The notes beneath the pieces were generated by a model, which saw nothing but the letters and a program-made list of their open reading frames with translations, was not told the origin of the DNA and ran no database searches. Below, piece by piece: positions 1-64,000 of a stretch of DNA of 64,000 nt. Every line of letters starts with the position of its first letter. Position 1 is the stretch's first letter. The DNA lies in contig CAMYLR010000024.1 in the NCBI GenBank assembly GCA_947259315.1, positions 61,226-125,225 on the forward strand, written 5' to 3'. Both the position numbers and the translations under genes were made by a program. Source of the DNA: an uncultured Gemmatimonadales bacterium. Its GTDB lineage: Bacteria; Gemmatimonadota; Gemmatimonadetes; JACCXV01; JAHWKZ01.

Positions 1-834
1 CAGCAGATCCACGTGAGCGAGGCCGGCACCATTACGTTGCTCAGATACCTGCCTTACATCCAAGGTCTCGGGTTGGCGACGATCGGTTTGATCGCGTTCT
101 GGCTGATCCGGTACAACTTGCGGGTACAACGCGGACAGATCTGGGTCGCCATGGCTCGTGAGAGTGCGCACCAGCTGGGGACCCCGATTTCGTCACTGTA
201 TGGCTGGGTCGAACTCTTGCGTGCCGAGCGCAAGGCGGTCGCTCTCCCGGGAACCAGCGGTGGTCAACCGGAAGTCGACGCCGCGATGGCGCTTGACGCC
301 ATGCAACAGGATGTCGACCGGTTATCGAAGGTCGCCAACCGTTTCGAACTCATCGGCCGACAGCCACAGTTGACCCGCATCGACGTGACCGACGTGATGC
401 GCGATCTGGAACAGTACTGCCGCGCTCGGTTGCCACACCGCGGCAAATCGATCCGACTGATCACTCAGTTCGAGGTTGTGCCTCCGGTAGCCGCCAACTT
501 GACGTTGCTCGAGTGGGCGTTGGAGAACTTGGTCAAGAACGCGGTCGACGCGCTCGAGGATCGAGGCGGGGAGATCACGCTCAGAACCGCTCGCGATGTG
601 GTGAGTGAAACCGTCGAAGTCGAAGTGTCCGACGATGGGCCTGGTATTCCACGCGCGTTGCGGAAGAGGATCTTCGAAACCGGCGTGTCGACCAAGCCTC
701 AGGGCTGGGGCGTCGGGCTCTCGCTATCCCGTCGTATCGTCGAGGACTATCACGGCGGAAGCCTGGACCTGGTGACGGCGGATGATGCGCAGGGCACGAC
801 GTTCCGAATCACCCTGCCAGTGGCCAAATCGTGA
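1..834 (+). CDS. Sensor histidine kinase, 5'-truncated by window edge
   Basis: C-terminal part of a membrane-bound histidine kinase. A GTG lies at 13, but the frame is open to the first base, so the true start probably lies outside the window. A hydrophobic segment (GLATIGLIAFWLIRY) is followed by the dimerisation/phosphoacceptor box ESAHQLGTPISSLYGW, an N box (ENLVKNAVDAL), a G1 box (DDGPGIP) and a G2 box (GWGVGLSLSRR). These form an HisKA-like plus HATPase_c module that would autophosphorylate on the H-box histidine. The sensor domain is missing and no response regulator gene is adjacent, so the signal and partner are unknown. Its TGA overlaps the start of the downstream helicase gene (GTGA), so the two are probably co-transcribed. 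Confidence 0.88.
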   Translation, partial: QQIHVSEAGTITLLRYLPYIQGLGLATIGLIAFWLIRYNLRVQRGQIWVAMARESAHQLGTPISSLYGWVELLRAERKAVALPGTSGGQPEVDAAMALDAMQQDVDRLSKVANRFELIGRQPQLTRIDVTDVMRDLEQYCRARLPHRGKSIRLITQFEVVPPVAANLTLLEWALENLVKNAVDALEDRGGEITLRTARDVVSETVEVEVSDDGPGIPRALRKRIFETGVSTKPQGWGVGLSLSRRIVEDYHGGSLDLVTADDAQGTTFRITLPVAKS

Positions 835-3080
835 CCCACTCGCTACTCGAAGGACTCAACCCGACCCAGCGAGCGGCCGTCGAGCACGGACCGGGGCCGC
901 TCCTCATTCTTGCTGGTGCCGGTAGCGGCAAGACTCGCGTACTCACGCATCGCGTCGCGTACATGATCGACGCTCACGACGTCGACCCGGGCAACATCCT
1001 GGCGGTCACATTCACCAACAAGGCGGCCCAGGAGATGCGCGAACGGATCGTGCGTCTTCTGACCGCCCGCCCGGATGGCATCCAGGGCGTCTGGGTCGGA
1101 ACGTTCCACTCGGTGTGTGCGCGCGTGCTCCGCATCATCGCCGATCGCTTCGACTACCCGCGCTCGTTCACGATATACGACGGCGACGACACGCTACAGC
1201 TCATCAAGCGCGTGATGGACGGCATGAGTTGGTCGATCGGTTCTGTTGATGCCTACGGAGTTCGGCGTCGAATATCGGATGCCAAGAATCAACTGTTGTC
1301 GCCCGACGAGTACGCCGCCACCCATCGTGGACACGTTGAAGAGGCGATAGCAGAAGCGTATCGCGAATACCGCCGCGCGTTGCGAGCCAACCGGGCGTTC
1401 GACTTTGATGACTTGTTGATGGAGACTGTGGTCGCGCTACGCGATGACGAACGGCTGTTGGCCGGGTATCGCCGCAAGTTCCGGCACGTGCTGGTGGACG
1501 AGTACCAAGACACCAATCATGCCCAATACCAATTGGTTCGACTGTTGACCGCCGAGCATCGCTCGATCACCGTTGTTGGCGACGATGATCAATCGATCTA
1601 CGGGTGGAGAGGAGCGGACATCACGAACATCTTGTCGTTCGAGGACGATTACCCCGAAGCCACCGCCGTTCGACTCGAGCAGAATTACCGCTCCACCCAA
1701 ACGATCCTCGAGGCTGCCCACGCGGTCGTCGTTAAGAACCGCGAGCGCAAGGCCAAGAAACTGTGGACCGATCGCGAAGGCGGTGACCCTCTCCACGTCC
1801 GCGCCGCGGCGGATGCTGGCAGTGAGGCGAGTTGGGTGGGAAAGACGATTCGCCAGTTGGAGAGAGATGGATATCGCGCCAACGATGTCGCCGTTCTCTA
1901 CCGCACAAATGCTCAGTCGCGGGCTTTGGAAGAAGGGATGCGTCGGCGCGGGCTGCCGTACGTAATCGTCGGCGGGACACGGTTCTATGAGCGGCTCGAG
2001 ATAAAGGACGCGATCGCCTACCTGCGCGTCTTGTCGAACCCCGAGGACGACTGGTCGATGACACGTGTCTTGAGGGTGCCCAAGCGCGGAGTCGGCCCCG
2101 CCACGCTGCAGTTGCTGGAGGACGTTGCCGCCGAGCGGGGCGTACCGCTGTCGGTCGCGATCGGCGATCCGATGACGGGCCTTGGGGTCAACGCACCCAC
2201 GGTTGAGGCGCTGCGCGCCCTGGCCGACCTGCTGCGGGAGTTTCGGGCCCGTGCGGCCGAGGAGCCGGCCGGGGTTTGGGTGGCCGAGTACTTCGAGCGC
2301 GCTGGGCTCTTCGCTCACTATCGGGCGTCCAGCGACCCGCGGCGCGAGGAGCGACTCGAGAACCTCCATGAGCTGGTGGCTGGTGTGCAGACGTTTAGCG
2401 GTGAGCACGGGGAACAGGGGCGCGACCTCGGCGCGTTTCTGGAAGAGGTGAGCCTCTTGACCGATATCGATCAAGCCAACCTCAGCGGCGGCGTGGTGAC
2501 GCTCATGACGCTGCACAACGCGAAGGGGTTGGAGTTTCCGATCGTCTTTCTGACCGGATGCGAGGAGGGGCTCTTCCCGCTCGCTCGCGCCATCGACTCG
2601 CCCCGCGAGTTCGAGGAGGAGCGGAGGTTGTTTTACGTCGGCCTGACTCGCGCGAAGGACAGAGTCTTTCTGGTCTACGCCTACGAGCGATATCGCTGGG
2701 GCCAGGCCTCGGCCGGCGGGCCGTCACCCTTTTTGCTCGAGTTGCCCGAGCAGCTGATCGAGTGGGAGGAAGAGCCGCTATCCGGTTGGGGCGGTTCGTA
2801 TGGCCGGCGAGCGTCAGCGCACGATGGGACCGGGGGAGCGGCGTCGGCCTGGGAGACGCTCGCGGTTGACGATGTGGAGGCTGAAGTGACCGCCCAGGAC
2901 GTGTCGGACTTGGCGCCCGATTACCGACCCGGAGAGCGCGTCCAGCACAACGAGTTTGGCGCTGGCACGATTTTGGGAGTGAATGGCGCGGGCCGTGATC
3001 TGAAGGTCACCGTGCGTTTTGATCGTGGGGGTGAGAAGCGGCTAGTGGCTCGTTTCGCGCGACTCGAGAAGGAGTGGTGA
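831..3080 (+). CDS. pcrA: ATP-dependent 3'-5' DNA helicase, UvrD/PcrA family
   Basis: A 749-aa superfamily 1 helicase, the usual length for PcrA/UvrD, acting in DNA repair and in clearing proteins from DNA. Visible motifs in order are the Walker A motif GAGSGKT (about residues 29-35), motif II VDEYQDT, motif III GDDDQSIYGWRGA, motif IV QNYRST, motif V TLMTLHNAKGLEFP and motif VI LFYVGLTRAKD. The C terminus carries the PcrA-type Tudor-like domain (GERVQHNEFGAGTIL), which in this family contacts RNA polymerase. Start GTG at 831 overlaps the kinase stop. PcrA versus UvrD naming is arbitrary here; the C-terminal domain favours PcrA. Confidence 0.95.
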   Translation: MTHSLLEGLNPTQRAAVEHGPGPLLILAGAGSGKTRVLTHRVAYMIDAHDVDPGNILAVTFTNKAAQEMRERIVRLLTARPDGIQGVWVGTFHSVCARVLRIIADRFDYPRSFTIYDGDDTLQLIKRVMDGMSWSIGSVDAYGVRRRISDAKNQLLSPDEYAATHRGHVEEAIAEAYREYRRALRANRAFDFDDLLMETVVALRDDERLLAGYRRKFRHVLVDEYQDTNHAQYQLVRLLTAEHRSITVVGDDDQSIYGWRGADITNILSFEDDYPEATAVRLEQNYRSTQTILEAAHAVVVKNRERKAKKLWTDREGGDPLHVRAAADAGSEASWVGKTIRQLERDGYRANDVAVLYRTNAQSRALEEGMRRRGLPYVIVGGTRFYERLEIKDAIAYLRVLSNPEDDWSMTRVLRVPKRGVGPATLQLLEDVAAERGVPLSVAIGDPMTGLGVNAPTVEALRALADLLREFRARAAEEPAGVWVAEYFERAGLFAHYRASSDPRREERLENLHELVAGVQTFSGEHGEQGRDLGAFLEEVSLLTDIDQANLSGGVVTLMTLHNAKGLEFPIVFLTGCEEGLFPLARAIDSPREFEEERRLFYVGLTRAKDRVFLVYAYERYRWGQASAGGPSPFLLELPEQLIEWEEEPLSGWGGSYGRRASAHDGTGGAASAWETLAVDDVEAEVTAQDVSDLAPDYRPGERVQHNEFGAGTILGVNGAGRDLKVTVRFDRGGEKRLVARFARLEKEW

Positions 3081-3184
3081 GCGTCCACCGGGCGATCCAC
3101 GAGGGGAAAGGGCACTCTGCAAGCGAGTCGAAGGTATGAGGCTTGGAGCCGCGCGCACCGATGTCCCGGTACGGAGAACCCCCC

Positions 3185-3213
3185 TTGAAACGGCTTGGAT
3201 ATTGCAGGATAAT
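3185..3213 (+). promoter_or_regulatory. Promoter for the 3259 gene
   Basis: TTGAAA at 3185-3190, 17 bp spacer, GATAAT at 3208-3213. Each box matches the housekeeping consensus at 5 of 6 positions. The expected transcription start near 3220 leaves a leader of about 39 nt. It lies in the 178-nt gap after pcrA, which otherwise holds nothing I recognise. Confidence 0.65.
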
Positions 3214-3258
3214 CGGGGAGCGTTAACGTCGATATTCTCAAACTAGGGCCCTGTCCAA

Positions 3259-3942
3259 ATGACCGCTAAGCATGCCATTTGCACCCTTTTGGGTGCCTTT
3301 CTTTTCGGTATCGGCGTCGTCGATGCGTTCGCCCAATCGGGCTCGACCCACAACACAGCCCCGGCGGCGAGCGCCAAGATCATCGGCACCGTGTTCGACA
3401 GCGAAAGTCGCGAGCCGCTGATCGGCGGCATGGTGATGATCGACGGTACCGGACTGGGCAACGTGACCAACAACGACGGCTACTACTTCATCACCGATGT
3501 ACCGAGCGGTGTGGTTACGATTCGGGCCGAGTACCTCGGCTACGCTTCGATCTCACGAGAGCTCGAGATTCCGTCCGGAGAGACGCTGACCGTCGACTTT
3601 GGCTTGCCCAGCGAGGTCGTGCTCGCCGATGCGATCCTAGCGGTGGTCGAGCGCGAGCCGATCCCGATCAGCGAGAACATCGACAAGTCGTACACGATGA
3701 CCTCAGAGATCCAAGTCAACGTGCCGGATGCACTGCCAGAGGAGACGTGTCGCGCACCGGTGATCGTGCATGGCTCGTACATCGTGAACGGAAAGTGGCA
3801 GATGCAAGCCACAGTCGGGCAGCTCATATGTGGCAATCAGCGCATCGAGTGCCGCCCGGTGGTCGTCTATCAACCCCTCGATGGTAGCGATCCCACAGTC
3901 GTCACCGAGGCGACCGAAGCACCGACCGGCGAGCCCCGGTAA
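3259..3942 (+). CDS. Secreted carboxypeptidase-regulatory-like domain protein, TonB-receptor N-domain paralogue
   Basis: 227 aa with a signal peptide (hydrophobic stretch ending DAFAQS) followed by a CarboxypepD_reg-like beta-sandwich of about 85 residues (IIGTVFDSESREPLIGG through VDFGLPSEV). Line-by-line comparison shows it is clearly related to the N-terminal domain of the TonB receptor at 50489. Both share GNVxNxDGYYFI, a YLGY segment, TVDFxL and VxEREP. Here the plug and barrel are absent; instead there is a tail of about 75 residues with three cysteines. Function is unknown. It could be a remnant of a receptor gene or a free periplasmic/outer-membrane accessory domain. It is monocistronic with its own promoter. 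Confidence 0.8.
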   Translation: MTAKHAICTLLGAFLFGIGVVDAFAQSGSTHNTAPAASAKIIGTVFDSESREPLIGGMVMIDGTGLGNVTNNDGYYFITDVPSGVVTIRAEYLGYASISRELEIPSGETLTVDFGLPSEVVLADAILAVVEREPIPISENIDKSYTMTSEIQVNVPDALPEETCRAPVIVHGSYIVNGKWQMQATVGQLICGNQRIECRPVVVYQPLDGSDPTVVTEATEAPTGEPR

Positions 3943-3976
3943 TCAACCCACAAATCAGCTCTAGCTAGCCAGCGCG

Positions 3977-4005
3977 CTGCCAGCCGCGGTGGGGGCCTGT
4001 ATCTT
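3977..4005 (+). promoter_or_regulatory. Candidate promoter for gatCAB
   Basis: CTGCCA at 3977-3982, 17 bp, TATCTT at 4000-4005, each matching 4 of 6 consensus positions. The -10 box ends 10 nt before the gatC ATG, so the leader would be only about 4 nt. Confidence 0.45.
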
Positions 4006-4015
4006 GGCGTCTGCC

Positions 4016-4294
4016 ATGAAGATCACACCTGAAGAGGTACGTCATATAGCGCGCCTGGTGCGGCTCGAGCTAACCGCCGATGAAGTCACTCGGTTTCAGG
4101 TCGAGTTGTCGCAGATCTTGGACTACGTGGCCCAGCTGGAGGACATCGAAAGCGGTGTATCGGCTGAGCCACCACGTCCCGATCAACCGCTGCGACAGGA
4201 TGTCGTCGAGCCCTGCGCCGATCCGTCAGCGCTGCATCGCCAGGCGCCCGATTTCGTGGATGGTCTGTTCCGCGTCCCGAGGGTCGTCGAATGA
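4016..4294 (+). CDS. gatC: Asp-tRNA(Asn)/Glu-tRNA(Gln) amidotransferase subunit C
   Basis: 92-aa GatC, the small subunit that stabilises the GatA-GatB interface. It has the typical N terminus (MKITPEEVRHIARLVRLEL), the QLSQILDYV-like helix and the family-typical C-terminal end (FVDGLFRVPRVVE). I chose the ATG at 4016 because the family starts there; a GTG 27 nt upstream would add residues not seen in GatC. It overlaps gatA by ATGA and heads the gatC-gatA-gatB operon. Confidence 0.93.
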   Translation: MKITPEEVRHIARLVRLELTADEVTRFQVELSQILDYVAQLEDIESGVSAEPPRPDQPLRQDVVEPCADPSALHRQAPDFVDGLFRVPRVVE

Positions 4295-5724
4295 CCCCCA
4301 CCGTTTCTGCGACCGCGATCTCGGGCGACGTCGGGAGCGGTGAAACGAGCGCAGTCGACGTCGTCGATGCTGCTTTACAGCGCGTGGCAACCCTCGACCT
4401 GAACGCTTTTCTTTCGGTGCGTACCGAAGCGGCGCAGACCGAAGCTGCGGAAGTCGATCGTCGAGTCGCCGAAGGCGAATCGCTGGCGCTGGCTGGCGTG
4501 CCGATCGCCGTAAAAGACAACATCGCGTTGAAGGATGGCCCGACCACTTGTGGCTCGCGTCTTCTGGAGCCGTACGTCTCTCCGTATGACGCCACCGTAG
4601 TGACGCGCCTCAAAGCGGCAGGTGCGGTCGTCGTTGGCAAGACGAACCTGGACGAGTTCGCAATGGGATCGTCGACCGAGAACTCGGCGTACGGACCGAC
4701 TTGTAATCCACACGATCGGGATCGCGTGGCGGGTGGTTCATCGGGTGGGTCGGCGGCCGCCGTCGCAGCGGGGGCGGTTCCCGTCGCGCTGGGCAGCTCG
4801 ACCGGTGGCTCGGTGCGACAGCCGGCGGCGTTCTGCGGGGTCGTCGGCATCAAACCGACGTACGGACGCGTCTCGCGTTACGGGTTGGTCGCGTTTGGAT
4901 CGAGCTTCGACCAGATAGGAACGTTAGCGACGTCAGTCGAGGACGCGGCCCAGCTACTGGAAGTCGTGGCCGGTTCGGATCCGTCGGACGCCACCACGCG
5001 TCCCGAGCCGGTTGGAGAACTAGCCGCCGGTATCGACGATTGGGAGCCGCGCGGGGCTCGAATCGGGTGGCCCAAGGAGTACTTTGCCGCCGGATTGGAC
5101 TCGAAGATCCGTCGCGCGTGCGAAACAGCGCTCGAACGACTGGCGGCTGGTGGTGCGGAGATCGTCGAGGTGTCACTGCCGCACTCAGACTACGGCATCG
5201 CGGCCTATTACATCGTCGCCATCGCCGAGGCGTCGTCGAACCTGGCTCGGTACGACGGCGTGCGGTATGGCTTTCGGGCACCAGCCGACGACCTGCAGTC
5301 GATGTACTTCCGCACTCGGGCCGCGTTTGGCGCCGAGGTCAAGCGCCGCATAATGCTCGGTACCTATGTGTTATCGGCCGGGTACTACGAGGCGTTCTAC
5401 AGCAAGGGCACGGCGGTGCGCGCTCGGATCAGGTCCGATTTCGATGCTGCGTGGGAACAGGTCGATGCGCTGCTCGCACCGACGACACCGACGCCAGCGT
5501 TCAGGATCGGCGCGAAGATCGAGGATCCGCTCGAGATGTACTTGAACGATATCTACACCGTTAGCGCCAACTTGGCGGGGGTACCAGCGATCTCTATCCC
5601 ATACGGGGCGATCGATGGATTACCGATCGGCGTACAGCTCATGGGGCCACCGCTGAGTGAGCGCCGGTTGTTCGAGGTCGCTCGATTCCTCGAGCGCGAC
5701 GTCGGTTCTGGATCGAGCCCGTGA
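4291..5724 (+). CDS. gatA: Asp-tRNA(Asn)/Glu-tRNA(Gln) amidotransferase subunit A
   Basis: 477-aa amidase-signature enzyme that hydrolyses glutamine and supplies ammonia to GatB. The Ser-cisSer-Lys catalytic triad is readable: Lys in GVPIAVKDN (about residue 74), a glycine/serine-rich segment GGSSGGSAAA, and the nucleophile region GSSTGGSVRQPAAFCG. The length is normal. It overlaps gatC at its start and gatB at its end, as expected for a heterotrimer translated in coupled fashion. Presence of the full GatCAB set implies at least one of Gln-tRNA or Asn-tRNA is made by transamidation. Confidence 0.96.
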   Translation: MTPTVSATAISGDVGSGETSAVDVVDAALQRVATLDLNAFLSVRTEAAQTEAAEVDRRVAEGESLALAGVPIAVKDNIALKDGPTTCGSRLLEPYVSPYDATVVTRLKAAGAVVVGKTNLDEFAMGSSTENSAYGPTCNPHDRDRVAGGSSGGSAAAVAAGAVPVALGSSTGGSVRQPAAFCGVVGIKPTYGRVSRYGLVAFGSSFDQIGTLATSVEDAAQLLEVVAGSDPSDATTRPEPVGELAAGIDDWEPRGARIGWPKEYFAAGLDSKIRRACETALERLAAGGAEIVEVSLPHSDYGIAAYYIVAIAEASSNLARYDGVRYGFRAPADDLQSMYFRTRAAFGAEVKRRIMLGTYVLSAGYYEAFYSKGTAVRARIRSDFDAAWEQVDALLAPTTPTPAFRIGAKIEDPLEMYLNDIYTVSANLAGVPAISIPYGAIDGLPIGVQLMGPPLSERRLFEVARFLERDVGSGSSP

Positions 5725-7190
5725 AGGCGGCTGAGCTGGACTTGGTGCTCGACCGCTACGAGCCGGTGATCGGCCTGGAGGTGCACGCCCAACTCAAGAC
5801 CGCGAGCAAGATCTTCTGTGGGTGCGCGACGACGTACGGGGCGCCGCCCAACACTCAGGTTTGCCCCGTATGTTTGGGCTATCCAGGTGTTCTGCCGGTC
5901 CTGAACGCTGGTGCCGTTGAGTTGGCGATTACCGCCGCGCTGGCGCTCGGCTGTGTCGTGCACGAGACATCGCTCTTCGCTCGCAAGCACTACTTCTACC
6001 CCGATCTTCCGAAGGGGTACCAGATCTCGCAGTTCGATCGACCGTTGGCGACCGGCGGCTCGCTGGCGATCGTGCTCGATGACGATACGGAAAAGTCGAT
6101 CGGCATCACCAGGGTTCACCTCGAAGAAGACGCCGGTAAGTCGACGCACACCGGGTCGGGCACGTTGGTCGATTTCAATCGTTGCGGAACCCCTTTGATC
6201 GAGATCGTGAGCGAGCCCGATCTGCGGAGCCCGCGCGAGGCGTACTTGTATCTACGGTGTCTCAAGCAAGTCCTCGAGTATCTCGAGGTATCCGATTGCA
6301 ACATGGAGGAGGGCAGCCTGAGGTGTGACGCCAACGTATCGCTTCGCCCGGTGGGGAGGTCTGAGTTTGGCACCAAGACCGAGGTCAAGAACGTCAACTC
6401 GTTCCGCTATGTAGAGGATGCGCTGATGTTTGAGATCGAGCGTCAGGCAGGGCTGTTGGAAGCCGGCGAGCAGGTCGTTCACGAGACGCGCCTCTGGGAT
6501 AGTGGGCGCGGGGAGGCTCGACCGATGCGCTCCAAGGAGGAGTCACACGACTACCGCTACTTCCCCGAGCCCGACCTCGAGTCTTTGGCGGTTGACGCCG
6601 CGATGAGCGAAGGGATTCGGTCAAGATTGCCGGAGATGCCCCGGGTCCGCGCCGCCAGGTTGGTATCCGAACACGGGCTGCCAGCGTACGACGCCGAGGT
6701 GCTGACGGCGACCCGCGCGCTTGCCGATTACTACGAGGCGGCAGTCGAGCTATTCAATGAACCCAAAGAAGTATCGAATTGGGTCATGGGAGAGGTCTTG
6801 CGGCTGGCCAACGAGCGCGGTCAATCGGTTCGGCTCGAGCCGACCCCACAGCCAATTGCGCCCACAGATCTGGCGCGACTCCTCGAGAACAAACAAGAAG
6901 GGAGGATCTCAGGCAGTGCGGCCAAGGAAGTCTTAGCGATCATGGTCGACGAAGGCGGCGGTGATCCTCTTGCCATTATCGAAGACCGCGGCCTCGAGCA
7001 GATCTCCGACGCGACCGCGCTGGAAACCGAGATCGAAGCCGTGATCGAGGCTCACCCCGATGAGGTCGAAGCCTACCGCGGAGGCAAGGCGGGGTTGCTG
7101 GGTTTCTTTGTAGGTCAGGTGATGAAACGGACCAAGGGCCAAGCGAACCCCGAGCTGGTCAACAAGATCCTGCGTGAAAAGCTAGGCTAG
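5721..7190 (+). CDS. gatB: Asp-tRNA(Asn)/Glu-tRNA(Gln) amidotransferase subunit B
   Basis: 489-aa GatB, the kinase/transamidase subunit that activates misacylated tRNA and accepts ammonia from GatA. Signature stretches include YEPVIGLEVHAQL, a zinc-site-like CGC plus CPVCLG pair, and LPKGYQISQFD. The C-terminal YqeY-like tail domain ends in NKILREKLG. GTG start at 5721 overlaps gatA. Its stop overlaps the 3' end of the convergent gene at 7182 by 9 nt. Confidence 0.96.
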   Translation: MKAAELDLVLDRYEPVIGLEVHAQLKTASKIFCGCATTYGAPPNTQVCPVCLGYPGVLPVLNAGAVELAITAALALGCVVHETSLFARKHYFYPDLPKGYQISQFDRPLATGGSLAIVLDDDTEKSIGITRVHLEEDAGKSTHTGSGTLVDFNRCGTPLIEIVSEPDLRSPREAYLYLRCLKQVLEYLEVSDCNMEEGSLRCDANVSLRPVGRSEFGTKTEVKNVNSFRYVEDALMFEIERQAGLLEAGEQVVHETRLWDSGRGEARPMRSKEESHDYRYFPEPDLESLAVDAAMSEGIRSRLPEMPRVRAARLVSEHGLPAYDAEVLTATRALADYYEAAVELFNEPKEVSNWVMGEVLRLANERGQSVRLEPTPQPIAPTDLARLLENKQEGRISGSAAKEVLAIMVDEGGGDPLAIIEDRGLEQISDATALETEIEAVIEAHPDEVEAYRGGKAGLLGFFVGQVMKRTKGQANPELVNKILREKLG

Positions 7191-8201
7191 CGAGTAAGCG
7201 AACGCTGACCAGAAACGGTCGATGTCACTGGCATCGAGACCGCTCGCTGACGATGCGGGCCACGGCGGCTCGGGGAAATGCTCTTCGACGCGACGCTCTA
7301 TCATTGCCTGCGTCTTGGCGCGGTTTGCGAAGAACCGGGTTGCGTCGTTCAGGGTTAGCGTCGAGATCGGTGCGTTGGCCAGATCGCGCGTCGTCTCACG
7401 GCGCGCGGCGCGAAAGTGTCCGCGCCGCAACCGCTTCGCCAGAGCCAATCGCTCGCGTCCGATCGGATCGAGTTGCTGTGACAAGCTCGATCCGCCCAAC
7501 GTCAGAAGGTCCCGCACGTAGGCAAGCGTCAGCTCGATATGCCGATCCACGGTTTCTGGGGCCAGCCCCCACCGCGAACCATCCGCCATCCGGATCCACA
7601 AGCTGTTCCAGCGATCGCGATTGGAGAGATGGATAATGTGCTGGAAGATCCGCTTGTTGGTTTGAAACGAGAAGAACGGTTGGGTTAGCACCTGTTCGAG
7701 CAGCGCGTCGGGCTCGGTGTGATCATCGGTCACGATCTCACGCGCCAGACGTAGGTACTCGTCCCCGAGGTGTGTGTCGAAGCGGTACTCCCAATACGTG
7801 TGGCCGAGCTTCTTGACGTGCGGGGTCGATACCAGCTGCCGGGGGACAAAAACGTTGTGGGCGATTGTGTCCGCCGCCAGATGGCTCAGGTAGCCCAGTC
7901 CGAACGCCTGCAATTCGGGTGTGTCGGCTTCTTCGAGGACCTCGAAACCGACCGCCCAGTTGTGACAGTGGCGGTTGTACTCGGCGTACTCCTTGGCCTG
8001 GGTGATGTCGGCCGAGAGGTTGCCGTACAGAAACCGTTGTGGATGGGCCGACAACAGTTCACGCACAAGCGGTGGCAAAAGCGCCAAATCACCGAGAATC
8101 TGGGACCCCAGGAAGGCGTGCGTCGGTGGGCCCCAAGCCCATGCCGCCTCAGGGGTAACGAGCAGCAGCAGCAGGGCGATCGTTAGGATCGCAGCGACCA
8201 T
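7182..8201 (-). CDS. Zinc-dependent phospholipase C family protein
   Basis: 339-aa secreted or membrane-anchored protein with an N-terminal hydrophobic signal containing a run of leucines encoded by AGC repeats. Mature-region motifs fit the zinc-dependent phospholipase C-like family: WGPPTHAFLG, RHCHNWAVG and YLSHLAADTIAHNVFVP supply histidines and an aspartate spaced as metal ligands. Substrate is not deducible; many bacterial members have no shown lipase activity. It is the last gene of a three-gene minus-strand set with the YtxH-like and DUF948-like genes, only 4 nt after the former. Confidence 0.8.
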   Translation of the reverse strand: MVAAILTIALLLLLVTPEAAWAWGPPTHAFLGSQILGDLALLPPLVRELLSAHPQRFLYGNLSADITQAKEYAEYNRHCHNWAVGFEVLEEADTPELQAFGLGYLSHLAADTIAHNVFVPRQLVSTPHVKKLGHTYWEYRFDTHLGDEYLRLAREIVTDDHTEPDALLEQVLTQPFFSFQTNKRIFQHIIHLSNRDRWNSLWIRMADGSRWGLAPETVDRHIELTLAYVRDLLTLGGSSLSQQLDPIGRERLALAKRLRRGHFRAARRETTRDLANAPISTLTLNDATRFFANRAKTQAMIERRVEEHFPEPPWPASSASGLDASDIDRFWSAFAYSLA

Positions 8202-8205
8202 CGAG

Positions 8206-8583
8206 TTAGTGGAAGAGTTTCCGCTTTCTTTTCTTGGTCAATCTGCGCTCCATGTCGTGGAGCTCTTCGGCGACCGTCTTCCGGATCGATCGCATGCCGT
8301 CCTCGACGACTGCCGAGAGTTCCTCGCTCAGCGTCCCGAAACGATCCTCGGCCTCACCCAGCCACTCCTCGCCTGCTTCACGGGCCAACTGACTGGCCTC
8401 GTCGAGGTGTTTGCGGGCGTCCTTCTTGAGACGCTTGCCCTGCTTGTTGACCCGCTTGCGCACGTCTTTCGCAGTTTTCCGACGTGGACGTGGCGTCACG
8501 AGCATGATGATTCCGGCTCCGAACAAGGCGCCGAGTATGAATGCCGCGCCAAAATCGATGGCGCTCGTATCACGATCGTTCAT
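8206..8583 (-). CDS. YtxH-like membrane-anchored helical protein
   Basis: 125 aa: one N-terminal membrane segment (GAAFILGALFGAGIIMLV) followed by a basic stretch and a long helical, charged tail. This is the arrangement of YtxH/general-stress membrane proteins. No catalytic motif is visible. The start is well supported by AGGAGAA upstream on the minus strand. It lies between the DUF948-like gene and the phospholipase-like gene, probably one transcript. Confidence 0.75.
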   Translation of the reverse strand: MNDRDTSAIDFGAAFILGALFGAGIIMLVTPRPRRKTAKDVRKRVNKQGKRLKKDARKHLDEASQLAREAGEEWLGEAEDRFGTLSEELSAVVEDGMRSIRKTVAEELHDMERRLTKKRKRKLFH

Positions 8584-8641
8584 CGGTTCTCCTAGCTAGC
8601 GGCCCGGTTTTGTTGATAACACATCGTACGACAATGACGCA

Positions 8642-9031
8642 TCACAAGTAACGCGACAGAAAACGACGCGCTCCCGACAGCGTCGCCACTGACTTGAGCA
8701 GCGGTTGCTGAATCTCGTCCTGGACTACTTCGATCAATGAGGCCAGATCATCGATGCGAGAGCTCACGCGATCGACTGAGGAACCCATCCGATTGACCTC
8801 GCGCTTGGCGGTCGACGTCATCTCCTGGAGGTCGTCGGCCATCGACTGCGCGCTGAAGAGGATCGGGTCCATCTTGACCCGTACCTCATCGACGGTTCCC
8901 TGCAAGCGCTTGGCGGACCGCTTGATGTCCAGCGCTACCGGGATCCCGACGAAGATCAGGAGCAGGGTTAGCACCAGGAAGAACGAAGCGATGATCCAGA
9001 GCGCGATCGTGTTCCAGAGGGCGTACTCCAT
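8642..9031 (-). CDS. DUF948-like membrane protein
   Basis: 129 aa from the ATG at 9031. One strong N-terminal membrane helix (IIASFFLVLTLLLIFVGIPVAL) is followed by a predicted coiled coil with repeated small/acidic positions, as in DUF948 proteins. I prefer 9031 to the TTG at 9043 because an A/T-rich -10-like TATATT (9042-9047, minus) would lie 10 nt upstream of this ATG and would overlap the TTG. Role unknown, probably envelope related. It is transcribed divergently from clpB. Confidence 0.7.
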   Translation of the reverse strand: MEYALWNTIALWIIASFFLVLTLLLIFVGIPVALDIKRSAKRLQGTVDEVRVKMDPILFSAQSMADDLQEMTSTAKREVNRMGSSVDRVSSRIDDLASLIEVVQDEIQQPLLKSVATLSGARRFLSRYL

Positions 9032-9070
9032 GCAGCTGATCAATATACAAGGTCGATGCCAAAATCGCGC

Positions 9071-9099
9071 ATGACCCGGCTCCTCGTTCTTCGTATTTT
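9071..9099 (+). promoter_or_regulatory. Candidate promoter for clpB
   Basis: ATGACC at 9071-9076, 17 bp, TATTTT at 9094-9099. The -10 box ends 9 nt before the clpB ATG, so the mRNA would be nearly leaderless. No CIRCE-like inverted repeat is present here. Confidence 0.5.
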
Positions 9100-9108
9100 T
9101 CCCGCCTC

Positions 9109-11718
9109 ATGCAACTCGAGCGATTGACCCAGCGCCTCCAGGAAGCGCTCGTGGCCGCCCAGTCAGCGGCCCGACGGGCCGATCATCCCGAGGTTCACAC
9201 TGAGCACGTAGCCCGGGAGCTGCTCGCGCAGAGCGAGGGGCTTTTCCCGACGCTCCTATCGAGGCTCGGGATCGACGCTCGCACCACCACCGAACGGATC
9301 GAAGAGGCCGTCGGTCGTCTGGCGAGGGTCACCGGTGGGGCCGAGCCGCGGTTGTCGCGTGAGCTCATCCGATTGTTGGACGAGGCAGAAGACGAAGCTC
9401 GCGGTCTCGACGATGAGTACACATCGATCGAGCACCTGCTGCTGGCGTGGGTCGAGACGAAAGCCGGCGCGATGGGTCGCATCCTGGATACAGCGGGGCT
9501 CACACGTGACGACGTATTGGCGGTCCTTAAAGACGTTCGTGGTTCTCAACGAGTAACCGACCCAAATCCCGAGGACAAGTATCAGGCGCTCGAACGGTAT
9601 GGCAACGATCTGGTCGAGCAGGCTCGGCGCGGAAAGATCGATCCGGTGATCGGCCGCGACGAGGAGATCCGCCGGGTGGTCCAAGTCCTGTCACGGCGGA
9701 CCAAGAACAACCCGGTGCTGATCGGTGAACCGGGTGTCGGGAAGACGGCCATCGTTGAAGGGTTGGCACAGCGGATCGTGGCCGGCGACGTCCCCGAGAG
9801 CTTGATGGAAAAGCGTCTGATCGAGCTCGACGTCGGGGCGATGGTCGCGGGAGCCAAGTACCGGGGCGAGTTCGAGGAACGGTTCAAGGCGGTGCTAAAG
9901 GAGATCACCGCATCTGAAGGCGAGGTCGTCACGTTCATCGACGAGCTCCACACGCTGGTTGGCGCGGGAGCAGCTGAGGGCGCGGTCGACGCGTCGAACA
10001 TGATCAAGCCACCGCTCGCACGCGGTGAGTTGAGAATGATCGGGGCCACGACGCTTGACGAGTATCGCAAGCACATCGAGAAAGACGCCGCGCTCGAACG
10101 CCGCTTTCAGCCAGTGTTCGTGGGCGAGCCCACGGTAGAAGACACAATCGCGATCCTGCGCGGGTTAAAGGAACGCTATGAAGTCCATCATGGTGTTCGC
10201 ATCACCGATGGCGCTCTGGTCGCGGCGGCGACGCTTTCTCATCGTTACATCGCCGATCGATTCCTACCCGACAAGGCGATCGACCTGGTCGACGAAGCCG
10301 CCAGCCGACTGAAGATGGAGATCGACTCGGTGCCGATCGAGATCGATGTCATCCAGCGGCGGATCATCCAGTTGGAGATCGAGAAACAAGCCTTGGCCAA
10401 AGAAGACGATGCGGCGTCCCGTCAGCGGTTGGCGCGGATCGAGTCGGATCTCGCGGACCTAAACGAGGAGGCCGATCGCCTGAAGGTCCACTGGCAGGCC
10501 GAAAAGGAGGGGATCCAGGCGATCCGCGAGCTCAAGCAACGCATCGAGAACACCCGAATCGCGGCCGAGAAGGCTCAACGCGCGGGCGAGCTCGAGAAGG
10601 CCGCCGAGCTTCAGTACGGCAAGCTGGCCGAGCTCACCGACGACCTCGAGCAGCGCGAGGCAGAGTTGTCAAAGAAACAGGCCACACAGCGCATCTTGAA
10701 GGAAGAAGTCGACGAGGAGGACATCGCTGAGGTGGTCTCGAATTGGACCGGCATTCCAGTCGCTCGGTTGGTCGAGGGCGAGCGCGAGAAGCTGCTCCGG
10801 ATGGAGGATCGATTGCACCGCCGCGTGGTGGGACAGGATCCGGCGATCCGCGCGGTATCCGATGCGGTGCGCCGGGCTCGCGCCGGGCTTCAGGACCCGA
10901 ACCGTCCGATCGGAGCGTTCCTGTTCCTGGGCCCGACGGGTGTCGGCAAGACCGAGCTGGCGCGCGCCCTGGCGGAGTTTTTGTTTGACGACGAAGACGC
11001 GATGGTACGGATCGACATGTCGGAGTACATGGAGCGTCACGCGGTCGCTCGATTGATCGGCGCCCCGCCGGGATACGTGGGGTTCGAGGAGGGAGGGCAG
11101 TTAACCGAGGCTGTGCGTCGACGACCCTACGCGGTGTTGCTCATGGACGAGATCGAGAAAGCCCACCCCGAGGTGTTCAACATCCTGCTTCAGGTATTGG
11201 ACGATGGCCGGCTGACGGATGGCCAGGGTCGCACGGTCGATTTCAAGCACACGGTGATCATTATGACCTCGAACATCGGAAGCCAGCACATTACGGAGGA
11301 TGCGGACGCACCCACGATCGAGGCGCGTGTCACCGAGGCTCTTCGCAGCCACTTCCGGCCCGAGTTTCTCAACCGCGTCGACGAGACGGTGATCTTCCAT
11401 CGACTCGATCCAGCCCAACTCGGTCAGATCGTCGACATTCAGCTCGAGCGGATCGCCGGCGTGCTGGCGACACGCGGTCTTTCGATCGGCGTGACGGACG
11501 GGGCCAAGGCTTTTCTCGCCGAGCGGGGCTTTGATCCCGCCTACGGAGCGCGCCCGCTAAAACGGGCGATCCAAGCCCATCTCATGAACCAGCTCGCGGT
11601 CGCGCTTCTCGAGGGTCGATTGTCAGAGGGTGATCACGTGACGGTCGATGTAGACGAGGGCGGAGAGGGTCTTGCCTTCGAACGCGAGCCGGCAGATGCC
11701 GAGGAACCGCCGGCCTAG
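9109..11718 (+). CDS. clpB: ATP-dependent disaggregase ClpB
   Basis: 869-aa Hsp100 chaperone that works with DnaK/DnaJ to dissolve aggregates. It has an N-terminal double Clp_N repeat (about 1-145), first AAA+ module with Walker A GEPGVGKT (about 205), a long charged coiled-coil M domain (about 400-530), second AAA+ module with GPTGVGKT (about 607) and a C-terminal D2-small domain. The M domain and lack of a ClpP-binding loop separate ClpB from ClpA/ClpC. Full length. Its TAG shares a CTAG with the stop of the convergent epimerase gene. Confidence 0.97.
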
Positions 11719-12152
11719 TCCTGTTCGTGGACGTGTGAGACCGGTGCGTCGTTCTTCGGGCCCGCCACTTCGATCAGGACACCGTGGGTGAACAGCGGGT
11801 GAAAGAACGCGATCTCCCGGCCCTCAGCACCGGGTCGGGGCGCCTCGCCAACCGTTTCCACACCGTGCTCGATACCCGCTAGGATCGCTTTTCTGACGTC
11901 TGGCACGTCGAACGAGATATGGTGTAGCCCCTCGCCATGCTTGGCCACGAAGCGTCCCACCGGAGTGTCTGGGTCTAGCGCCTCGAGCAGCTCTATCTCA
12001 CCGCCGGGAAACGGCAAGAGGGCGACGCGCACGCCCTCGCTCGCGATCTCCTCGATCTTCTCGACTTTGAGGCCCAACACCTCTTCGTAGAAGATCCGCG
12101 CATCGACGATCGATCGAACGGCGATACCGATATGGGCGAGGCGGACACTCAT
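11715..12152 (-). CDS. mce: Methylmalonyl-CoA epimerase
   Basis: 145-aa vicinal-oxygen-chelate fold enzyme interconverting (R)- and (S)-methylmalonyl-CoA in propionate metabolism. Signature stretches are [10 protein letters not shown] (metal-ligand histidine), [12 protein letters not shown] and GVLIEVAGP with the C-terminal glutamate ligand. The ATG at 12152 fits the family N terminus; an upstream extension of 14 residues is possible but unsupported. No mutase or carboxylase gene is adjacent. It converges on clpB with overlapping stops. Confidence 0.9.
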
Positions 12153-12204
12153 TCGGTGTGGATTCGCATCGGGAACAGGCCCCCGGTTCAACACGTGTAC
12201 TCGG

Positions 12205-12234
12205 TTGGCACTCGGAATTAACGGTGGCTATTAT
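12205..12234 (+). promoter_or_regulatory. trxA promoter
   Basis: TTGGCA at 12205-12210, 18 bp spacer, TATTAT at 12229-12234. Leader to trxA is about 63 nt. The -10 lies in a palindrome (GGCTATTATAGCC) that also provides a minus-strand -10. Confidence 0.65.
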
Positions 12235-12259
12235 AGCCGCTCGATCGGGCCGCCGTCGA
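12230..12259 (-). promoter_or_regulatory. Candidate mce promoter overlapping the trxA -10
   Basis: On the minus strand TCGACG (12259-12254), 18 bp, TATAAT (12235-12230). The -10 is perfect, but it is the complement of the trxA -10 region, so this may be a symmetry artefact rather than a second promoter. Confidence 0.35.
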
Positions 12260-12303
12260 GCCAGTTTCGGCCCGTTGGCGAGAAGAAAGGGAGACGGAGA
12301 TAA

Positions 12304-12633
12304 ATGACATCGAATGGTACTCACGCTGTAACCGACGACAACTTTGATGCCGAGGTCAAGCAGTCAGACAAGCTGACCCTGGTCGACTTTTGGGCCGAGT
12401 GGTGCGGCCCCTGTAAGATGATCGCCCCAACGATCGACGAGTTGGCGGAGCAGTACAACGACCAACTCAAAGTCTGCAAGATGGACGTCGATTCGAATCA
12501 GCGCACCGCCCAGGAGTACGCCGTGCGCTCGATCCCGAGCCTGTTGTTTTTCAAAGGTGGGGAGGTCATCGAGACGGTCGTCGGTGCTGTGCCCAAGCAG
12601 CGCCTCGAAGAAGTCATCGAAGCGCATCTCTAA
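12304..12633 (+). CDS. trxA: Thioredoxin
   Basis: 109-aa cytoplasmic thioredoxin with the WCGPC redox site at residues 33-37 and the conserved cis-proline segment RSIPSLLFF. Length and fold landmarks (VDFWAEWCGPCKM, KMDVDSN) are canonical. It reduces protein disulfides with thioredoxin reductase, which is not in this window. A purine-rich ribosome site (AAGGGAGACGGAG) precedes the ATG. It is followed by a strong intrinsic terminator, so it is monocistronic. Confidence 0.97.
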   Translation: MTSNGTHAVTDDNFDAEVKQSDKLTLVDFWAEWCGPCKMIAPTIDELAEQYNDQLKVCKMDVDSNQRTAQEYAVRSIPSLLFFKGGEVIETVVGAVPKQRLEEVIEAHL

Positions 12634-12678
12634 GTTGGCGCTTGGGGCCGCCTGAATAGCGCGATCCCGCTGAGCGCT

Positions 12679-12726
12679 CGGGGCTCATTGTCGAGTCGAT
12701 CGACGATGAGCCCCGTTGTTTTGTAA
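12679..12726 (+). terminator. Rho-independent terminator after trxA
   Basis: A 16-bp stem (one G-U pair) from 12679 to 12715 with a 5-nt loop, followed by TTGTTTTGT. One of the clearest intrinsic terminators in the window. Confidence 0.85.
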
Positions 12727-12766
12727 CGCTGGCACTTAAGAGCCGCTTCCGGCTGCGACGATAGAC

Positions 12767-13405
12767 ATGCCCGATTGGCTGAAGAACGGTTTCGTTCGGT
12801 TGCTTGACCCGATCGTCTTTGGGCTGGTTCGCAGAGGCGTGCACCCGAATCTGATCAGCACGGTCGGTTTCCTGGTCACTTTGGCGGCGGCGGGCGTCAT
12901 ATTCTCTCGTTATCTAGTGCTGGGCATTATGATCTTCCTGGCCGGCGGGATGATGGATACTCTCGACGGGAGGGTCGCCCGAGAATCCGGATTGGCGTCT
13001 AAGTTTGGTTCGTTCTACGATTCGACGTTGGATCGTATCTCTGAGATCGCCGTCTACTTCTCGCTGTACGCGTACTTCCGGCCGTTGCCCAGCTTTTGGT
13101 GGGTCGGCTACGTCGTAATCCTGGCGATGGTCGGGTCGTTGATGGTCTCGTACACTCGGGCTCGGGCTGAGGCGCTCGGGATCGAGTGCGCTGTTGGATT
13201 GATGCAGCGTCCAGAGCGAGTCGTTGCGCTCGGAGTTGGCGGATTGCTCGTGGGTGTGATCCGCTTCGTAGATCCGGCCTGGCAATACACCCCGCTGTTG
13301 GTCGCGCTGGTGCTGATCGCCATATTGGCAAACCTGACCGCGGTCGAGCGCATCTACAGCGTTTACAAAGTCGCCCACGGGGTTCCATTGACCCCACAGG
13401 ATTGA
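12767..13405 (+). CDS. CDP-alcohol phosphatidyltransferase, probable inositol-phosphate type
   Basis: 212-aa integral membrane enzyme of the CDP-alcohol phosphatidyltransferase family. The full catalytic motif D-x2-DG-x2-AR-x8-G-x3-D-x3-D is present: D64, D67, G68, A71, R72, G81, D85, D89. Several hydrophobic helices surround it. The family moves a phosphatidyl group from CDP-diacylglycerol to a polar alcohol. The next gene makes inositol-3-phosphate, so the likely product is phosphatidylinositol phosphate rather than phosphatidylglycerophosphate. That substrate assignment is inference from context. Confidence 0.85.
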   Translation: MPDWLKNGFVRLLDPIVFGLVRRGVHPNLISTVGFLVTLAAAGVIFSRYLVLGIMIFLAGGMMDTLDGRVARESGLASKFGSFYDSTLDRISEIAVYFSLYAYFRPLPSFWWVGYVVILAMVGSLMVSYTRARAEALGIECAVGLMQRPERVVALGVGGLLVGVIRFVDPAWQYTPLLVALVLIAILANLTAVERIYSVYKVAHGVPLTPQD

Positions 13406-13436
13406 GCGGACCATAAAAACCGGATGAGAGAAACCG

Positions 13437-14777
13437 ATGAACGATGAGCCGATGACCCAGCCCGCTCCCATTTCGTCGCCGGACGGGACTCTCGGGGTGC
13501 TGCTTCCCGGGATGGGCGCTGTCGCGACGACTTTCATGGCCGGGGTCGAGGCTGTTCGGCGGGGAATAGCTCAGCCGTTTGGCTCATTGACACAGATGGG
13601 CACGATCCGGCTCGGCGGAAGACCCGAAAGGCGGACCCCGCGGATCAACGACTTTGCGCCTATCGCACGGCTCGACCAGTTGGTGTTTGGCGCCTGGGAT
13701 GTCTTCCCGGACGATGCCTACGAATCAGCTCGTAACGCCGGCGTCCTGGGAGAGAACCAGGTCGAGGAACTGGGCGATTTCTTGCGCACGATTCAGCCCA
13801 TGCGTGGCGCCTTTGACCAACGCTACGTCAAGAAGCTGAACGGTACACACATCATCGAGAGTCGCTCAAAGCGGGCGTGGGCAGACCAGTTGATCGATGA
13901 CATCGAGCGTTTCCGGGAAGAGAACGGATGCGATCGAATGGTGATGGTTTGGTGCGGCTCGACGGAGGTCTTCCTCGAACCGGCGGCAGTACACCAGGAC
14001 CTGGACGCGTTCGAGAAGGGGCTCGACGCGAACGACGACTCCATCCCCCCGTCCATGGTCTATGCCTATGCGGCGATAAAGTGCGGGATACCCTATGCGA
14101 ACGGAGCGCCCAACCTGTCGGCCGACGTACCCGCGTTGCTCGATCTGGCCGCCCAAAACACCGTTCCGGTCAGTGGAAAAGACTTCAAGACCGGCCAGAC
14201 CTTGATGAAGACGATCCTCGCACCGGGGTTCAAAGCCCGCATGTTGGGTATTCGTGGCTGGTACTCGACCAACATCCTCGGGAACCGGGACGGAGAGGTG
14301 CTCGACGACCCTGAGTCGTTCAAGACCAAGGAGGAATCGAAGCTCGGTGTGCTCGACTACATCCTTCAGCCGGATCTCTATCCGGAGTTGTACGGCGACA
14401 TCTCACACGTCGTGCGGATCAACTACTACCCGCCGCGTGGCGACAACAAGGAAGGTTGGGACAACGTCGACATCTTCGGGTGGCTCGGCTACCCGATGCA
14501 AATCAAGATCGACTTCCTTTGTCGCGACTCGATCCTCGCAGCGCCGATCGTCCTCGATCTCGTGTTGTTCCTTGACCTCGCCGCTCGGGCCGGCATGAAG
14601 GGGGTTCAGGAGTGGTTGTCTTTCTACTGGAAAAGTCCGATGCACGCACCCCAGCTCTACCCGGAGCATGACCTCTTCATTCAGCTGACAAAGCTGAAGA
14701 ACACGCTCCGTTTCCTGATGGGCGAAGAGCAGATTACCCACCTCGGACTCGAGTACTACCAACCTCCCTCGCCGTGA
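13437..14777 (+). CDS. Inositol-3-phosphate synthase
   Basis: 446-aa myo-inositol-1-phosphate synthase-type enzyme converting glucose-6-phosphate to inositol-3-phosphate with NAD. It shows the N-terminal Rossmann start (GVLLPGMGAVATTF), an internal NGAPNLSADVPAL segment, the catalytic-core GKDFKTGQT lysine region (about residue 240) and the downstream ILGNRDGEVL. A purine-rich GGATGAGAG sits before the ATG. It lies 31 nt after the phosphatidyltransferase gene, and its stop overlaps the M1 peptidase start, so all three may share a transcript. Confidence 0.92.
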   Translation: MNDEPMTQPAPISSPDGTLGVLLPGMGAVATTFMAGVEAVRRGIAQPFGSLTQMGTIRLGGRPERRTPRINDFAPIARLDQLVFGAWDVFPDDAYESARNAGVLGENQVEELGDFLRTIQPMRGAFDQRYVKKLNGTHIIESRSKRAWADQLIDDIERFREENGCDRMVMVWCGSTEVFLEPAAVHQDLDAFEKGLDANDDSIPPSMVYAYAAIKCGIPYANGAPNLSADVPALLDLAAQNTVPVSGKDFKTGQTLMKTILAPGFKARMLGIRGWYSTNILGNRDGEVLDDPESFKTKEESKLGVLDYILQPDLYPELYGDISHVVRINYYPPRGDNKEGWDNVDIFGWLGYPMQIKIDFLCRDSILAAPIVLDLVLFLDLAARAGMKGVQEWLSFYWKSPMHAPQLYPEHDLFIQLTKLKNTLRFLMGEEQITHLGLEYYQPPSP

Positions 14778-16459
14778 GCCCAGTGACTACGCGCGACCGG
14801 ACTGTGGTGCTCTCGGTCGTGTGTCTCCTTTTGACAGCCGGTTCGTTGTTAGCCCAAGATGCGATCGAAGTCGGGATCCCAAGCGGCGAAGTCGATGGTT
14901 ACGAGCGGCGTTCGGGGGTTGACGTGCTTCATTACGACATATCTCTCGAATTGCCAACCAACGGGCGCGAGATCACCGGTCGCACTACGATTCTGTATGA
15001 AGCCGAGCACTCGTCCCTGCATCCCACGCTAGACCTCGACTTTGGAGCCATGACCGTCGACAGCGTGCGCGTCGACGGCCAACGCGCGCAGTTTCTGCAC
15101 GAGGACGAAACGCTCACCGTGCGCGCCCCCCGCGAGCCGATCGCTACCCGGCATACCACCAGCGTCTGGTACCACGGCGAGCCCCAAGATGGCCTGATAA
15201 TCCAACCGAATCGTCACGGCGACGTGGTCGTTTTCGCTGACAACTGGCCCGATCGGGCACGCTACTGGTTCCCATCGATTGACCACCCGTCAGACAAGGC
15301 GACGGTGGCGTTCGAGATCGTCGCGCCAGAGGAATGGCAGGTCGTGGCGAACGGTTATCGGCACGAGCAGACGAAGCTCGGAGACGGGCGCGTGCGAACG
15401 CGTTGGATCGAAACGGCGAGCATCCCGACGTACTGCATGGTGTTGGGTGCAGCGCCGTTCAGTATCACGAACGCCGGTGTCGTCAACGGCGTCGAGGTCA
15501 CGCACTGGACGTACCGGGCCGACTCGTTAGCGGGTGAGGCCGCGTTTTCGCGGTCGACCGAGATCCTGTCGTTTTATGATTCGTTGTTCGGTCCGTTTCC
15601 CTACGAGAAGCTGGCTCACGTCCAATCATCGACGCGGTACGGCGGGATGGAGAACGCGAGCGCGATCTTCTACGGTGAGTCGACGATCGGTGACGCACTC
15701 ACGGCCGGTGCCGGGGATCCGGGCCAAGCAGCCGATGGATTGACTTCTCTGGTCGCACACGAAACCGTTCACCAATGGTTTGGCGACGCAGTCACTGAAA
15801 ACGATTGGCATCATCTTTGGTTATCGGAAGGGTTCGCTTCGTACTTCGCGGCGGTCTTCTTCGAGTTTCACGGAAGCTCAACCGGAAACGGGCCGTCAGA
15901 GTTGGCGCGTCGCATGCGCGCCATGACCGAGAGGATCCTCGCCTATCATCTGCAGAACCCGGAGCCGATCTACGTCCAGAACCGCCGCGAGTACGAGAGC
16001 CTCCTGACCCCAAATAACTACCAGAAGGGGGCCTGGGTCTTGCATATGTTGCGTCGAAGAGTGGGCGATCAGGCCTTTTTTGATGCAGTTCGCAGCTTCT
16101 ACGGTGAACTGCGCGGTCAAACGGCTTGGACCGCCGACTTCGAGCGTGTCTCGGAACGCGTGTCAGGGATGGATCTGGGGTGGTTTTTCGCTCAGTGGGT
16201 GGGGCGTCCAGGGGTGCCCGTTTTGGTCGTCGATCGGCGGGGCGATCGACTGATCGTGCGTCAACTGCAACCCGGCGATCCGTATCGGCTGGATCTCGAG
16301 TTGGGGTTGACGACCGATACCGGCGAACGACGACTCGAGGTGGAGATGAAGACGAGCGAGGTCGAGGTCGACCTCGAGCCGTTTGGTGCGGTGACCGGCG
16401 TCGAGATCGATCCCGACGGTTGGCTGCTGTACGCGACACCGGATCAGGTGCAGGGCTAG
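14774..16459 (+). CDS. Secreted M1-family metallopeptidase, short form
   Basis: 561-aa gluzincin aminopeptidase. Signal peptide at the N terminus ending SLLAQ. Zinc site HETVH at residues 329-333 with the third ligand glutamate at about 352 (WLSEGF). The exopeptidase motif appears as GGMENAS. The long C-terminal HEAT-like domain of PepN is absent, as in many bacterial short M1 enzymes, leaving a small beta-rich C terminus. GTG start overlaps the inositol-phosphate synthase stop. Substrate not predictable; likely periplasmic peptide degradation. Confidence 0.9.
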   Translation: MSPVTTRDRTVVLSVVCLLLTAGSLLAQDAIEVGIPSGEVDGYERRSGVDVLHYDISLELPTNGREITGRTTILYEAEHSSLHPTLDLDFGAMTVDSVRVDGQRAQFLHEDETLTVRAPREPIATRHTTSVWYHGEPQDGLIIQPNRHGDVVVFADNWPDRARYWFPSIDHPSDKATVAFEIVAPEEWQVVANGYRHEQTKLGDGRVRTRWIETASIPTYCMVLGAAPFSITNAGVVNGVEVTHWTYRADSLAGEAAFSRSTEILSFYDSLFGPFPYEKLAHVQSSTRYGGMENASAIFYGESTIGDALTAGAGDPGQAADGLTSLVAHETVHQWFGDAVTENDWHHLWLSEGFASYFAAVFFEFHGSSTGNGPSELARRMRAMTERILAYHLQNPEPIYVQNRREYESLLTPNNYQKGAWVLHMLRRRVGDQAFFDAVRSFYGELRGQTAWTADFERVSERVSGMDLGWFFAQWVGRPGVPVLVVDRRGDRLIVRQLQPGDPYRLDLELGLTTDTGERRLEVEMKTSEVEVDLEPFGAVTGVEIDPDGWLLYATPDQVQG

Positions 16460-16504
16460 GCGCCGAGCTTGAGTATAAACCAGGCGGCCGCAATATTGGG
16501 TTTG

Positions 16505-17176
16505 GTGAGCGACGAGCGGTCACCGGGAGCTGGTGTTGGCGCCCTCATTACCTTCGAGGGCGGCGAGGCTAGCGGGAAGTCGACTCAGGTCGAGTTGCTC
16601 GCCGCTTGGCTGACGGATCGGGGTTACTCGGTAGTCACCGCGCGCGAGCCGGGCACGACCGAGGTTGGTTTGGCGGCGCGACGCGCATTGCTGGATGTCG
16701 ACGACGAGCTCGCGCCCCACGCGGAGCTGGCGCTATTCATCGCCGCTCGCGCTCAGTTGGCAGCGACTGTGGTCACACCCGCGCTGACCGCAGGCAAGAT
16801 CGTGCTGCTCGACCGGTTCGGCGATTCGTCAGTGGCCTACCAGGGCTACGGTCGGGGCCTCGAGCCGGAGCGGATCGCGGAGTGGAATCGTTGGGCCACC
16901 GGGGGTTTGGTCCCCGATCTGACGATTCTGATCGACGTTCCGGTCAGCGATGCCGTCGAGAGACGCGGAGACAAGCCCCCGGATCGACTGGAGCGCGCTG
17001 GGGATGAGTTCCACGAACGGGTCCGAGCGGGGTATGAGAGGCTAGCTGCGAATGAACCGTTTAGATTCTGCGTACTAGACGGTAGGCAACCGATCGACGA
17101 GCTGCAAAGCGCGATCCGCAGTCGGGTCGGAGAGTTACTCGAGACACGGGGCTCGCAAAGGATGGCACCTAGATGA
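16505..17176 (+). CDS. tmk: Thymidylate kinase
   Basis: dTMP kinase making dTDP for DNA synthesis. P-loop FEGGEASGKST (a small variation on the usual EGGEGAGKS), the DR(Y/F) substrate motif in LLDRFGDSSVAYQG, and the C-terminal nucleoside-specificity region. The start is uncertain: no ATG precedes the P-loop; the GTG at 16505 gives 223 aa, while a TTG at 16469 would add 12 residues. It overlaps the S41 peptidase gene by ATGA. Confidence 0.93.
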   Translation: MSDERSPGAGVGALITFEGGEASGKSTQVELLAAWLTDRGYSVVTAREPGTTEVGLAARRALLDVDDELAPHAELALFIAARAQLAATVVTPALTAGKIVLLDRFGDSSVAYQGYGRGLEPERIAEWNRWATGGLVPDLTILIDVPVSDAVERRGDKPPDRLERAGDEFHERVRAGYERLAANEPFRFCVLDGRQPIDELQSAIRSRVGELLETRGSQRMAPR

Positions 17177-18840
17177 TCAGAAAGCGATTCGGCACTTTCT
17201 TCATATTGTTGTTCTTCCTCGCGGTTCTAACCGGCGGGATCATCTACGACGATCTTTCGGCGTCGGACAGCGAGGATCCCTACGCCGCAATCAAGCTCCT
17301 CAACGAAGCGATCCACCAGGTCTCGGAGAAGTACGTCGACGAAATCGAATCTGACAGCTTGTACATGCGCGCTCTCGAGGGCATGCTGGGATCACTCGAT
17401 CCCTATTCGCAGCTATTGAGCCCGACCGAATACAATGATCTGAGGATCCACACCCAAGGCAATTACGAGGGCCTCGGGATTCGGATCGACATCGTCGATC
17501 AGATACTGACCGTAATCGCGCCAATCGAAGGCACGCCGGCCTATCGGGCTGGACTCCAGGCGGGTGACAAGATCCTCGCCGTCGACGGTGCCTCGACCAA
17601 GGGATGGAGCGAGGAGAAGGCGGTCCAGCAACTTCGTGGGCCGCGCGGATCGACGGTCACTCTGTTGATCGGGCGTTCGGGGCTCACCGAGCCGTTTGAC
17701 ACCGACGTCACGCGGCGTCCGATAAAACTATCCGCGGTTCCGTACTCCTTCTTGATGCGGGACGGCATCGGATACGTTCGCTTCACGCAGTTCGCCGAGC
17801 GGGGCCGCGACGAGCTTCGTGATGCGATCCGTAAGCTCGAGCGCAGCGGGATGCGGGCGCTCGTCCTCGATGTTAGGGGCAACCCCGGCGGGCTGCTTGA
17901 CCAGGCGATCGAAGTTTCGGATCTCTTCCTGCCGAAAGGCGTTGAGATCGTGGCCACGCGAGGTCGCGCTGCGGAATCAGACCGCGCTTATCACGCTCGC
18001 GACAACGACGATTTTTCGGTCCACCCGATGATCGTATTGATCAACGGCTCCTCGGCCTCGGCCAGCGAGATCCTTGCTGGAGCGCTGCAGGATCACGATC
18101 GCGCGTTGCTGGTCGGCGAGTCCTCGTGGGGGAAAGGCCTCGTCCAGAGCTTGTTTTCTCTCGACGACGGGTACTTCCTCAAGCTGACGACGGCCCGCTA
18201 TTACACGCCAAGCGGGCGCAGCATCCAACGCGCGGGCGAACCCGGTTTGCCGACGACCAGAACAGGGGAAGAGATCCCGTCGATGTTCGAAGGTGAAGGC
18301 GACACGTTCCCGGACAGCCTGGTGTTCCACACGGATATGGGACGGACCATCTACGGTGGTGGCGGAGTTATGCCGGATGTGGTCGTGCGTGGTGACCGTC
18401 TGGCAGAAGTTTCGCAGCAGCTCATCGAAGACATCGCGATCCAGAACGCGTTCTTCCTGTTCGCGGTGACGTACCGATCGACACACGACGCGATTCCCAG
18501 GGACTTCAAGCCGAATCAAGCGTTGCTGGACGAGTTCAAGGCGTATCTCCGCCAAGAGCAGGGGATCGACTTCTCGGATGAGGCGTTCCTGGGAGAGCTC
18601 GAGTACATCCGCGACTCGATGCAGTTCACGCTGATCAGCCAGTACCATGGTGAGGGCGCGGCCCGCCAAGCGGTGCTGCGCGCCGATCTGGCGCTCGCGA
18701 AGGCGGTCGACTTGCTGACCGAGGCGGACACCCTTGCCGACCTGTTCCGGCTAGCCGACCGGGAGCGCCAGGCATCGCTCGATGAAAGCGAGACGATGAC
18801 CACCGCGTCGCGCAAGCCGGCAGCGATAACCCAGCCGTAG
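17173..18840 (+). CDS. C-terminal processing protease, S41 family
   Basis: 555-aa periplasmic serine protease of the CtpA/Prc type. N-terminal membrane anchor/signal (FFILLFFLAVLTGGIIY), PDZ domain (about 95-180, with GLGIRID and AGLQAGDKIL), then the catalytic domain with the nucleophile motif SSASASE (residues 293-299) and the lysine in GESSWGKGLVQ (about 323). These enzymes clip unstructured C-termini of envelope proteins. A tail of about 150 residues extends beyond the protease core. ATG overlaps tmk. Confidence 0.95.
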   Translation: MIRKRFGTFFILLFFLAVLTGGIIYDDLSASDSEDPYAAIKLLNEAIHQVSEKYVDEIESDSLYMRALEGMLGSLDPYSQLLSPTEYNDLRIHTQGNYEGLGIRIDIVDQILTVIAPIEGTPAYRAGLQAGDKILAVDGASTKGWSEEKAVQQLRGPRGSTVTLLIGRSGLTEPFDTDVTRRPIKLSAVPYSFLMRDGIGYVRFTQFAERGRDELRDAIRKLERSGMRALVLDVRGNPGGLLDQAIEVSDLFLPKGVEIVATRGRAAESDRAYHARDNDDFSVHPMIVLINGSSASASEILAGALQDHDRALLVGESSWGKGLVQSLFSLDDGYFLKLTTARYYTPSGRSIQRAGEPGLPTTRTGEEIPSMFEGEGDTFPDSLVFHTDMGRTIYGGGGVMPDVVVRGDRLAEVSQQLIEDIAIQNAFFLFAVTYRSTHDAIPRDFKPNQALLDEFKAYLRQEQGIDFSDEAFLGELEYIRDSMQFTLISQYHGEGAARQAVLRADLALAKAVDLLTEADTLADLFRLADRERQASLDESETMTTASRKPAAITQP

Positions 18841-18854
18841 CCGACTCGCGGCCG

Positions 18855-19244
18855 GTGGCCGTCCTGGTGGACGGCTACAACATCCTTCACGCCATCCGGA
18901 GATTCGCGCCCCGAGGCGGTGACCCCGCCCCGAAGCGCGCGGCGTTTGAGCGCTGGCTCGCAAATGCGGCGATGCAACAAGGCGTGACCGACTGCGTTGT
19001 GGTGTGGGATGGCGTGATCGCTCCGAACGAAGCCCCACCCATCCAGCCGCTCGATGTGATCTACTCGGGCCGATCGAGAAGTGCCGACAGCAAGCTGCTC
19101 GAACTGTGTCGGGGTGGTTATGCGAAGCGCGCTGCCCGAACCTGGGTTGTTACGTCGGACCGCGGGGTGCAACGTCCAGCGCGAGAGCTCGGTTTCGTGG
19201 TGTTGGGTGCGATGACTTTTTACCGCCGGTGGTCGACAGCGTGA
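18855..19244 (+). CDS. NYN-domain (YacP-like) putative RNase
   Basis: 129-aa PIN/NYN-fold protein: N-terminal VLVDGYNILHAI with the acidic residue and asparagine typical of this nuclease fold, and later acidic/serine positions in SADSKLLELC and TSDRGVQ. In Firmicutes the relative YacP (Rae1) is a ribosome-linked mRNA endonuclease; the role here is inferred only from fold. GTG start 14 nt after the S41 gene; a bidirectional-looking terminator follows. Confidence 0.8.
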   Translation: MAVLVDGYNILHAIRRFAPRGGDPAPKRAAFERWLANAAMQQGVTDCVVVWDGVIAPNEAPPIQPLDVIYSGRSRSADSKLLELCRGGYAKRAARTWVVTSDRGVQRPARELGFVVLGAMTFYRRWSTA

Positions 19245-19259
19245 TACTTCGGCCATGGC

Positions 19260-19297
19260 AAAACCCCCGACCCTCGCTTCGAGGATCGGGGGTTTTT
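19260..19297. terminator. Bidirectional intrinsic terminator
   Basis: AAACCCCCGA...TCGGGGGTTT stem of about 15 bp with one internal mismatch and a CTT loop, flanked by A-rich sequence on the left and TTTTT on the right. It can serve the plus-strand 18855 gene and the minus-strand sigma-factor gene, which converge here. Confidence 0.85.
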
Positions 19298-19321
19298 GAC
19301 CCCACTAGCGGCAGTCCCGTT

Positions 19322-20203
19322 CTAGTGGTAGGGCTCCAGGCGTCGCGATCGCGACGTGTGGCGCAGACGCTCGATCGCGCGTTCCTTGATCTGCCGGATC
19401 CGCTCACGGGAGAGATTGAAGATCGAACCGATCTCGCGGAGCGTGAGCGGCTCGTTACCGTCTAGCCCGTAATAGAGCTTGACGATCTTCGCTTCCCGCG
19501 GCTGTAGCGAGCCCAGCGTTTCCCGGATCTCCTTCTCCCGGGCGCTCTCGAAGGTCTGCTCTTCGGGATCCATCGTCTCGTCATCCGAGAGATAGCTGAA
19601 GAGCGTCTTCTCCTCGCCCTCGAACAGCGGGGCGTCGAGCGATAGCGAACGACGCGAGACGTTCATCAACTTCCGTACCTCGTCGACGTCCATGTCCATC
19701 GCCTCGGCCACTTCCTCGGGCTTGGGCTCCCGGCCGAGCTTCTGCGTCAGCTCGGCTTCCTTCTTGGAGATCTTGTTGAGCGTCGTCGCCCGATTGATCG
19801 GCAGCCGGAACGTCTTCGAGTTCTCGGCCAACGCTTTCAAGATCGCCTGCCGGATCCACCACACGGCGTACGAGATGAACTTTACGCCCTTGGTTTCATC
19901 GAACTTCTGTGCCGCCCGCACCAGACCGACGTTGCCCTCGCAGATCAGGTCGGGCAGGCTCATGCCCAGATTCTGGTATTTCTTGGCTACTGAAACCACG
20001 AAACGGAGGTTGGATCGGACGAGTTTCTCGAGCGCCAACTGGTCGCCGTCGCGGATACGCCGCGCGAGCTCCGCCTCCTCCGCCCGCGTCAGCAGCGGGT
20101 GGTTCTTGATGTCCTCCAGATAGAGCGCCAAGGCCCCTTCGTCGACCTTGTCGGCGCTCGCTCCGAGAGACATGCTGGTGGTCTTTCTGCGCTTATTTGC
20201 CAT
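19322..20203 (-). CDS. rpoD: RNA polymerase primary-type sigma factor, short FCB form
   Basis: 293-aa sigma-70 factor. Region 1.2 (LALYLEDIKNHPLLT), region 2 including the core-binding and -10 segment (FISYAVWWIRQAILKAL), region 3 (FRLPINRATTLNKI) and region 4 (LTLREIGSIFNLSRERIRQIKERAIERLR) are all present. Region 1.1 and the non-conserved insert of proteobacterial RpoD are missing, the shape of primary sigma factors in Bacteroidetes and relatives. Because the promoters in this window fit TTGACA/TATAAT well, it is likely the housekeeping sigma. Its own promoter is perfect consensus. A GGAGAG lies 14 nt before the ATG. Confidence 0.93.
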   Translation of the reverse strand: MANKRRKTTSMSLGASADKVDEGALALYLEDIKNHPLLTRAEEAELARRIRDGDQLALEKLVRSNLRFVVSVAKKYQNLGMSLPDLICEGNVGLVRAAQKFDETKGVKFISYAVWWIRQAILKALAENSKTFRLPINRATTLNKISKKEAELTQKLGREPKPEEVAEAMDMDVDEVRKLMNVSRRSLSLDAPLFEGEEKTLFSYLSDDETMDPEEQTFESAREKEIRETLGSLQPREAKIVKLYYGLDGNEPLTLREIGSIFNLSRERIRQIKERAIERLRHTSRSRRLEPYH

Positions 20204-20273
20204 GTTTTGGGTGCCTGCTCTCCAACACTTCCGGGGTGCGCGTGGAAAACCGCGTAAATATAGAAATCGCAGT

Positions 20274-20303
20274 ATTATATCCGACGGACCTCGATCCTGT
20301 CAA
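20274..20303 (-). promoter_or_regulatory. Perfect-consensus promoter of the sigma-factor gene
   Basis: Minus strand TTGACA (20303-20298), 18 bp, TATAAT (20279-20274). Transcription would start near 20267, giving a leader of about 64 nt. Confidence 0.85.
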
Positions 20304-20333
20304 CAGGGTATTAGATAGGCGTTTCTAACCGTT

Positions 20334-20362
20334 TTGACTAGGCCTCGGACCGGACGTAGGAT
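20334..20362 (+). promoter_or_regulatory. Promoter of the 20373 gene
   Basis: TTGACT at 20334-20339, 17 bp, TAGGAT at 20357-20362. The -10 ends 10 nt before the ATG, predicting a leader of a few nt. It is divergent from the sigma-factor promoter, with 30 bp between the two -35 boxes. Confidence 0.6.
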
Positions 20363-20372
20363 AGATACACCG

Positions 20373-21080
20373 ATGAGCGACAAAGGTTTGTGCCTCCTGC
20401 TGGCGATGCTGATCAGCCTGATCTTCGTCCCCCAGATTCACGGCCAGGAACCCGAAGATCGGCCCGGTTTTCGCCTTCAGTACCTCGACGTCGAACCCTA
20501 TCGGGACCAGAAGATCCTGCTGCGCGACTGGCCTGCCCTCTCGCGCCTGGTCGCCTGGTCCGCGGCGCTCGAGGAGAGCGTGGCCCAGGAAGCAGACACG
20601 CTGTCGACCGAGATGTTCGAGGAGTTCCGAGTCCGTGCCGACTCGTTGGCTGCCCAGCCCTTGCCGCCCTTCTTCTCCGGGGAGGCGGCTGACAGCGTCC
20701 GAGCGACGCTGGAGGAGCTCCTCGCGATCCTCGGCGAGGCCGATTCGCTATTGGGCGAGGCTCCCGAGACGCCCGAGAGAGTGGTCGGTGAACAACTCAA
20801 CACGCCGTCCGAGGAGCGGACGCTGGTTACCGGCAATACCGCGGTCACCGTTCCAGCCGGGGTGGCCGTTGGTGAGGCGGACTCGCTACCACGTGCCGAG
20901 CTAGGACCTGAGGAGTTGAACTTCGTCGATCGATTGACGCTGGCGCTGACCGCGGTCGATCGGCTGGTCCACCTGACGCGAGCGGCCGGCGGTGATCAAA
21001 CCGGGGAGGCTAACCGGGAACCCACTGCTGAAGAGTCCAGCTCGCCAACAGATAGAGCACCACCCCCGCCAGAACCGTAA
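20373..21080 (+). CDS. Secreted protein of unknown function
   Basis: 235 aa from the ATG at 20373. Signal peptide with a hydrophobic core (LCLLLAMLISLIFV) ending HGQEP. The mature part is rich in Glu, Ala and Ser with repeated ADSL-type segments, probably helical, and ends in a proline-rich tail (APPPPEP). I do not recognise a family. A TTG upstream at 20334 is part of the -35 box and is not a start. The last 71 nt overlap the 3' end of the convergent ZIP gene. Confidence 0.65.
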   Translation: MSDKGLCLLLAMLISLIFVPQIHGQEPEDRPGFRLQYLDVEPYRDQKILLRDWPALSRLVAWSAALEESVAQEADTLSTEMFEEFRVRADSLAAQPLPPFFSGEAADSVRATLEELLAILGEADSLLGEAPETPERVVGEQLNTPSEERTLVTGNTAVTVPAGVAVGEADSLPRAELGPEELNFVDRLTLALTAVDRLVHLTRAAGGDQTGEANREPTAEESSSPTDRAPPPPEP

Positions 21081-21735
21081 GCGCGAGATTGTGGCCGACC
21101 TCTTTGTTGACTTCCGGCAGGAGATCCGTGGCCGCGACATACAGCGTCACGCCTGTGGCGAGCGACAAGCCGACCCCAGCCAAATCGGGCCGCTCGGCCA
21201 ACATCAAAGCGCCGAGGACGCACATCGCGCCGACCAGCGTAGCGGCGCCCACCGCGTGTCGACGCGACTGCCCGCTGGCCAAGACGATCGATGCGATGGT
21301 GAAGCCCTCCGGCAGCTTGTGGAGCGCGATCGCCACGAACACGAGCCATCCGAGGACCGGTGATACCGCATAGCCGGCCGCAATCGAGACACCGTCAAAC
21401 AACGAGTGGAGCCCCAGACCGAACACCGCGGCAAAGCTCGATCGACCGTGAACGACCTCGTGGTGTGTCTCCTCGCCGAAGTGGAAGTGGGGGACGGCTG
21501 CGTGCTCGAAGACGTGGGTCAAGAAGTACCCGGTGACGACGAGCGGCAACGCCCGCGTGGGCTCGAGTGCCAGCGCCTCCGGCAACATCCTGAGCAGTGC
21601 GACCGATAGCAGAAACCCGGCACCGACAGCGACGAAGAGCTGCAGCATGACGCGGCTCCAGCGGCGGCCTACACTGACCAGCAGGCCACCGATCAGGTTG
21701 CCGACGCCAGCGACGATTGCAAGCAAGACACCCAT
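21010..21735 (-). CDS. ZIP-family metal transporter
   Basis: 241-aa integral membrane protein with about eight hydrophobic segments. ZIP landmarks are a histidine-rich loop (HFHFGEETHHE), the metal-binding helices LGLHSLFDGVSIAAG and ALHKLPEGFTIA (HKLPEG is the family signature), and a final AATDLLPEV. It likely moves Zn2+ or Fe2+ into the cytosol. A weak promoter (TTTCCA, 17 bp, TATGTT at 21756-21751) precedes it. Its C-terminal end overlaps the facing gene, but the residues there continue a normal last helix, so the overlap seems real. Confidence 0.9.
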   Translation of the reverse strand: MGVLLAIVAGVGNLIGGLLVSVGRRWSRVMLQLFVAVGAGFLLSVALLRMLPEALALEPTRALPLVVTGYFLTHVFEHAAVPHFHFGEETHHEVVHGRSSFAAVFGLGLHSLFDGVSIAAGYAVSPVLGWLVFVAIALHKLPEGFTIASIVLASGQSRRHAVGAATLVGAMCVLGALMLAERPDLAGVGLSLATGVTLYVAATDLLPEVNKEVGHNLALTVLAGVVLYLLASWTLQQWVPG

Positions 21736-21797
21736 AGTCTGCGGGCGGCGAACATAGCCGACCCGAGGAAGGCTGGAAAGCGACGCTGAAAGCCCCG

Positions 21798-22439
21798 GTG
21801 TTCCCGCTCGCGAACGTAGTCTTTTTTCCGCACACGTTCCTGCCGCTCCACGTCTTCGAGCCCCGCTACGTGGAGATGGTCTCGGTCGCCCTGTCCGGGG
21901 ACGGGTTGATCGCCATGGTCCTAGCTCGCGAGGAGCGGCCCGCTGGTCAAGATCTCGCGGTCTACCGTGTCGGATCGGTCGGCCGGGTGGTGGTTGCCGA
22001 CGAATTGGACGACGGGCGGTACAACATCGTCCTCGACGGCTTGGCGCGAGTGGCGCTCGACGAGTTTGAGGTCGCGCCCGGCGAGTACTTTACCGCCCGG
22101 CTGGAGATCTTGGGTGAGGCGCTGCCCGACCTGCAAGACCCCCGAGTGGCGGAGGAAAAGGCGGGGCTGGTAATGACCGCCCGTCAGTACGGCGAGCAGG
22201 TGTTGCGGGGTCGGGTGCCGATCGATTTCTTGAGCGAGGCGCTACCGTACGCCACGCTGGTGAATCGATGCGCCAGCCTGCTACAGGTAAGCGTCGACGC
22301 GAAGCAGGAGTTGTTGGCACTCGACGACGTCGGAACGCGAGCCGAGATCGTGACCTACAAAATGGTAGAGCAGATCCAATCGCACGCAGTGATCGATCGA
22401 TTCACCGATCGTCGCCCGGACGATCCGCGTTCGAACTAG
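21798..22439 (+). CDS. Lon N-terminal substrate-binding domain protein
   Basis: 213-aa stand-alone LON-SB (PUA-like) domain: FPLANVVFFPHTFLPLHVFEPRY is the family start, followed by the beta-rich core (VGSVGRVV, LDDGRYNIVLDG) and a helical C-terminal half. Without ATPase or protease parts it probably binds substrates or acts as an adaptor; the actual role is unknown. GTG start at 21798 chosen from the family N terminus. Confidence 0.85.
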   Translation: MFPLANVVFFPHTFLPLHVFEPRYVEMVSVALSGDGLIAMVLAREERPAGQDLAVYRVGSVGRVVVADELDDGRYNIVLDGLARVALDEFEVAPGEYFTARLEILGEALPDLQDPRVAEEKAGLVMTARQYGEQVLRGRVPIDFLSEALPYATLVNRCASLLQVSVDAKQELLALDDVGTRAEIVTYKMVEQIQSHAVIDRFTDRRPDDPRSN

Positions 22440-22471
22440 TCACGCGTGGATCTGGTGCGTTGGGGGGTTGG

Positions 22472-22555
22472 TGCCGGGGGAGGGAATCGAACCCACACGG
22501 CCTCGCGGCCACCGGATTTTGAGTCCGGCGCGTCTACCAGTTCCGCCACCCCGGC
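22472..22555 (-). tRNA. tRNA-Leu (CAA)
   Basis: Minus-strand cloverleaf with long variable arm. Acceptor GCCGGGG pairs with CCCCGGC; anticodon loop CTCAAAA gives CAA, reading UUG. CCA is not encoded at the 3' end. About 84 nt. One T-arm pair appears mismatched. Confidence 0.92.
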
Positions 22556-22618
22556 CGAAAACGAAAAGCTAGAGCGACGTCTGGAGCAGTGCTAGGGTCC
22601 CGCGAGCTCCGGAATGCG

Positions 22619-23245
22619 TTATCGCACCCAACCTCGGTACTCGAGCAGTACCCTCCCCCGCGGGAGCGAGTCGGGTGGTTTCCGCTCGACGGTCACCAAT
22701 AGCGCAGCCCAGCCAACCAGGAAGGAGTCGCTAGGCAAGCCGGCGAGAACCCGACCATCGAGCGCGTTCCCGAGATCGGCCAGCGGGTGGAACCCAAGGT
22801 CGTTCTCGAGCCAGAACGCGTACGTCGAATCACCGCTCAGCGACGCCAAACCGGCGGCGGTAATGACCGCCCGGCCCTGACTCGCGATCAATCGTCCGCG
22901 GGCCGGCTCTTGACCAAACAGCGGTACCTCGTGACGGTCGGGTGCGGCCAGGACCGTCAGCAGCTCATCCGTCTTGGCGGCCACGGTCAGCAGCGAGTCT
23001 CGAACCACCAGCTGGGCAGCGAGCGAATCGGCGCGCGCGTCGGCCGCCGCACCGACCGCAGCCAGCTCGGTAACGCGTTGGTTCTCGCGGACCGCGAAGG
23101 CGATCGCCGCCAGCGCCACCAGTCCGGCCCCAGCGGCTGCCCACTTCCACCTGCGCGCGTGGGCGCGATCGGAAGACGGGGCCGTAACCGCCGCCAACGC
23201 GCGGCGCTCGGCCGACCCGGTTTGGGCTTGCGGGATCACAGCCAC
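22619..23245 (-). CDS. RskA-like anti-sigma C-terminal-domain protein lacking the sigma-binding domain
   Basis: 208 aa: about 30 cytoplasmic residues, one membrane helix (WAAAGAGLVALAAIAFAV), a helical stalk (ADARADSLAAQL), then an extracytoplasmic domain resembling the anti-sigma-K/RskA C-terminal domain (GRLIASQGRAVITAAGL, YAFWL, RVLAGLP). The N-terminal zinc-finger/anti-sigma domain that would bind a sigma factor is absent, and no ECF sigma gene is adjacent. It sits between tRNA-Ala and tRNA-Leu on the same strand. Either a remnant or a repurposed domain. GTG start. Confidence 0.65.
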   Translation of the reverse strand: MAVIPQAQTGSAERRALAAVTAPSSDRAHARRWKWAAAGAGLVALAAIAFAVRENQRVTELAAVGAAADARADSLAAQLVVRDSLLTVAAKTDELLTVLAAPDRHEVPLFGQEPARGRLIASQGRAVITAAGLASLSGDSTYAFWLENDLGFHPLADLGNALDGRVLAGLPSDSFLVGWAALLVTVERKPPDSLPRGRVLLEYRGWVR

Positions 23246-23297
23246 GTCTCGCGAGCGTCGATGGTCAGCGTTGTGTCAATGAGTAGAGAGGGGATGT

Positions 23298-23373
23298 TGG
23301 TGGAGCTGATCGGGATCGAACCGACGACCTCCTGAATGCCATTCAGGCGCTCTCCCAGCTGAGCTACAGCCCC
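23298..23373 (-). tRNA. tRNA-Ala (GGC)
   Basis: Minus-strand 76-nt tRNA including an encoded CCA. Acceptor GGGGCTG pairs with CAGCTCC; anticodon stem CCTGA/TCAGG encloses ATGGCAT, giving anticodon GGC. It contains a G3-U70 pair, the identity element for alanyl-tRNA synthetase. Confidence 0.95.
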
Positions 23374-23441
23374 AAAAATCGAAATCCAAGGTAGATCGCG
23401 AGCCTCTGGATCGTCAACCCGATTCGGATAGCTTCGTGGCG

Positions 23442-24902
23442 ATGACTCGACCCACCCGAACCAAAATCTTGGCGACTCTCGGACCCGCGAGCGACACGCC
23501 TGAACGACTCGAGGCGATGATCCTCGCGGGAATGGACTGTGCCCGGCTCAACTTCTCGCACGGGGATTATGACGAGTATGCTCGTACGATCGCATTGGTG
23601 CGCGAGACAGCGGAGCGGCTCGATCGCCCGATAGCGATCTTGCAGGATCTGCAAGGGCCCAAGATCCGGATCGGCAGTATCGAGGGTGATTCGGTCGAGC
23701 TGGCGGTCGGAGAGACGGTCCATCTGCAGGCCAGTGATGAAGTCGGTACACGGGACTTGTTGACGACCACGTACCGTGAGTTGCCGCAAGACGTCACACC
23801 AGGTGATCGGATCCTCCTGGATGACGGGCGGCTGGTGTTGGTGGTCGAAGAGATCGAGGGCGATATCGTGATTGGCCGCGTGGTTGAAGGCGGCGTGCTC
23901 AAGGAGAAGAAGGGGATCAACCTGCCGGGGGTGCAGATCAGCGCGCCGGTGCTAACCGAGAAAGACCGTCAAGACATCGCGTTCGGGTGCGAGCACGGAG
24001 TCGACTACGTGGCCTTGTCGTTTGTTCGCAGCGGCCATGACCTACGGATGTTAAAGCAAGAGATGCGGAGATACGGCAGCGAGGTTCCGGTGATCGCGAA
24101 GCTCGAACGGCCGCTGGCCTTGGACAACCTGGACGAGATCTTGGCCGAAGCCGCGGGCGTCATGGTCGCGCGCGGTGATCTTGGGGTCGAGCTGCCACCG
24201 GAACGTGTGCCGATCTTGCAGAAGGAGATCATTCGTCGCGCCAATCGTTCCAAGCGGTTGGTGATCGTCGCCACTCAGATGCTGGAGTCGATGACCAAGA
24301 GCTTGAGACCGACCCGGGCCGAAGCTTCTGACGTGGCGAATGCGATCTTCGACGGAACCGATGCGGTCATGCTGTCGGCCGAGACCGCGACCGGAGACCA
24401 TCCCGTGGAGACGATCGAGATGATGGAGCGGATCATCGTCGCCGCCGAGCTCGAGATCGAGCGCACCCCTTGGCGCCGTCGACGGGACCCCCAGCGGACC
24501 GAGGACTTTGGCGAGGCTATCGGGGACGCCGCGACGGTCGTTGCCGCAGCGGTCGGGGCGAAGTACGTCGTGGCTTTTACCCAGTCCGGTTCGACCGCAG
24601 GGTTATTGGCGAAGTACCGGCCCTCGGTCCCACTGATCGCGTTCACGCCAAACCAGCGAATCCGCAATCGATTGGCGATCCACTGGGGGGTCAAACCGTT
24701 GGTCGCTGAGATCGCCGACACGATCGATCGCTTGATCTCGGAGCTCGAGAGGCGATTGGTGGTCGAGAATCTGGCCCAGGAGGGCGAGGTCATCGTGATC
24801 GTGTGTGGAGCACCGCTCGATATCGCGGGTCGAACCAACCTCATGAAGGTGCATCGGATCGGTGACAAACCGCGCCTGGGAGATAGCGAAGACGATTCTT
24901 GA
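23442..24902 (+). CDS. pyk: Pyruvate kinase
   Basis: 486-aa glycolytic enzyme transferring phosphate from phosphoenolpyruvate to ADP. Motifs are RTKILATLGPAS at the start, the mobile B domain (about 75-170), the catalytic lysine segment VIAKLERP (IAKIE in most homologues), GVMVARGDLGVELP and the signature MLSAETATGDHP. The C-terminal allosteric domain is present. I prefer the ATG at 23442 over the GTG at 23436: a -10-like TAGCTT (23429-23434) ends 7 nt before this ATG, fitting leaderless initiation, whereas the GTG would fall inside the promoter. Confidence 0.95.
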   Translation: MTRPTRTKILATLGPASDTPERLEAMILAGMDCARLNFSHGDYDEYARTIALVRETAERLDRPIAILQDLQGPKIRIGSIEGDSVELAVGETVHLQASDEVGTRDLLTTTYRELPQDVTPGDRILLDDGRLVLVVEEIEGDIVIGRVVEGGVLKEKKGINLPGVQISAPVLTEKDRQDIAFGCEHGVDYVALSFVRSGHDLRMLKQEMRRYGSEVPVIAKLERPLALDNLDEILAEAAGVMVARGDLGVELPPERVPILQKEIIRRANRSKRLVIVATQMLESMTKSLRPTRAEASDVANAIFDGTDAVMLSAETATGDHPVETIEMMERIIVAAELEIERTPWRRRRDPQRTEDFGEAIGDAATVVAAAVGAKYVVAFTQSGSTAGLLAKYRPSVPLIAFTPNQRIRNRLAIHWGVKPLVAEIADTIDRLISELERRLVVENLAQEGEVIVIVCGAPLDIAGRTNLMKVHRIGDKPRLGDSEDDS

Positions 24903-24909
24903 GGCCCGT

Positions 24910-24938
24910 TTGACGGCTCTAGAACCCTCGGATAGCTT
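24910..24938 (+). promoter_or_regulatory. Promoter of the citrate synthase gene
   Basis: TTGACG at 24910-24915, 17 bp, TAGCTT at 24933-24938, ending 8 nt before the ATG. The predicted transcript starts within about 2 nt of the start codon. Confidence 0.6.
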
Positions 24939-24946
24939 CGCTTTTC

Positions 24947-26089
24947 ATGGCTGATATCGCTGCAGCAAAGAAGCCGATCGCCGGTTTACAGGGCGTCGTG
25001 GTCGCCGACTCCGAGATCTCATATGTCGACGGGCAGGCCGGAAAACTCGTCTATCGCGGCTATTCGATCGAGGATCTGGCTGCGAACTCGACGTTCGAAG
25101 AGACGACAAAGCTCTTGCTTGACGGCGCGCTTCCCAGCCGGTCCGAGTTGGACCAGTTTGAGGCCGAACTGAGTGGGGCCAGGGTTCTAGATAGCGAGAT
25201 CATCGACCTGATTCGCGCCTACCCGACGGACGCCCAACCGATGGCGGTGCTGAGAACGGCTGTTTCCGCGCTCGGGTTGTTCGATCCCGACAGCGAAGAC
25301 ATCGGACCCGATGCAACGCGCCGCAAGGCGATTCGGTTGGTGGCCAAGTTCCCCGTCATCGTGGCCGCGTTCGAGCGCCATCGGAATGGCCACGATCCGA
25401 TTGACCCGCGTGATGACTTGGCTCATGCGGCGAACTTCCTCTACATGCTTACCGGTTCCGATCCCGATCCCGAAGACGCTCGCGTCATGGACGTGTGTCT
25501 CATTCTGCACGCCGAGCACGGGATGAACGCCTCGACGTTTTCGGCTCGGGTGACCGCAGCCACGCTCTCGGACATCCACTCGGCGGTAACATCCGCGATC
25601 GGGACACTCAAGGGGGCGTTGCACGGCGGCGCGAATCAAGAAGTGATGAAGATGCTTCTCGAAATCGATCAACGCGGGATCGAGCCGGCCGATTTCGTGC
25701 GGGCGATGCTGGATCGCAAAGAGCGAGTGATGGGCTTTGGGCATCGCGTATACAAAACAATGGACCCGCGGGCACCGATACTGAGGCGATTCTCTCGGGA
25801 CCTGACCGCCCGCGCTGGACAGCAAAAATGGTTCACGATAAGCGAGCAAATCCTGGAGACGATGGCGGCCGAAAAGGGGATCGATCCAAACGTAGACTTC
25901 TTCTCAGCTTCCACGTACCACGCGCTGGGGATTCCGGCCGATCTTTTTACGCCGATTTTCGCGATCTCTCGCGTCAGCGGCTGGTCTACTCATGTCGAGG
26001 CTCAATACCGACACAACCGGCTGATACGACCGCGCGCGAACTACGTTGGACCGCGAGATCTGACGTACGTCCCGATCGAAAAGCGGTAG
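24947..26089 (+). CDS. gltA: Citrate synthase
   Basis: 380-aa type I short citrate synthase condensing oxaloacetate with acetyl-CoA. It starts with the usual GLQGVVVADSEIS / LVYRGYSIEDLA. Catalytic histidines lie in HAEHGMNAST and FGHRVYK, the aspartate in NVDFFSA, and the substrate loop in LKGALHGGANQEV. 2-methylcitrate activity cannot be excluded from motifs, but the isocitrate dehydrogenase gene 90 nt downstream supports a TCA role. Confidence 0.94.
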   Translation: MADIAAAKKPIAGLQGVVVADSEISYVDGQAGKLVYRGYSIEDLAANSTFEETTKLLLDGALPSRSELDQFEAELSGARVLDSEIIDLIRAYPTDAQPMAVLRTAVSALGLFDPDSEDIGPDATRRKAIRLVAKFPVIVAAFERHRNGHDPIDPRDDLAHAANFLYMLTGSDPDPEDARVMDVCLILHAEHGMNASTFSARVTAATLSDIHSAVTSAIGTLKGALHGGANQEVMKMLLEIDQRGIEPADFVRAMLDRKERVMGFGHRVYKTMDPRAPILRRFSRDLTARAGQQKWFTISEQILETMAAEKGIDPNVDFFSASTYHALGIPADLFTPIFAISRVSGWSTHVEAQYRHNRLIRPRANYVGPRDLTYVPIEKR

Positions 26090-26178
26090 TCTCCGGTCAG
26101 TCCCGAAAATCCATCCACCGTTTCCGCGGTGAACCTTGTGCTAAGCTCAAATCTTGCGTGCGTGAAAGGAGCAAGTAG

Positions 26179-27414
26179 ATGACATACGAACGTTTGACGC
26201 CCCCTTCGGGTGGCGAGATCATAGGCTACGACGGGGCGTTTCGGGTAACGACCCCGGACCGGCCGATTATCCCGTTTATCGAGGGTGATGGGATCGGACC
26301 CGACATCTGGGCCGCCGCGCGTCAGGTTTTTGACGCCGCGGTCAAATCGGCATACGGCACGGAGCGATCGGTGTGTTGGTTCGAGATCTTCGCCGGTGAC
26401 AAGGCGGTGGCGGAGTATGGCGACGGGTTGGTCCTGCCCGACGACACGCTGCAAGCGATTCGCGATTATCGCGTCGCGATCAAGGGCCCGCTGACAACAC
26501 CTGTCGGTGGCGGCATTCGGTCACTCAACGTCACCCTGAGGCAACGGCTCGATCTGTATTGCTGTGTCCGACCCGCACGATACTACGCCGGTACGCCGTC
26601 TCCGATGCGCGAACCGCACAAGCTCGATGTCGTCGTGTTTCGCGAGAACACCGAGGATGTGTATGCCGGCATCGAGTGGGAGGTCGGCAGCCCAGAACAG
26701 CAGCGCGTGCGCGAGTTCCTAAACGGCGAGATGGGGACGGAGATCCCGACCGACGCGGGTATCGGGGTAAAGCCGATCAGCGAGCGCAATACCAAGCGGC
26801 TGGTTGCCGCAGCGATTCGCTATGCGCTGGACAAGAAGCGGGCCTCGGTGACGCTGGTTCACAAAGGCAACATCATGAAGTTCACCGAAGGGGCGTTTCG
26901 GCGATGGGGCTACGAGGTGGCAGCCCAAGAGTTTGGCGATCGGACCGTGACCGAGGCCGACCTGAAAGGAGATCGCGGCGATCGCATGATCATGAAGGAT
27001 CGAATCGCCGACGCGATGTTCCAGCAACTGTTGCTGCGGCCCGACGAATACGACGTGATCGCGCTGCCGAACCTGAATGGCGATTACCTGTCAGACGCGG
27101 CGGCCGCCCAGGTCGGCGGTCTGGGGATGGCGCCTGGAGCCAACATCGGAGACACGGGGGCGGTGTTCGAAGCGACCCACGGCTCAGCGCCCAAGTACAC
27201 CGGGCTCGACAAGGTCAATCCCGCGAGTCTCATCCTGTCGGGGGCGTTCATGTTCGATTTCCTGGGATGGGGTGAGGTCAAGTCGAAGATCGAGCACGGC
27301 CTCGAGGCGGCGATCGGTGACAAGGTGGTGACCTACGATTTGGCTCGTCAGATGGAGGGTGCCACCGAGGTCAAGTGCTCAGAGTTCGCGACCGCGATTA
27401 TTGACCGCATGTAG
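26179..27414 (+). CDS. icd: NADP-dependent isocitrate dehydrogenase
   Basis: 411-aa oxidative decarboxylase giving 2-oxoglutarate. Substrate-site segment [13 protein letters not shown] contains the serine that is phosphorylated in E. coli; [14 protein letters not shown] and the metal-binding [14 protein letters not shown] follow. [18 protein letters not shown] carries the Lys-Tyr pair that selects NADP. A strong ribosome site AAAGGAG precedes the ATG by about 8 nt, unlike the upstream citrate synthase gene. Confidence 0.96.
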
Positions 27415-27421
27415 AAAGTGA

Positions 27422-29333
<1,912 letters not shown>

Positions 29334-29337
29334 TCAG

Positions 29338-30490
29338 GTGCGCCGTCCTCTCCACGTGTACGTCCACGTCCCTTTTTGCGCCCGCAAGTGTCCCTACTGT
29401 CATTTCTACAACCTCCGCCACGATGCCGGCCGCGAAGCACTCTTCGTCGACGCCTTGGCGCGCGAGATCGACACGTCACGTCGACAGAGCGCGCTCGAGG
29501 GTGTCGAGCTGGCGACGCTCTACTGGGGCGGCGGCACGCCGTCGATTCTATCCGAGGCCGGATTCTCGAGGTTGGCCGATTTGTGTCTCGACATAGGACC
29601 GATGGCGCACGAGTTCGAGTGGACGATCGAGCTAAACCCGGCGGACGCCGAAGCCGGCAAGCTGTCTGACTACCGGGCCCGTGGCGTCAACCGCCTCTCG
29701 ATCGGAGCGCAGTCCTTCGATGTCGAACGGCTGACGTTTCTCGAGCGGGGCCACTCTGGTGCAGAATCGCGGCGGGCCGTGTTGGCCGCGGTTCAGGCGG
29801 GGTTCGACGACATCTCGATAGATCTGATGTTCAACCTCGCGGTGTCTGGGCGCCGGAGATCGTGGGTAACCGATCTGGGGTCGGCGTTTGATCTGCCGAT
29901 CACCCATCTCTCCTTGTATGGGCTCACCATCGAGTCGGGTACCCCGTTCGGGGTTCGTGACCGCGCCGGTCCTCGACGACGACGGCCGTACGGATCACGT
30001 CATCGAGGGCGCGAGCGAGCTGCACGTGACGTTCGACGACGAGACCAGAGTTCCCGCGAGCGTGGTCGGCTTCGATCCGGCCTACTGGTCGGGTCGTCCC
30101 TACCTCGGCTTGGGTCCTTCGGCGCACTCGTTCGATGGCCAGCGACGCTGGGCCAACGCGTCTTCGCTGACGAAGTGGGCTGAGGCGTTCGCGATCGGCG
30201 CTGACCCGCGCGCATTCGTGGAGAGATTGGATCCGTCTCAGCGCGCGCTTGAGACCTTGTACCTCGGATTGCGCACCGCGGACGGCGTCGGGGTCGATCA
30301 CCCGCTGCTCGGCTCGATAAACGTCAAGCCAGTGGTAGCAGAGCTGGTCGCCGAGGGTCTGTGCCGGCTCTCAGCAGATCGGTTGGCATGCACCGAGCGG
30401 GGGTTTCTGGTGTACGACGCGATACTCGACCGGCTGGTTGGCATCGCTCGTCCTCCTGAATCGACGCCGGCCGCCACCACGGTGAATTGA
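29338..30490 (+). pseudogene. hemW: Radical-SAM HemW-like gene with internal frameshift
   Basis: The 5' part, from GTG at 29338, encodes a radical SAM start (HVYVHVPFCARKCPYCHFY, CxxxCxxC cluster motif) and continues through YWGGGTPS, GVNRLSIGAQSF and HLSLYGLTIESGTPF at about 29950. Homology then resumes in the next frame from PVLDDDGR (about 29970) through AYWSGRPYLGLGPSAHSF to the TGA ending at 30490. Joining needs +1 or -2 nt near 29950-29975. The usual YEVSNFA block before AYW is also unrecognisable, so more than one lesion may exist. HemW proteins handle heme as chaperones. It could be a pseudogene or an assembly/sequencing error. It starts 4 nt after dprA. Confidence 0.75.
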
Positions 30491-30515
30491 TATGGCTCTC
30501 AACGGCAGGTAGCTT
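30487..30515 (+). promoter_or_regulatory. Promoter of hrcA
   Basis: TTGATA at 30487-30492, 17 bp, TAGCTT at 30510-30515, ending 9 nt before the hrcA ATG. The -10 is identical to that of citrate synthase. No CIRCE operator is visible. The -35 overlaps the hemW stop. Confidence 0.6.
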
Positions 30516-30524
30516 TTAAGCGTC

Positions 30525-31565
30525 ATGCACACGGACGAACAGGAACTGACACTCCGCGAGCGGCGGGTTCTCGAGGCTGTCATTCACACCTTTGTGGATA
30601 CCGCCGCCCCGGCTGCGTCTCGCGCGGTAGCGCTGGATTTCAATCTCGGCGTCAGCCCGGCTACGATTCGCAACACCATGAGCGATCTGGCACGCAAGGG
30701 GTACCTAACCCAGACCCACCCAAGCGCTGGACGTACTCCAACCGATAAGGCGTATCGCTACTACGTCGACACGCTGATGAAGATCCAACAGCTCTCCGCT
30801 GACGAGGTGGCGCAGGTTCAGGCGACGGTCGCTGAGACGAATGCCGAGCAGGAGTTGCTCTCGCGTGCGGTGTTAGCGCTTTCGGTTCTATCTCACGAGC
30901 TCGGACTGGGGCTCGGCCCACAGATTGGCGGTGGAGTGCTCGAGCGTATCGAGCTGGTCGGGCTTTCGAGCGAACGAATGCTCATCGTGCTCGCTGTCGA
31001 CTCGGGACCGGTAAGAACGATCTACGTCGAAGCTCCGCGACCGGTGACCGACGACGTTCTTTCGTCGTTGGCACAGTTCCTCAACGAACGCTTGGCGGGC
31101 CGAAAGCTACAAGAGATCCGCGAAACCTATCGCGATCGATTGTCGGATGGCCCCAGCGAGCATGCTGATCTGCTGAACATCTTTCTCGAACAGGCCGATA
31201 CCGCGTTTGCTACCGAGCCATCGATCGAAAGCGTGGTGCTTGGTCCTGCGTCGAGCCTCGCCGATCAGCCGGAGTTTGCCGATCGCGAAGGTCTGCGCAC
31301 GCTGATCGAGCTGACCGAGCAGAAAGAGCTGCTGGCGCGGGCGCTCGAAAAACGTCGCGCCGAAGGGATCGTCATCTCGATCGGTGGCGAGCACGCTCAA
31401 GAGCCGCTGCTCGACTTCAGCTTGGTCACCACGCAGTACGAGATGGCTGGGGTGCGAGGCACGATCGGCGTCATAGGGCCGACTAGGATGCCATACGAGC
31501 GCGTCGTCGCGCTGGTCGAATACACTGCCAGACTCCTCTCGTCGCTTCCTGACCGGAGCGCCTAG
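30525..31565 (+). CDS. hrcA: Heat-inducible transcription repressor HrcA
   Basis: 346-aa repressor of chaperone operons, which binds CIRCE elements (TTAGCACTC-N9-GAGTGCTAA). N-terminal winged helix with VSPATIRNTMSDLARKGYLTQTHPSAGRTPTDKAYRYYVD, quoted in two parts: ATIRNTMSDL and HPSAGRTPTDKAYRYYVD are diagnostic. A GAF-like dimer domain follows, ending in the GVIGPTRMPYERV signature. It precedes dnaJ by 15 nt; grpE and dnaK are not between them. Confidence 0.95.
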   Translation: MHTDEQELTLRERRVLEAVIHTFVDTAAPAASRAVALDFNLGVSPATIRNTMSDLARKGYLTQTHPSAGRTPTDKAYRYYVDTLMKIQQLSADEVAQVQATVAETNAEQELLSRAVLALSVLSHELGLGLGPQIGGGVLERIELVGLSSERMLIVLAVDSGPVRTIYVEAPRPVTDDVLSSLAQFLNERLAGRKLQEIRETYRDRLSDGPSEHADLLNIFLEQADTAFATEPSIESVVLGPASSLADQPEFADREGLRTLIELTEQKELLARALEKRRAEGIVISIGGEHAQEPLLDFSLVTTQYEMAGVRGTIGVIGPTRMPYERVVALVEYTARLLSSLPDRSA

Positions 31566-31580
31566 CCGACCACCAAACCA

Positions 31581-32720
31581 ATGACGAGACGAGATTACTA
31601 CGAGATCCTGGGCGTCTCGACGGACGCATCGGACGAAGCGATCAAGCGGGCCTATCGCAAGGTGGCGATGGAAAACCATCCCGATCGCAATCCGAACGAC
31701 CCCGGGGCTGAGGAGCGTTTCAAAGAAGCGTCCGAAGCGTACTCCGTTTTACGCGATGGAGATCTAAGGGCGCGGTACGATCGGTTCGGACATGCTGGAG
31801 TCGGTCAGGCAGCGGGGGCCGGTGGTTTTCAGGATTTTGACCTGGCCGATGCGTTGCGTGCCTTTATGCGGGATTTTGGCGGTTTCGAGGACTTCTTTGG
31901 CGCGCCCCGTAGGCAGCGCCGACGCCAGGGGCCGCTCCGTGGGAGTGACGTTCAGATGCGGATGCACGTCACGCTCGAGGAGGTGGCGTCAGGCGTCGAG
32001 AAAACGATTCGCGTGAAGCTGTATCAACGCTGCGAAAGGTGCGACGGCAACGGCAGCGAAAGCGGTGAGCGTACACCGTGCCCAACATGCGATGGACAGG
32101 GGGAGGTGCGACGCGCCCAGCGATCGATCTTTGGTCAGTTTGTAAGCATCGAGCCGTGCTCGGATTGTCACGGTGAGGGCCAGGTGGTGAAGGACCCGTG
32201 TCGTGACTGCAGCGGCAACGGACGCGTGCGTGAGGACCGCAGGATCAAGGTCCGCATCCCGGCGGGTGTAGAGACCGGTAACTACCTGACGTTGCGCGGA
32301 GAGGGAAACGCCGGCCCCCGTGGGGGGCCGCTCGGCGATCTTATCGTCGTGCTCGAGGTCCGGCCGCACGAACGCTTTCACAGGGACGGTGATGATGTAC
32401 GGATGGAACTCGCGTTGTCGTTCCCGATGGCCGCGTTGGGAACCGAAGTCGAGGTACCGACGTTGCATGGTGAAGCGACGCTCGAGATTCCAGCCGGCAC
32501 CCAGACCGGCACGATCCTCGAGTTGCCGGGTGAAGGTCTGCCGCGACTCAACAGCGATCGGCGTGGTGACCAGCTCGTGCGCGTCGCGGTCTGGGTTCCG
32601 ACCTGTTTAACATCGACTGAACGGGAGCAGCTCGAGGCGCTTTCCGAGTCAGAGAACTTCGCGCCGCCGGAAGGAGAGAAGGGTTTCTGGCGAAAGGTGA
32701 AGGAAACCTTCACGACGTGA
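31581..32720 (+). CDS. dnaJ: Chaperone DnaJ
   Basis: 379-aa type I Hsp40. J domain with HPD at residues 33-35, a Gly/Phe-rich linker, then four zinc-finger repeats of the CxxCxGxG type (CERCDGNG, CPTCDGQG, CSDCHGEG, CRDCSGNG) and the substrate-binding C-terminal domains. It stimulates the DnaK ATPase. GTGA overlap with prmA downstream. Confidence 0.96.
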   Translation: MTRRDYYEILGVSTDASDEAIKRAYRKVAMENHPDRNPNDPGAEERFKEASEAYSVLRDGDLRARYDRFGHAGVGQAAGAGGFQDFDLADALRAFMRDFGGFEDFFGAPRRQRRRQGPLRGSDVQMRMHVTLEEVASGVEKTIRVKLYQRCERCDGNGSESGERTPCPTCDGQGEVRRAQRSIFGQFVSIEPCSDCHGEGQVVKDPCRDCSGNGRVREDRRIKVRIPAGVETGNYLTLRGEGNAGPRGGPLGDLIVVLEVRPHERFHRDGDDVRMELALSFPMAALGTEVEVPTLHGEATLEIPAGTQTGTILELPGEGLPRLNSDRRGDQLVRVAVWVPTCLTSTEREQLEALSESENFAPPEGEKGFWRKVKETFTT

Positions 32721-33589
32721 GCTACGTCGAGCTCACGGTGGCGGCCCCGGTCGCTGCCGAGGAGACGGTCACGGCGGCACTGGCGGCGTGCGAAACGCTT
32801 GGCGGTTGGGTCGAAAAGCCGGGTCTCTTCCGTGGCTACTTTTCTGCACCCGCGGCCGACCTGCCCGAGCGCTTCCGCGGCGCCTGGTGTGATCTCGCCG
32901 GTGAAGCGTGCGCTTACCCGATTGTCGTACGAGAACTTCCGGCTCGTGATTGGCTCGCTGCCTGGCGCGCCACCGCACGACCGATCGCGATCACTCCCAA
33001 ACTCTGGATCGCACCCCCGGGGGCCGGCCCCGAGAATGCGACCGAATCGAAGGTGGTGTGGATCCAACCCGGGCTCGGGTTTGGCACCGGCAGTCACGCC
33101 ACGACGCAGGCGTTGCTGCGATGGCTGGACCGGGAATCACCGTTTCGCTCGGTCCTTGATGTCGGCACCGGGAGTGGCGTGCTTGCGTTGGCTGCGGCGG
33201 CGTTGGGCGCCCGTCGGGTCGTCGGGCTCGACATCGACCCCGATGCGATCGTCGGCGCGATCGACAACCGGGCTCGCAACGTTCAACCGGGCGAGTTGAT
33301 GCTGGTTCGCGGTTCGACGGCGAGCCTCCGTCCCGGCCACCGTTTCGAGTGCGTGCTGGCCAATCTCGACGGCCCGACGCTGGTCGATGAGTTGCCGCGC
33401 ATCGCTGATCTCTGCTCGCCCGGTGGCCGCGTCGGCGTGGCCGGGCTGTTGCTCACCGAGCACGAGCCGTTGATCGACGCCGCGCGGCAACTCGGACTCA
33501 CATTGCTCGATCAGCGCCAAGACCCCGATCCCACATTTGGAGATGTCTGGTGGAGCGGATGGTTTGCCGCGCCGGACGATACAGAGTGA
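32717..33589 (+). CDS. prmA: Ribosomal protein L11 methyltransferase
   Basis: 290-aa SAM-dependent methyltransferase modifying L11. N-terminal substrate domain, then WIQPGLGFGTGSHATTQ, the SAM motif DVGTGSGVLALAAAALG, GLDIDPDAI and the LANLDGPTL motif (NPP-like region of PrmA, usually NILA). The position after dnaJ is commonly seen in bacteria. GTG start overlaps dnaJ; its stop overlaps the nnr start. Confidence 0.9.
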   Translation: MSYVELTVAAPVAAEETVTAALAACETLGGWVEKPGLFRGYFSAPAADLPERFRGAWCDLAGEACAYPIVVRELPARDWLAAWRATARPIAITPKLWIAPPGAGPENATESKVVWIQPGLGFGTGSHATTQALLRWLDRESPFRSVLDVGTGSGVLALAAAALGARRVVGLDIDPDAIVGAIDNRARNVQPGELMLVRGSTASLRPGHRFECVLANLDGPTLVDELPRIADLCSPGGRVGVAGLLLTEHEPLIDAARQLGLTLLDQRQDPDPTFGDVWWSGWFAAPDDTE

Positions 33590-35202
33590 GGCGCTGGTGT
33601 CTTCCACCCGCGGCGATGGCGGCCGTCGATGCAGCGGCGATCGACGCCGGACTGCCCGGGTTGGCACTCATGGAAACGGCTGGACGCGCGGTGACAGCAG
33701 CGATCCTCGGTCGATGGGCAGAGACGGGGCGGGCGCGGATTCTGGTGGGCAAGGGGAACAACGGTGGCGACGGTCTCGTCGTGGCGCGCACGTTGGTTGG
33801 GGCCGGATGGGAGGTCGAGCTCGCTCTTTTCTGCGATCCGGCGGAGCTGATCGGTGACGCCGGCGCACAGTGGGCGCTGGTCGAGCCGATGGGTTTGGTC
33901 ATCGAGCGCATCGAGAGCGCTTCGCAAGCTGCCGCTCTCGATCGGTCGCACGGTTTCACGTGTTGTGTTGACGCGCTTCTGGGCACCGGTCTCCAGGGCG
34001 ATGTGCGGGAGCCGATGCGAACCGCGATTGGCGCGTTAAACGAGGGATCGCTGCCGGTCGTCGCTGTCGACGCGCCATCTGGACTCGACGGCTCAACCGG
34101 TCGCCCGCACGGGATCGCGGTTCGCGCCGTGCTGACCGTCACCTTCGGTTTCCCCAAGCCGGGACTGTTTCTCGGTGCCGGCCCAACCCACACCGGTGAC
34201 CTGATGGTGGCTCCTCTGGGGTATCCGCCCGGTGCGCTAGAGGCCGCCGGGCCCGCGCCGCTGGAGTGGAGCGGGCTCGAGAGTGCGTGCGCGGCACTGC
34301 CGCCGCTGGCCTCGGACGCACATAAGGGATCTGTCGGACAATTGTTGCTGGTGGCCGGATCCGAAGAGTACCGGGGTGCGGCGGTGCTCGCGGCGACGGC
34401 CGCGCTCCGATCCGGCGTCGGCTTGTGCAAGGTCGCTACGCCGGCATCGATTGCGGAGTTCATCGTCGGTACCGTCCCCGAAGTGATCGTCGAGTCGCTA
34501 CCCGTCACCGACTCCGGAGAGCTCTCGTCAACGGCGGCCGAGCGAGTCGCTCGGTTGGCGGAGGGTGTCGACGCGATCGCGATCGGCCCTGGACTCGGTG
34601 CTGGCGCGGGGGTGCGGTCGGTGGTCGAGGCCGTAGTCGCTGCCGACGCGCCGCTGCTCGTCGATGCCGATGGTCTCAATGCACTCGCCGACGCACCGGC
34701 GATGATTCAACGCGACCCGCCCACCATCATCACGCCGCACCCCGGCGAGCTTGCACGATGGCTGAAAAGCGAGCCGGAGACGGTCGACACCGATCGTATC
34801 GAAGCGGCGCCGCGTGCAGCCGATCGTTGGGGGCTCCACGTCGTGCTGAAAGGTGCGCCGACCGTCATCGCCGATCCGGATCGGCGTGCCGCGCTCAACC
34901 TGACCGGCAACCCGGGTTTGGCGACCGGCGGTAGCGGCGACGTGCTTACCGGCTTGCTGGGAGCTCTGTTGGCTCAAGGCGTGGCGCCGCCACTGGCGGC
35001 TCGCGCAGCGCCTCTGATCCACGGGTTAGCCGCCGATTGGGCGGCCCACGATTTGGGGGAACGCGGCCTCGTCCCGAGCGACCTCTTTCGCTATTTGCCG
35101 CTGACGATCCGAGAGCTGACAGCTGGACGTGGTCAAGCGCTGCTCGATCGCATCGCTCATCCTTATGCCGCATTGTTGACGATCGGCGACACGGGGGCGT
35201 GA
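33586..35202 (+). CDS. nnr: Bifunctional NAD(P)H-hydrate epimerase / ADP-dependent dehydratase
   Basis: 538-aa fusion that repairs damaged hydrated NAD(P)H. N-terminal YjeF_N epimerase domain (about 1-210: MAAVDAAAIDAGLPGLALME, GKGNNGGDGLVVAR, VDALLGTGL, VDAPSGLDG). C-terminal ribokinase-like dehydratase domain (GSVGQLLLVAGS, TPHPGELARWL, TGNPGLATGGSGDVLTG with the catalytic Asp). GTG at 33586 overlaps the prmA stop; upstream in-frame residues overlap prmA and are not family-like. Confidence 0.94.
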   Translation: MRRWCLPPAAMAAVDAAAIDAGLPGLALMETAGRAVTAAILGRWAETGRARILVGKGNNGGDGLVVARTLVGAGWEVELALFCDPAELIGDAGAQWALVEPMGLVIERIESASQAAALDRSHGFTCCVDALLGTGLQGDVREPMRTAIGALNEGSLPVVAVDAPSGLDGSTGRPHGIAVRAVLTVTFGFPKPGLFLGAGPTHTGDLMVAPLGYPPGALEAAGPAPLEWSGLESACAALPPLASDAHKGSVGQLLLVAGSEEYRGAAVLAATAALRSGVGLCKVATPASIAEFIVGTVPEVIVESLPVTDSGELSSTAAERVARLAEGVDAIAIGPGLGAGAGVRSVVEAVVAADAPLLVDADGLNALADAPAMIQRDPPTIITPHPGELARWLKSEPETVDTDRIEAAPRAADRWGLHVVLKGAPTVIADPDRRAALNLTGNPGLATGGSGDVLTGLLGALLAQGVAPPLAARAAPLIHGLAADWAAHDLGERGLVPSDLFRYLPLTIRELTAGRGQALLDRIAHPYAALLTIGDTGA

Positions 35203-36809
35203 CTCGCATACTGCCCGCCGCTCTCTCCGTCATCATGTTCGCGTTGGCGCTTCTCGGACCCGGCTCCGTCATCGCTCAGCGATTCGACCGCTTCGACCCC
35301 GACGATTGGATCACCCTGCACGACTTTCGGTTTGTCACCTCGGTGGCGGTTTCAAACGAGATCGCCTACTTCGGGACGACGGCCGGGGTCGAACGGTTCG
35401 ACACGCTCCGCGATCGGTGGCTGGCACCGATCACCACGGCCGATGGGTTGCCTCACGAACGCGTGACCGCGCTGGTCGTGGATCCGACGGGCGGCGAGTT
35501 GTGGATCGGTACCGCGCGCGGGGTGTCGCGTTACACCGAGTTTATCGGCGAGGTCGAACACGTGTTTGGACCACCGCCGACGTTCGTGGAGGAGCTCAAG
35601 ATCGATCCGAAAGCGGGGACCGTTTTCGCATGGGTTGCGGGAGGCTGGTGGCGTGCGCGGGTCGCTTCGCCGTCGATGCAACGGGGTCCGCCTCCGCCAC
35701 ACGACGCACGTGGCTCGATTGATGTCGATCTCGTCGATCCGTTCGATCTGCCGTGGACCGATCCGCTGCACGTTGAAAGTCAGGCCGACCACTTCCAGAG
35801 CGTTCGGCTGACCGAACTCTTTCAGGATCTGCGCGGTGACTTCTACGTCGGGACGTGGGGCGATAACGGGCGCCGCTGGGGGGGCGCGCGGTTCGAGTGG
35901 GAGCCATTGCTGTTTGGTCTGGGGGGGCGCGGTGGGGGACCGATCGTGGAGACCACCGATGGTATGTGGTTCGTCCCCATCGACCGTTCGCGCGCCAGCA
36001 CGAGACTCGCGCCGGTGGCGATCGCTTTTGTCGATCGCGACGGAAGTTGGTCGCATGTGGTCCCACGAACCGAGCCCGAGCTTCCGACCGCGTTGGCGAC
36101 GAGCGCCGCGGCTGCCGGCGACACCTTATACCTGGGATCGGATTACGGTTTGACGCGCTATGCGGAGGGTGAGTGGAAAACCCACGGGTGGACCGCCGAT
36201 CCGCCCATCGATACGGTCACGGCGCTTCACGTCGATGGTCCCCGGCTTTGGGTCGGGACGCCGCGCGGCCTGACGCTGTGGGATCGCGAAACCGATCAGC
36301 CCACGGCGCAGTTCCTGCGCGGTCGATCGATCAGCGCACTTGCTGTTTCGGACGATGCGATTTTCGTCGGAACGAACCGCGGCTTGTACGTGGGTCAGCG
36401 CGATCCAAACGGGGGGGCTGGCTTCGCGCCGGATTCGTTTGTGAGGACCGAAAGCCGTGGAAGTCGGATCCGAGCGTTGGCGTTGCGCGACACCTTGCTC
36501 GTCGTGGGCACCGGCGTCGGGCTTGGGGTCTTCAATCGCTCGAGCGGTGAGTGGCGGTTTGTGGCCGCCGTCGAAGGCCGGCTCGAAAGCCCGCCGCTGG
36601 CGCTAGCGATCGACGACCAACAAGTATGGGTCGGCACCGATCGCGGGCTCGTTCGGTGGCGGCTGACAACCGGTGAGTGGGACGTCTATCGCCCCGCCGA
36701 CGGATTGGCCGGGCTCCCGGTGCGACACCTTTGGGCTACTGAGGATGCGGTCTGGGCCTCGACGCCCGAAGGGGTCAGTCGTTTCGGCTGGCGCCAGGCG
36801 CGGCGTTGA
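35199..36809 (+). CDS. Secreted beta-propeller protein
   Basis: 536 aa from GTG 35199, which overlaps the nnr stop. Signal peptide (ALSVIMFALALLGPGSVIAQ). The mature chain has repeated blades of the two-component-regulator-propeller type: FGTTAGVERFD, LWIGTARGVSRY, LYLGSDYGLTRY, LWVGTPRGLTLWD, IFVGTNRGLYVG, VWVGTDRGLVRW and VWASTPEGVSRF. No kinase or DNA-binding part is attached, unlike hybrid two-component systems that carry such propellers. Likely a periplasmic or outer-membrane binding scaffold; ligand unknown. Confidence 0.8.
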   Translation: MTRILPAALSVIMFALALLGPGSVIAQRFDRFDPDDWITLHDFRFVTSVAVSNEIAYFGTTAGVERFDTLRDRWLAPITTADGLPHERVTALVVDPTGGELWIGTARGVSRYTEFIGEVEHVFGPPPTFVEELKIDPKAGTVFAWVAGGWWRARVASPSMQRGPPPPHDARGSIDVDLVDPFDLPWTDPLHVESQADHFQSVRLTELFQDLRGDFYVGTWGDNGRRWGGARFEWEPLLFGLGGRGGGPIVETTDGMWFVPIDRSRASTRLAPVAIAFVDRDGSWSHVVPRTEPELPTALATSAAAAGDTLYLGSDYGLTRYAEGEWKTHGWTADPPIDTVTALHVDGPRLWVGTPRGLTLWDRETDQPTAQFLRGRSISALAVSDDAIFVGTNRGLYVGQRDPNGGAGFAPDSFVRTESRGSRIRALALRDTLLVVGTGVGLGVFNRSSGEWRFVAAVEGRLESPPLALAIDDQQVWVGTDRGLVRWRLTTGEWDVYRPADGLAGLPVRHLWATEDAVWASTPEGVSRFGWRQARR

Positions 36810-36819
36810 GGCGTCGATA

Positions 36820-37812
36820 ATGACCGGCGAGTTCGATTGGATCGAGCGCATCGTGAGCTGTCTGGGGCCCAGCGGCTCGGGGATCGGCGATGACGCGGCG
36901 GTGCTGACAGGCCCGGATGGCGAAACGTGGGTGTGGACGATCGACACGTTGGTCGAGCGTGTGCACTTCCGGTTTGACTGGCTGGAGCCCGAGGCGGTTG
37001 GCCACCGCGGACTGGTCGCGAGCTTGAGCGACTTGGCGGCGATGGGTGCCGAACCGGTGGCGGTGCTGACCGCATTGGCCGCGCCCCCTGATTGGCTAGC
37101 TGATCGGGTCGAGCGACTCTACGAGGGGTTGGCTGCGACCGCCCGACACGCCGGTTGCCCGGTCGTCGGTGGTGACTTGTCGCGGGCGGCCGAGGTCCAA
37201 TTGACCGTGACCGCGCTCGGTCGGTGCGAGGGTCGAGCGCTGACTCGGGGTGGCGCCCGGCCGGAAGACGAGGTGTGGGTCACCGGTGCGCTAGGTGGGC
37301 CTGCGGCGGCACTGGCGTTGCTGGCGCGCGAGGGTCCAAAGCCCGATGTGCTGGCCCACGCGGCGTACGATCGGTTGGCCCGCCCTGCCGCCCGAATCGA
37401 TGAGGTGCGATGGCTGCAGACCCGCGCCCAACTCGGCGCCGTGATCGACATCTCGGACGGCTTGTCGGGTGACGCGGGCCACGTGGCCGACGCGAGTGGC
37501 GTTGCGATCACGATCGATGTCGGGCGGTTGCCGGTCGATGCCGGCGCGGGTGACGTCGGTCGCCGACTGAACGCCGACCCGATCGAATGGGCGCTCCACG
37601 GGGGTGAGGAGTTCGAGGTTCTGCTCACCGCTCGCCCCGGATCGATCGGGCCGCTTGTCGAGGAGTTCGAAGCGACGTTCGGTATCTCGCTGACCGCGAT
37701 CGGAACAGCGGTCGAAGGCGCTGGTGTGCAGAAGGTCGAGAACGAGGTCGCCAAGCCGCTCGACACCAAGTCGTGGGACCACTTCGCCACGCCGCCCGAC
37801 TCGGGCGTCTAG
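36820..37812 (+). CDS. thiL: Thiamine-monophosphate kinase
   Basis: 330-aa PurM-like ATP-dependent kinase converting thiamine phosphate to thiamine diphosphate. Family segments: GIGDDAAVL, TIDTLVERVHF, SLSDLAAMGAEP, VVGGDLSRA, VTGALGG, DISDGLSGDAGHVA and GGEEFEVLLT. ATG at 36820 gives the usual length; the longer upstream frame overlaps the propeller gene. thiE, which makes the substrate, is at 60435. Confidence 0.94.
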   Translation: MTGEFDWIERIVSCLGPSGSGIGDDAAVLTGPDGETWVWTIDTLVERVHFRFDWLEPEAVGHRGLVASLSDLAAMGAEPVAVLTALAAPPDWLADRVERLYEGLAATARHAGCPVVGGDLSRAAEVQLTVTALGRCEGRALTRGGARPEDEVWVTGALGGPAAALALLAREGPKPDVLAHAAYDRLARPAARIDEVRWLQTRAQLGAVIDISDGLSGDAGHVADASGVAITIDVGRLPVDAGAGDVGRRLNADPIEWALHGGEEFEVLLTARPGSIGPLVEEFEATFGISLTAIGTAVEGAGVQKVENEVAKPLDTKSWDHFATPPDSGV

Positions 37813-37824
37813 CCGACGATCCGT

Positions 37825-37854
37825 TTGCCTCGAACCGACGTCGTCGGTTAGCAT
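37825..37854 (+). promoter_or_regulatory. Candidate promoter of enolase
   Basis: TTGCCT at 37825-37830, 18 bp, TAGCAT at 37849-37854, each matching 4 of 6 positions. Leader of about 42 nt. Confidence 0.45.
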
Positions 37855-37902
37855 TCACTACCCATCCGAAAGTCGACCGCAACCATTGCCAGATCGCATA
37901 CG

Positions 37903-39201
37903 ATGACGACGATCGCGCGCCTCAACGCTCGGGAGATCCTGGACTCGCGAGGTCGGCCGACCGTGGAGGTCGACTGCTGGACCGAATCCGGGATCATGGG
38001 TCGCGCGGCTGTGCCTTCTGGCGCATCGACCGGCGAACATGAAGCGCTGGAGCTGCGTGATGGCGATCGCGATCGGTACCACGGCGCGGGCACGCAAAAG
38101 GCGGTGCTTCACGTGGAGGAGATGATCGCACCGGCGGTGGCCGGAATGACGATCAGCGATCAGGGCGCGATCGATGCGCGACTGCTGGAGCTGGATCCAA
38201 CCCCCGACAAATCACGACTTGGCGCCAACGCGATTCTGGCGGTTTCGATGTCGACTGCAGTGGCGGCAGCCAACGTTGCGGGTCAACCGCTCGCTCGATC
38301 GCTCGGCGGCGATGAGGCCGATGTCTTACCGGTGCCGCTGCTCAACATCCTGAATGGTGGCGAGCATGCCGACAATACGGTTGACATACAGGAGTTCATG
38401 GTCGCTCCGATTGGCGCATCGACGTTCAGCAATGCGTTGCGGATGGGAGCCGAGGTGTACAGCGCGCTCAAGCGCGTGCTGACGGGTAGGGGTCTCGCCA
38501 CGACTGTTGGTGACGAGGGCGGGTTCGCTCCCGATCTGGCGTCAGACTCGGAGGCGCTCGACTGCGTCGTCGAAGCGATCGGCGAAGCCGGTTACGTGCC
38601 CGGCGAGGAGATCGCTATCGCGCTCGACGTGGCCGCCAGTGAGTTGTTCGCAGATGGCCACTACCGATGGAAGAAGCAGGGCGGACCGCCGATGACCGCT
38701 GCGGACCTGATCGAGTTCTACGCCGACCTCTGTGGTCGTTACCCGATCGTGTCGATCGAGGACGGCTTAGCCGAGGACGATTGGGACGGTTGGAAGTCGA
38801 TGACCGCGACACTCGGTGAGCGCGTCCAGGTGGTTGGCGACGACCTCTTCGTGACCAACCCGAAGCGATTGAGCCGCGGGATCGCCGAGAAAGCGGCCAA
38901 CGCCATCTTGATCAAGCTCAATCAGATCGGCACGGTGACCGAAACGCTGGCCGCGATCGAAGCCGCGCGTGGAGCTGATTACGGGTGGATCATCTCGCAT
39001 CGATCGGGGGAGACGGAAGACACATTCATTGCCGACCTTTCCGTTGCCACCGGCGGCGGACAGATCAAGTCCGGTGCGCCGGCGCGCGGCGAGCGCACCG
39101 CCAAATACAATCGGTTGCTGCGGCTCGAGGCTGAACTGGGAGACCGAGCACGGTATGCCGGTCGAGACCCGTATCGCGATTACATCGAGGCGGGGTCGTG
39201 A
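37903..39201 (+). CDS. eno: Enolase
   Basis: 432-aa glycolytic enzyme (2-phosphoglycerate to phosphoenolpyruvate). N-terminal [13 protein letters not shown], substrate loop [10 protein letters not shown], metal ligands in [18 protein letters not shown] and VGDDLFVTN, the catalytic lysine in [14 protein letters not shown], and [16 protein letters not shown]. Complete. Its stop overlaps the DivIC-like gene start. Confidence 0.97.
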
Positions 39202-39572
39202 GTCGGCCGCTCGCCGGCCGACGGCAACGCCGGCGTCAGAAGCGCGCCTTTCTGGTCGCGATCGCAGCGCTTGTCGGGTACGCGCTGTTCGTCGGTGACC
39301 ATCGTCCGCACCACCTCGGGTTGCTGTACCTCGAACAGCGCCGGACTGAGGAGCGGATCGCCGAGTTGCGCCGCGATCATGCGGAGTTGTCGAGCCAACG
39401 CGAGGCCCTGGAAAACGACCCGTTCACGCTCGAAACGCTGGCTCGGCGTAAGGGTATGATCCGTCCCGGGGATCTCGTCTATCGGATCGTTCCGGTGCCC
39501 GCCGAAACCGACTCTCTAGCGGCGCTAAATTCGCTCCAAGCTGACTCGATCGCGCAGCAGAACCGGCCCTAA
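39198..39572 (+). CDS. FtsB/DivIC-like septum formation initiator
   Basis: 124-aa bitopic membrane protein: basic cytoplasmic N terminus, one helix ([17 protein letters not shown]), a coiled coil ([23 protein letters not shown]), and the family ending region [23 protein letters not shown]. This matches FtsB/DivIC, which link the divisome through FtsL/FtsQ. It follows enolase, as ftsB does in many bacteria. Confidence 0.9.
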
Positions 39573-39602
39573 CGCTAGCGTGATCCATGGCTAGTTTGAC
39601 GT

Positions 39603-39631
39603 TTGACAGCTAGCCAGACCCCGAATACATT
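39603..39631 (+). promoter_or_regulatory. Promoter of the tRNA-fMet gene
   Basis: TTGACA at 39603-39608, 17 bp, TACATT at 39626-39631, 12 bp before the mature tRNA 5' end. Confidence 0.75.
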
Positions 39632-39642
39632 CGTTTTTACAT

Positions 39643-39719
<77 letters not shown>

Positions 39720-39726
39720 AATTGGA

Positions 39727-39757
39727 GAAGGGGTGGTCGGTCGGCGACCACCCCTTC
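39727..39757 (+). terminator. Strong hairpin after tRNA-fMet
   Basis: Perfect 13-bp stem GAAGGGGTGGTCG/CGACCACCCCTTC with a 5-nt loop. What follows is only weakly T-rich (GCTATTCTC), so termination may be partial and let transcription reach the second tRNA and tilS. Confidence 0.5.
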
Positions 39758-39768
39758 GCTATTCTCAT

Positions 39769-39845
39769 GGCGGCGTAGCTCAGCCTGGTAGAGCAAGGGA
39801 CTCATAAGCCCTGGGTCGCAGGTTCAAATCCTGCCGCCGCCACCA
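39769..39845 (+). tRNA. tRNA with CAT anticodon (elongator Met, or Ile2)
   Basis: 77 nt with encoded CCA; acceptor GGCGGCG fully paired, anticodon loop CTCATAA. The overall sequence resembles elongator tRNA-Met. A CAT anticodon is also found in tRNA-Ile2, the substrate of TilS, whose gene starts 6 nt downstream, so Ile2 cannot be excluded by eye. Confidence 0.85.
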
Positions 39846-39851
39846 TCTCTC

Positions 39852-40892
39852 ATGACGACGTCGAGCCACGATCTCGCGGTCGCCTTTGGCGATCATTGGA
39901 ACCGTTACTTCGCCCCCCAAGCCGGAGGTGTGGTTGTGGTTGCGGCTTCGGGTGGTGTCGACTCCATGGTGTTGTTGGCGTTGCTCGCGCGGGATCGGGT
40001 GGCGGGCTCGGAGCTGCGTGTCGTAGCGGCCCATTTCGATCATCGCACTCGAGGATTGGAAAGCGCTGAAGACGGTCGATTTGTGGCCGAGACGGCCTCG
40101 CAATGGGGCGTTGACGTCGAGCTCGGCGAGGCCGATGTGGTTGCCGGGGCGACGCCCGGCGGCCGCGGACCGCAGGCTGCGGCGCGCGAATTGCGTTATC
40201 GCTACCTAACTCAGATCGCCGCTGAGCACGCAGCAGCGTCGGTCGCGACGGGTCATCACCGCGACGATCGGGTGGAGACCGTCCTTTTGCGGCTGGTGCG
40301 TGGTACCAGCCCCGAAGGGCTGGCTGCCCTAAGCCCGATCGAGGAGCTGCGCGGCGTCCTCATCGTGCGACCGCTGTTGGCGTTTTCCCGGGCTTCGATT
40401 CTGGCCTGGGCGGAGGCCACCGGAGTGCCTTTTCGCGAAGACCCTTCGAACCTGGAGGCTCGCTACCCCCGCAATCGGATGCGACACGAAGTGCTGCCAC
40501 TGCTAGCCGAGTTCAATCCCCGAGTGGACGAGGCGATCGTTCGGTTGAGCGCGCTCGCCGGGACGGACAGCGCTTATCTGAGCGCGGCCGCCGCCGACCT
40601 GCTGGACACCGCGACCGAGAGCAGAGCCGAGTCGATCTGGAGGCTCGAGGCCGGGCCGTTGGTCGAGGCCCCGACGGCGCTGCTGTCACGGGTCGTGATC
40701 CAGGGGTGGGCGTGGTGTGCGCCCCACGGGGCGACCCCGCCGAGCGGCGAATGGATCGCCGGAGCGGTAGCGTTCCTGAGACGGGGTCGCGGTGGAAGCG
40801 TCCCGGTTCCCGGCGGAGGCGAGATTCGCCGGTCGACCGGTTGGATCGAGTTCGAGCGTCGTGCCAATGGCAGAGGAGGAGGCGATGAGTGA
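39852..40892 (+). CDS. tilS: tRNA(Ile)-lysidine synthetase
   Basis: 346-aa N-type PP-loop ATPase that modifies C34 of tRNA-Ile2(CAU) to lysidine. PP-loop AASGGVDSMVLLALL near residue 33, HFDHRTRG, GHHRDDRVETVLLRLVRG and the RNRMRHEVLPLL motif are present. It is short, with only a partial C-terminal region. ATG 6 nt after the CCA of the preceding tRNA, so translation starts right at the processed tRNA end. Confidence 0.94.
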   Translation: MTTSSHDLAVAFGDHWNRYFAPQAGGVVVVAASGGVDSMVLLALLARDRVAGSELRVVAAHFDHRTRGLESAEDGRFVAETASQWGVDVELGEADVVAGATPGGRGPQAAARELRYRYLTQIAAEHAAASVATGHHRDDRVETVLLRLVRGTSPEGLAALSPIEELRGVLIVRPLLAFSRASILAWAEATGVPFREDPSNLEARYPRNRMRHEVLPLLAEFNPRVDEAIVRLSALAGTDSAYLSAAAADLLDTATESRAESIWRLEAGPLVEAPTALLSRVVIQGWAWCAPHGATPPSGEWIAGAVAFLRRGRGGSVPVPGGGEIRRSTGWIEFERRANGRGGGDE

Positions 40893-41472
40893 GGCCCAGG
40901 CCGTAATGACGGGCAACGTGACTACGGTGCTGATCGATGAGGAGCGTCTGCAGGCTCGGATCCGTGAGTTGGGCCACGAGATCACTTCCGACTATGCCGA
41001 GCGCGATCTGGTGTTGCTCTGCCTGCTCAAGGGTGGGATCTACTTCACGTCGGACCTCAGTCGATCGATCGATCTCCCGATCACTCTCGAGTTCGTGCGC
41101 GCTCGCTCATACGCCGGCACGGAGTCGACCGGGGAGGTCAAGCTGTCGTGGATCGACGGACTCGACATCTCGAATCGCGATGTGTTGATCGTCGAAGACA
41201 TCGTGGATACTGGTCTCACGCTGGTCGAAATCTGGAAGGCACTCGAGGCGCAGAACCCGGCCACCCTCGACATCTGCACGCTGCTGTACAAGGAAAAGCA
41301 CCTCGCTCAACCCTTTCCGCTCCGCTATATTGGCTTCACAATTGAAGATGTGTTCGTGGTCGGTTACGGTCTGGACCTTGAGGAGCAGTACCGGAACCTG
41401 CCGCACATCGCGGTGTTTCATCCCGACGATGCCGATCGCGACGAACCAACAGGTTTGCTGAATCCCCCATGA
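40885..41472 (+). CDS. hpt: Hypoxanthine phosphoribosyltransferase
   Basis: 195-aa purine-salvage enzyme. PRPP-binding motif [14 protein letters not shown], flexible loop [10 protein letters not shown], and the C-terminal purine-site [19 protein letters not shown] at 40885 chosen because GAGGAGGAGG lies just upstream. It overlaps tilS by 8 nt and ftsH by 4. tilS-hpt-ftsH is a gene order shared with distant bacteria such as Bacillus. Confidence 0.95.
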
Positions 41473-43565
41473 GCGAAAAGCAAAACCGCCCACGCCGGCC
41501 GCGCCGCTCGAGCGGCCCCGGTCGTCGTCCTCCGCGACGCACTCAACTCTCCAGTCTCTACCGGAGCATTGCGCTGTGGGCCCTGATCCTCATCGGGGTC
41601 GGTCTGCTGCTTCAGTTCTTCATGCCCAAGGAGCAGCAGCGGGTCGATATCAAGTACTCGGAGTTTGCCGAGCAGTTGGTCAGTGAGAACATCCAGTCGG
41701 TGACGATCACTGATAAGGAGATCTCCGGCAAGCTCATCAAGTCCGCCACCACGACTTCCGGCGGTGATACCCGCAGTTACACCGAGTTCCATACCGTACT
41801 GCCGTTCGAGGACCCGGAGCTCGTGCGGCGCCTCGAAGTCCGTGGCGTGGCAGTGGAGGCTCGGCAAGCGGGCATGAATTGGGGATCGATACTACTGACT
41901 TCGCTGCCGTGGATCCTCATCATCGGCATTTGGATCTTCCTCCTTCGTCAGATGCAAGGCGGTGGCTCGCGGGCTTTCTCTTTCGGGAAATCGCGCGCTC
42001 GGCTTCTCTCTGCGGACGCACCCAAAGTGACGTTCGATGACGTCGCCGGCGCGGATGAGGCAAAGGAAGAGCTCGAAGAGATCATCGAGTTTCTTCGCGA
42101 TCCGAAGAAGTTCCAGCGCCTGGGTGGACGCATCCCCAAGGGCGTGTTGCTGCTCGGACCGCCGGGAACGGGGAAGACGCTGCTCGCACGTGCGGTGGCC
42201 GGCGAAGCCGGAGTGCCGTTCTTTTCGATGTCGGGCTCTGACTTCGTAGAGATGTTTGTCGGCGTTGGCGCGTCGCGAGTCCGCGATCTCTTTGAGCAGG
42301 GTAAGGCGCACGCGCCGTGCATCATCTTTATTGACGAGATCGATGCGGTCGGCCGGCACCGCGGCGCGGGGTTGGGTGGTGGCCACGATGAGCGCGAGCA
42401 AACGCTAAACCAGTTATTGGTCGAGATGGATGGCTTCGAATCCAACGAAGGCGTGATCTTGATCGCTGCGACGAACCGGCCGGATGTGCTCGATCCGGCG
42501 CTGTTGCGCCCGGGAAGATTCGACCGTACGGTCGTCGTGGATCGCCCCGATGTCCGCGGACGTGAGGGGATCTTTGAGGTCCACACTCGCGACATCCCAC
42601 TCTCCGACGACGTCGATCTAAAGGTGCTGGCCAAAGGCACTCCGGGCCTGTCCGGGGCCGACATCGAGAACATCGTCAACGAGTCAGCGCTGTTGGCGGC
42701 GCGCAACAACCGTACGCATGTGACGATGCCCGACTTTGAGGCCGCCAAGGACAAGATCATGATGGGCGCCGAACGAAAGAGCCTCGTCATCTCGGACGAC
42801 GAGCGGCGCTCGATCGCTTTCCACGAGGCCGGACATGCGCTCGTCCGCATGTTGACCCCGGAAGCGGATCCGGTACACAAAGTGACGATCATTCCGCGCG
42901 GCCGTGCCCTCGGTGTGACCCACTTCCTACCCGAGGACGAGCGCCACATCTACACACGCAAGTGGTGTGAGAACCAGCTGAGCGCATTGCTCGGCGGGCG
43001 GGCGGCCGAGGTGTTCATCCTGCACGCGACGACAACCGGTGCCGGGGACGATCTCCAGCGGGCCACCGATTTGGCACGTCGCATGGTGACCAAGTGGGGC
43101 ATGAGTGACGTGTTGGGTCCGCTCACCTACGGCGACGAACAGGAACAGGTGTTCCTGGGTCGCGAGATCGCCCAGCACCGCGACTATTCAGAGGAGACCG
43201 CACGACTGATCGACAAGGAGGTGAAGGGGATCGTGTCGATTGCGTTCGACCGAGCGATCTCGATCCTCCGGGAGAACGAGGATACGCTGCGCCGATTGGC
43301 TGAAGCGTTGCTCGATCGGGAGATCCTCGACAGTGAAGAGATAGGGAGGATTCTCGACGGCCACGAACTGCGACCGCTCGACTCGGAAGCCCCCGCTCTC
43401 ACAGAGGTCGGACCGGCCGCGGTCGAATCCGAGGAAGACACCGAAACGACCGTTGAGGAACCGGGCGCCGGCGACGAAGTGCCAGAGCCGACCGACGAAT
43501 CAAGACCGGCGGCAGCCGAGTCGGCTCGCGCTCGTGAGGAGACCCCTCTAACCAGCGACACGTAG
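41469..43565 (+). CDS. ftsH: ATP-dependent zinc metalloprotease FtsH
   Basis: 698-aa inner-membrane AAA+ protease for membrane and regulatory proteins. Two membrane helices (about 35-55 and 138-156) flank a periplasmic domain. Walker A GPPGTGKT is at 230-237, Walker [12 protein letters not shown], second region of homology [20 protein letters not shown] split across the arginine fingers, and zinc site HEAGH at 452-456. The last 70 or so residues form an acidic, low-complexity tail ([10 protein letters not shown]) longer than in E. coli. Confidence 0.97.
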
Positions 43566-43572
43566 CGCTCGT

Positions 43573-44442
43573 GTGGTGAGCCCAGTGGTCGCCTCCGAGC
43601 CGGTGATCTGGCGGGTGCGCGATCGGGAGCTCGTGCTAGGGTCGATCCCGCTGCTGATGGGGATCGTCAACGTGACCCCGGATTCATTCTCGGACGGCGG
43701 CCTGTTCCTCGGCCACGATCAAGCTATCGCTCACGGATTGAGCTTGATCGAGGCGGGCGCCGCGCTGCTCGACATCGGAGGTGAGTCCACACGGCCGGGG
43801 GCGCAGCCGGTTTCGGTCGATGAGGAGATCGCCCGCGTCGTGCCCGTGATTCGAGCGATCGCCAAGCGGGTCGACGTACCGCTGTCGATTGACACGACTA
43901 AGCTCGAGGTGGCACAGGCGGCGCTCGAAGCTGGCGCCAGCATCGTGAACGACGTTAGTGCACTTCGCTTCACACCCACGCTCGCGGGCTTGGCGGCGGA
44001 GGAGGAAGCGGGGCTAGTGTTGATGCACATGCGTGGCGAGCCGCGTACCATGCAGCACGATCCTCGTTACACCGATCTGTTTGGCGAGATAAGTGGTGAG
44101 CTCGAGACCGCCGCCGCGTTGGCAGAGTCGACGGGTGTCGACCACCGCGCGATCGTGCTCGATCCGGGTATCGGTTTTGGCAAGGCGTTGGTCGACAACT
44201 ATCGCATCTTGGCCCACTTGGAGGTGCTTGCAAGACTCGGTTATCCACTCATGATCGGTCACTCACGCAAGACGTTTCTCGATCCCGAAGGGCGCTACGC
44301 CCCGGCTGAACGGTTGGCGGAGTCGGTGGCCGCGGGGCTCATGGCAGCGCTCGGTGGGGCGCGTCTCCTGCGCGTCCACGACGTTGCCGCTCACGCGCGC
44401 GCGCTGGTTGTATACCGTCGCTGGTTGGAGGCCAGGCCATGA
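43573..44442 (+). CDS. folP: Dihydropteroate synthase
   Basis: 289-aa TIM-barrel enzyme joining p-aminobenzoate to the pterin diphosphate in folate synthesis. Signatures: MGIVNVTPDSFSDGG, DIGGESTRPGA, SIDTTKLEVA, LDPGIGFGKALVDNY and GHSRKTFL. Two consecutive GTG codons at 43573 and 43576 make the exact start ambiguous. It overlaps cdaA by ATGA. Confidence 0.96.
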   Translation: MVSPVVASEPVIWRVRDRELVLGSIPLLMGIVNVTPDSFSDGGLFLGHDQAIAHGLSLIEAGAALLDIGGESTRPGAQPVSVDEEIARVVPVIRAIAKRVDVPLSIDTTKLEVAQAALEAGASIVNDVSALRFTPTLAGLAAEEEAGLVLMHMRGEPRTMQHDPRYTDLFGEISGELETAAALAESTGVDHRAIVLDPGIGFGKALVDNYRILAHLEVLARLGYPLMIGHSRKTFLDPEGRYAPAERLAESVAAGLMAALGGARLLRVHDVAAHARALVVYRRWLEARP

Positions 44443-45218
44443 TCGAGCACTGGTCGCGCATGCTCTTCCTGCGGCCCGGTATCGCGGACGTTATCGACAT
44501 CGCGGTCGTAGCGTTCATCATTTATAAGCTCTTCACCCTGGCCCAGGGCACGCGCGCACTGCAGATGATGATGGGTTTCGTGGTGCTGGTGATCGCCGCC
44601 TATGCGACCAAGCTCCTCCGGCTCGAGGCGCTCAACGAGATCTTCCAGGCCGGCCAGCTGGTCTGGGTGATCGCTATTCTGGTGATCTTCCAGCCAGAGC
44701 TCCGGTCGGGGTTGGCCAGACTCGGGCGGACACCGGTGCTCAAGCTGCTCGTCAAGGGCGAGGAGAGCCCGGTCGTGAGCGAGGTCGTCAAGGCCGCCAA
44801 CCAGCTCAGCAAGGACAAGCGTGGCGCGTTGATCGCCATCCAGCGCGAGGCCGGGTTGATGGAGTATGTCGAGAGCGGCAAGCCACTTCACGCCGAGGTC
44901 TCGGCGGAGCTATTGAGCACCATCTTCGCGCCCTACACTCCGCTCCACGATGGTGCGGTGATCATCGACGGCAACGACATCGTGGCCGCTGCGTGCATCC
45001 TGCCGCTGACCCAGTTCCCGGTTTACGACTCATCGATCGGCACTCGCCACCGGGCGGCGATCGGGCTATCCGAGGAAACCGATGCGATCGTCGTCGTGGT
45101 CAGCGAGGAGAGTGGCAACATCTCGCTCGCTGTGGAGGGTCGGTTGGTGAAGAACCTGTCGCCCGAGCAGTTGACCGAGCGGCTCGAGCATCTGACCGCT
45201 GCCCGCTCGCTCATCTAA
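44439..45218 (+). CDS. cdaA: Diadenylate cyclase CdaA
   Basis: 259-aa membrane enzyme making cyclic di-AMP from two ATP. Three N-terminal hydrophobic segments, then the DAC domain with PLHDGAVII (DGA near residue 171) and GTRHRAAIGLSEETDA (RHR near residue 203), the two catalytic/ligand motifs. folP-cdaA adjacency is common in several phyla. c-di-AMP controls potassium and osmotic balance and wall homeostasis in the bacteria where it is studied. Confidence 0.95.
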   Translation: MIEHWSRMLFLRPGIADVIDIAVVAFIIYKLFTLAQGTRALQMMMGFVVLVIAAYATKLLRLEALNEIFQAGQLVWVIAILVIFQPELRSGLARLGRTPVLKLLVKGEESPVVSEVVKAANQLSKDKRGALIAIQREAGLMEYVESGKPLHAEVSAELLSTIFAPYTPLHDGAVIIDGNDIVAAACILPLTQFPVYDSSIGTRHRAAIGLSEETDAIVVVVSEESGNISLAVEGRLVKNLSPEQLTERLEHLTAARSLI

Positions 45219-45350
45219 CGCGCCGATCGAGAACGGTTGCCCGACCACCAGCGCGACGCCTAGCTTTTTGGCTCGACCGCTACCGATGATTGCCGACGGC
45301 CGACGGCCGAACGGATCCCAGCCACAGAACTCGGAGGGACACGAGCTTCG

Positions 45351-48209
45351 ATGCGGAGGCTTAGCCGCGACCGGCTGATCTACGCCGGTCTGACATTCCT
45401 GGTCATCTTTGTGTCGTACATCTGGACGCTGGCGCCCACGCTCACCTTCTGGGATGCGGGCGAGTTCATCACCACGTCTTACATCCTCGGCATCCCGCAC
45501 CCGCCAGGCACTCCACTGTTTGTGTTGCTGGGCCACGTGTTTGGACTCCTGCCGCTGGGGCTCGCTTACGCCGTCAAGTTGAACCTCATGAGCGCGTTGG
45601 CTTCTTCGGTCGGAGGTTTTTTCTACTTCCTCGTGTTGGCGCAAGTCGTGGGTCGTATCGATCGGCGGTTCGAATGGCGGCTGCCGGCGTCGGTTATCAA
45701 CGTGGCCGCAGCGGCGGCGGTGCTGCTATCGGCGTGGGGATTGACTGTGTGGTACAACTCGACCGAAACCGAGGTCTACACGGTAGCGCTGATGACGATC
45801 GCCTTGGTGACGTTCCTGGTCTTCTACTGGGCGGATCACTTGGCCGAGGGCAAGGACTGGAACTTGCTCTTGCTGGTCGTTTTCCTGATGGGTCTGTCGG
45901 TCGGCAATCACTTGATGGCGCTGTTGGTCATGCCGGCTGTAGTTGTGTTCGTCGTTCTGACCGTTTGGGACACGCAGCGCGAATACGTGCTGAGCCTGTT
46001 GGTGGGCGCACTGGGCCTTTACCTGGTCGTCATGCGGGGCTTGTCGGTGGACGGCATTTTGGCCGGTGAGTCGGTGATCAACCCGGGTATGATGCTGGTC
46101 GGGTTGGTGGTTCTTGGGGCTGGCATCTACTGGATGCTCAAGACCGGGGCGCTGACTTTCTTTGTCGCTGCGATCGCGTGCTTTGCCGCTGGGGCCTCGG
46201 TGATCTTCTATCTGAAGATTCGCGCCGGGCTCGATCCGGCGATCAACGAGGCCAATCCCGAAACGTGGCAAGAATTGCTCGCGGTTCTGGCCCGGCGACA
46301 GTACGAGTTGCGACCGATCTTTCCGCGGTCGGTCGATTTCTTGCGCTACCAGATCCCACTCTACTTCGACTACCTGTTTGGCCGGATCGGACCATTTGAG
46401 TCTCGCGTGCCGGGCCAGTTTGGTCACCCAGCGCTGTCGATTCTGACGTTCGGCCTGGCGATCGTCGGTTCCGCCTACCATTTCATCGCCGACCGCAAGA
46501 CGTGGGTCTTCTTCCTGGGTGTCTATCTGACGACTTCGTTGGGGTTGATCGTATACCTGAACTTCCCGCTCGGGAACAGCCAGGCGTTGGATCTGACAGG
46601 GGTCATGCGCGAGGTCCGCGAGCGCGACTACTTCTTCGTCGTCTCGTACGTGTTCCTGGCGCTCTGGGCGGGAGTGGGGCTCTTCTCGCTGGCCGGCGAA
46701 GCGTGGCGACGTGCACGGCGACCGGCGTTTGGTGGTTTCGAAATCGTATTGGCAACCGTTGTGCTTTTGCTGCTTCCAGCCATCGTATTTGCGCTCAACT
46801 ACCACCAGAGCGATCGCCGCGGCAACACGATCCCACGCGATTTCGCCTACAACGTCCTGCAATCGGTAGAGCCGTGGGCGATCCTGTTCACCAACGGCGA
46901 CAACGACACGTTCCCGCTCTGGTACTTGCAGGAGGTCGAAGGCGTCCGGCGTGACGTGTCGGTCGTCAACCTGGCGCTGATGAACACCCATTGGTACTTG
47001 CGTCAACTGAGCGAGAAGGTGTTCACCGCCGGTGATACGCCTGCCGGCGCGGACGACGTCATGCTGGTCGAGCACGGAGTGGCGATGGGTCCGAGGCCGG
47101 ACGACGAGCTGATCGACTACACCGGCGGTCGGGAGGACCCCTTGGCGCGTATCGGGTTCGTCCTCGACGAGGAGACGAGCCTCGATGTGGCGGGGATCGA
47201 AGTCAATCTGCCAGCCAACTCGATCTTGCGGCGCCAGGACATCGGCGTGCTGCAGGTGATTCGCAAGAACCTCGGCCGGCGGCCGATCTACTTCTCGGTG
47301 ACCGTACCCGACGACGGGAAGGTGAACCTGTTTGACAATCTGCTACGGGAGGGGATCGTCGACCGTGTACGTGAAACGCGCGCTTCTGATCTCGCCCGGA
47401 GCGGTGAGCGCGTCGTGCCGATGCAACCACCGGAGCGGTCTTGGATAAACGTGCCAAGAACCGAGCTGCTGCTGGACAGCGTGTACCGCTACGAGGGGAT
47501 CGAAGACCCAGACATCTATAAGGACGCGACCGCGCGCGCGCTGATCGGGAACTACGGGGCTACGTTTTTGCAGCTCGCCGCGGCTCAGGCCCGGCAGGGT
47601 GACACCGAGTCGGCGATACCATCGCTCAGCCGTGGACACTCGATCCTGGGCCGCGATACGGATCACGATGCGTATCTGACCAGCCTGCTGAACGTCTTCG
47701 CGGTGAGCGGCTCATATGCGCAAATCGACAGCCTGCTACAAGACGCTGAGGATCGTCGCGGCGGGCGACTCGACGATCGGTACTACAAGACCGCTGCCTA
47801 CAACGCGGCCGTGGTCGGCCACTACGAAGTCGCGGACCGGTTGCTCGAGAAGTACTTCCGCGAGGATCCGACCGCGGTTGAGCCCGAGCTCTGGATCGAC
47901 ATGGCCGAAATGGCGATCGCCGCGGCCGACACCGAGCAGGGGATGAAGCTCCTCACGCGTGCGATCCGGGTCGACGCCAACAACCGTCGCGCGTTCCTTC
48001 GCTACATCAATTTGGCTGACGCGATCGGGAATGACGTCCTGACCAAGACGTTCCTTTATCAGTGGGTACGGACCCATCCCGCAGACACCTCCACCGGTCG
48101 TATGTACGAAGAGTTTCTGGAAAACGGCGATTTCCCGGAAGAGCTGCGGTGGGAGAGCGTAGTGCGGGCGCCATCGGCTGCGGTTGACACCGCTCCGAGG
48201 GGCGAATAG
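45351..48209 (+). CDS. DUF2723 membrane protein with C-terminal TPR region
   Basis: 952 aa. N-terminal half has about ten or more membrane helices with the DUF2723 signature near the start (FWDAGEFITTSYILGIPHPPG, quoted by its core DAGEFITTSYILG and HPPGTP). A large extracytoplasmic part contains FTNGDNDTFPLWYLQEVEG, a family hallmark. The C-terminal 250 residues are TPR-like. The topology resembles GT-C glycosyltransferases, so protein O-glycosylation is a reasonable guess but unproven. Good ribosome site GGAGGGA. The 132-nt gap before it contains a short CGACGGC direct repeat and no gene. Confidence 0.85.
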   Translation: MRRLSRDRLIYAGLTFLVIFVSYIWTLAPTLTFWDAGEFITTSYILGIPHPPGTPLFVLLGHVFGLLPLGLAYAVKLNLMSALASSVGGFFYFLVLAQVVGRIDRRFEWRLPASVINVAAAAAVLLSAWGLTVWYNSTETEVYTVALMTIALVTFLVFYWADHLAEGKDWNLLLLVVFLMGLSVGNHLMALLVMPAVVVFVVLTVWDTQREYVLSLLVGALGLYLVVMRGLSVDGILAGESVINPGMMLVGLVVLGAGIYWMLKTGALTFFVAAIACFAAGASVIFYLKIRAGLDPAINEANPETWQELLAVLARRQYELRPIFPRSVDFLRYQIPLYFDYLFGRIGPFESRVPGQFGHPALSILTFGLAIVGSAYHFIADRKTWVFFLGVYLTTSLGLIVYLNFPLGNSQALDLTGVMREVRERDYFFVVSYVFLALWAGVGLFSLAGEAWRRARRPAFGGFEIVLATVVLLLLPAIVFALNYHQSDRRGNTIPRDFAYNVLQSVEPWAILFTNGDNDTFPLWYLQEVEGVRRDVSVVNLALMNTHWYLRQLSEKVFTAGDTPAGADDVMLVEHGVAMGPRPDDELIDYTGGREDPLARIGFVLDEETSLDVAGIEVNLPANSILRRQDIGVLQVIRKNLGRRPIYFSVTVPDDGKVNLFDNLLREGIVDRVRETRASDLARSGERVVPMQPPERSWINVPRTELLLDSVYRYEGIEDPDIYKDATARALIGNYGATFLQLAAAQARQGDTESAIPSLSRGHSILGRDTDHDAYLTSLLNVFAVSGSYAQIDSLLQDAEDRRGGRLDDRYYKTAAYNAAVVGHYEVADRLLEKYFREDPTAVEPELWIDMAEMAIAAADTEQGMKLLTRAIRVDANNRRAFLRYINLADAIGNDVLTKTFLYQWVRTHPADTSTGRMYEEFLENGDFPEELRWESVVRAPSAAVDTAPRGE

Positions 48210-48212
48210 ACT
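48184..48212 (+). promoter_or_regulatory. Promoter of the exbB-exbD-tonB operon
   Basis: TTGACA at 48184-48189, 17 bp, TAGACT at 48207-48212, lying over the last codons and stop of the DUF2723 gene. Leader of about 43 nt. Confidence 0.75.
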
Positions 48213-48261
48213 CGCCGCGAGTCGATTCCGCTCCCCCTTCCTCACCCCTCGAGGAGGCCGC

Positions 48262-48918
48262 GTGACCTTACTTCAGATGTTCCGAGACGGCGGCTTGTTC
48301 ATGTACCCGCTGCTGCTCTGCTCAATCCTCGGGTTGGCCGTCATCCTGGTCAAGTTCGTAACCCTTCGCTTGGCCAAGATCCAAACCGGTCGACTGCTGG
48401 ATCGGGTCCACGCGATGGTCCGCAGCGGTCGCGTCGATCAAGCCATGGAGTTGTGCGCCAACACGCGCGGGCCGGTGGCGTCGATCGTGTTGACCGGCCT
48501 CCACCTGTACGCGGAGCGGAGCTCGACCCGAGCCGAGCAGGCGATCACGCATGCCGGTCGAATCGAGATGGCGTTCCTCGAAAAAGGGCTGGTGGTTCTG
48601 GCGACGATCTCCAACGTCGCCCCGCTGATCGGCTTCCTGGGCACGGTAGCGGGAATGATCATGGCTTTTGGAGCGATTGAATCGGCAGGCGAGGTAGAGG
48701 CGACGCTGGTCGCGGGCGGCATAAAGGTCGCGCTCATCACGACGGCCACCGGGTTGGCGATCGCGATCCCGGTGAACATCGCTCACAACTGGTTTGTATC
48801 TCAGATAGACGATCTGATCGTCGACATGCGACAAGGCGTGCAGTCGATCCAAGACATGCTGTGGGCTGGCGACAATCAACCGGTATCAAGCGGACCTCCC
48901 GCTGGTGGACCGCGGTAG
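48262..48918 (+). CDS. exbB: MotA/TolQ/ExbB proton channel family protein
   Basis: 218 aa, three membrane helices: N-terminal YPLLLCSILGLAVILVKFV, and two in the C-terminal proton-channel domain (VAPLIGFLGTVAGMIMAFGAI and ALITTATGLAIAIPVNIAHNW, each shown by core residues). The GTG at 48262 is preceded by GAGGAGG; the longer frame starting at the TTG of 48184 begins inside the promoter. With ExbD it forms the proton-driven motor that energises TonB. ExbB is favoured over TolQ because tonB follows. Confidence 0.93.
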   Translation: MTLLQMFRDGGLFMYPLLLCSILGLAVILVKFVTLRLAKIQTGRLLDRVHAMVRSGRVDQAMELCANTRGPVASIVLTGLHLYAERSSTRAEQAITHAGRIEMAFLEKGLVVLATISNVAPLIGFLGTVAGMIMAFGAIESAGEVEATLVAGGIKVALITTATGLAIAIPVNIAHNWFVSQIDDLIVDMRQGVQSIQDMLWAGDNQPVSSGPPAGGPR

Positions 48919-48951
48919 ATTCGACTACAATTTTGACGAGGTGAAACGAAG

Positions 48952-49398
48952 ATGGCGGTGAGACAAAAGGGGTTCGACAAGAAGCACAAGGCGAGCAGCG
49001 AGATCCCCTCTTCGTCGATGGCCGACATCGCCTTCCTGTTGCTCATCTTCTTCATGGTCTCGACCACTTTCCGCTCCGAGCAGCCGCGGGACGTCACCAT
49101 GCCCGAGGCGACGGCGCAGGAGAAGATCCCCGAAAAGCGGAAAGACATCCAAAACCTGTTCATCGAACAGAGCGGTGCGGTGTATATAAACGATCAGAAC
49201 GTGCCCGTGTCCCAGATCTCGGACGTGATCGCCCCGATCCGACTCGAGCGTGTACGGCTGGTCGTTTCGATCCGCGGTGACGTCGACGTGGCCTACGATC
49301 TGGTCAACGATGTGCAGGAGGAGCTAAGGGACGCCGGTGCGGTGAGGGTGAACTTCACGACCAACCTCGAACGCGAGACCTCGAGGCGGGGTAGATAG
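48952..49398 (+). CDS. exbD: Biopolymer transporter ExbD
   Basis: 148-aa protein with one membrane helix: SSSMADIAFLLLIFFMVSTTF contains the essential aspartate (Asp25, in MADIAF). A periplasmic domain (about 60-140) follows. Partner of ExbB in the proton channel. Ribosome site GAGGTGA before the ATG, 33 nt after exbB. Confidence 0.94.
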   Translation: MAVRQKGFDKKHKASSEIPSSSMADIAFLLLIFFMVSTTFRSEQPRDVTMPEATAQEKIPEKRKDIQNLFIEQSGAVYINDQNVPVSQISDVIAPIRLERVRLVVSIRGDVDVAYDLVNDVQEELRDAGAVRVNFTTNLERETSRRGR

Positions 49399-49420
49399 GT
49401 CAAAAGGAGGAAACGAGCGG

Positions 49421-50095
49421 ATGAACGAACCCCAAGCCAAGCCAGCCGCAAGCACCACGTACTCGACCGCGAATTCACGGCTGCACAGCGCCTACGGCCG
49501 GTATTTCAAGGCGTTTGCGATCGCCGCGACGGTCATCCACGGGATTATGATCTTCTTCTTCGTAGCACCCCGTGGGGCTGGCTTCGAGGCTCGGGCCGAG
49601 GAGATGGAGGTCATCGACATCCCACCCGAGATCAAGATCCCCCCGCCGCCTGAGGAGATCGCTCGCCCGGCTACGCCGGTGATCTCGGAGGAGCCGATCG
49701 AGGAGGATATCACGATCGCCGAGACCGACATCGTCGAGGATCAAGAGGTCCCCGAGGCGCCGCCCCCACCGTCTGACGATGTGGGCAACACGTTCACGTT
49801 CACGCCTTACACGGTCAAGCCGAAGTGCACGACGAACTGCACCGCCAAGGACATCCTGCGCCACGTGCCGCCGCTGCTTCAGAAGAGCGGCGTCCAGTGC
49901 AGCTTGGCGGTCGGCCTCCGGATCGATACCGGCGGCAAAGTGACCGCCACTCAGATCTTGAAGTCGAGCGGCAACCAGGGGTGCGATTCGGCGACCGAGA
50001 AGTGGGCCAAAACCACCAAGTGGTCGACAGCCTACAATCGCGATCAACCGGTCGTCGTCTGGATCAGCCAGCCGGTGAGCATCGAGACGAAGTAA
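49421..50095 (+). CDS. tonB: Energy transducer TonB
   Basis: 224 aa: one N-terminal helix (AFAIAATVIHGIMIFFFV), a periplasmic proline/glutamate-rich spacer (IPPEIKIPPPPEEIARP), and a C-terminal domain with VGLRIDTGGKVTATQILKSSG of TonB type, its core being RIDTGGKVTA. Four cysteines in the C-terminal half (KCTTNC, VQCS, GC) are unusual for TonB. Strong ribosome site AAAGGAGG. It couples the inner-membrane motor to the receptor that follows. Terminator 24 nt downstream. Confidence 0.92.
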   Translation: MNEPQAKPAASTTYSTANSRLHSAYGRYFKAFAIAATVIHGIMIFFFVAPRGAGFEARAEEMEVIDIPPEIKIPPPPEEIARPATPVISEEPIEEDITIAETDIVEDQEVPEAPPPPSDDVGNTFTFTPYTVKPKCTTNCTAKDILRHVPPLLQKSGVQCSLAVGLRIDTGGKVTATQILKSSGNQGCDSATEKWAKTTKWSTAYNRDQPVVVWISQPVSIETK

Positions 50096-50118
50096 CTTCG
50101 ATCTACCTGGTGAGATGA

Positions 50119-50152
50119 AGGGCTCCCACCGATCAGGTGGGGGCCCTTTTTG
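50119..50152 (+). terminator. Intrinsic terminator after tonB
   Basis: AGGGCTCCCACC / GGTGGGGGCCCT stem of 12 bp (one T-G), loop GATCA, then TTTTTGT. Confidence 0.88.
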
Positions 50153-50227
50153 TGCTCGATAGCGCTGTAATGTATTCAAATATCTTCATATACGGCAGAG
50201 AGCGGTCGAAACGTCTGATGCAATCGG

Positions 50228-50256
50228 TTGACAGCACCATTGACCGCCTCTATACT
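50228..50256 (+). promoter_or_regulatory. Promoter of the TonB-dependent receptor
   Basis: TTGACA at 50228-50233, 17 bp, TATACT at 50251-50256 (6 and 5 of 6 consensus positions). Confidence 0.8.
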
Positions 50257-50262
50257 CACTTA

Positions 50263-50488
50263 CTGGAACGCTGCTCCAGCCACAGCGTCCCCCCTGTGAA
50301 CCCCGAAATAAGGAGGGCGTTTCGGACGAACTTTCGTTTGCTTTTCATGGCGCTTTACGCGCCCCTCAACGATTCCAGCCACACACTGGGGAAACCTCGC
50401 GACCAAGCGACGATGTATTCGTACGCCGTGGACGCGAGCTAGCTCCCGTGCGTTTTGATTCTGTAGTGACTCGAACGGAGGGTACTCA
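50263..50488 (+). promoter_or_regulatory. Long 5' leader of the TonB receptor mRNA
   Basis: About 226 nt between the predicted transcription start and the receptor ATG, within the 393-nt gap after tonB. It holds a possible 5-bp hairpin (GGCGC...GCGCC near 50348) and the ribosome site CGGAGGG just before the ATG. I cannot match it to a known riboswitch. An open frame of 101 codons crossing the terminator and promoter is not a credible gene. Confidence 0.5.
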
Positions 50489-53400
50489 ATGAGGCAGCCT
50501 GGTGAGTTTAGAACGTTCGCTAGGTGGTCGTCCCTCGTCGTGGGCGTGTCGTTCCTGCTGCTGTTAAGCGGCGGGGCAGCATTTGCTCAGGTGACGGGAA
50601 AGGTGATCGGAACGGTCACCGATGGCGATACGGGGCAGCCGTTGGTCGGCGCCCAAATCGTCGTCGAAGGGACGAACCTGGGGAACGTGTCCAACGAGGA
50701 CGGCTACTACTTCATCAACAACATCGCGGTCGGCGTGCAGTCGCTGACGGCCCAGTACCTGGGCTATCAGACGACGACCAACGAGCAGCGGATCTTGGCC
50801 GGTCAGACGATGACCGTCGACTTCCGCCTATCGAGCGAGATCGTCCAAGCCGATCAAGCGATCGTGGCGGTGATCGAGCGCGAGCCGTTGGTGGCCCGTG
50901 ACAACACCGTGTCGAAGACGCGGTTTACGTCGGAGGATGCGCAGAACCTGCCGATCGGCAACGTCGATCAGCTGGTGACATTGTCGGCCGGGATCTACCG
51001 CAGCGGCACGACCCAGGACGGCAACGGGTTCGTGATCCGCGGCGGTCGCGCATCCGAGTCGGCGACGTTCATCGACGGTGTCCTGATCACCGACTTTGGC
51101 ACACAGTCCAACTCGACCGAGATCAATACGTTCGCGATCGAAGAGGTGGACGTGATCACGGGCGGGTTCTCGGCCGAGTTCGGCCACGCGCAGTCGGGTG
51201 TCGTGAACATCGTGACGCGCGAAGGCGCACGCGATTTCAGCGGCAACGTTCGGTTTACCACCGACGGCGAGCTGAGCACCGATGGCTACAGCTTCGAGGA
51301 GATCGAGCGCGCGGCAACGACGGCGGGCATTCCTGAGCCACAGGATTGCTGCGGCTACAATCAGATCACGGGGTCGCTGGGTGGTCCCATCGTCCCCGAC
51401 CGTTTGACCGCGTTTGGCTCGATGGAGATAACCGGTGCGGCCAACTTCTTCCCGAACATCGCCGGCTTCAACCCGGCGGCGGGCGGTTTCAACTCGAGCG
51501 GTTCCACAGAGACGATCCTTCCCGGTGACCGCGGTAGCGACACGCGGGTGCAAGCAAAGATGACGGCGTTCCTGCCGTCGAACGCGAAGCTGACGGGTAC
51601 GTATCTGTTCAACCGCGAGCAGCGCGAGAACTTTCACGACCTGTCGAGCTCGGGCGTCGCGCTCGGTTTGAACCAGAACCTGAGCTGGTTGGGGACGCGG
51701 CGGAAGACCCACGACATCATCGTCGGTTACGACCAGCAGATCTTCCAGACGGCGGAGAAGAGCCTGAACCTCCAGGTTCGGGGGAACTTCCACCAGTCGA
51801 AGTTTGTCCTTGGCACGCCGCTGAACGCCCAGACGGCACAGATCCTGTTGGATGACCCGGACTTTGGCGCCGAAGTCTGCGCCGAGTTCGGCAACGCGTG
51901 TGAGCGTGCGCTCGACGTCGTGGACTCGTTCGATCCCGACTTCTTGAACTGGAAGTGGGACGACGTGGAGTTCTTCTTCGAGGACTTCATGACCGCGGCT
52001 TCGATCCCGAACATCCCGACGGTTCGCACGAGCGATCCGGACGCGGTGTTTGGTGTGCCGCAGATCTTTGGCAACACCGGCTTCGGGAACGTGTTCCGGC
52101 GTCGCAACGAGCGGCGTTACGGTATCCGCGTGGATGTGGACAGCCAGCTCAACCGTGTCCACCGGATCAAGGTTGGCGGCGAGTTCAACTGGATCAACTA
52201 CGACGACCACTCGTCGCAGTTCACCAGCGGTCAGTTCGCCGACGAGGCGATCGTGGACCCGCGGATCGCGGCGTTCTACGCTCAGGATCGGTTGGATTAC
52301 GGCGACCTTGTGATCGACCTGGGTCTCCGTGTCGATCACTGGGATCCGAACGCGATGATCCCGCTGTTGCCAGGTGTCGTACCATGCGAAATCTCGGCGT
52401 TTGAACAGTGCACCGAGGATGCGGTGGCGGTCGAGGGCGTGACCCACACCGAGGTCTCGCCGCGGTTGGGCGTGGCGCACCCGATCACCGACGACACGCA
52501 GGTGCGTTTGTCGTACGGTGTGTTCCATCAGCTCCCGCAGCTTAGGCACTACTTCTCGAGCGTATTCACGGACTTCGTGGCCGCTCAGCAGAACCCGAAC
52601 ATCACGTACGGCAACCCGAACCTCGACTTCGTCTCGACGACGGCGTTCGAGGCCGGTATCACACACCTGTTGAGCGACAACATGGTGCTCGACATCGTGG
52701 GTTATAACCGTGACCGTCGCGGTGCCGTGCGTCTCGATGTATTCCAGACGAACGACATCTTCGAGGGCGTGTTGGAGCGTCGCGTGTACTTGAACGCGGA
52801 CAACGGGAACGTGAAGGGTTTGGACATCACGGTCCAGAAGCGTTACTCGGACTACTGGTCGACGAACGTTGCGTGGTCGCTGCAGTGGGCCCGTGGTACG
52901 ACGTCGTCACCGACGGAGTTCGCGACGGGTGGCGGTCTGGGTCGTCTGTTCGACCCGCTGTTCCCGGGCAGGCTGCTGGTGCCGCCCTCGGAGCTTCAGA
53001 ACGAGACGTTCGACCGTCTGCACACGATCAACTGGACGTGGACGTTGCGCTTCCCGGAGGACTTCAAGGAGGGCACGCCTGCGGGCCAGATCTTGAACAA
53101 TCTCGGCGTGTTCCTGGTGTACAACGCGCACTCGGGTGAGCCGTTCACGCGGCGCTCGACCGAGGGCCAGGGCGAGGCGCTGGAGGACATCAACGCCAGC
53201 CGCCTGCCATGGGTGCACCAGGCCGACATCCGGTTCACCAAGGCGTTCGCGCTGGGTTCCGGAATGGATCTGGAGCTGTTCGCTGGTATCCTGAACTTCC
53301 TGGATATCGAGAACGTTCTCGAGATAAACGAGAGCTCGGGTCTGCCGAACGTCACCGGTTTTGAGGACCAGATTTCCGCGACGCCGCTGATCCCGGTCAG

Positions 53401-53662
53401 CGACCGTACGGACGGGAGCGGTCCGCAGGACTTCCCGATCGCGATCTCCGATCTGGTTGAAGAGTTCCAGGACGAGTATGCGCTCCAGGACTTCAACCGC
53501 GACGGCTCGATCTCGTTCGACGAGGCGCAGCAGGCGCTTCGGAACGCGAAGCAGGCGTCGGGTGACGGGGCGGACTTCATCGTCGGCAGCAACACCGGCG
53601 ACTCGCCGCTCAATTACGGCACCCCGCGTCGGTACCGTTTTGGTGTTGAGTTCCGTTTCTAA
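50489..53662 (+). CDS. TonB-dependent outer-membrane receptor with carboxypeptidase-like N domain and EF-hand
   Basis: 1057 aa. Signal peptide ending AAFAQ; CarboxypepD_reg-like domain (about 36-115); plug domain (about 130-240, with GFVIRGGRASESATFIDG and EEVDVITGGFSAEFGHAQSG, cores VIRGGR and FSAEFGHAQSGVVN); then a 22-strand-type barrel ending in FGVEFRF with the terminal aromatic typical of outer-membrane insertion. An EF-hand loop lies at residues 1001-1012. It resembles SusC/Oar-like receptors but has no SusD beside it. The upstream exbB-exbD-tonB operon would power it. Substrate unknown. Confidence 0.9.
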   Translation: MRQPGEFRTFARWSSLVVGVSFLLLLSGGAAFAQVTGKVIGTVTDGDTGQPLVGAQIVVEGTNLGNVSNEDGYYFINNIAVGVQSLTAQYLGYQTTTNEQRILAGQTMTVDFRLSSEIVQADQAIVAVIEREPLVARDNTVSKTRFTSEDAQNLPIGNVDQLVTLSAGIYRSGTTQDGNGFVIRGGRASESATFIDGVLITDFGTQSNSTEINTFAIEEVDVITGGFSAEFGHAQSGVVNIVTREGARDFSGNVRFTTDGELSTDGYSFEEIERAATTAGIPEPQDCCGYNQITGSLGGPIVPDRLTAFGSMEITGAANFFPNIAGFNPAAGGFNSSGSTETILPGDRGSDTRVQAKMTAFLPSNAKLTGTYLFNREQRENFHDLSSSGVALGLNQNLSWLGTRRKTHDIIVGYDQQIFQTAEKSLNLQVRGNFHQSKFVLGTPLNAQTAQILLDDPDFGAEVCAEFGNACERALDVVDSFDPDFLNWKWDDVEFFFEDFMTAASIPNIPTVRTSDPDAVFGVPQIFGNTGFGNVFRRRNERRYGIRVDVDSQLNRVHRIKVGGEFNWINYDDHSSQFTSGQFADEAIVDPRIAAFYAQDRLDYGDLVIDLGLRVDHWDPNAMIPLLPGVVPCEISAFEQCTEDAVAVEGVTHTEVSPRLGVAHPITDDTQVRLSYGVFHQLPQLRHYFSSVFTDFVAAQQNPNITYGNPNLDFVSTTAFEAGITHLLSDNMVLDIVGYNRDRRGAVRLDVFQTNDIFEGVLERRVYLNADNGNVKGLDITVQKRYSDYWSTNVAWSLQWARGTTSSPTEFATGGGLGRLFDPLFPGRLLVPPSELQNETFDRLHTINWTWTLRFPEDFKEGTPAGQILNNLGVFLVYNAHSGEPFTRRSTEGQGEALEDINASRLPWVHQADIRFTKAFALGSGMDLELFAGILNFLDIENVLEINESSGLPNVTGFEDQISATPLIPVSDRTDGSGPQDFPIAISDLVEEFQDEYALQDFNRDGSISFDEAQQALRNAKQASGDGADFIVGSNTGDSPLNYGTPRRYRFGVEFRF
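53489..53524 (+). other. EF-hand calcium-binding loop inside the receptor gene
   Basis: Encodes DFNRDGSISFDE: Asp1, Asn3, Asp5, Gly6, Ile8, Glu12, a canonical 12-residue EF-hand loop, followed by a helix-like AQQALRNAKQ. It is located between the last barrel strands, probably in a surface loop. Confidence 0.75.
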
Positions 53663-53677
53663 GCAGCTGCTTAGCTC

Positions 53678-53710
53678 GGTGAGGGGTGCCTTTATGTGGC
53701 GCCCCTCGCC
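53678..53710 (+). other. Stable intergenic hairpin without U tract
   Basis: 13-bp stem (two G-U) GGTGAGGGGTGCC/GGCGCCCCTCGCC with a 7-nt loop, between the receptor stop and the next gene. No T run follows, so it looks more like a processing or stabilising element than a terminator. A short palindrome TAAGCAGCTGCTTA spans the receptor stop. Confidence 0.6.
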
Positions 53711-53734
53711 GGACCAAATCCATCAGGAGGTTGC

Positions 53735-56700
53735 ATGGTGTTAAGAAGGTGGTTTGAGAGCTCGCGGCTGCGGAGCCAGTTTACGGGCTTTACGGCCGCA
53801 GTACTGCTGTTGGCGGTCGCGGTGACGGCCGTCGGCGAGCCGCCCAAGGACCGGCCAAACAACGGCCGGGATCTGACGGGGGCGACTACGCCGACCCTGA
53901 TCACGATCGACCGCAACCGCATGATCTTGATCTTGATTGACACCGGCGATATCGCGTCGGGATCGTCGGTCGGCGGCGGTGGATTTTGGAGGACGACGAC
54001 CGACCAGTACATCTTCTCGTCGGGTCCCAATGTGGGAGCGATTATCCCCGACGGGCAGATCGTGTTCTTCAAGGGTGGTCCGTTTACAGAGACAGGAACG
54101 GGCGGCCCGGTCTTTAGCGGTCAGGGGCTGGACGACTTCTTCGTCAGCACCGACCCCGCCGACGTTGGGAACTTCCCGGAGGTCTGCACAGTGGACTCGT
54201 TCCGGCAAGAACAGTTCCCGTCGCTGGCGTCGTTCGCCGGCGAGCCGTTCCCCGGTTTCGCCGATATCACGGTGTGCACGGCGTCGAACGACATCACGAT
54301 CGGCACGTGCGGGACGTGTGGTGGCTTGCGCGTCGGCGTTGAGATCGTCGAGGTCGCATTCCAGTTCAGCGTTCCGGCGGTGCAGGACTTCACGTTCTTC
54401 ATCTTCCGGGTGTTTAACCGCACGGAGTTCCTGAACGCCGGGAACTCGCCACTACAGCCGGCCGGTCCCTACGACCTGCAGGATGTGTCGGTGGCGTACG
54501 CGATCGATCCCGACCTCGGCGAGGCCGGCGATGACCAGATCGCGTTCTTCCCTGGCGTCCAGACGATGACGTGGTGGGACTCCGACTTCAGCGAGCCACA
54601 GTTCCAGAACCCGCCCGGCATCGGCGGCGTCACGTACCTGAAGACTCCGGTCGATCCGGCGACGGGCGAAGAGGTCGGTCTGGCGGAGTTCACCGTGTTC
54701 ACGAACGGGAACCCGCGCCCCGACCCGTCGGATAAGGAGACGTGGTACGCGCTGATGATCGGCGACCCGTCAGAGGTCGTGCTGGAAGTCGATCCGCGTG
54801 ACATCCGCGGCATGGCGTCTTCGGCTCTGTTCCCGCTGCCGGCGGGGGAGTTCGTGGAGATCTACGCCGCGATCTTCTACGCCGACATCTCGGGTTCGCC
54901 GCCAGCGCAGCTGTTGGCCGAAGCTTACAAGAACCTGGCCACCGGCGAGCTGGTCCCGGACGCCAACGACGACCCGATCTTCGACAACTTCCGGTTGGTG
55001 CAGCAGACGGCCCAGGCGACGTTTGACGCCGGGTTCGTGGTGCCGACGGCACCGCCCAAGCCGGATGTGACGCTCATACCCGGCGACGGGCAAGTCGCAG
55101 TGGTCTGGGAGCCCAGCCCTGTCGAGAGCGTGAACCCGTTCGCGAAGGTAGCCCGCGATCCGTTCTCTCGGCTGGGTGACGGTACGCCCGACCCGGATGC
55201 GCCCGGGCTGGGGATTATCCTGGACGCGGAGGACGTGATCTTCGATCCGAGCCGTGATATTGGCGGGACGACTGGATTCGTGGATGCCGCGACCGCCGGT
55301 TTGACCGGCGCCGAGGCGACGAACGCGGCGTTCAACCTCGACTTCCTAATCCAGGACTTCCAGGGGTTCAACGTTTACAGGGCGTTCACCGGCATCGCCG
55401 ATGACGCCGAGCTGATCGCCCAGTTCGACGTCTCCGACGGTATAACGGCGGGGACGTTCTGCACCGGGGCGCAGGCGATCTTCGACGCGGACGCCGAGTT
55501 TGTGACGACCGTCTGCACGGAGACCGCGGATCTGGATATCGGCGGCGACACGGGTCTCAACTTCGCGATCGTCGATCGCGGGGGGAACTTCCCCGATCCG
55601 TCGACCGGTCCGGGGTTGCTCAACGGGATCCCGATCTCGTACGCGGTGACGGCGTTCGCGGTGAACCCGGGGCAGTCCCCGGTGACGTTGCCGACGCAGG
55701 AGGCGCTGGACGTGCTGAACTCCGGCCCGACCCCGGCCGCGCCGCTGGTACTCGAATCCGGTCTGTCGCCGCTAGGGAGCTCGACTCCGCGCTCGAACTC
55801 GAGCGCGTTTATCGACGCGATCCCAGGGACCGTGTCGATCCTCGATGCGGCGGGAACCGCGTTGGTCGGCAACGACGCCAACATGACGCTGGACGAGAAC
55901 AACGTTCCGGCGGCTCCGATCCCGGGCGCGCGAACGATCGACTTGAGCGTCACGGTCGCTAACGCGCTTTTGATCCCGTCCGATTTCGGACAGCTTCAGC
56001 TGCGGATCGACGACGCAGAAGCCCGGATGCACTGTCTGAGCGCACCGGGTGGGTGCTTCAACCTGGACGCCGAGTTTGGCGGCCTCGGCCTTGGCGCAGC
56101 ATTCGACCGGTTGGTCGGCGTCGACGTGCGTGGCCGCGAGGTGGAGTTCCGAATCACGGACGCCTCCGGCACGACGCTCCAGACGCTCGACGGCTCGCCA
56201 GCGGCGGGCTCGTTGTTCACCGACTTCATCTCGTTCAACGGGCTGACGAACTACGAATCGCCGACGTTCGCGATCGTGTTCGCGGACGCACCGGACGAGA
56301 TCGCGTTCACGACGGCGTTCTCATCGTCGGTCGGGAACCGGGCCAACCAGTGCGGACGGCAGAACAGCTGCGGCCTGCTGGATGCGACCCGCTCCGGTCC
56401 GCCGGCTTCGATCGCCGTGGTCGACTTCGAGGTCGGCGCGTACGGTCAGTACCGGTACGGCGACATCGAGCTGGTGTGGAGCAACACGGGTGGTGTGCTG
56501 AGCTTGAGCTCGGTGCGCGACCTCTCGAACGGCGTCGACCTCGCCTTCAGCCCGAAGTTCGGCAACGAGGGTTGGGGCTTCGCCGCTGAGACCGGTCTGG
56601 GGGCCAACGAGGAAGCGGCCGCCGGCTTGATCGGTGCCGTGCCGCGTACGGCCTCGGGCAAGGTCCTCTATCCGGACCCGCTGTTCCAGTTTCTCGGTGG

Positions 56701-57388
56701 CCAGAACTGCAGCTTCGCGGGCGGGATCCAAGGTGCTGCGCACTGGACCGACTTGCAGTCCGATCCGACGATCTTCGACCGGATGATCCTGTCGCCCGGC
56801 TTCCCGCAGTTCCGGGGTGATTTCGGGCAGCCCGATGCGTACCAGCAGAACGCTGCGCTGTTCACCTGTCCGGCAGGTGGCGGCTTCGGCTGCGCCGGTG
56901 CGGCGGGGTTGCAGGGCACCCGGCTGTACGTAGCCGGGACATGGCTCGACATGTCGTTCAACCAGCTGCCGGCCGACGGCGAGACGTGGATCCTCCAGCT
57001 GAGTAGCGCCTCAGCGGGGACCTCTCGTCCGCCGGTCCCAGGGTCGATCGTGAGCATCCCGCTAGCCGGTGGCTCGAACGACCTGGTGAACGCCGATCTG
57101 TCGGAGATCCTGGTGGTCCCGAACCCGTTTATCGCGCAGAACGAGATCACGCGCGGTCGCGGGTTGCAGCGGATCCTGTTCACCCAGATGCCGCCCCAGG
57201 CGACGTTGCGGATCTACACGATCAGCGGCAACCTGGTGCGCGTGCTCGAGCACTCCGACGGTAGCGGAACGTTGGAGTGGGATGTACGCACGCGGTTCGA
57301 TCTGTTTGTGGCGAGTGGGAACTACTACTTCCACGTAACGACGCCGGACGGTCGGACCAGTTTGGGACGTTTTGCGGTTATCAATTAG
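53735..57388 (+). CDS. Large secreted protein with type IX-like C-terminal sorting domain
   Basis: 1217 aa from ATG 53735, preceded by AGGAGG; the earlier in-frame ATG overlaps the intergenic hairpin. N-terminal signal (FTAAVLLLAVAVTAV). The middle holds a fibronectin-III-like segment (IPGDGQVAVVWEPSP ... FQGFNVYRAF). The C-terminal 90 residues (ILVVPNPFIAQNE, LRIYTISGNLVRVLE, VASGNYYFHVTTPDG) match the type A/FlgD-like sorting domain seen in type IX substrates. Enriched in Asp/Gly/Ala with paired cysteines. Function unknown; it occupies the SusD position after the receptor. Confidence 0.8.
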   Translation: MVLRRWFESSRLRSQFTGFTAAVLLLAVAVTAVGEPPKDRPNNGRDLTGATTPTLITIDRNRMILILIDTGDIASGSSVGGGGFWRTTTDQYIFSSGPNVGAIIPDGQIVFFKGGPFTETGTGGPVFSGQGLDDFFVSTDPADVGNFPEVCTVDSFRQEQFPSLASFAGEPFPGFADITVCTASNDITIGTCGTCGGLRVGVEIVEVAFQFSVPAVQDFTFFIFRVFNRTEFLNAGNSPLQPAGPYDLQDVSVAYAIDPDLGEAGDDQIAFFPGVQTMTWWDSDFSEPQFQNPPGIGGVTYLKTPVDPATGEEVGLAEFTVFTNGNPRPDPSDKETWYALMIGDPSEVVLEVDPRDIRGMASSALFPLPAGEFVEIYAAIFYADISGSPPAQLLAEAYKNLATGELVPDANDDPIFDNFRLVQQTAQATFDAGFVVPTAPPKPDVTLIPGDGQVAVVWEPSPVESVNPFAKVARDPFSRLGDGTPDPDAPGLGIILDAEDVIFDPSRDIGGTTGFVDAATAGLTGAEATNAAFNLDFLIQDFQGFNVYRAFTGIADDAELIAQFDVSDGITAGTFCTGAQAIFDADAEFVTTVCTETADLDIGGDTGLNFAIVDRGGNFPDPSTGPGLLNGIPISYAVTAFAVNPGQSPVTLPTQEALDVLNSGPTPAAPLVLESGLSPLGSSTPRSNSSAFIDAIPGTVSILDAAGTALVGNDANMTLDENNVPAAPIPGARTIDLSVTVANALLIPSDFGQLQLRIDDAEARMHCLSAPGGCFNLDAEFGGLGLGAAFDRLVGVDVRGREVEFRITDASGTTLQTLDGSPAAGSLFTDFISFNGLTNYESPTFAIVFADAPDEIAFTTAFSSSVGNRANQCGRQNSCGLLDATRSGPPASIAVVDFEVGAYGQYRYGDIELVWSNTGGVLSLSSVRDLSNGVDLAFSPKFGNEGWGFAAETGLGANEEAAAGLIGAVPRTASGKVLYPDPLFQFLGGQNCSFAGGIQGAAHWTDLQSDPTIFDRMILSPGFPQFRGDFGQPDAYQQNAALFTCPAGGGFGCAGAAGLQGTRLYVAGTWLDMSFNQLPADGETWILQLSSASAGTSRPPVPGSIVSIPLAGGSNDLVNADLSEILVVPNPFIAQNEITRGRGLQRILFTQMPPQATLRIYTISGNLVRVLEHSDGSGTLEWDVRTRFDLFVASGNYYFHVTTPDGRTSLGRFAVIN

Positions 57389-57467
57389 ACGCGGCGCAGA
57401 GGGCGCGGCTCGCCGTAGGGCGGGCCGTCCCTCGACGCAGCCCTTTGACTTTGGAGGTAGTCTGGAC

Positions 57468-58619
57468 ATGAAGAAGCTCTGGAGAAGCGTTGGGCTGGGG
57501 AGCTTCATGGGCGTGCTGCTGCTCGCCGCGTTTACCCCGGTTCGCGCGCAGACGACGGGCGATCTTCCGCCGATCCTGCAGGGTCGGGAGGAAGGGTTCT
57601 CGTTTATCGGGAACGCCGGCGGGGAGTTTTTGACGATCCCCGTGGGGGCTCGCGGCGTGGCGATGGGCCAGGCGTTTACGGCGGTAGTGGACGACGTGAG
57701 CGCATTGTGGTGGAACCCGGCGGGGTTGGGCTTTATGCGCAGCCCGGCGGCGTTCTTTACCAACATCAACATGCCCTTGGACCTACAGTACAACTATGCG
57801 GGCGTAGGTGCGCCGGTGTTTGAAGGCAACGGCGTGATCGGCGCGGCTTTTGGCGTCTTGACGATGAACGAGATGCAAGTGACGACGATCGCACAGCCGA
57901 CGGGCGCGCCCGAGCAGTTTGACAGCTGGAGTTCGTCGACGCAGATGTCGTATGCCCACAACTTGAGCGACCGGTTTACGGCCGGTATGAGCTTCAAGTG
58001 GGTACACGAGAACATCTTTGGTCTGACGTCAGACGCGTTCCAGTTTGACTTTGGTACGAACTACCACACGACGTTTGCGGGTCGTGGCATCCGTCTGGCG
58101 TTCGTGGTTCAGAACATCGGCACGAACTTCAAGAGCGAGGGTTCGCGACTGCAGATCGCGGCCCGTCCGCCGGAGTTCCCCACGTTCCCGAACTCGGGTA
58201 ACCTGGCGTTGGAGTTCAAGACGGAGGACTTCCGACCGCCGACGACGTTGAAGACGGCGCTGGCGTACTACTTGGTGGAGAGCGAGTCGTCGTCGTTCAT
58301 CGTCAACGGCGAGTTCTCGGCTCCGCGTCAGCTACAAACAACGGTGTCTGTGGGTGGTGAGTGGTCGCAGGTGTTGACGCCGGCGAACAACGGCGGCGCA
58401 GTGGCGACGACGGTGTCGGCGCGTGGTGGTTACACGTACCAGCAGGACGAGGAAGAACTGGATTCCAGCCCGAACGACAGCGACACGCTGCGCGGTCTCG
58501 GGTTTGGCGCCGGTCTGCAGTTCGACTTCACGACGTTCGGAGCGGCGTTTGACTACGCGTTCCGCGATTGGGGTCGCCTCGGTGGTACGAACAACTTCAG
58601 CGTCTCGGTGTTGTTCTAG
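57468..58619 (+). CDS. PorV/PorQ-family outer-membrane protein
   Basis: 383 aa from ATG 57468, preceded by TTGGAGG. Signal peptide ending PVRAQ. The family start is clear: FLTIPVGARGVAMGQAFTAV and DDVSALWWNPAGLGFM (core VSALWWNPAGL), followed by FadL-like beta strands to a terminal SVLF. In Bacteroidetes PorV binds and shuttles type IX substrates at the outer membrane. Position directly after a protein with a sorting-type C terminus supports a related job, but no other type IX component (SprA, PorU, PorM) is in the window. Confidence 0.88.
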   Translation: MKKLWRSVGLGSFMGVLLLAAFTPVRAQTTGDLPPILQGREEGFSFIGNAGGEFLTIPVGARGVAMGQAFTAVVDDVSALWWNPAGLGFMRSPAAFFTNINMPLDLQYNYAGVGAPVFEGNGVIGAAFGVLTMNEMQVTTIAQPTGAPEQFDSWSSSTQMSYAHNLSDRFTAGMSFKWVHENIFGLTSDAFQFDFGTNYHTTFAGRGIRLAFVVQNIGTNFKSEGSRLQIAARPPEFPTFPNSGNLALEFKTEDFRPPTTLKTALAYYLVESESSSFIVNGEFSAPRQLQTTVSVGGEWSQVLTPANNGGAVATTVSARGGYTYQQDEEELDSSPNDSDTLRGLGFGAGLQFDFTTFGAAFDYAFRDWGRLGGTNNFSVSVLF

Positions 58620-58663
58620 CGGGCACCCAGCCATCGCTAGGAACAGCTAGAGGGCTGAAAAGA

Positions 58664-58695
58664 AGCGCCCGGGCAAGGACATTTGCCCGGGCGCT
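58664..58695 (+). terminator. Terminator-like hairpin after the PorV-like gene
   Basis: Perfect 13-bp G/C-rich stem AGCGCCCGGGCAA/TTGCCCGGGCGCT, 6-nt loop, followed by CTCTATT. Weak T tract but very stable stem. Confidence 0.65.
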
Positions 58696-58862
58696 CTCTA
58701 TTGGGGACGGTGGCCAGCGCGCGCCCACCCTTGCCGCTTGCGGGCCCGATAACGACATTAAACTCTGAACAATTCCCGTATATTTGACGGAAGGAAGCGA
58801 CGACTCGATTCGTGGGTCGTGATTTGCGCAGCATACTGTCAAACCCCAGGAGAACACCTCGC

Positions 58863-60371
58863 ATGCCGAAGTCTGTCGCCAGCCGACTCTTGATTCCAAT
58901 CGCCGTCATCGCCGGAGGACCGGGTATTGCGGCGGCGCAGGGTCAAGCGAGCTTGGCCCTCGAAGTCAACCGCTATTACGGAGACCATGAACGAGCGCTC
59001 GTAGAGGGCGCCGTAGAGGTGCCGTTCACGCTTATGACCTTTACGTCGGGCGGAGAGAGCCTGCGGGCGAACGCCAAGGTCGAGGTCGAGATCGTGAAGA
59101 AGGGTGGCGAGCAGGTCTATCACACCGAGCGTGATATCCAGCCCGAGGCGGCCAACGAGGCGATGGCGAGGTCGGACCGGGTCTCGACGATCGAGACGTT
59201 CGCGATCTACGCACCACCCGGAGATTATGTCGCCACCGGTCGCATTACCGACCTGACGTCCCAGCAGAGTTACGAGATGACGACCCCGCTGGTGGTCCCC
59301 GCTGAGCGGCCCTTCTTCAGCGATGCTCTGCTCTCGAATCGGGTTCTGAAGAACGTCCAACTCGAGGAGGGCAGCTACCTCCCGTATCTCATCGGCACGA
59401 CGATGTTCAATCCGAACCCGCGACATGTCTTCTACAAAGATTCGCCGCTGCTCTACTTCTACTACGAGATAAACCCCGAAGTAGCGGGTGGCGAGGGAGG
59501 CTCGCACGAGTTGCAGATGCTGGTCCTTGGCGCAGACGGTGAGATCGTCAAGAACCTGGGTGATCGCGCGATCAAGGTCAGCGAAGGCCAGAACTTCGAC
59601 TTGGGCGCGTTCAACATCGCCGGTTTATTGCCGGGTGAGTACGTCCTGGAGGTCCGGTGCTCGACGTGTGAGGCGGGCGAACAGCTCAATGCTGGCTTCG
59701 AGGTACGCGAGCCGCTCGCTCAATTGGCACGCACCCAGCTGTTGGGACGCCCCGCGCCGACGGAACGACCGGCCCCCAAGTACTACGCTGGGTTCACGCC
59801 GGTTCAGGTCGATAGCGTCGCCAAGGCGATGGACGTGTGGTTCTCGAATCAACAGCGGCAGCTCTTCAAGACCCTCAATAACGACGGCAAGATCGAGTTC
59901 CTGAACCGTTTCTGGGCCAGTCTCGACGCCGATCCGTCGATCGGCGACCCGGATACCGAGGAGAACGAGCCAAAGGTCGTGTTCGAACAGCGAATCGCCT
60001 ATGCGGACCAGGTATTCTCGAGCAGCCAGAGGCTCGGCCGGGACACCGACCGTGGCCAGATCTACATCTTGTACGGCGAGCCGACGGAGCGCTTTGACCG
60101 TCCGTACGAGGCGACGGTCGGGCCGTACGAGATCTGGAACTACACGGGTCACGGAGAGACCTTCGCTTTTGGGGATTTCGCACGTGACGGCAGGTACCGC
60201 TTGATCTACTCGACGAACCGCCGGTTTGTCGGTGATCCGAACATCCAGACCCAGGTCGATGGAGGCCAGGCCTCCGTCCGGCAAACGACGATCCCGTTTG
60301 GCCGTGGTTACGAGACGATCATCGAGGACATTCTTCAGAACCGGGTTACTACCCGGAGCTTCCAGCGCTAA
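58863..60371 (+). CDS. GWxTD domain-containing secreted protein
   Basis: 502 aa from ATG 58863 (CAGGAGAA upstream). Signal peptide ending GIAAAQ. Beta-rich middle, then the C-terminal GWxTD-type domain: EFLNRFWASLDADPS, FEQRIAYADQVFSSSQRLG, with the name motif here reading GRDTDRGQIYILYGEP, and YEIWNY. GWxTD domains are found in FCB and Acidobacteria envelope proteins; function unknown. A -10-like TATATT lies at 58779-58784. A second family member is at the right edge. Confidence 0.85.
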   Translation: MPKSVASRLLIPIAVIAGGPGIAAAQGQASLALEVNRYYGDHERALVEGAVEVPFTLMTFTSGGESLRANAKVEVEIVKKGGEQVYHTERDIQPEAANEAMARSDRVSTIETFAIYAPPGDYVATGRITDLTSQQSYEMTTPLVVPAERPFFSDALLSNRVLKNVQLEEGSYLPYLIGTTMFNPNPRHVFYKDSPLLYFYYEINPEVAGGEGGSHELQMLVLGADGEIVKNLGDRAIKVSEGQNFDLGAFNIAGLLPGEYVLEVRCSTCEAGEQLNAGFEVREPLAQLARTQLLGRPAPTERPAPKYYAGFTPVQVDSVAKAMDVWFSNQQRQLFKTLNNDGKIEFLNRFWASLDADPSIGDPDTEENEPKVVFEQRIAYADQVFSSSQRLGRDTDRGQIYILYGEPTERFDRPYEATVGPYEIWNYTGHGETFAFGDFARDGRYRLIYSTNRRFVGDPNIQTQVDGGQASVRQTTIPFGRGYETIIEDILQNRVTTRSFQR

Positions 60372-60434
60372 GGCCCGGCCGACTCGGATCGCCCTCCGCG
60401 CGTAAGCCGCCAATTCAAAGGGTCTAGAGAGACA

Positions 60435-61100
60435 GTGAGCCTCGATCGTCGACGCACGCTCCTGTGTTTTGTGTGTGACGTAAGTGCGATCGAGTTACCC
60501 GACCGGTTGCGCACCCTAACCGATAAGACGTGGTCGCACGTGGACATCGTCCAGGTCCGCGGCAAGACACTTTCCGCTGGGGAATTGGAGAGTGCCGCAC
60601 GCCGCTGGGTGCGGCGGTTGCGCGACCTGCCGACGCTCGTGATCGTTGACGATCGCGTCGACGTTGCGCTGGCAGCTGGCGCCGATGGTGCACATTTGGG
60701 TCGCGCCGATTTGGCGATCCAACGAGCGCGTGAAGTGGTTGGCGAGGGGTTTATCTTGGGGGCTTCGACTCACGACCGCGAGGAGCTATTGGAAGCTCAG
60801 AAGGTGGGTGCTGACTACGCTGGGCTGGGAGCCTTCTACCCCAGCTCGACCAAGCATGATACGACTCAGCTGGAGCTCCGAGCCGCGGGCCTCGAAGACC
60901 GGGTTCCAGCCCTGACGATACCGGTGCTGGCGATCGGTGGGATCACCGCCAAGCGGATCCCGGCCGTGCTTGAAGTTCCGGTCGTCACAGGCGTGGCGGT
61001 CGGGTCCGCGATCCAGCACGCCACTGACCCGGCGCGCGCGATTCGGAATCTGAGCGTCGAATTGAGACGTGGTGCCGCGGTTTGCGAGTCCCGGACGTGA
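60435..61100 (+). CDS. thiE: Thiamine-phosphate synthase
   Basis: 221-aa TIM-barrel enzyme joining the thiazole and pyrimidine phosphates. Motifs: VQVRGKTLSAGE, VDDRVDVALAAGADGAHLG, GASTHDREEL, ADYAGLGAFYPSSTK and VLAIGGITAKRIP. GTG start. No TPP riboswitch (no CTGAGA box) in the 63-nt upstream gap. Product feeds ThiL encoded at 36820. Overlaps the next gene by 1 nt (TGATG). Confidence 0.93.
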   Translation: MSLDRRRTLLCFVCDVSAIELPDRLRTLTDKTWSHVDIVQVRGKTLSAGELESAARRWVRRLRDLPTLVIVDDRVDVALAAGADGAHLGRADLAIQRAREVVGEGFILGASTHDREELLEAQKVGADYAGLGAFYPSSTKHDTTQLELRAAGLEDRVPALTIPVLAIGGITAKRIPAVLEVPVVTGVAVGSAIQHATDPARAIRNLSVELRRGAAVCESRT

Positions 61101-62251
61101 TGTCCAGCCGCACTCTTCAGGTAGTTGCCCTTTCGCTCGTCGCGCTGGGGAGCTGTAGCCCGCAGAGTGGCAGCGAGGCGGTCGATGAGCCGGAGATCGC
61201 TCGGCCGCCGGACCGGCCGCTGATGACGCCGGGCAGCGTGTCGGTCGTTGAACGTGCCAGATTGGCGACAGATGGTCGCGTCGAACGTCCGAACGATCTG
61301 GCGGTCGACGACGAAGGCAACCTGTACGTGCTCGATCTGGCCGGCCCACCGGGGATCGTAAAGTACGATTCGACAGGTCAGTTCGTGCGCCGTATGGGCG
61401 ACGTGGATGCCGAATCGGAGCAGCCGGTTGGCGCCCTCGAGTTCGCGCTGGCACCGTGGAACACGCTGCTGACGGTCGATCGGTCGCAAAACAAGTTACT
61501 TACCTACCTGACGCTCGGAACGTTCGCCTCCTCGCTCGACATCAAGCCCGGGTACGCGCTCGACGTTCATCCGCTGCCGGAGTTTGGCGAGTTTTATCTT
61601 CACAAGTGGTCGCCCGAGCGAAGCCGAGCAGTCGTCGTTCACATGCGGGCGCCGGCGGATTCGCTGGCGACGACATACGAGGTTCAGATACCGGGTGGCC
61701 TTTCAGTCCGCAGAGAGGCGCGGGGCGTCAATTTTCACACCACGGTCGATCGTCAGGGTCGGCTCTACGTCGCTTTCTACGACGGGTATCCGGTGCGCAT
61801 CCTGGAGCCCAACGGCCAGACGGTGGGGTTAGTCGATCTGGATCGCGAGCCGATCCCAAAGAGCGCGGATGAGATCGCGCGCGAGGTCGAGGAGAACCTG
61901 GAGACGCTGCGCGATCGGGCGCCGGATATCGACGAGATGGTGCTCGTGGAAGCGGCTCAGCCAGACTCCGTGCTCCCGATCATCGAGGAGCTGATCGTCG
62001 ATCCGCTGGGTCGACTTTGGGTACGGACGAACCGACTCGAGACCGTCGACACGACCCCGTTCGACGTGTTCAACGAGGCCGGAGATTATCTCGCTCGGGT
62101 CGACATCCCCGGTAACGTTGTGCGCGCGACATTCGATCGTGCCGGCGTACTTTATGTGATCGCCTCCGGTGAGACCGATACTGATTTGCAGATCTTCGCC
62201 TACGAGGTTCGCTTGGAGGAAGGTCAGTCGACCAGCGACAACTCCACCTGA
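61100..62251 (+). CDS. Six-bladed beta-propeller lipoprotein
   Basis: 383 aa from ATG 61100. Lipobox-like LGSC with Cys19 after a hydrophobic stretch (LQVVALSLVALGSC). NHL/6-bladed-propeller blades follow: RPNDLAVDDEGNLYVLD, GIVKYDSTGQFVRRMG, TTVDRQGRLYVAFYDG, IVDPLGRLWVRTN and FDVFNEAGDYLARVDI. Likely anchored in the outer membrane. Translationally coupled to thiE, though no link to thiamine is evident. Its 3' end overlaps the convergent GWxTD gene by 28 nt. Confidence 0.8.
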   Translation: MSSRTLQVVALSLVALGSCSPQSGSEAVDEPEIARPPDRPLMTPGSVSVVERARLATDGRVERPNDLAVDDEGNLYVLDLAGPPGIVKYDSTGQFVRRMGDVDAESEQPVGALEFALAPWNTLLTVDRSQNKLLTYLTLGTFASSLDIKPGYALDVHPLPEFGEFYLHKWSPERSRAVVVHMRAPADSLATTYEVQIPGGLSVRREARGVNFHTTVDRQGRLYVAFYDGYPVRILEPNGQTVGLVDLDREPIPKSADEIAREVEENLETLRDRAPDIDEMVLVEAAQPDSVLPIIEELIVDPLGRLWVRTNRLETVDTTPFDVFNEAGDYLARVDIPGNVVRATFDRAGVLYVIASGETDTDLQIFAYEVRLEEGQSTSDNST

Positions 62252-64000
62252 CGCTTCAGCGAGGCACCTGTCTCGTGGTCCTCGAGTTCCACCGTCAACA
62301 CGTAGTCGCCGGGCGGCGACTTCGACACATCGAGCGAGAAGTACTCGAGTAGCGGGTCGACCCCCACCTGCGAGCGCTCAAACGAGTATGTGATCGACCC
62401 CTCGTCTTCGCCGCGCGTCAGTAGCTCGCCGACCGATGAGAAGAACCGCGCGATCACGTTTCGATCTGGCTGGCGGGACTCGAACGTGTATGTCGTGCGG
62501 TAGTTCACCGTGCCGGCATCGTCCTCGGTCAGGCCATACACCTCGTAGTACACAAACACCGGTTGCGTCTGGCGGAAAACACGCGACGGCAACGGCAGGA
62601 CCTTGAGCTGTCCCCAGCGGACAAAGGGGTTAGAGGGATCGCTCGCCGGGTTGATTCGGTTGGCGAGCACGATCCCGGAGATCGACAGCCCGGGCTTGGT
62701 GAAATCGTCAACGTGCACGGCACCCCGCCGAACGTTGAAACGGCCCGAGTTGAGATCCGTTAGCTTCATCCCGTACTCGTAATCGCCAGGGCCGATCGCG
62801 ACCGGACGGACGCCCGGCAGCATCACTCCGGCATCACGCGGGATCGGTTTTACGGTCGCGATCCTGACGTCATCTTCCTGACGCGCCACCGGTTGCTGAT
62901 CGTCGGGCGCGCCCACCACCAGTTGATATCGGTAGTCGATCTCGCTTCCCCCGCCGCCGTACGGGAGCACGCTGACCTCCGAGGTTGGCACCGCATAGTA
63001 GAACAACACCTCCGCGCCGCCGCTGACGTTCTTGAACGCGACCGGATGGACCGGCAACGGTAACGGCGCCTCGGGCAGCTCCGGCACGTAAGACTGGGTG
63101 GTAGTGGCGACGGCGATGTCGCGGGCGAGGTCCGATTCCTCGGTCTCGAGGAGTCGCTCGTCGAGTCGCATGGCGGCCCGATCGTAGAACGGATCGAGAT
63201 GGCCACGCGAGGAGTAGAGATCCCTGAGTGCGACCTGGTTCTCAGCCAAGATGCGTATGTCGTAGCTGTCGCAGCCGCCGCCCGCGCCGCACGTTCGACC
63301 GTAGAGCTGTTGACCGGTCAGCTTGGAGCTGCCGGTTATGACGGCGTCGCTCAAGTGGCGGACGAGCTTGAAGTCGTTGACATCCTCGTCGCTCACAAAG
63401 TGAAAGACGAGCGGATCCCCACCGGCGCGATCGTACTTCCAAGAGATGTTCTTCTCGTAGTCGGGGCCGGCATGAGTCGCCGTGTCGTCTGGCTCTCCGT
63501 GTCGCAAATAGATCGCGCCGCGATCATCGAATCCGGTCTGCCAGGGTGGGGTGTACGCCGAAGCGGCCGAGTAATGTCGCCGCTCCGGCAGGTCGATACG
63601 GTAGTTCTCGTAGGCATAGTGGAGTCGACGGTAGTGCTCGGCGACCCGATCGCCGGTCGTCACGAACGACTGGTCAGCCAGCTGCTCCCAGAAAGCCGGC
63701 AGGTACGCCTTGCGTCCGGCGACGTCCAGCCGGTTGAACTCAGCATCTCTGGCTGGTGATGCGATCGGTTTGATGTCGTGCCAGTACAGATCCGTCTCCT
63801 GTTCGGTCTGGATCGCCTCGATGCCCGCGTCGTACGAAGCCGCACCCTCGAGTGGCCGGTCCAGGTTGACGAGCGCGTACGTCAACAACAGGTGCCGACT
63901 GGCCGGAGTGAACGTGGAGCCCTCGGGTGTGTTCTCGATCGCGTCGACCATCGACTCGAGCTCGCCCGCATCCCGATAGGTGGCCACCAGCAGCAACACC
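62224..64000 (-). CDS. GWxTD domain-containing protein, 5'-truncated by window edge
   Basis: At least 591 residues, start beyond the right edge. N-terminal visible part is TPR-like (YRDAGELESMVDAIENTP). A GWxTD-type domain follows: AFWEQLADQSFVTTGDR, RLHYAYENYR, then GFDDRGAIYLRHGEPDD and ISWKY; the name motif itself is degenerate (GFDDRG). The C-terminal third is a beta-rich region ending LKRQVELSLVD. Paralogue of the 58863 gene in domain type but with a different architecture. No frameshift visible in the part present. Confidence 0.85.
   Translation of the reverse strand, partial: VLLLVATYRDAGELESMVDAIENTPEGSTFTPASRHLLLTYALVNLDRPLEGAASYDAGIEAIQTEQETDLYWHDIKPIASPARDAEFNRLDVAGRKAYLPAFWEQLADQSFVTTGDRVAEHYRRLHYAYENYRIDLPERRHYSAASAYTPPWQTGFDDRGAIYLRHGEPDDTATHAGPDYEKNISWKYDRAGGDPLVFHFVSDEDVNDFKLVRHLSDAVITGSSKLTGQQLYGRTCGAGGGCDSYDIRILAENQVALRDLYSSRGHLDPFYDRAAMRLDERLLETEESDLARDIAVATTTQSYVPELPEAPLPLPVHPVAFKNVSGGAEVLFYYAVPTSEVSVLPYGGGGSEIDYRYQLVVGAPDDQQPVARQEDDVRIATVKPIPRDAGVMLPGVRPVAIGPGDYEYGMKLTDLNSGRFNVRRGAVHVDDFTKPGLSISGIVLANRINPASDPSNPFVRWGQLKVLPLPSRVFRQTQPVFVYYEVYGLTEDDAGTVNYRTTYTFESRQPDRNVIARFFSSVGELLTRGEDEGSITYSFERSQVGVDPLLEYFSLDVSKSPPGDYVLTVELEDHETGASLKRQVELSLVD

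Follow-up and report, generated by a model that had tools for sequence, protein, structure and literature searches.

The window analysed here, a stretch of 64,000 nucleotides from an uncultured Gemmatimonadales bacterium (genome of 2.4 Mb in 33 contigs, 96% complete), carries six neighbouring genes for ExbB, ExbD, TonB, a TonB-dependent receptor (TBDT), a giant secreted protein (P1217) and a PorV-like barrel (Table 1). All six have been recovered with Pfam and NCBIfam on the forward strand, in the families that the initial annotation had given them, and the start of exbB needs to be corrected. For this gene, GTG at 48262, with a GAGGAGG ribosome site ahead of it, is a better start than the earlier proposed 48184, a TTG which belongs to the -35 hexamer TTGACA of a promoter-like site (48184-48212) within the end of the upstream gene.

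Table 1 Features of the locus, in coordinates of the window.
Feature	Position	Strand	Evidence and remarks
TMEM260-like protein O-mannosyltransferase with TPRs	45351-48209		upstream of the motor operon
exbB	48262-48918	+	PF01618, 101 bits; neighbour outside the conserved unit
exbD	48952-49398	+	PF02472, 81 bits; neighbour
tonB	49421-50095	+	PF03544, 34.5 bits; neighbour, plausible energy supplier to the receptor
Putative intrinsic terminator between motor operon and trio	50120-50151	+	GC stem 50120-50146, then TTTTT
Putative sigma-70-like promoter of the trio	50228-50256	+	TTGACA-17-TATACT, 11/12 consensus matches
TonB-dependent receptor, 1057 aa	50489-53662	+	signal peptide, carboxypeptidase-regulatory domain, plug, barrel
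P1217, giant secreted partner, 1217 aa	53735-57388	+	signal peptide, predicted beta-supersandwich, Ig/FnIII-like middle, PorZ-like C-terminal domain
C-terminal sorting-type domain (CTD) of P1217, about residues 1109-1217	57059-57388	+	NF052228 PorZ CTD, E 3.3e-7; Foldseek PorZ 5m11, E 2.9e-6
PorV/PorQ-family barrel of the outer membrane (383 aa), which may tether P1217	57468-58619	+	NF033709, 138.7 bits, cut-off 90
13-bp perfect inverted repeat closing the trio unit	58664-58695	+	short T-poor tail; precedes the GWxTD gene
GWxTD-domain protein	58860-60371	+	TIGR04514, 72.2 bits; beyond the hairpin here

The first three genes had been described as an operon with a promoter and a terminator of its own, which agrees with the GC stem and the run of T after tonB. 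A consensus scan finds 2 promoter-like sites against 1.6 in shuffles, that is, no excess, so these signals are supported only by their position and quality. Given the terminator after tonB, the second promoter-like site and the inverted repeat at the far end, the receptor, P1217 and PorV-like genes (hereafter the trio) are predicted to be a transcription unit of their own, apart from the motor. Two other Gemmatimonadota genomes likewise have the TMEM260-like gene close to the trio, and in Gemmatimonadota the GWxTD gene adjoins the trio at most of the loci that leave room for it.

The TonB motor had been counted as a member of the unit. This assignment has to be given up, because the motor has a separate promoter and terminator and none of the other trios sampled below has a homologue of exbB, exbD or tonB in its vicinity. 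The genome itself contains 13 plug domains and another two exbBD loci, one of which includes a TonB-like gene. The tonB of the window may energise the trio receptor, and it may equally energise the other receptors of the genome.

With Pfam matches to the plug (48.9 bits) and to the barrel (73.3 bits), the receptor qualifies as a TonB-dependent receptor. Its AlphaFold model (pLDDT 79, pTM 0.84) has FecA as the best structural match (Z 39.4, 589 residues aligned, rmsd 3.3), BtuB-BtuG (8blw) is among the top matches (Z 37.1), and no solved relatives have been found by sequence. The initial annotation had framed the protein as a SusC-type receptor that has lost its SusD. However, the SusC/RagA model TIGR04056 gives it 37.8 bits against a cut-off of 368, which rules it out as a SusC and places it outside the SusC family, so that this framing no longer holds. 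The best 50 entries of the model's structural VIA list contain no SusC chain, which is uninformative on the distance to SusC. A single SusD_RagB match (E 5.1e-8) is present in the genome.

By inspection, P1217 has a Sec-type signal peptide and no lipobox. Its body has no Pfam match, either here or in eight FCB relatives, and P1217 has no SusD match in Pfam or NCBIfam; among solved proteins, the PorZ CTD is the only relative found by sequence. The model calculated from a 68-sequence alignment (pLDDT 68.8) is confident at about residues 20-610 and in the CTD, and of low confidence at about residues 680-1060. In this model, residues about 1-408 of the mature protein are predicted to form a beta-supersandwich, which matches GH94 phosphorylases, glucoamylase, glucodextranase and related glycan-active enzymes with Z of 17-19 over 232-264 residues (rmsd 2.9-4.1); the catalytic alpha/alpha barrel of these enzymes is not evident in the model. 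Foldseek also returns the periplasmic domain of YidC, so the supersandwich fold alone does not imply glycan binding. The earlier view that a large secreted protein unrelated to SusD takes the SusD slot agrees with both the missing SusD match and the predicted fold of the N-terminal domain.

The CTD of P1217 matches that of Porphyromonas gingivalis PorZ by sequence profile as well as by fold (5m11), and scores less well with the type A sorting domain models TIGR04183/PF18962 (17.6-20.5 bits, cut-off 23). At the family level, 54 of 56 P1217 relatives match the PorZ model, while 38 match the PorU CTD and 29 match Por_Secre_tail (TIGR04183), which upholds the type IX-like sorting domain proposed for this C-terminus. 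As a control, ten CTD proteins encoded beside trios have been scored in the same way; all ten are above the Por_Secre_tail cut-off, and the six that match PorZ do so more weakly than they match Por_Secre_tail. Judged from these profile scores, the CTD of P1217 is probably nearer to PorZ and PorU than to ordinary T9SS cargo.

The third gene of the trio encodes a protein well described by the PorV/PorQ-family model NF033709 and below the cut-offs of the equivalog models NF033710 and NF033711 (37.8 of 250 and 67.3 of 220 bits, respectively), and the search for solved relatives by sequence gave none that is convincing. In P. gingivalis, PorU is anchored via PorV and PorZ via PorQ (PMC5562754), PorQ being a paralogue of PorV. 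By analogy, a PorZ-like CTD adjoining a dedicated PorV/PorQ-family barrel points to P1217 being tethered rather than released, and the suggestion that the next gene encodes the CTD-binding barrel is plausible on the same two grounds. On contig 6 of the same genome (L050:6099-8815), we have also observed a 553-aa CTD protein akin to the N-terminal region of P1217, immediately followed by a second PorV-family gene; this could be a receptor-free CTD/PorV pair.

In other families of this class, P1217 relatives lie between a TBDT gene and a PorV-like gene. The conservation of the trio has been followed with a scan whose query was an alignment of P1217 relatives alone, blind to the neighbouring genes. 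The scan yielded 79 loci, which according to the titles of the deposited records belong to Gemmatimonadota, Calditrichota, KSB1, Marinimicrobia, Ignavibacteria, Rhodothermaceae/Bacteroidota, WOR-3, Eisenbacteria, Krumholzibacteriota, Latescibacterota and Fermentibacteria, with one record titled Fibrobacter. Flanking genes were called with receptor and PorV-like profiles built from the Gemmatimonadota members. A TBDT gene stands directly upstream of the P1217 relative in 64 of the 68 loci with room for it, and a PorV-like gene directly downstream in 62 of 65; the full trio, in the same order, is present in 52 of the 55 loci with room on both sides. Several exceptions trace to copies in tandem, to contig breaks or to profile hits that are fragmentary, and at two loci (L112 and L151) no PorV-like gene has been detected. 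Overall, the trio occurs across at least ten bacterial phyla, many of them FCB, and a lack of synteny in related genomes, which the initial annotation had named as grounds for rejecting its proposal, is not what we observe.

For 50 trios, we have also compared the three proteins by their pairwise distances. The correlations are 0.95 for receptor and P1217, 0.91 for P1217 and the PorV-like protein, and 0.94 for receptor and PorV-like protein, while 1000 within-phylum shuffles give a mean of about 0.65 and none of them attains the observed values. This shows that the three proteins have been inherited together as a unit; co-divergence speaks for co-inheritance, not for contact. In the literature search, the trio has not been found described as such, and its gene order is given only in a figure legend of PMC9530828. 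The trio is a real, conserved and apparently undescribed three-gene unit.

These data bear on one alternative, namely that P1217 is an ordinary T9SS cargo and that the three are outer-membrane genes linked by nothing more than co-regulation, whose products form no complex. The sorting domain is indeed of a general T9SS type. On the other hand, the fixed gene order and the co-divergence across phyla, the PorZ/PorU leaning of the CTD, and the fact that ordinary type A cargoes have a single PorV in common whereas every trio comes with a barrel of its own, all make this explanation improbable.

The initial annotation had proposed to look for SprA, PorU and PorM elsewhere in the genome, and the first of them alone has been recovered. 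SprA is present in the genome (431 bits over the frame). The search covered 61 genomes of this class, of which 42 have SprA, as do 34 of the 35 trio-bearing genomes from other FCB phyla. For PorU, these 61 genomes, the host genome included, give matches only to the profile positions of about 980-1095, i.e., to its Ig/CTD part; as the host assembly is 96% complete, PorU may still be present there. The same search returns full-length PorU matches above the cut-off in 27 of the 35 other FCB trio genomes, which serves as a positive control, and in those phyla the CTD may be cleaved. GldM/PorM has no match in the 61 relatives and one weak match in the 35 FCB genomes, although a diverged PorM could escape the model; the T9SS motor outside the classical Bacteroidota is thus either absent or unrecognised. 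In most trio genomes there is also another protein, about 1000-1200 aa long, whose match to the SprA profile is confined to positions 600-655 (e.g., G094:C5:71532-71792 and G080:C267:4081-4257).

SprA is relevant to the possibility that the receptor itself exports P1217, in the manner of Oar, and that the PorV-like barrel then catches it. Such a role has a precedent in Myxococcus, where Oar and ExbBD-TonB are required for the secretion of PopC (PMC6434023), and it would fit the carboxypeptidase-regulatory N-terminal domain of the receptor and the motor operon adjoining the trio in this genome. However, CTD proteins are known to be exported by SprA, which the host and nearly all other trio genomes possess, the Flavobacterium johnsoniae structures show type A CTDs docking on PorV inside SprA (PMC10994853), and none of the other sampled trios has a motor operon nearby, which together leave this route with a low probability. 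Lower still is the probability that the trio is a part of the secretion apparatus, i.e., a counterpart of PorZ/PorQ that deals with lipopolysaccharide or cargo attachment in lineages lacking PorU. The PorZ-like CTD and the failure to detect PorU in the 61 genomes of this class would agree with it, but beyond its CTD P1217 shows no sequence similarity to PorZ, trios, sometimes in several copies, also occur in genomes with PorU, and a similarly organised trio belongs to an alginate locus.

This alginate locus, from Rhodothermus marinus, has the genes tonB-hypA-hypB, annotated as a TBDT, a T9SS type A sorting-domain protein and a PorV/PorQ family protein, in that order (PMC9530828). They lie near alginate lyases that have been tested, and the authors left the trio itself unremarked (PMC9530828). 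The likeness to our trio is one of order and annotation; hypA, with 2181 nt, is shorter than the P1217 gene. A homologous trio is found on the plasmid pRMAR01 of R. marinus DSM 4252 (RMAR_RS14120-14110), with E values of 1e-140 for the receptor, 2e-68 for the P1217-type protein and 9e-78 for the PorV-like protein against our profiles. It is preceded by a gene for an FG-GAP protein and followed by one for an amidase_2 protein, an arrangement of five genes that is also seen in three MAGs of Rhodothermaceae/Bacteroidota and in one genome of Marinimicrobia. On the plasmid, the trio (L185) is flanked by two sets of CRISPR-Cas genes, one of type III-A and the other of type I-U.

Other trios have CBM, laminin-G, FG-GAP and amidase proteins with CTDs as neighbours. 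The scanned neighbours in the window (TMEM260-like, ExbBD-TonB, GWxTD and thiE) include no carbohydrate-active gene, and the locus does not classify as a PUL. Considering the alginate locus, the amidase beside the pRMAR01 trio, and the CBM, laminin-G and FG-GAP neighbours elsewhere, different trios may serve different polymers.

The same neighbourhoods have to be weighed for surface attachment, in which P1217 would be an adhesin or a surface-layer component held on the PorV-like barrel, and the receptor would serve sensing or assembly. P1217 is a large, multi-domain, predicted surface protein, the window trio lacks adjoining carbohydrate-active genes, the genome has the second CTD/PorV pair without a receptor, and FG-GAP and laminin-G CTD proteins stand beside trios elsewhere; in addition, SprB/SprF is a precedent for a CTD/barrel pair serving an adhesin (PMC9143113). 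Yet the near-constant linkage to a TBDT over at least ten phyla is hard to square with a plain adhesin, as is a similarly organised trio within an alginate-utilisation locus, and we regard attachment as unlikely, albeit as the best of the alternatives. The initial proposal of a dedicated uptake or surface-attachment unit therefore stays a suggestion in both its halves, of which uptake has been strengthened by the published alginate locus.

Based on the above analyses, the linkage of the trio, its co-divergence, the PorZ-like CTD, the presence of SprA, the predicted supersandwich fold and the alginate locus together favour a unit for nutrient capture at the surface that resembles SusC/SusD in how it works but not in how it is built, a reading to which we assign a probability of roughly 0.55. 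From what is known of the families, Sec would export P1217, and SprA would then serve as its channel across the outer membrane. The product of the neighbouring gene, the cognate PorV-like barrel, would catch the CTD and hold P1217 on the surface, analogously to PorQ-PorZ and PorV-PorU in Porphyromonas. The supersandwich/Ig body might be placed over or beside the receptor, bind an extended polymer (a glycan, possibly fragments of peptidoglycan) and hand it to the receptor, which would import it with TonB energy. P1217 would then stand in for the lipid-anchored SusD as the ligand-binding partner or lid. More tentatively, and with odds somewhat against it, the trio could be a counterpart of SusCD throughout the superphylum, having a SprA-exported capture protein with its own PorV-like barrel and an uncleaved CTD, and Gemmatimonadota could have a reduced type IX route with SprA and without PorU or a recognisable PorM.

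If the capture reading is true, a second architecture of polymer uptake would exist beside SusC/SusD across less studied FCB phyla, and many pairs now annotated as 'hypothetical protein / PorV-PorQ family' would gain a first functional handle. It would also link T9SS surface display to TonB import, two systems that so far have been viewed apart. The idea is testable in a cultured thermophile, R. marinus DSM 4252, which carries the homologous trio.

For Bacteroidota, polymer uptake is usually described by the SusC/SusD model. The trio resembles it in that the gene of a surface partner directly follows that of a TBDT and in the presumed capture and import of a polymer, but its receptor fails the SusC/RagA model, and the partner is a giant beta protein with a CTD, next to which a PorV-like barrel is encoded. 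The BtuB-BtuG pair of Bacteroides thetaiotaomicron (8blw) likewise joins a TBDT to a surface partner other than SusD, but this partner, BtuG, is a vitamin B12 lipoprotein, and the pair involves no CTD or PorV. In Oar/PopC of Myxococcus xanthus (PMC6434023), a TBDT is also paired with a large secreted protein, while there the TBDT is needed for export of the protein, and neither a PorV-like barrel nor a CTD takes part.

Regarding the surface display, the PorU-PorV and PorZ-PorQ pairs of P. gingivalis (PMC5562754) also place a CTD protein on a barrel of the PorV/PorQ family, and the CTD of P1217 is closest to that of PorZ; the differences are the body of P1217, which is unrelated by sequence, the link to a TBDT, and the lineage, in which PorU is undetected. 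The pairs of type B CTD and PorP-SprF in Flavobacterium (PMC12618676, PMC9143113) similarly combine a cargo with a dedicated anchoring barrel, often genetically linked, whereas in the trio the CTD is PorZ/type A-like, the barrel belongs to the PorV/PorQ family, and a receptor is nearly always added. The alginate locus of R. marinus differs in its shorter hypA of 2181 nt (PMC9530828); nevertheless, this locus and the pRMAR01 trio share with our trio the order of a TBDT, a CTD or P1217-type protein and a PorV/PorQ barrel, and the pRMAR01 trio is homologous to it.
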